Below are positions 1 through 10,794 of a stretch of 10,794 nt of DNA, piece by piece. The stretch comes from Burkholderiales bacterium (GTDB lineage Bacteria > Pseudomonadota > Gammaproteobacteria > Burkholderiales > Burkholderiaceae_A): positions 1 to 10,794 of the forward strand of contig JAURCW010000024.1 in the NCBI GenBank assembly GCA_030828265.1. The letters are read 5' to 3'. Under the pieces are notes generated by a model. That model had not been told where the DNA came from and made no database searches. It saw nothing but the letters and a program-made list of their open reading frames with translations. The translations under genes and the position numbers were made by a program. Numbering within the stretch: the first letter of the stretch is position 1; each line of letters opens with the position of its first letter.

Positions 1-2
1 GC

Positions 3-236
3 CTGGGTGCCGAACTGGAGATGTCGATTATTGGTCCGGAAGCCGAGGCACTGCCGCTCAATCGCGAAATCCTTGCCGAGTTTCTCGATCCCCACCTGAC
101 ACTCGAACTGGATCGTTTCAACCTGGAGTACAACCTGTCACCTGTAGCGACGGCTGGCACTCCTTTCCGCGCCATGGAGCAGGAGCTTTCGAGTTCTCAC
201 TGGATCCGCCGTGACATGGGTGGAGGTCGAGCTTAG
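3..236 (+). CDS. Partial GCS2-type glutamate-cysteine ligase-like protein, cut at both ends
   Basis: The reading frame is open from the left edge (codon at 3) to a TAG at 234-236. Only the part up to about 188 looks native. It begins [10 protein letters not shown], like the strand-forming GxELEM motif near the N-terminus of YbdK/GCS2-type glutamate-cysteine ligases. It continues with an acidic segment ending [11 protein letters not shown] and then [12 protein letters not shown], which fits the same fold region, where these enzymes bind glutamate and metal. After about codon 188 the frame is simply the antisense of smpB, so the last 15 or so residues are not native. The family call comes from a short stretch and is moderate; that the fragment is coding and truncated is clearer. 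The gene is not normally a neighbour of smpB, which fits a rearrangement or assembly joint. Confidence 0.5.
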
Positions 237-419
237 TGGGGAAATATGCGCACCAATTAAATAAAGCTCCGCACGTCGAATCACCACATAGGCTTCTTTC
301 AGTTGGGCCCGGCCCGCGCGAATTGCCTTGGCCTCCCAGCCCTGCAAAACCAGTCCAGCCTCGAACCTCTCCTCAATGAAGTAGTCGTGGAAGGCCTTCT
401 TGTTATCGATGATCGACAT
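138..419 (-). CDS. smpB: SsrA-binding protein SmpB, C-terminally truncated by the junction
   Basis: SmpB binds tmRNA and brings it to stalled ribosomes for trans-translation. The first 82 residues match the family almost without gaps: [15 protein letters not shown] at the N-terminus, then [19 protein letters not shown], then GAHISPL and TRKLLLH, forming most of the OB-fold barrel that holds tmRNA. A full protein has about 150 residues. Here the last native codon is at 174-176 and the frame ends 11 foreign residues later at 138. The second half of the barrel and the basic C-terminal tail needed in the decoding centre are missing, so this copy could not work as it stands. The gene is divergent from ratA with only 11 bp between the start codons. 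An AGGA lies 4 nt before the ATG. Confidence 0.9.
174..188. other. Junction of two unrelated truncated genes with short shared sequence
   Basis: Rightward from the left edge, the plus-strand ligase-like frame is recognisable through the Leu codon at 186-188. Leftward on the minus strand, SmpB is recognisable through KLLLH, whose His codon is 174-176. The two therefore share about 15 bp (atggagcaggagctt), which reads sensibly in both proteins. Left of 174 there is no trace of the rest of SmpB, and right of 188 no trace of the ligase. This is what a join at microhomology looks like: a chimeric read or amplification product, a misassembly, or a real inversion. Confidence 0.65.
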
Positions 420-424
420 ACAAT
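396..424 (+). promoter_or_regulatory. Candidate ratA promoter with a leaderless start
   Basis: A TACAAT hexamer at 419-424 resembles the sigma-70 -10 box, and a weak TTCTTG lies 17 bp upstream at 396-401. The -10 ends 6 nt before the ratA ATG at 431, so transcription would begin at or next to the start codon. No Shine-Dalgarno sequence precedes the ATG. The element lies inside the 5' end of smpB on the other strand. The -35 match is poor (only the first two bases), so the call rests on the -10 and its position. Confidence 0.4.
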
Positions 425-430
425 CCTAAA

Positions 431-874
431 ATGTCCGTCGTAAAAAAGTCGGTGTTGGTCCCGTATTCGGCCAACGATATGTTTAACCTGGTCTCGAACG
501 TTCCCCAATACCCGGAGTTCTTGCCCTGGTGTTCGGGCTCCCAGATGATCCCACAAGGCGACGGCAGCCTGCTTGCTCGCGTGGACATCCAGTTTAAGGG
601 TATCCGCCAGTCTTTCACAACGCGTAACCTGCACGAGCCTGGTCAGCGTATTGCCATGCAGCTGTACGAGGGGCCTTTTCAGTCTTTGCAAGGCGAATGG
701 CAGTTTCATGCGATTACCGAGCAGGCCTGTCGAATTGAATTCTATTTGGAATATCACTTTGCCAGTGGACTGCTTGAGCGCGTGGTTCGTCCCGTCTTTG
801 ACCAGATCGCTGCAAGCTTTGTCGATGCCTTCGTGAAACAGGCGGAGCTTAGACATCGCCTTCCTCCTGCCTAG
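431..874 (+). CDS. ratA: RatA/Coq10-like START-domain protein
   Basis: This 147-residue protein is a single SRPBCC/START-fold domain of the RatA (YfjG)/Coq10 family. The family signature is clear at residues 14-34, an amphipathic helix followed by NVPQYPEFLPWC. The body carries FKGIRQSFTTRN and the YEGPFQSLQGEW strand pair, and a C-terminal helix closes the cavity with PVFDQIAASFVDAFVKQA. Mitochondrial Coq10 carries ubiquinone; E. coli RatA has been reported to bind the 50S subunit and block 70S formation, hence its label as a toxin. Which role applies here cannot be told from sequence. Length is normal. The ATG has no Shine-Dalgarno and sits 6 nt after a TACAAT box. The divergent smpB and downstream ratB are its usual partners. 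Confidence 0.9.
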   Translation: MSVVKKSVLVPYSANDMFNLVSNVPQYPEFLPWCSGSQMIPQGDGSLLARVDIQFKGIRQSFTTRNLHEPGQRIAMQLYEGPFQSLQGEWQFHAITEQACRIEFYLEYHFASGLLERVVRPVFDQIAASFVDAFVKQAELRHRLPPA

Positions 875-875
875 C

Positions 876-881
876 AAGGGG
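876..881 (+). promoter_or_regulatory. Shine-Dalgarno sequence fixing the TTG start of ratB
   Basis: AAGGGG lies just after the ratA stop codon (872-874) and 8 nt before a TTG at 890. No ATG or GTG in frame lies close enough to use it without removing the first beta strand of the protein. It therefore supports the TTG as the true start. Confidence 0.6.
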
Positions 882-889
882 CATCCAGT

Positions 890-1261
890 TTGGCGCCAAC
901 CACGCAGGCAGCAATTACCATTGAGCTTGTTGTGACAAGCACCTCGCAAGAGCTTAACCGCGCGTTTAAGTATTCCCTTGAGCTGCCCGAACCCATGACC
1001 ATTGACGATCTTTGGAGCTGGCTTTTACGCCAGAAGACCCAAGAGTGTGCTGAGCTTGCAGAGGCCATGAAGAAGGCCGCTGGCTTTTCCGTTTTTGGAA
1101 GAGCCGTGTCTGCCAATACTCTGCTTAACCAGGGCGATCGGCTCGAGCTGCTCAACCCTCTTCTCGCAGACCCAAAGCTTGCCCGTCGTCAGCGCGTGCA
1201 GGCCAGTCGCTCGGAGCAGGCCAGCAAGGGTCGGTTCGACCGCTGGACCCGCAACCGGTAG
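890..1261 (+). CDS. ratB: RatB/RnfH family ubiquitin-like protein
   Basis: This 123-residue protein belongs to the RnfH/RatB (UPF0125) family, a small beta-grasp fold whose biochemical role is not settled. The defining C-terminal half is present: FSVFGRAVSANTLL, then QGDRLELLNPLLADPKLARRQR at about residues 81-102, the region that marks the family. The N-terminal strand ITIELVV is also there. An inserted segment around residues 40-60 and a basic, probably disordered tail make it somewhat longer than the usual 90-110 residues. The start is TTG, supported by AAGGGG 8 nt upstream and 15 bp after ratA, so it is probably co-transcribed with ratA. Its TAG stop forms the first three bases of the -10-like TAGAAT of guaB. 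Confidence 0.85.
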   Translation: MAPTTQAAITIELVVTSTSQELNRAFKYSLELPEPMTIDDLWSWLLRQKTQECAELAEAMKKAAGFSVFGRAVSANTLLNQGDRLELLNPLLADPKLARRQRVQASRSEQASKGRFDRWTRNR

Positions 1262-1264
1262 AAT
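1236..1264 (+). promoter_or_regulatory. Candidate guaB promoter with a leaderless start
   Basis: TAGAAT at 1259-1264 matches five of six bases of the -10 consensus. TCGACC at 1236-1241, 17 bp upstream, matches four of six of the -35. The -10 ends 6 nt before the guaB ATG at 1271, so the mRNA would start at the ATG. There is no Shine-Dalgarno. The site lies over the end of ratB, so guaB could be transcribed on its own as well as by read-through. Confidence 0.5.
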
Positions 1265-1270
1265 TCGAAC

Positions 1271-2733
<1,463 letters not shown>

Positions 2734-2735
2734 GG

Positions 2736-4382
2736 TTGAACCACGACCAAATTCTTATTCTCGACTTCGGTTCTCAGCTCACCCAGCTTATCGCTCGGCG
2801 TTTGCGTGAGCTACATGTTTACTGCGAGGTGCACCCCTGTGACGTGACCGACGACTGGCTGAAGACTTACCTTCAAGCTCATTGCGTCAAAGGCATTGTG
2901 CTCTCGGGCAGCCATGCCAGCGCCTACGATGACCAGACCGATAAGGCGCCCGAGCTCGTCTTTCAGTGTGGCCTGCCCGTGCTGGGTATTTGTTACGGCA
3001 TGCAGACCATGGCTTTACAGCTTGGCGGGCGGGTTCAGGCCGGCGACCATCGAGAGTTTGGATCTGCCGACGTGCGGGCCCGGGGTCACACTCGCCTGCT
3101 CGAGGGCATTGCCGACTTCACCACGGCCGAGGGCCACGGCATGTTGAAGGTCTGGATGAGTCACGGCGATGGCGTGAGTGAGCTGCCTCCCGGCTTTCGT
3201 CTTATGGCCTCCACGGCAAGCTGCCCCATTGCAGGTATGGCCGATGACGACCGTGGGTACTATGGCCTGCAGTTTCATCCTGAGGTCACGCATACGATTC
3301 AAGGGCGAGCCATTTTGCAGCGGTTTGCCTCGGATATCTGCGCTGCTCGCCCCGACTGGATTATGAAGGACCATATTGACGAGGCTGTGGCCCGTATAAA
3401 GGCCCAGGTCGGTGAGCAAGGCGTTGTACTTGGGCTTTCGGGCGGTGTTGACTCCTCGGTAGCGGCAGCGCTTATTCACAAGGCCATTGGCAGCCAACTG
3501 GTCTGCGTGTTTGTGGACCACGGGCTTTTACGGCTTAACGAGGGCGACCAGGTCATGGCCATGTTCGAAGGCCGACTCCATGCCAAGGTGATTCGAGTCG
3601 ATGCCAAGCAGCGCTTCTTCTCTGCCCTTGAGGGCGTTCACGACCCCGAGGCCAAACGCAAGATTATTGGCGGGCTTTTTGTGGATGTGTTTATGGAGCA
3701 GGCCGACGCCTTAAAGAGCCAGGGCGCCTCCATCGCGTTTCTGGGTCAAGGGACCATCTACCCCGATGTCATTGAAAGCGGTGGTGCTAAGTCAAAAAAG
3801 GCCGTGACCATCAAGAGTCATCACAACGTGGGTGGGCTGCCAGAAAAGCTTGGTCTGAAACTACTGGAACCGCTACGCGATCTCTTTAAAGACGAGGTGC
3901 GAGAGCTTGGAGTTGCGCTGGGCCTTCCCCGTGACATGGTCTATCGCCACCCCTTCCCCGGACCCGGCTTGGGTGTGCGTATTTTAGGAGCCATCGATCC
4001 CAGGCACGTGCCCTTGCTGCAGCAGGCTGATGCCATCTTCATCGAAACCCTTCGCTCTACGCTAGCGACCGAGAAAGATCTTCAACAGGGTCTTTGCTCG
4101 GCGGACGACCTGGGCAAGACCTGGTATGACCTAACAAGCCAGGCCTTTGCCGTCTTTCTTCCCGTAAAGTCCGTGGGCGTCATGGGTGATGGCCGCACCT
4201 ACGAGTACGTGGTGGCCTTGCGTGCGGTGGTGACATCGGACTTCATGACCGCCCACTGGGCCGAACTTCCTCACAGCCTTTTAGCCAACGTATCGAATCG
4301 CATCATTAATGAGATTCGCGGCATCAATCGCGTCGTTTACGATATTTCCGGAAAGCCCCCTGCCACCATTGAGTGGGAGTAG
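2736..4382 (+). CDS. guaA: GMP synthase (glutamine-hydrolysing)
   Basis: GuaA converts XMP to GMP using glutamine and ATP. All three domains are visible. The class I glutamine amidotransferase occupies residues 1 to about 205, with nucleophile Cys86 in GICYGMQ and His181/Glu183 in QFHPEV. The ATP-pyrophosphatase follows, with P-loop SGGVDSS at 235-241 and [13 protein letters not shown]. The C-terminal dimerisation domain ends KPPATIEWE, the conserved terminus that closes over XMP. At 548 residues it is slightly longer than the E. coli enzyme (525), as in other Burkholderiales from memory. The start is TTG, 2 nt after the guaB stop. No in-frame ATG exists before the catalytic region, and [14 protein letters not shown] aligns with the family N-terminus. 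It is probably translated by coupling to guaB. The gene is convergent with the lpxL-like gene, 6 bp apart. Confidence 0.95.
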
Positions 4383-4388
4383 CTAGCC

Positions 4389-5312
4389 TTACTTTCGACG
4401 CCGCTTGGGGGGATAGACAGGCTCGAGGCCCTCGGGCCGAGTTTTGAAACGACGATGCGCCCAGAGGTATTGATCGGGGGCCTCTCCAATACGCGCCTCA
4501 ATGAAGGCATGGATTCGTTCCAGGCCCTGCGCAAGGCTCTCTTCCTTCGGGAATAACAAAGGCTCGTAGAACCTTGCCCGATAACCCCGGGGTGTAAGCA
4601 GCGTCACCATTGGAAGAACGGTTGCATTTGTTAGGTGGGCAAGCCTGATGATGCTGGGCTGGGTAGCCGCAGGGACACCGAAGAAAGGAACAAACTCGGC
4701 CCCTCGGGGGCCAAGATCCATGTCGGGTGAAAAATGGGCTGTGACGCCCCTCTTTAATGCTCTCACCAACGGCCCAATGCCCTCGCGCCGCGAGATAAGC
4801 ATCGGCTGATTAAAACGGCTTCGGCCCTTATAGATCCATGCATCAATGGCTGGAAGTGCCTGGTTGGAGTAAAGACAGACAAGCTGATCCTCAAGCTGCA
4901 GTCGAGCCCCACCGGCGTCAAGTCCAATGAAGTGAGGCGCGAAGACAATCACCGGTCGACCCTCCTTTCGAAAGGTCTCTTTCGCATTCTCGAAAAATTC
5001 GAGGTTTTCTAATTCAACTAATTGTTTTAACGCAACTTTGTCGACTCGCCATAACTGAAATAAATCGAAAAAGGCACGCGTAACATTACGAAAAAACCGG
5101 CGGGCCAGGGCCAGCTGTTGCGACTCAGTAAGGGCTGGAAAACACAGCGAGAGATTGCGCTTAACCACCAGGCGTCGGGGTGAGGCTAGCCAATACAGCA
5201 GGCCACCCAAGGGAGCCGAGAAAGCCTGTTGCACACCTCGAGGTAAATACGAGTAAAGGCCTCCAAGCCACAAGGAGCCCTTCACAACCGAATTGACAAG
5301 TGCACGCGACAT
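4389..5312 (-). CDS. LpxL/HtrB-family lipid A late acyltransferase
   Basis: This 307-residue protein belongs to the LpxL/LpxM (HtrB/MsbB) family, inner-membrane enzymes that add secondary acyl chains to Kdo2-lipid A from acyl-ACP. The catalytic HX4D motif is present: His127 and Asp132 in APHFIGLDAG. Other family marks are RNLSLCFP near residue 52, FNQPMLISRREG, the PDMDLGPRG and FVPFFGVPAAT segments, and the terminal YLWAHRRFKTRPEG. The N-terminal 45 residues are hydrophobic and would form the membrane anchor. A very basic tail (PPKRRRK) ends the protein. The style, with FVPFFGVPAAT, is that of Burkholderiales homologues. Whether it adds a C12, C14 or other chain, and to which position, cannot be read from sequence, so no LpxL/LpxM symbol is given. 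It is divergent from lpxA (59 bp) and has no Shine-Dalgarno. Confidence 0.88.
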   Translation of the reverse strand: MSRALVNSVVKGSLWLGGLYSYLPRGVQQAFSAPLGGLLYWLASPRRLVVKRNLSLCFPALTESQQLALARRFFRNVTRAFFDLFQLWRVDKVALKQLVELENLEFFENAKETFRKEGRPVIVFAPHFIGLDAGGARLQLEDQLVCLYSNQALPAIDAWIYKGRSRFNQPMLISRREGIGPLVRALKRGVTAHFSPDMDLGPRGAEFVPFFGVPAATQPSIIRLAHLTNATVLPMVTLLTPRGYRARFYEPLLFPKEESLAQGLERIHAFIEARIGEAPDQYLWAHRRFKTRPEGLEPVYPPKRRRK

Positions 5313-5360
5313 GGGCCGAAGTTAGCCTAAGCCCCTGGGGTATGATCGGGCGTCACTTTT

Positions 5361-5366
5361 TAGAAT
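5361..5366 (+). promoter_or_regulatory. Candidate -10 box placing the lpxA start at the mRNA 5' end
   Basis: TAGAAT at 5361-5366 ends 5 nt before the lpxA ATG at 5372. It is the same hexamer and nearly the same spacing as at guaB. I cannot find a convincing -35 box 16-19 bp upstream. There is no Shine-Dalgarno before the ATG. The 59-bp gap shared with the divergent lpxL-like gene must hold the promoters of both, unless they begin inside coding DNA. Confidence 0.35.
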
Positions 5367-5371
5367 AAACA

Positions 5372-6160
5372 ATGATTCACCCACTCGCTCAAGTTTCTCC
5401 AGAAGCCTCATTGGCTGACGATGTAAAGGTTGACGCCTTTGCCGTCATCGGTCCTAACGTAAAAATTGGTAAGGGCTCGTGGATTGCGTCGCACGCGGTT
5501 ATTGCCGGGCCTTGTACGATTGGCGAGCACTGCCAAATCTACCCCTTTGTAAGCCTTGGCCAGCCACCCCAAGATCTTAGTTACAAGGACGAGCCTACCG
5601 AGCTTGTTATTGGCAACCACAACATCATTCGAGAGTCGGCCACGCTTCACCGTGGAACCGTGCGGGGTGGCGGTGTAACGCGTGTCGGTGACCATAATCT
5701 GATTATGGCGTATTGCCATATCGCCCATGACTGCAAAATTGGCAGCCACGTGATCTTCGCCAACAACGCATCACTGGCGGGGCATGTTCATATTGAAGAC
5801 GGTGTCACCCTAGGTGGCTTCACCCTTGTTCACCAGTTCTGCCGGGTCGGGGCTCATGGTTATACAAGTATGGGGGCAGCCCTTAACCGCGACCTTACCC
5901 CTTTCACACTGGCCACGGGCAACTATGCAAGAGCCATCGGCATTAACAAGGTAGGCCTTCAGCGTAGGGGCATCGCGGCCGATGTTATTCAGGGGCTTGA
6001 GAAGGTTTTTCGCCTGCTTGTGCATCGACGTGGCCATCGCACCGATGAACCAGAGGTCATCGAGCTTCGCGGCCGTTATGGCGAGGTCGATCGCTTCGTA
6101 GAGTTCATTGAAGGAAGTAAGCGCGGCATTATTCGTACGGGCCGCGCGGCGGCTGAATAA
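5372..6160 (+). CDS. lpxA: UDP-N-acetylglucosamine (or 3-amino analogue) acyltransferase LpxA
   Basis: LpxA transfers a 3-hydroxyacyl chain from ACP to position 3 of the UDP-sugar, the first step of lipid A synthesis in the cytoplasm. The 262-residue protein begins directly with the left-handed beta-helix hexapeptide repeats (residues 1 to about 190) and ends with the helical ACP-binding domain. The catalytic pair is His116 and His119 in CHIAHDC, equivalent to E. coli His122 and His125. The UDP-sugar site segments PQDLSYKDEPT and IRESATLHRGTVRGGG are kept. Position 167, equivalent to ruler residue Gly173 of E. coli, is Met, which in Pseudomonas aeruginosa limits the chain to C10. The lpxD-fabZ neighbours usual in this position are absent. 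With gnnA/gnnB next door its sugar may be UDP-GlcNAc3N. The end overlaps convergent lpxB by 32 bp. Confidence 0.94.
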   Translation: MIHPLAQVSPEASLADDVKVDAFAVIGPNVKIGKGSWIASHAVIAGPCTIGEHCQIYPFVSLGQPPQDLSYKDEPTELVIGNHNIIRESATLHRGTVRGGGVTRVGDHNLIMAYCHIAHDCKIGSHVIFANNASLAGHVHIEDGVTLGGFTLVHQFCRVGAHGYTSMGAALNRDLTPFTLATGNYARAIGINKVGLQRRGIAADVIQGLEKVFRLLVHRRGHRTDEPEVIELRGRYGEVDRFVEFIEGSKRGIIRTGRAAAE

Positions 6161-7295
6161 GCTCGAGCACCCAGTCTGCCAGACGATCCGAGGCCCCGCC
6201 CTCTCCCAGGCTGTTCCTCACTTCAGACAGCGCTTGAACCATCGAACGACGATAGGCCTGATCAAATAAGAGGCGCTGCGTTTCTTCGCGAAGATTGTGT
6301 AGCGTGAATGAGGACTGAATAAGCTCCTGAATAATTCGGCGACCGGCCACGATGTTCACCAGTGCAATGTCTTTCACATGCACGAACATACGAAGAAGCC
6401 CATAGCTAAGCCAGCTAAGCCTGTAGATAACTACCATAGGAATTTTTAGCAGCCCTGCCTCAAGGGTCGCGGTTCCCGAGGCCACCACAAGTGCATCGCA
6501 ACTCGCCATCAAGTCCACCGAGCGGCCCTTCACCCAACGAATACCGGGATGTCGGCGGGCCTGCTCTTTCTCATCAATATCGAGTCCGGAGGCAATCGAG
6601 ACCACGGGCTGAACGCCCTCGGCCAGCATCTGCTCGGCCAGCCGCACCAGTGTTGGCATGTGGCGACGCCACTCCGACTCTCGTGAGCCCGGGAAAAGAC
6701 CCAGAATGGGCGTGCCCTTAGCCAAGCCAAAAGACTCGCGAAGCTGCGCCGTTGGACCCGATGCCCTAACATCATCCACCAGTGGATTGCCCACAAATCG
6801 TACCGGTATGCCAACCGCCTGGTAATACGACACCTCAAAAGGAAACAAAACGGCCATGCCATCAATGCGGCCCACCATCCGGTGAATACGACTTGGCCGC
6901 CAGGCCCAGAGTTGAGGGCTTACATAGAACAAAACTTTTAACCCAAGTGACTTCGCGTAGTCAGCAAGCCGCAAATTAAACTCGGCATAGTCGACAAGAA
7001 TAAGAAGGTCAGGCCGCTCGTCGGCAAGCAGGCGCTTCATACGCTCAAGCACCGCCCGAAGGGTACGGTAGTGCCAAAGGGCCTCCAATATACCCACAAC
7101 GGAAAGCCCTGCGTAATCCTGTTCAATATGCACACCTGCCGCCCGCATGGCCGGGCCACCCATTCCAAAAAAAGAAAGACGGCCGCTCTTCTTCTGAACC
7201 GCACTCACCAAATCCGCTGCAAGCCGGTCGCCTGAAGCCTCCCCCGCAACAACAGCAATTCGGACCGATTGGGTATCGCGAGGATTACAACTCAT
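6129..7295 (-). CDS. lpxB: Lipid A disaccharide synthase LpxB
   Basis: LpxB joins UDP-2,3-diacylglucosamine to lipid X to form the lipid A disaccharide, as a peripheral inner-membrane GT19 glycosyltransferase. The 388 residues carry the family marks in order: GEASGD (18-23), GMGG (44-47), the VD pair around Asp102, SPQLWAW (126-132), FPFE (151-154), PGSRESE (202-208) and ASGTATLE (272-279). Length is normal. The segments VDYAEFN, SPQLWAW and FVGNPLVD differ from the VDAPDFN, SPSVWAW and VGHPLAD I expect in E. coli and most betaproteobacteria, so this may be a different LpxB lineage. It is the last gene of a minus-strand operon, 45 bp after gnnB. The ATG has a GAGGG Shine-Dalgarno 4 nt upstream, within a 12-bp palindrome. 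Its 3' end overlaps lpxA, on the opposite strand. Confidence 0.94.
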   Translation of the reverse strand: MSCNPRDTQSVRIAVVAGEASGDRLAADLVSAVQKKSGRLSFFGMGGPAMRAAGVHIEQDYAGLSVVGILEALWHYRTLRAVLERMKRLLADERPDLLILVDYAEFNLRLADYAKSLGLKVLFYVSPQLWAWRPSRIHRMVGRIDGMAVLFPFEVSYYQAVGIPVRFVGNPLVDDVRASGPTAQLRESFGLAKGTPILGLFPGSRESEWRRHMPTLVRLAEQMLAEGVQPVVSIASGLDIDEKEQARRHPGIRWVKGRSVDLMASCDALVVASGTATLEAGLLKIPMVVIYRLSWLSYGLLRMFVHVKDIALVNIVAGRRIIQELIQSSFTLHNLREETQRLLFDQAYRRSMVQALSEVRNSLGEGGASDRLADWVLELIQPPRGPYE

Positions 7296-7300
7296 GCCGC

Positions 7301-7312
7301 CCTCTTAAGAGG
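7301..7312. repeat. 12-bp perfect palindrome over the lpxB ribosome binding site
   Basis: CCTCTTAAGAGG reads the same on both strands. In the lpxB mRNA its right arm supplies the GAGG of the Shine-Dalgarno, and its left arm, CCTC, could pair with it around a TTAA loop. A 4-bp stem is weak. This may be chance, a modest brake on lpxB translation, or a protein site. Confidence 0.3.
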
Positions 7313-7340
7313 ACGCCAGGCCATGAATGGAGAATGGTGA

Positions 7341-8438
7341 CTATGACCGCAGGGCATCCCGAACCGCTGCAGCGACCTCATCAACCTGATCATTGGTCAT
7401 CTCAGGGTAGATCGGTAAAGACAGACAACGCTGGCTCACCGACTCGGCCACGGGCAGGCTAAGGCTGGAAAAGCGATCGCCAAAAGCCTTTTGTCGATGC
7501 AGAGGCACCGGGTAATAGACTGCGCTGGCGATCTTCTTATCGGTTAAAAAAGCCGAGATTTGTTCGCGATGATCGGTAAGGATGGTGTACTGGTGAAAGA
7601 CATGCCGACCAATACCATCTTCAAAGGGCGTTGTTACTGGGAGCCCCTGCAGCTTCTCGTTGTAGCGATGGGCTACGCGTCGTCGCTCGGTATTAAACCG
7701 CTCAATATGCTTAAGCTTCACACGAAGAATGGCAGCCTGCAGCTCATCAAGACGGCTGTTGTAGCCAATCACATCGTGGTAATACCGCACATGGCTTCCA
7801 TGGTTACGCAGGGCAAGCAGCTCTTGCTTGTGGGCATCGGTGAGAGTGGTTACAGCACCACCGTCGCCATAACCACCCAGGTTTTTACTTGGGAAGAAGC
7901 TAAAGCAGCCCATAACGCCAAAGCCGCCGGTGGGCTTACCACCCACTGTTGCGCCAAACGACTGCGCACAGTCTTCAATCAGGTAAAGATTGTCTTTGCA
8001 GCAGGCCTCCATAAGCCCATGAACATCAGCAGGCTGGCCAAACAAGTGAACTGCAATCACTGCCTTGGTCTTGGGGGTAACGGCGCCACGTACTTGAGCA
8101 AGATCAAGGTTAAAGGTCTTTGCATCGATATCAACAAACACGGGGGTTGCCCCCACGTAGGCAATGGCCTCGGCCGTTGCGATGAAGGTAAAAGGCGTTG
8201 TAATAACTTCGTCGCCTGGGCCAATGCCTAAAGCAGCCAGTGCCAAATGCAGGGCATCGGTTCCCGATGCGCAGCTAACGACATGGGGAACCGCTAAGCT
8301 TTGGCTCACCTCTTCTTCGAGCTGCCTGACGTTGGGCCCAAGAATGAACTGCGTTGCATCCAGGGCATCAAGCACAGCTTTATCAATGTCCGCCTTTAGA
8401 GAGTGGTACTGCGTACGCAGGTCAACCATGGGTATCAA
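7341..8438 (-). CDS. gnnB: DegT/DnrJ/EryC1-family PLP aminotransferase, probable GnnB
   Basis: This is a type I PLP sugar aminotransferase of 365 residues. The PLP lysine is Lys185 in FFPSKNLGGYGDGG. The phosphate-binding SGTDAL is at 58-63, the ring-stacking and pyridine-binding region has EDCAQSFGA (Asp156), and NHGSH and GYNSRLDELQAA follow in the usual order. Such enzymes convert a ketosugar nucleotide to an aminosugar using glutamate. In A. ferrooxidans GnnB aminates UDP-3-keto-GlcNAc made by GnnA, giving UDP-GlcNAc3N for LpxA. Position 14 bp after the oxidoreductase gene and 45 bp before lpxB supports this role. WbpE-type enzymes of O-antigen synthesis are very similar, and only context separates them. 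The start is TTG, since AAAAGGA lies 9 nt upstream; the ATG three codons later would be 18 nt away. Confidence 0.8.
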   Translation of the reverse strand: MIPMVDLRTQYHSLKADIDKAVLDALDATQFILGPNVRQLEEEVSQSLAVPHVVSCASGTDALHLALAALGIGPGDEVITTPFTFIATAEAIAYVGATPVFVDIDAKTFNLDLAQVRGAVTPKTKAVIAVHLFGQPADVHGLMEACCKDNLYLIEDCAQSFGATVGGKPTGGFGVMGCFSFFPSKNLGGYGDGGAVTTLTDAHKQELLALRNHGSHVRYYHDVIGYNSRLDELQAAILRVKLKHIERFNTERRRVAHRYNEKLQGLPVTTPFEDGIGRHVFHQYTILTDHREQISAFLTDKKIASAVYYPVPLHRQKAFGDRFSSLSLPVAESVSQRCLSLPIYPEMTNDQVDEVAAAVRDALRS

Positions 8439-8447
8439 GATAAACAG

Positions 8448-8454
8448 TCCTTTT
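8448..8454 (-). promoter_or_regulatory. Shine-Dalgarno sequence fixing the TTG start of gnnB
   Basis: AAAAGGA on the minus strand overlaps the stop codon of the upstream oxidoreductase gene (8453-8455) and lies 9 nt before TTG at 8438. This suggests coupled translation of the two genes and favours the TTG over the in-frame ATG at 8429. Confidence 0.5.
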
Positions 8455-9433
8455 AAAGTGAACGGTCAAGGGGTTGGTCGAGACTGGTGGGGCCCTGATG
8501 CACCAGTTCGGTAATACGTATGGCGGTTTCAAGGGCACGCTGACCATCAAGGCCTGAAACGATCACCGGGCCCTCGCCTCGCACGGCGGCAACAAAGGCT
8601 TGAATTTCTGTCAGCAAGGCATCGGCCGACTCAAACGAGGTTTCCTCGCTCACAATTTCTGGAATGCCCGGGTAGAGTTCACGCTCTCCCCGACGATGAA
8701 GACCAAACCGACGCTCTTGGAAATCAATGGTCAGATAAGACTGATGGGCGAAGATCCGCATCTTGCGCTCGGTTTTGTGGCTCACACGGCTTGAAGTGAC
8801 ATTGGCCACGCAGCCATTGGCAAACTCAAGTCGTGCATTGGCAATATCGATAGTCTCCGACAGAATTTTTGCACCGCTTGCAGAAATACGTGCAATGTCC
8901 GAGCCCACCATATTCAGAATAATGTCCACATCGTGAATCATGAGATCAAGCACAACATTCACATCAGCTCCCCGGGGCTTATAGGGTGCAAGCCGATGGG
9001 ACTCAATGAATAAGGGCGAAATCGACTGCCCTGTCACCGCCATGAGCGCAGGGTTAAACCGCTCCAAGTGCCCAATTTGCAAAATGGCACCCGTGGACTG
9101 CGCAATAGCGTTAAGCTCTTTTGCCTCTTCAACAGTGACCGTCATGGGCTTTTCTAAAAGAACGTGAATGCCTCGCTCAAGAAAGGGCTTGGCCGTTGAA
9201 AAGTGCAGCTGGGTGGGTACCACCACACTCACCAAGTCAACTTCATTAAATAGGGCAGTCACATCGGTAAGAGGCTTGCAGCCCTGAAATTCACTGGCAA
9301 CAGCCTGAGCCCGATCGCGATCGGCATCCACAACGGCCACAAGATTAAGGCCCGAAAGCTGGGCGTACTTTTGAGCATGAAACCGCCCAAGGTAACCCAC
9401 ACCTACAACCGCTGCACGTAAAGGTTTGGTCAT
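8453..9433 (-). CDS. gnnA: Gfo/Idh/MocA-family NAD-dependent sugar-nucleotide oxidoreductase, probable GnnA
   Basis: The 326-residue protein has an N-terminal Rossmann domain with GVGYLGRFHA (11-20), an acidic end of beta-2 at VVDAD, and the EKP motif of this family at 94-96, where Lys95 is the catalytic lysine. The C-terminal sheet domain contains DLMIHDVD (163-170), with His167 the probable second catalytic residue. GHLERFNPA at 121-129 is typical of homologues that sit in lipid A gene clusters. GnnA oxidises the 3-hydroxyl of UDP-GlcNAc to a ketone, which GnnB then aminates. It is the first gene of a tight gnnA-gnnB-lpxB operon. The closest alternative is a WbpB-like enzyme acting on UDP-GlcNAcA, but no UDP-GlcNAc dehydrogenase or acetyltransferase partner is present here. 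No Shine-Dalgarno or clear promoter is visible in the 49 bp shared with divergent tadA. Confidence 0.8.
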   Translation of the reverse strand: MTKPLRAAVVGVGYLGRFHAQKYAQLSGLNLVAVVDADRDRAQAVASEFQGCKPLTDVTALFNEVDLVSVVVPTQLHFSTAKPFLERGIHVLLEKPMTVTVEEAKELNAIAQSTGAILQIGHLERFNPALMAVTGQSISPLFIESHRLAPYKPRGADVNVVLDLMIHDVDIILNMVGSDIARISASGAKILSETIDIANARLEFANGCVANVTSSRVSHKTERKMRIFAHQSYLTIDFQERRFGLHRRGERELYPGIPEIVSEETSFESADALLTEIQAFVAAVRGEGPVIVSGLDGQRALETAIRITELVHQGPTSLDQPLDRSL

Positions 9434-9446
9434 GGGGCTAGCGATT

Positions 9447-9971
<525 letters not shown>

Positions 9972-10003
9972 TGCAGAATACGGTTTTTACCAGGAGACAC
10001 ACC

Positions 10004-10794
10004 ATGAAAACTCAGCTTCGAACTGCCTCGGTAGGGCTTGCCGTTGCGGCCCTGTTCTCAAGTACTGCTGTCTTGGGTCAAACCGTGGTTCGTATTGGTC
10101 ACGTTGCCCCCATGACGGGTGGTATTGCCCATCTTGGGAAAGATAACGAGAACGGCGCCAAACTTGCCGTTGCCGACTTGAATAAAGCTGGCCTGACCAT
10201 TGGCGGACAAAAGGTTAAGTTCGAGCTTCTCTCAGAAGACGATGCTGCCGACCCCAAGCAAGGCACTTCGGCTGCGCAAAAACTGGTGGATGCCAAAGTC
10301 GCGGGCGTTATTGGGCACTTAAACTCAGGCACCACCATTCCTGCCTCTACCATCTACAACAAGGCAGGCATTCCCCAAATTTCACCCTCGGCGACCAACC
10401 CGCGTTACACCCTGCAGGGCTATAAAACCGCCTTTCGTGTGGTGGCCAACGACGGCCAACTGGGTGGCACGCTGGGCCGCTATGCCGTGAATGAGCTGAA
10501 GGGCAAGTCCATTGCCATTATTGATGACCGCACCGCCTATGGCCAGGGTGTTGCCGACGAATTCGCAAAGGGCGTTCAAGCCGCGGGTGGCAAGGTTGTG
10601 ACTCGCCAGTACACCACAGATAAGGCCACCGACTTCAGCGCCATTCTTACCACCATTCGTGGCCGCAAACCTGATGTTGTGTTTTTTGGAGGTATGGATG
10701 CCGTGGGCGGCCCCATGCTGCGTCAGATGAAGCAGCTTGGCATCGATGCCAAGTTTATGGGCGGTGATGGCATTTGCACCAGCGAACTGCCCAA
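10004..10794 (+). CDS. Branched-chain amino acid ABC transporter substrate-binding protein (partial)
   Basis: The gene runs off the right edge after 263 codons; the family is usually about 370-380 residues. A Sec signal peptide is clear: basic MKTQLR, a hydrophobic stretch of about 17 residues, and a likely cleavage near LGQ at about 25-26. The mature protein has the type I periplasmic-binding fold of LivJ/LivK: VVRIGHVAPMTGG, GAKLAVADLN, EDDAADPKQG, then GVIGHLNSGTT, and the ISPSATNPRYT segment, where Ser and Thr contact the amino acid backbone. It collects leucine, isoleucine, valine or a related ligand for a LivHMGF-type importer. The exact ligand is not readable, as many Burkholderiales paralogues bind other compounds. 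AGGAG at 9992-9996, 7 nt before the ATG, is a good ribosome binding site. Confidence 0.9.
   Translation, partial: MKTQLRTASVGLAVAALFSSTAVLGQTVVRIGHVAPMTGGIAHLGKDNENGAKLAVADLNKAGLTIGGQKVKFELLSEDDAADPKQGTSAAQKLVDAKVAGVIGHLNSGTTIPASTIYNKAGIPQISPSATNPRYTLQGYKTAFRVVANDGQLGGTLGRYAVNELKGKSIAIIDDRTAYGQGVADEFAKGVQAAGGKVVTRQYTTDKATDFSAILTTIRGRKPDVVFFGGMDAVGGPMLRQMKQLGIDAKFMGGDGICTSELP

Follow-up and report, generated by a model that had tools for sequence, protein, structure and literature searches.

Genes for a Gfo/Idh/MocA-family oxidoreductase and a DegT-family aminotransferase lie beside lpxA and lpxB in a small-genome betaproteobacterium, which raises the question of whether this host has exchanged the sugar of its lipid A, whose backbone is generally regarded as constant within a given bacterial group, for a diamino sugar, as the sequences of the genes suggest it should have. 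In the window, i.e., the whole stretch of 10,794 nt that was analyzed, positions 4389–9433 hold lpxL, lpxA, lpxB, gnnB and gnnA, bounded outside the cluster by guaA on the left (2736..4382, + strand; NF000848, 739.9 bits) and tadA on the right (9483..9971, +; NF008113, 203.3 bits). The lpxA gene (5372..6160, +; NF003657, 332.8 bits against a cut-off of 226), a predicted UDP-GlcNAc3N 3-N-acyltransferase gene, and lpxB (6129..7295, −; TIGR00215, 252.8 bits against 190.25), which encodes a lipid A disaccharide synthase of the gnn-linked type, are convergent, and their 3' ends share 32 bases. The aminotransferase gene gnnB (7341..8438, −; PF01041, 406.5 bits against 19.8) has a TTG start, encodes a PLP enzyme and is separated by 14 bases from gnnA (8453..9433, −; GFO_IDH_MocA, 108.2 bits against 24), the predicted UDP-GlcNAc 3-dehydrogenase gene. 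The positions of these four genes and the 14-base gap are as given in a preliminary description of this DNA, and the motifs it named were all located in the translations: EKP at GnnA residues 94–96, HLERFNPA from GnnA residue 122 and Lys185 of the aminotransferase within FPSKNLG. A further member of the cluster, beyond the genes listed there, is lpxL (4389..5312, −; PF03279, 169.6 bits), an lpxL-big-type gene whose product is a secondary acyltransferase of lipid A. The same gnnA-gnnB-lpxB/lpxA order is present in three more species genomes, with GnnA identities of 92–96%. Considering all of the evidence below, we judge it probable, at roughly 0.78, that the cluster is a cassette of composite origin that converts lipid A and has taken the place of core genes.

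The preliminary description had taken the pair to be GnnA and GnnB, and both the best PDB match of the oxidoreductase and the tree of the aminotransferase support that assignment at the sequence level. By sequence and by fold, the best match to the oxidoreductase was the solved A. ferrooxidans GnnA (7bvj/7bvk), over its full length, whereas Bordetella WlbA is only 18% identical to it; the lower rank of WlbA in the fold comparison reflects its score alone, since the whole oxidoreductase family shares that fold. We rested the identification as GnnA on these PDB matches because, according to a warning from the program that computed the GnnA tree, the A. ferrooxidans protein is one of several long branches that come together there, and on that basis the oxidoreductase is identified as GnnA. 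In the aminotransferase tree, which lacked QdtB and A. ferrooxidans GnnB, the window's protein was placed with most lpxB-linked GnnB sequences and did not group with WbpE, which stood apart together with 8e75 (support 100). Pseudomonas WbpB/WbpE and Bordetella WlbA belong to the same enzyme families and also act at C3 of a UDP sugar. Since both families are generic for sugar nucleotides and WbpE is a strong PDB match to the aminotransferase (299.8 bits), the pair might instead make a 3-amino sugar destined for a capsule or an O-antigen, in the manner of WbpB/WbpE or QdtB, lying next to lpxB by chance; we regard this as very unlikely given the identity of GnnA, the placement of GnnB, the presence of LpxB at 53 of the 80 top-ranking GnnA loci and the exchange of lpxA along with gnnAB in two genera. 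Genome searches of three carriers of the cassette (G000, which is the window's own genome, G006 and G017) also returned no second strong DegT match, and the second strong DegT protein of carriers G005 and G007 has a counterpart in the non-carrier G001, with all three extra copies sharing ~29% identity with a GnnB from the family. The best-supported function of the pair is a predicted one, the supply of UDP-GlcNAc3N to LpxA.

The LpxA and LpxB of the cluster are not the genus's own and fall with gammaproteobacterial gnn-linked homologues. An arrangement of cassette and native LpxA copies as one clade was rejected (AU test, 44 rows, p-AU 6.4e-9), and the median LpxB identities for the cluster versus the genus's own copies were 31% versus 52%. 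The cassette LpxB copies are in the gnn-linked group as sister to Thioalkalivibrio LpxB (97). On the core-gene tree the carriers are inside the genus (100/99), and they make up four of its 11 species genomes and eight of 26 in the family (E ≤ 1e-30); all seven non-carriers of the genus have an ordinary fabZ-lpxA-lpxB-rnhB locus and no gnnA. In both carriers in which the native lpxA/lpxB site was read (G005 and G006, sister species of the window's genome) it was empty, with fabZ adjoining rnhB, while the corresponding site of the window's own genome was not located in its 76% complete bin, which gave no LpxD match. The window's lpxB is the only LpxB gene found in that genome, and each of the four carriers has one LpxB only. 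LpxC was present in seven of eight genomes tested, G000 included. A second native locus tells a similar story: metK-lpxL-lpxL-dapF was intact in all three non-carriers read (G002, G011 and G023), whereas in all three carriers read (G000, G005 and G006) it was metK-lpxL-dapF, the lpxL-big copy being absent. The cassette lpxL is of that same type, which other family members keep at metK-dapF, and its product nests among those of this bacterial family as sister to that of G001 (99/97). Two other candidate signals were set aside. The base composition of the cassette is not anomalous (GC 52–57%, versus 54–59% in the flanks), and faster LpxD evolution in carriers, suggested by a long branch in one tree, was dropped since the identities are just slightly low (50% versus 57%).

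One genome of a second genus, G017, has the cassette without lpxB. It is sister to G023 within that genus (99/98) and its genes are 80% (GnnB), 76% (LpxA) and 71% (GnnA) identical to those of the window, compared to 59% for the adjacent TadA, which is 86% identical to that of its congener G023. A second G017 contig has a full ordinary lpxD-fabZ-lpxA-lpxB set, which is probably contamination (3% estimated). Three of the four carriers in the window's genus are draft assemblies in 214–300 contigs, and in view of draft bins of 10–300 contigs in general and the duplicate lpx contigs of G017, a binning or assembly chimera was considered; it is highly improbable, as four species bins of the genus share the tadA-gnnA junction, three share the lpxA-lpxL junction, and the flanking genes place the bins in the expected genus. 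Harder to dismiss, though still unlikely, is a history without transfer, in which the family ancestor had a gnn-type lpx set and most lineages reverted to ordinary genes. In a further genus of the family, g3 (G012, G020 and G024), the native locus has bamA-skp-lpxD-fabZ-lpxA beside an inverted lpxB-gnnB-gnnA, and the cassette LpxA is sister to the g3 LpxA (96/87), as such a history would have it. Against it, the native LpxA of the first two genera (g1/g2) nests among ordinary Burkholderiales LpxA, the cassette site is not the native site, and the cassette genes of G017 are closer to those of g1 than its flank is.

Returning to acquisition by transfer, we infer its direction as follows: a gnnA-gnnB-lpxB/lpxA block of the kind that gammaproteobacteria carry today would have entered the lineage between guaA and tadA, where the lineage's own lpxL would have joined it; native lpxA, lpxB and the main lpxL would then have gone from their old loci, and an lpxB-less version would have come to sit in one genome of the second genus. 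The LpxA tree points to g3, but the GnnA of g3 lies away from that of the cassette; the nearest kin of GnnB outside are Geobacteraceae, and the GnnA and LpxB trees point to Thioalkalivibrio/Wenzhouxiangella; we name no donor because the GnnA, GnnB, LpxA and LpxB trees disagree. As to the pathway, GnnA would oxidize the 3-OH of UDP-GlcNAc with NAD as acceptor, GnnB would transaminate the resulting ketone to UDP-GlcNAc3N, and the cluster LpxA would place the first 3-hydroxyacyl chain on the amine. LpxC, LpxD and LpxB would process the N-acylated product and LpxL would add secondary chains, so that the lipid A would bear four primary chains, each amide-linked. The second genus would again have lost native lpxA but kept native lpxB, which would make LpxA, not LpxB, the enzyme that must match the new sugar. 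We give even odds to the fuller proposal that lpxL-lpxA-lpxB-gnnB-gnnA switches the backbone within a genus, displaces three core genes at two native loci and crosses genera, with LpxA as the gate.

A less probable but still plausible reading is that GnnA and GnnB supply UDP-GlcNAc3N but LpxA takes both this and UDP-GlcNAc, which would give a mixed or hybrid lipid A. Hybrid backbones are reported for C. jejuni and Capnocytophaga in the excerpted text of PMC3342949 and PMC7956469. The candidate selectivity residues of LpxA also leave room for it: position 200 (E. coli numbering) is other than Glu in 35 of 40 gnn-linked sequences (Val in the window) and in none of 36 others, and position 76 is other than Lys in 17 of 40 (Ser in the window) and again in none of the 36, but we base no claim on either since only 1–3 independent phylogenetic pairs are behind these raw counts. 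Of the 36, 34 belong to the order and the other two are E. coli and P. aeruginosa; the count excluded three rows whose status was unclear and the four that came from a pair of loci holding two LpxA genes each. Against a mixed lipid A is that two other genomes with a pair of LpxA genes in the gnnA locus (L079 and L084) each have one of the gnn type and one ordinary one; in addition, native lpxA has disappeared from the site in both carriers examined there, as it would if both sugars came through a single LpxA from one pool.

The biochemistry of GnnA and GnnB is already known, the A. ferrooxidans pathway reportedly from Sweet et al. in 2004, and the new part is the history of the cassette. In A. 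ferrooxidans gnnAB presumably lie between lpxA and lpxB, whereas here lpxA is convergent, lpxL is included and the block lies outside the native lpx locus. Thioalkalivibrio (L077 and L080) has the same convergent gnnA-gnnB-lpxB / lpxA-fabZ-lpxD-skp-bamA order, with identities to the window of 60% (GnnA), 55% (LpxA) and 45–47% (LpxB), but its block adjoins fabZ-lpxD-skp-bamA, the usual lpx surroundings, and the stretch showed no lpxL. Nor is gnnA in Burkholderiales unique to the window's lineage, as it was found in 22 of 399 genomes sampled. Limnohabitans isolates (L111, L112 and L114) have lpxD-fabZ-lpxA-gnnA-gnnB-lpxB, with gnnAB between lpxA and lpxB, but LpxA and LpxB there belong to the ordinary Burkholderiales type, i.e., gnnAB joined native genes and replaced none. 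Among the papers listed from the open-licence PMC literature, no title or abstract opening reported GlcN3N lipid A in a betaproteobacterium, and none of those listed for Limnohabitans dealt with its lipid A; in a review (PMC7956469), the passages on betaproteobacteria among 12 of 16 places discuss chain length.

Related species of one genus differ in their backbone genes, and these genes suggest a route by which the change could have come about, with the sugar-making pair traveling with a matching LpxA and the old copies disappearing. The genus offers a natural experiment on which enzymes of lipid A synthesis have to evolve together with the backbone: LpxA apparently does, LpxB apparently not always. 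Amide-linked chains withstand alkali and esterases. For this reason, and because loss of gnnAB in C. jejuni raises both TLR4 activation and sensitivity to antimicrobial peptides according to the excerpted text of PMC8036547, envelope properties may differ between the sister species. Lastly, the position of E. coli Gly173 in LpxA is Met in the window, as in P. aeruginosa, a hint that the chain may be short (C10-like).

The gene order in the window is ratA-like, rnfH, guaB, guaA, lpxL (-), lpxA (+), lpxB (-), gnnB (-), gnnA (-) and tadA; the right end takes in the beginning of a gene for a periplasmic binding protein, a name taken from the homologue in G006 of the same genus, and the names ratA, rnfH and guaB were assigned by reading translations. 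The cassette lpxL-lpxA-lpxB-gnnB-gnnA spans 4389-9433. Its convergent lpxA and lpxB genes overlap by 32 bases, 45 bases lie between the end of gnnB and lpxB, and 14 bases separate gnnA and gnnB. On re-reading of the sequence, the gene coordinates and motifs in the preliminary description were confirmed. At the cassette edge, the gap between lpxL and guaA is 6 bases in the window, and in the related carrier G005 a HipA-like gene lies between these two genes (L057 14990-16348). The window's guaB (1271-2733) is broken near 1720 into two overlapping open frames, reflecting either an assembly error or a real disruption.

Possession of the cassette splits the genus. A homologue search of its 11 genomes identified gnnA in four, the window's own genome (G000), G005, G006 and G007, the latter three encoding GnnA proteins 92-96% identical to the window's, and gnnA was absent from the other seven. 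Among the latter, G001 gave only an oxidoreductase 26% identical to GnnA (E 1.8e-8). The order fabZ-lpxA-lpxB-rnhB was present in all seven non-carriers and in five of six non-carriers of g2, another genus of the family, while the stretch from the sixth (G013), as far as it reaches, shows lpxA-lpxB-rnhB. A concatenated tree of eight core proteins, in which the window row was filled to 27% only, put the window within the genus together with G005 and G006 (100/99), as sister to G001 (100/99).

The cassette LpxA and LpxB differ from their native counterparts, with median identities to the native proteins of the genus of 44% for LpxA (native versus native, 66%) and 31% for LpxB (52%). The corresponding control identities were 76% versus 84% for GuaA, 73% versus 75% for PpsR and 84% versus 82% for PpsA. 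Cassette LpxA grouped with gnn-linked LpxA of a third genus, g3, (96/87) and of gammaproteobacteria, and a single group of cassette and native LpxA was rejected (p-AU 6.4e-9; 44/83 LpxA rows). In a quick tree of LpxB, the ordinary Burkholderiales sequences separated cleanly from the gnn-linked ones (support 100), with cassette LpxB on the gnn-linked side as sister to that of Thioalkalivibrio (97). The native locus in G005 and G006 reads bamA-skp-lpxD-fabZ-rnhB, with lpxA and lpxB gone and the neighbours closed up, and the single LpxB match in each of the four carriers is the cassette copy. In the window's own genome, a 1.3 Mb draft that is 76% complete, neither this native site nor an LpxD match was found. 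Besides lpxA and lpxB, lpxL is a third relocated gene: non-carriers G002, G011 and G023 have metK-lpxL-small-lpxL-big-dapF, while carriers G000, G005 and G006 have metK-lpxL-small-dapF, and the cassette gene is of the missing lpxL-big type. In contrast to LpxA and LpxB, cassette LpxL looks native to the lineage, nesting in the family as sister to G001 (99/97), and is only 45-49% identical to each other LpxL of the family outside the cassette. Displacement of lpxA, lpxB and lpxL in this lineage is well supported (probability about 0.8).

In the proposed pathway, GnnA would oxidise UDP-GlcNAc at C3, GnnB would aminate the product, and cassette LpxA, predicted to match the amino sugar, would N-acylate it at C3. 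LpxC, present by genome search, would then deacetylate the C3-N-acylated sugar, and LpxD, seen in G005 and G006 and without a match in the window's incomplete genome, would add the next N-acyl chain, after which LpxB would join the sugars and LpxL finish the lipid A. With a single LpxA serving the two sugars of the disaccharide, positions 3 and 3' are both expected to be amide-linked. The enzymology of GnnA and GnnB is established for A. ferrooxidans, as cited in PMC3342949 and PMC8036547. On the gene evidence, a role for gnnAB in lipid A is close to certain. LpxA residue signatures were set aside as a sign of UDP-GlcNAc3N preference because they proved to be tied to phylogeny. Pathways of this kind are already known; what is new is a composite form that displaces core genes, and its division of a single genus. 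A study of how lipid A genes evolved (PMC3087551) describes duplications and losses, and neither "horizontal" nor "lateral" appears in its text.

A related arrangement occurs in G017 of genus g2, where lpxL-lpxA/gnnB-gnnA, without lpxB, lies ahead of tadA, and a separate contig carries lpxD-fabZ-lpxB-rnhB without lpxA. The core-protein tree placed G017, with its row 34% filled, as sister to G023 (99/98), and their TadA proteins are 86% identical. Identities to the window were higher for GnnB (80%), LpxA (76%) and GnnA (71%) than for TadA (59%). The G017 LpxL fragment (152 residues, 54% identical to the window's) groups with cassette LpxL of the window's genus, and its placement with g2 LpxL was rejected on two row sets (p-AU 1e-4 and 7e-4). 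Together, this closeness of the cassette genes and the LpxL grouping favour transfer to g2 from a source like the window's genus; on balance we consider movement between genera probable, judged from one draft genome. A further contig of the bin (G017:C282; L200 1-5790) carries a complete ordinary bamA-skp-lpxD-fabZ-lpxA-lpxB set, its LpxB 77% identical to that of G017 contig C10, which is most simply, and probably, contamination by another species. Because of this contig, loss of native lpxA in G017 is probable, not proven. As far as the match shows, metK of G017 lies at a contig end, leaving the native lpxL site unreadable.

Across the order, GnnA was detected in 22 of 399 Burkholderiales genomes (17/345 of good quality; E <= 1e-40), and longer stretches were retrieved for 17 of these 22 loci. 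Among these 17, a gnnB-like gene adjoins gnnA in 12, lpxL is near gnnA in 11 (two of which also have a second LpxA), and the order lpxA-gnnA-gnnB-lpxB occurs in one, the Limnohabitans-like G253. LpxB was within the fetched stretch in 53 of the best 80 GnnA loci among the matches listed from named genomes, which include Thioalkalivibrio (L077, L080), with the same convergent order as the window, and Limnohabitans isolates (L111, L112, L114), with bamA-skp-lpxD-fabZ-lpxA-gnnA-gnnB-lpxB. Given the 22 genomes and the Limnohabitans loci, the trait, which had been called not usual for betaproteobacteria, is indeed uncommon, though not unique.

No LpxB match was found in drafts G014, G016 and G022 of genus g3, the other five g3 genomes having one; LpxC was kept in G014 and none was shown by G016. 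Pathway loss and draft gaps are both possible explanations. The gnnA gene, frequently accompanied by gnnB, is adjacent to lpxL genes in genomes of Rhodocyclales and others in the order Burkholderiales (L106 5488-10851, L221 5354-9990, L230 4009-8547 and others of L220-L232). A second, divergent LpxA follows in L106 (complete; 319 bits, cut-off 226), L107, L221 and L230 (in two pieces), and such loci may represent a different way to a hybrid lipid A backbone. Two LpxA genes were also present in the gnnA loci of an Ectothiorhodospiraceae bin (L079; 7228-8001 and 11966-12805) and Simiduia aestuariiviva (L084; 14273-15043 and 15054-15824). In each locus one LpxA is gnn-type, with Ser76 and non-Glu200, and the other has the ordinary Lys76 and Glu200; this could be a naturally occurring hybrid backbone in a cultured strain.
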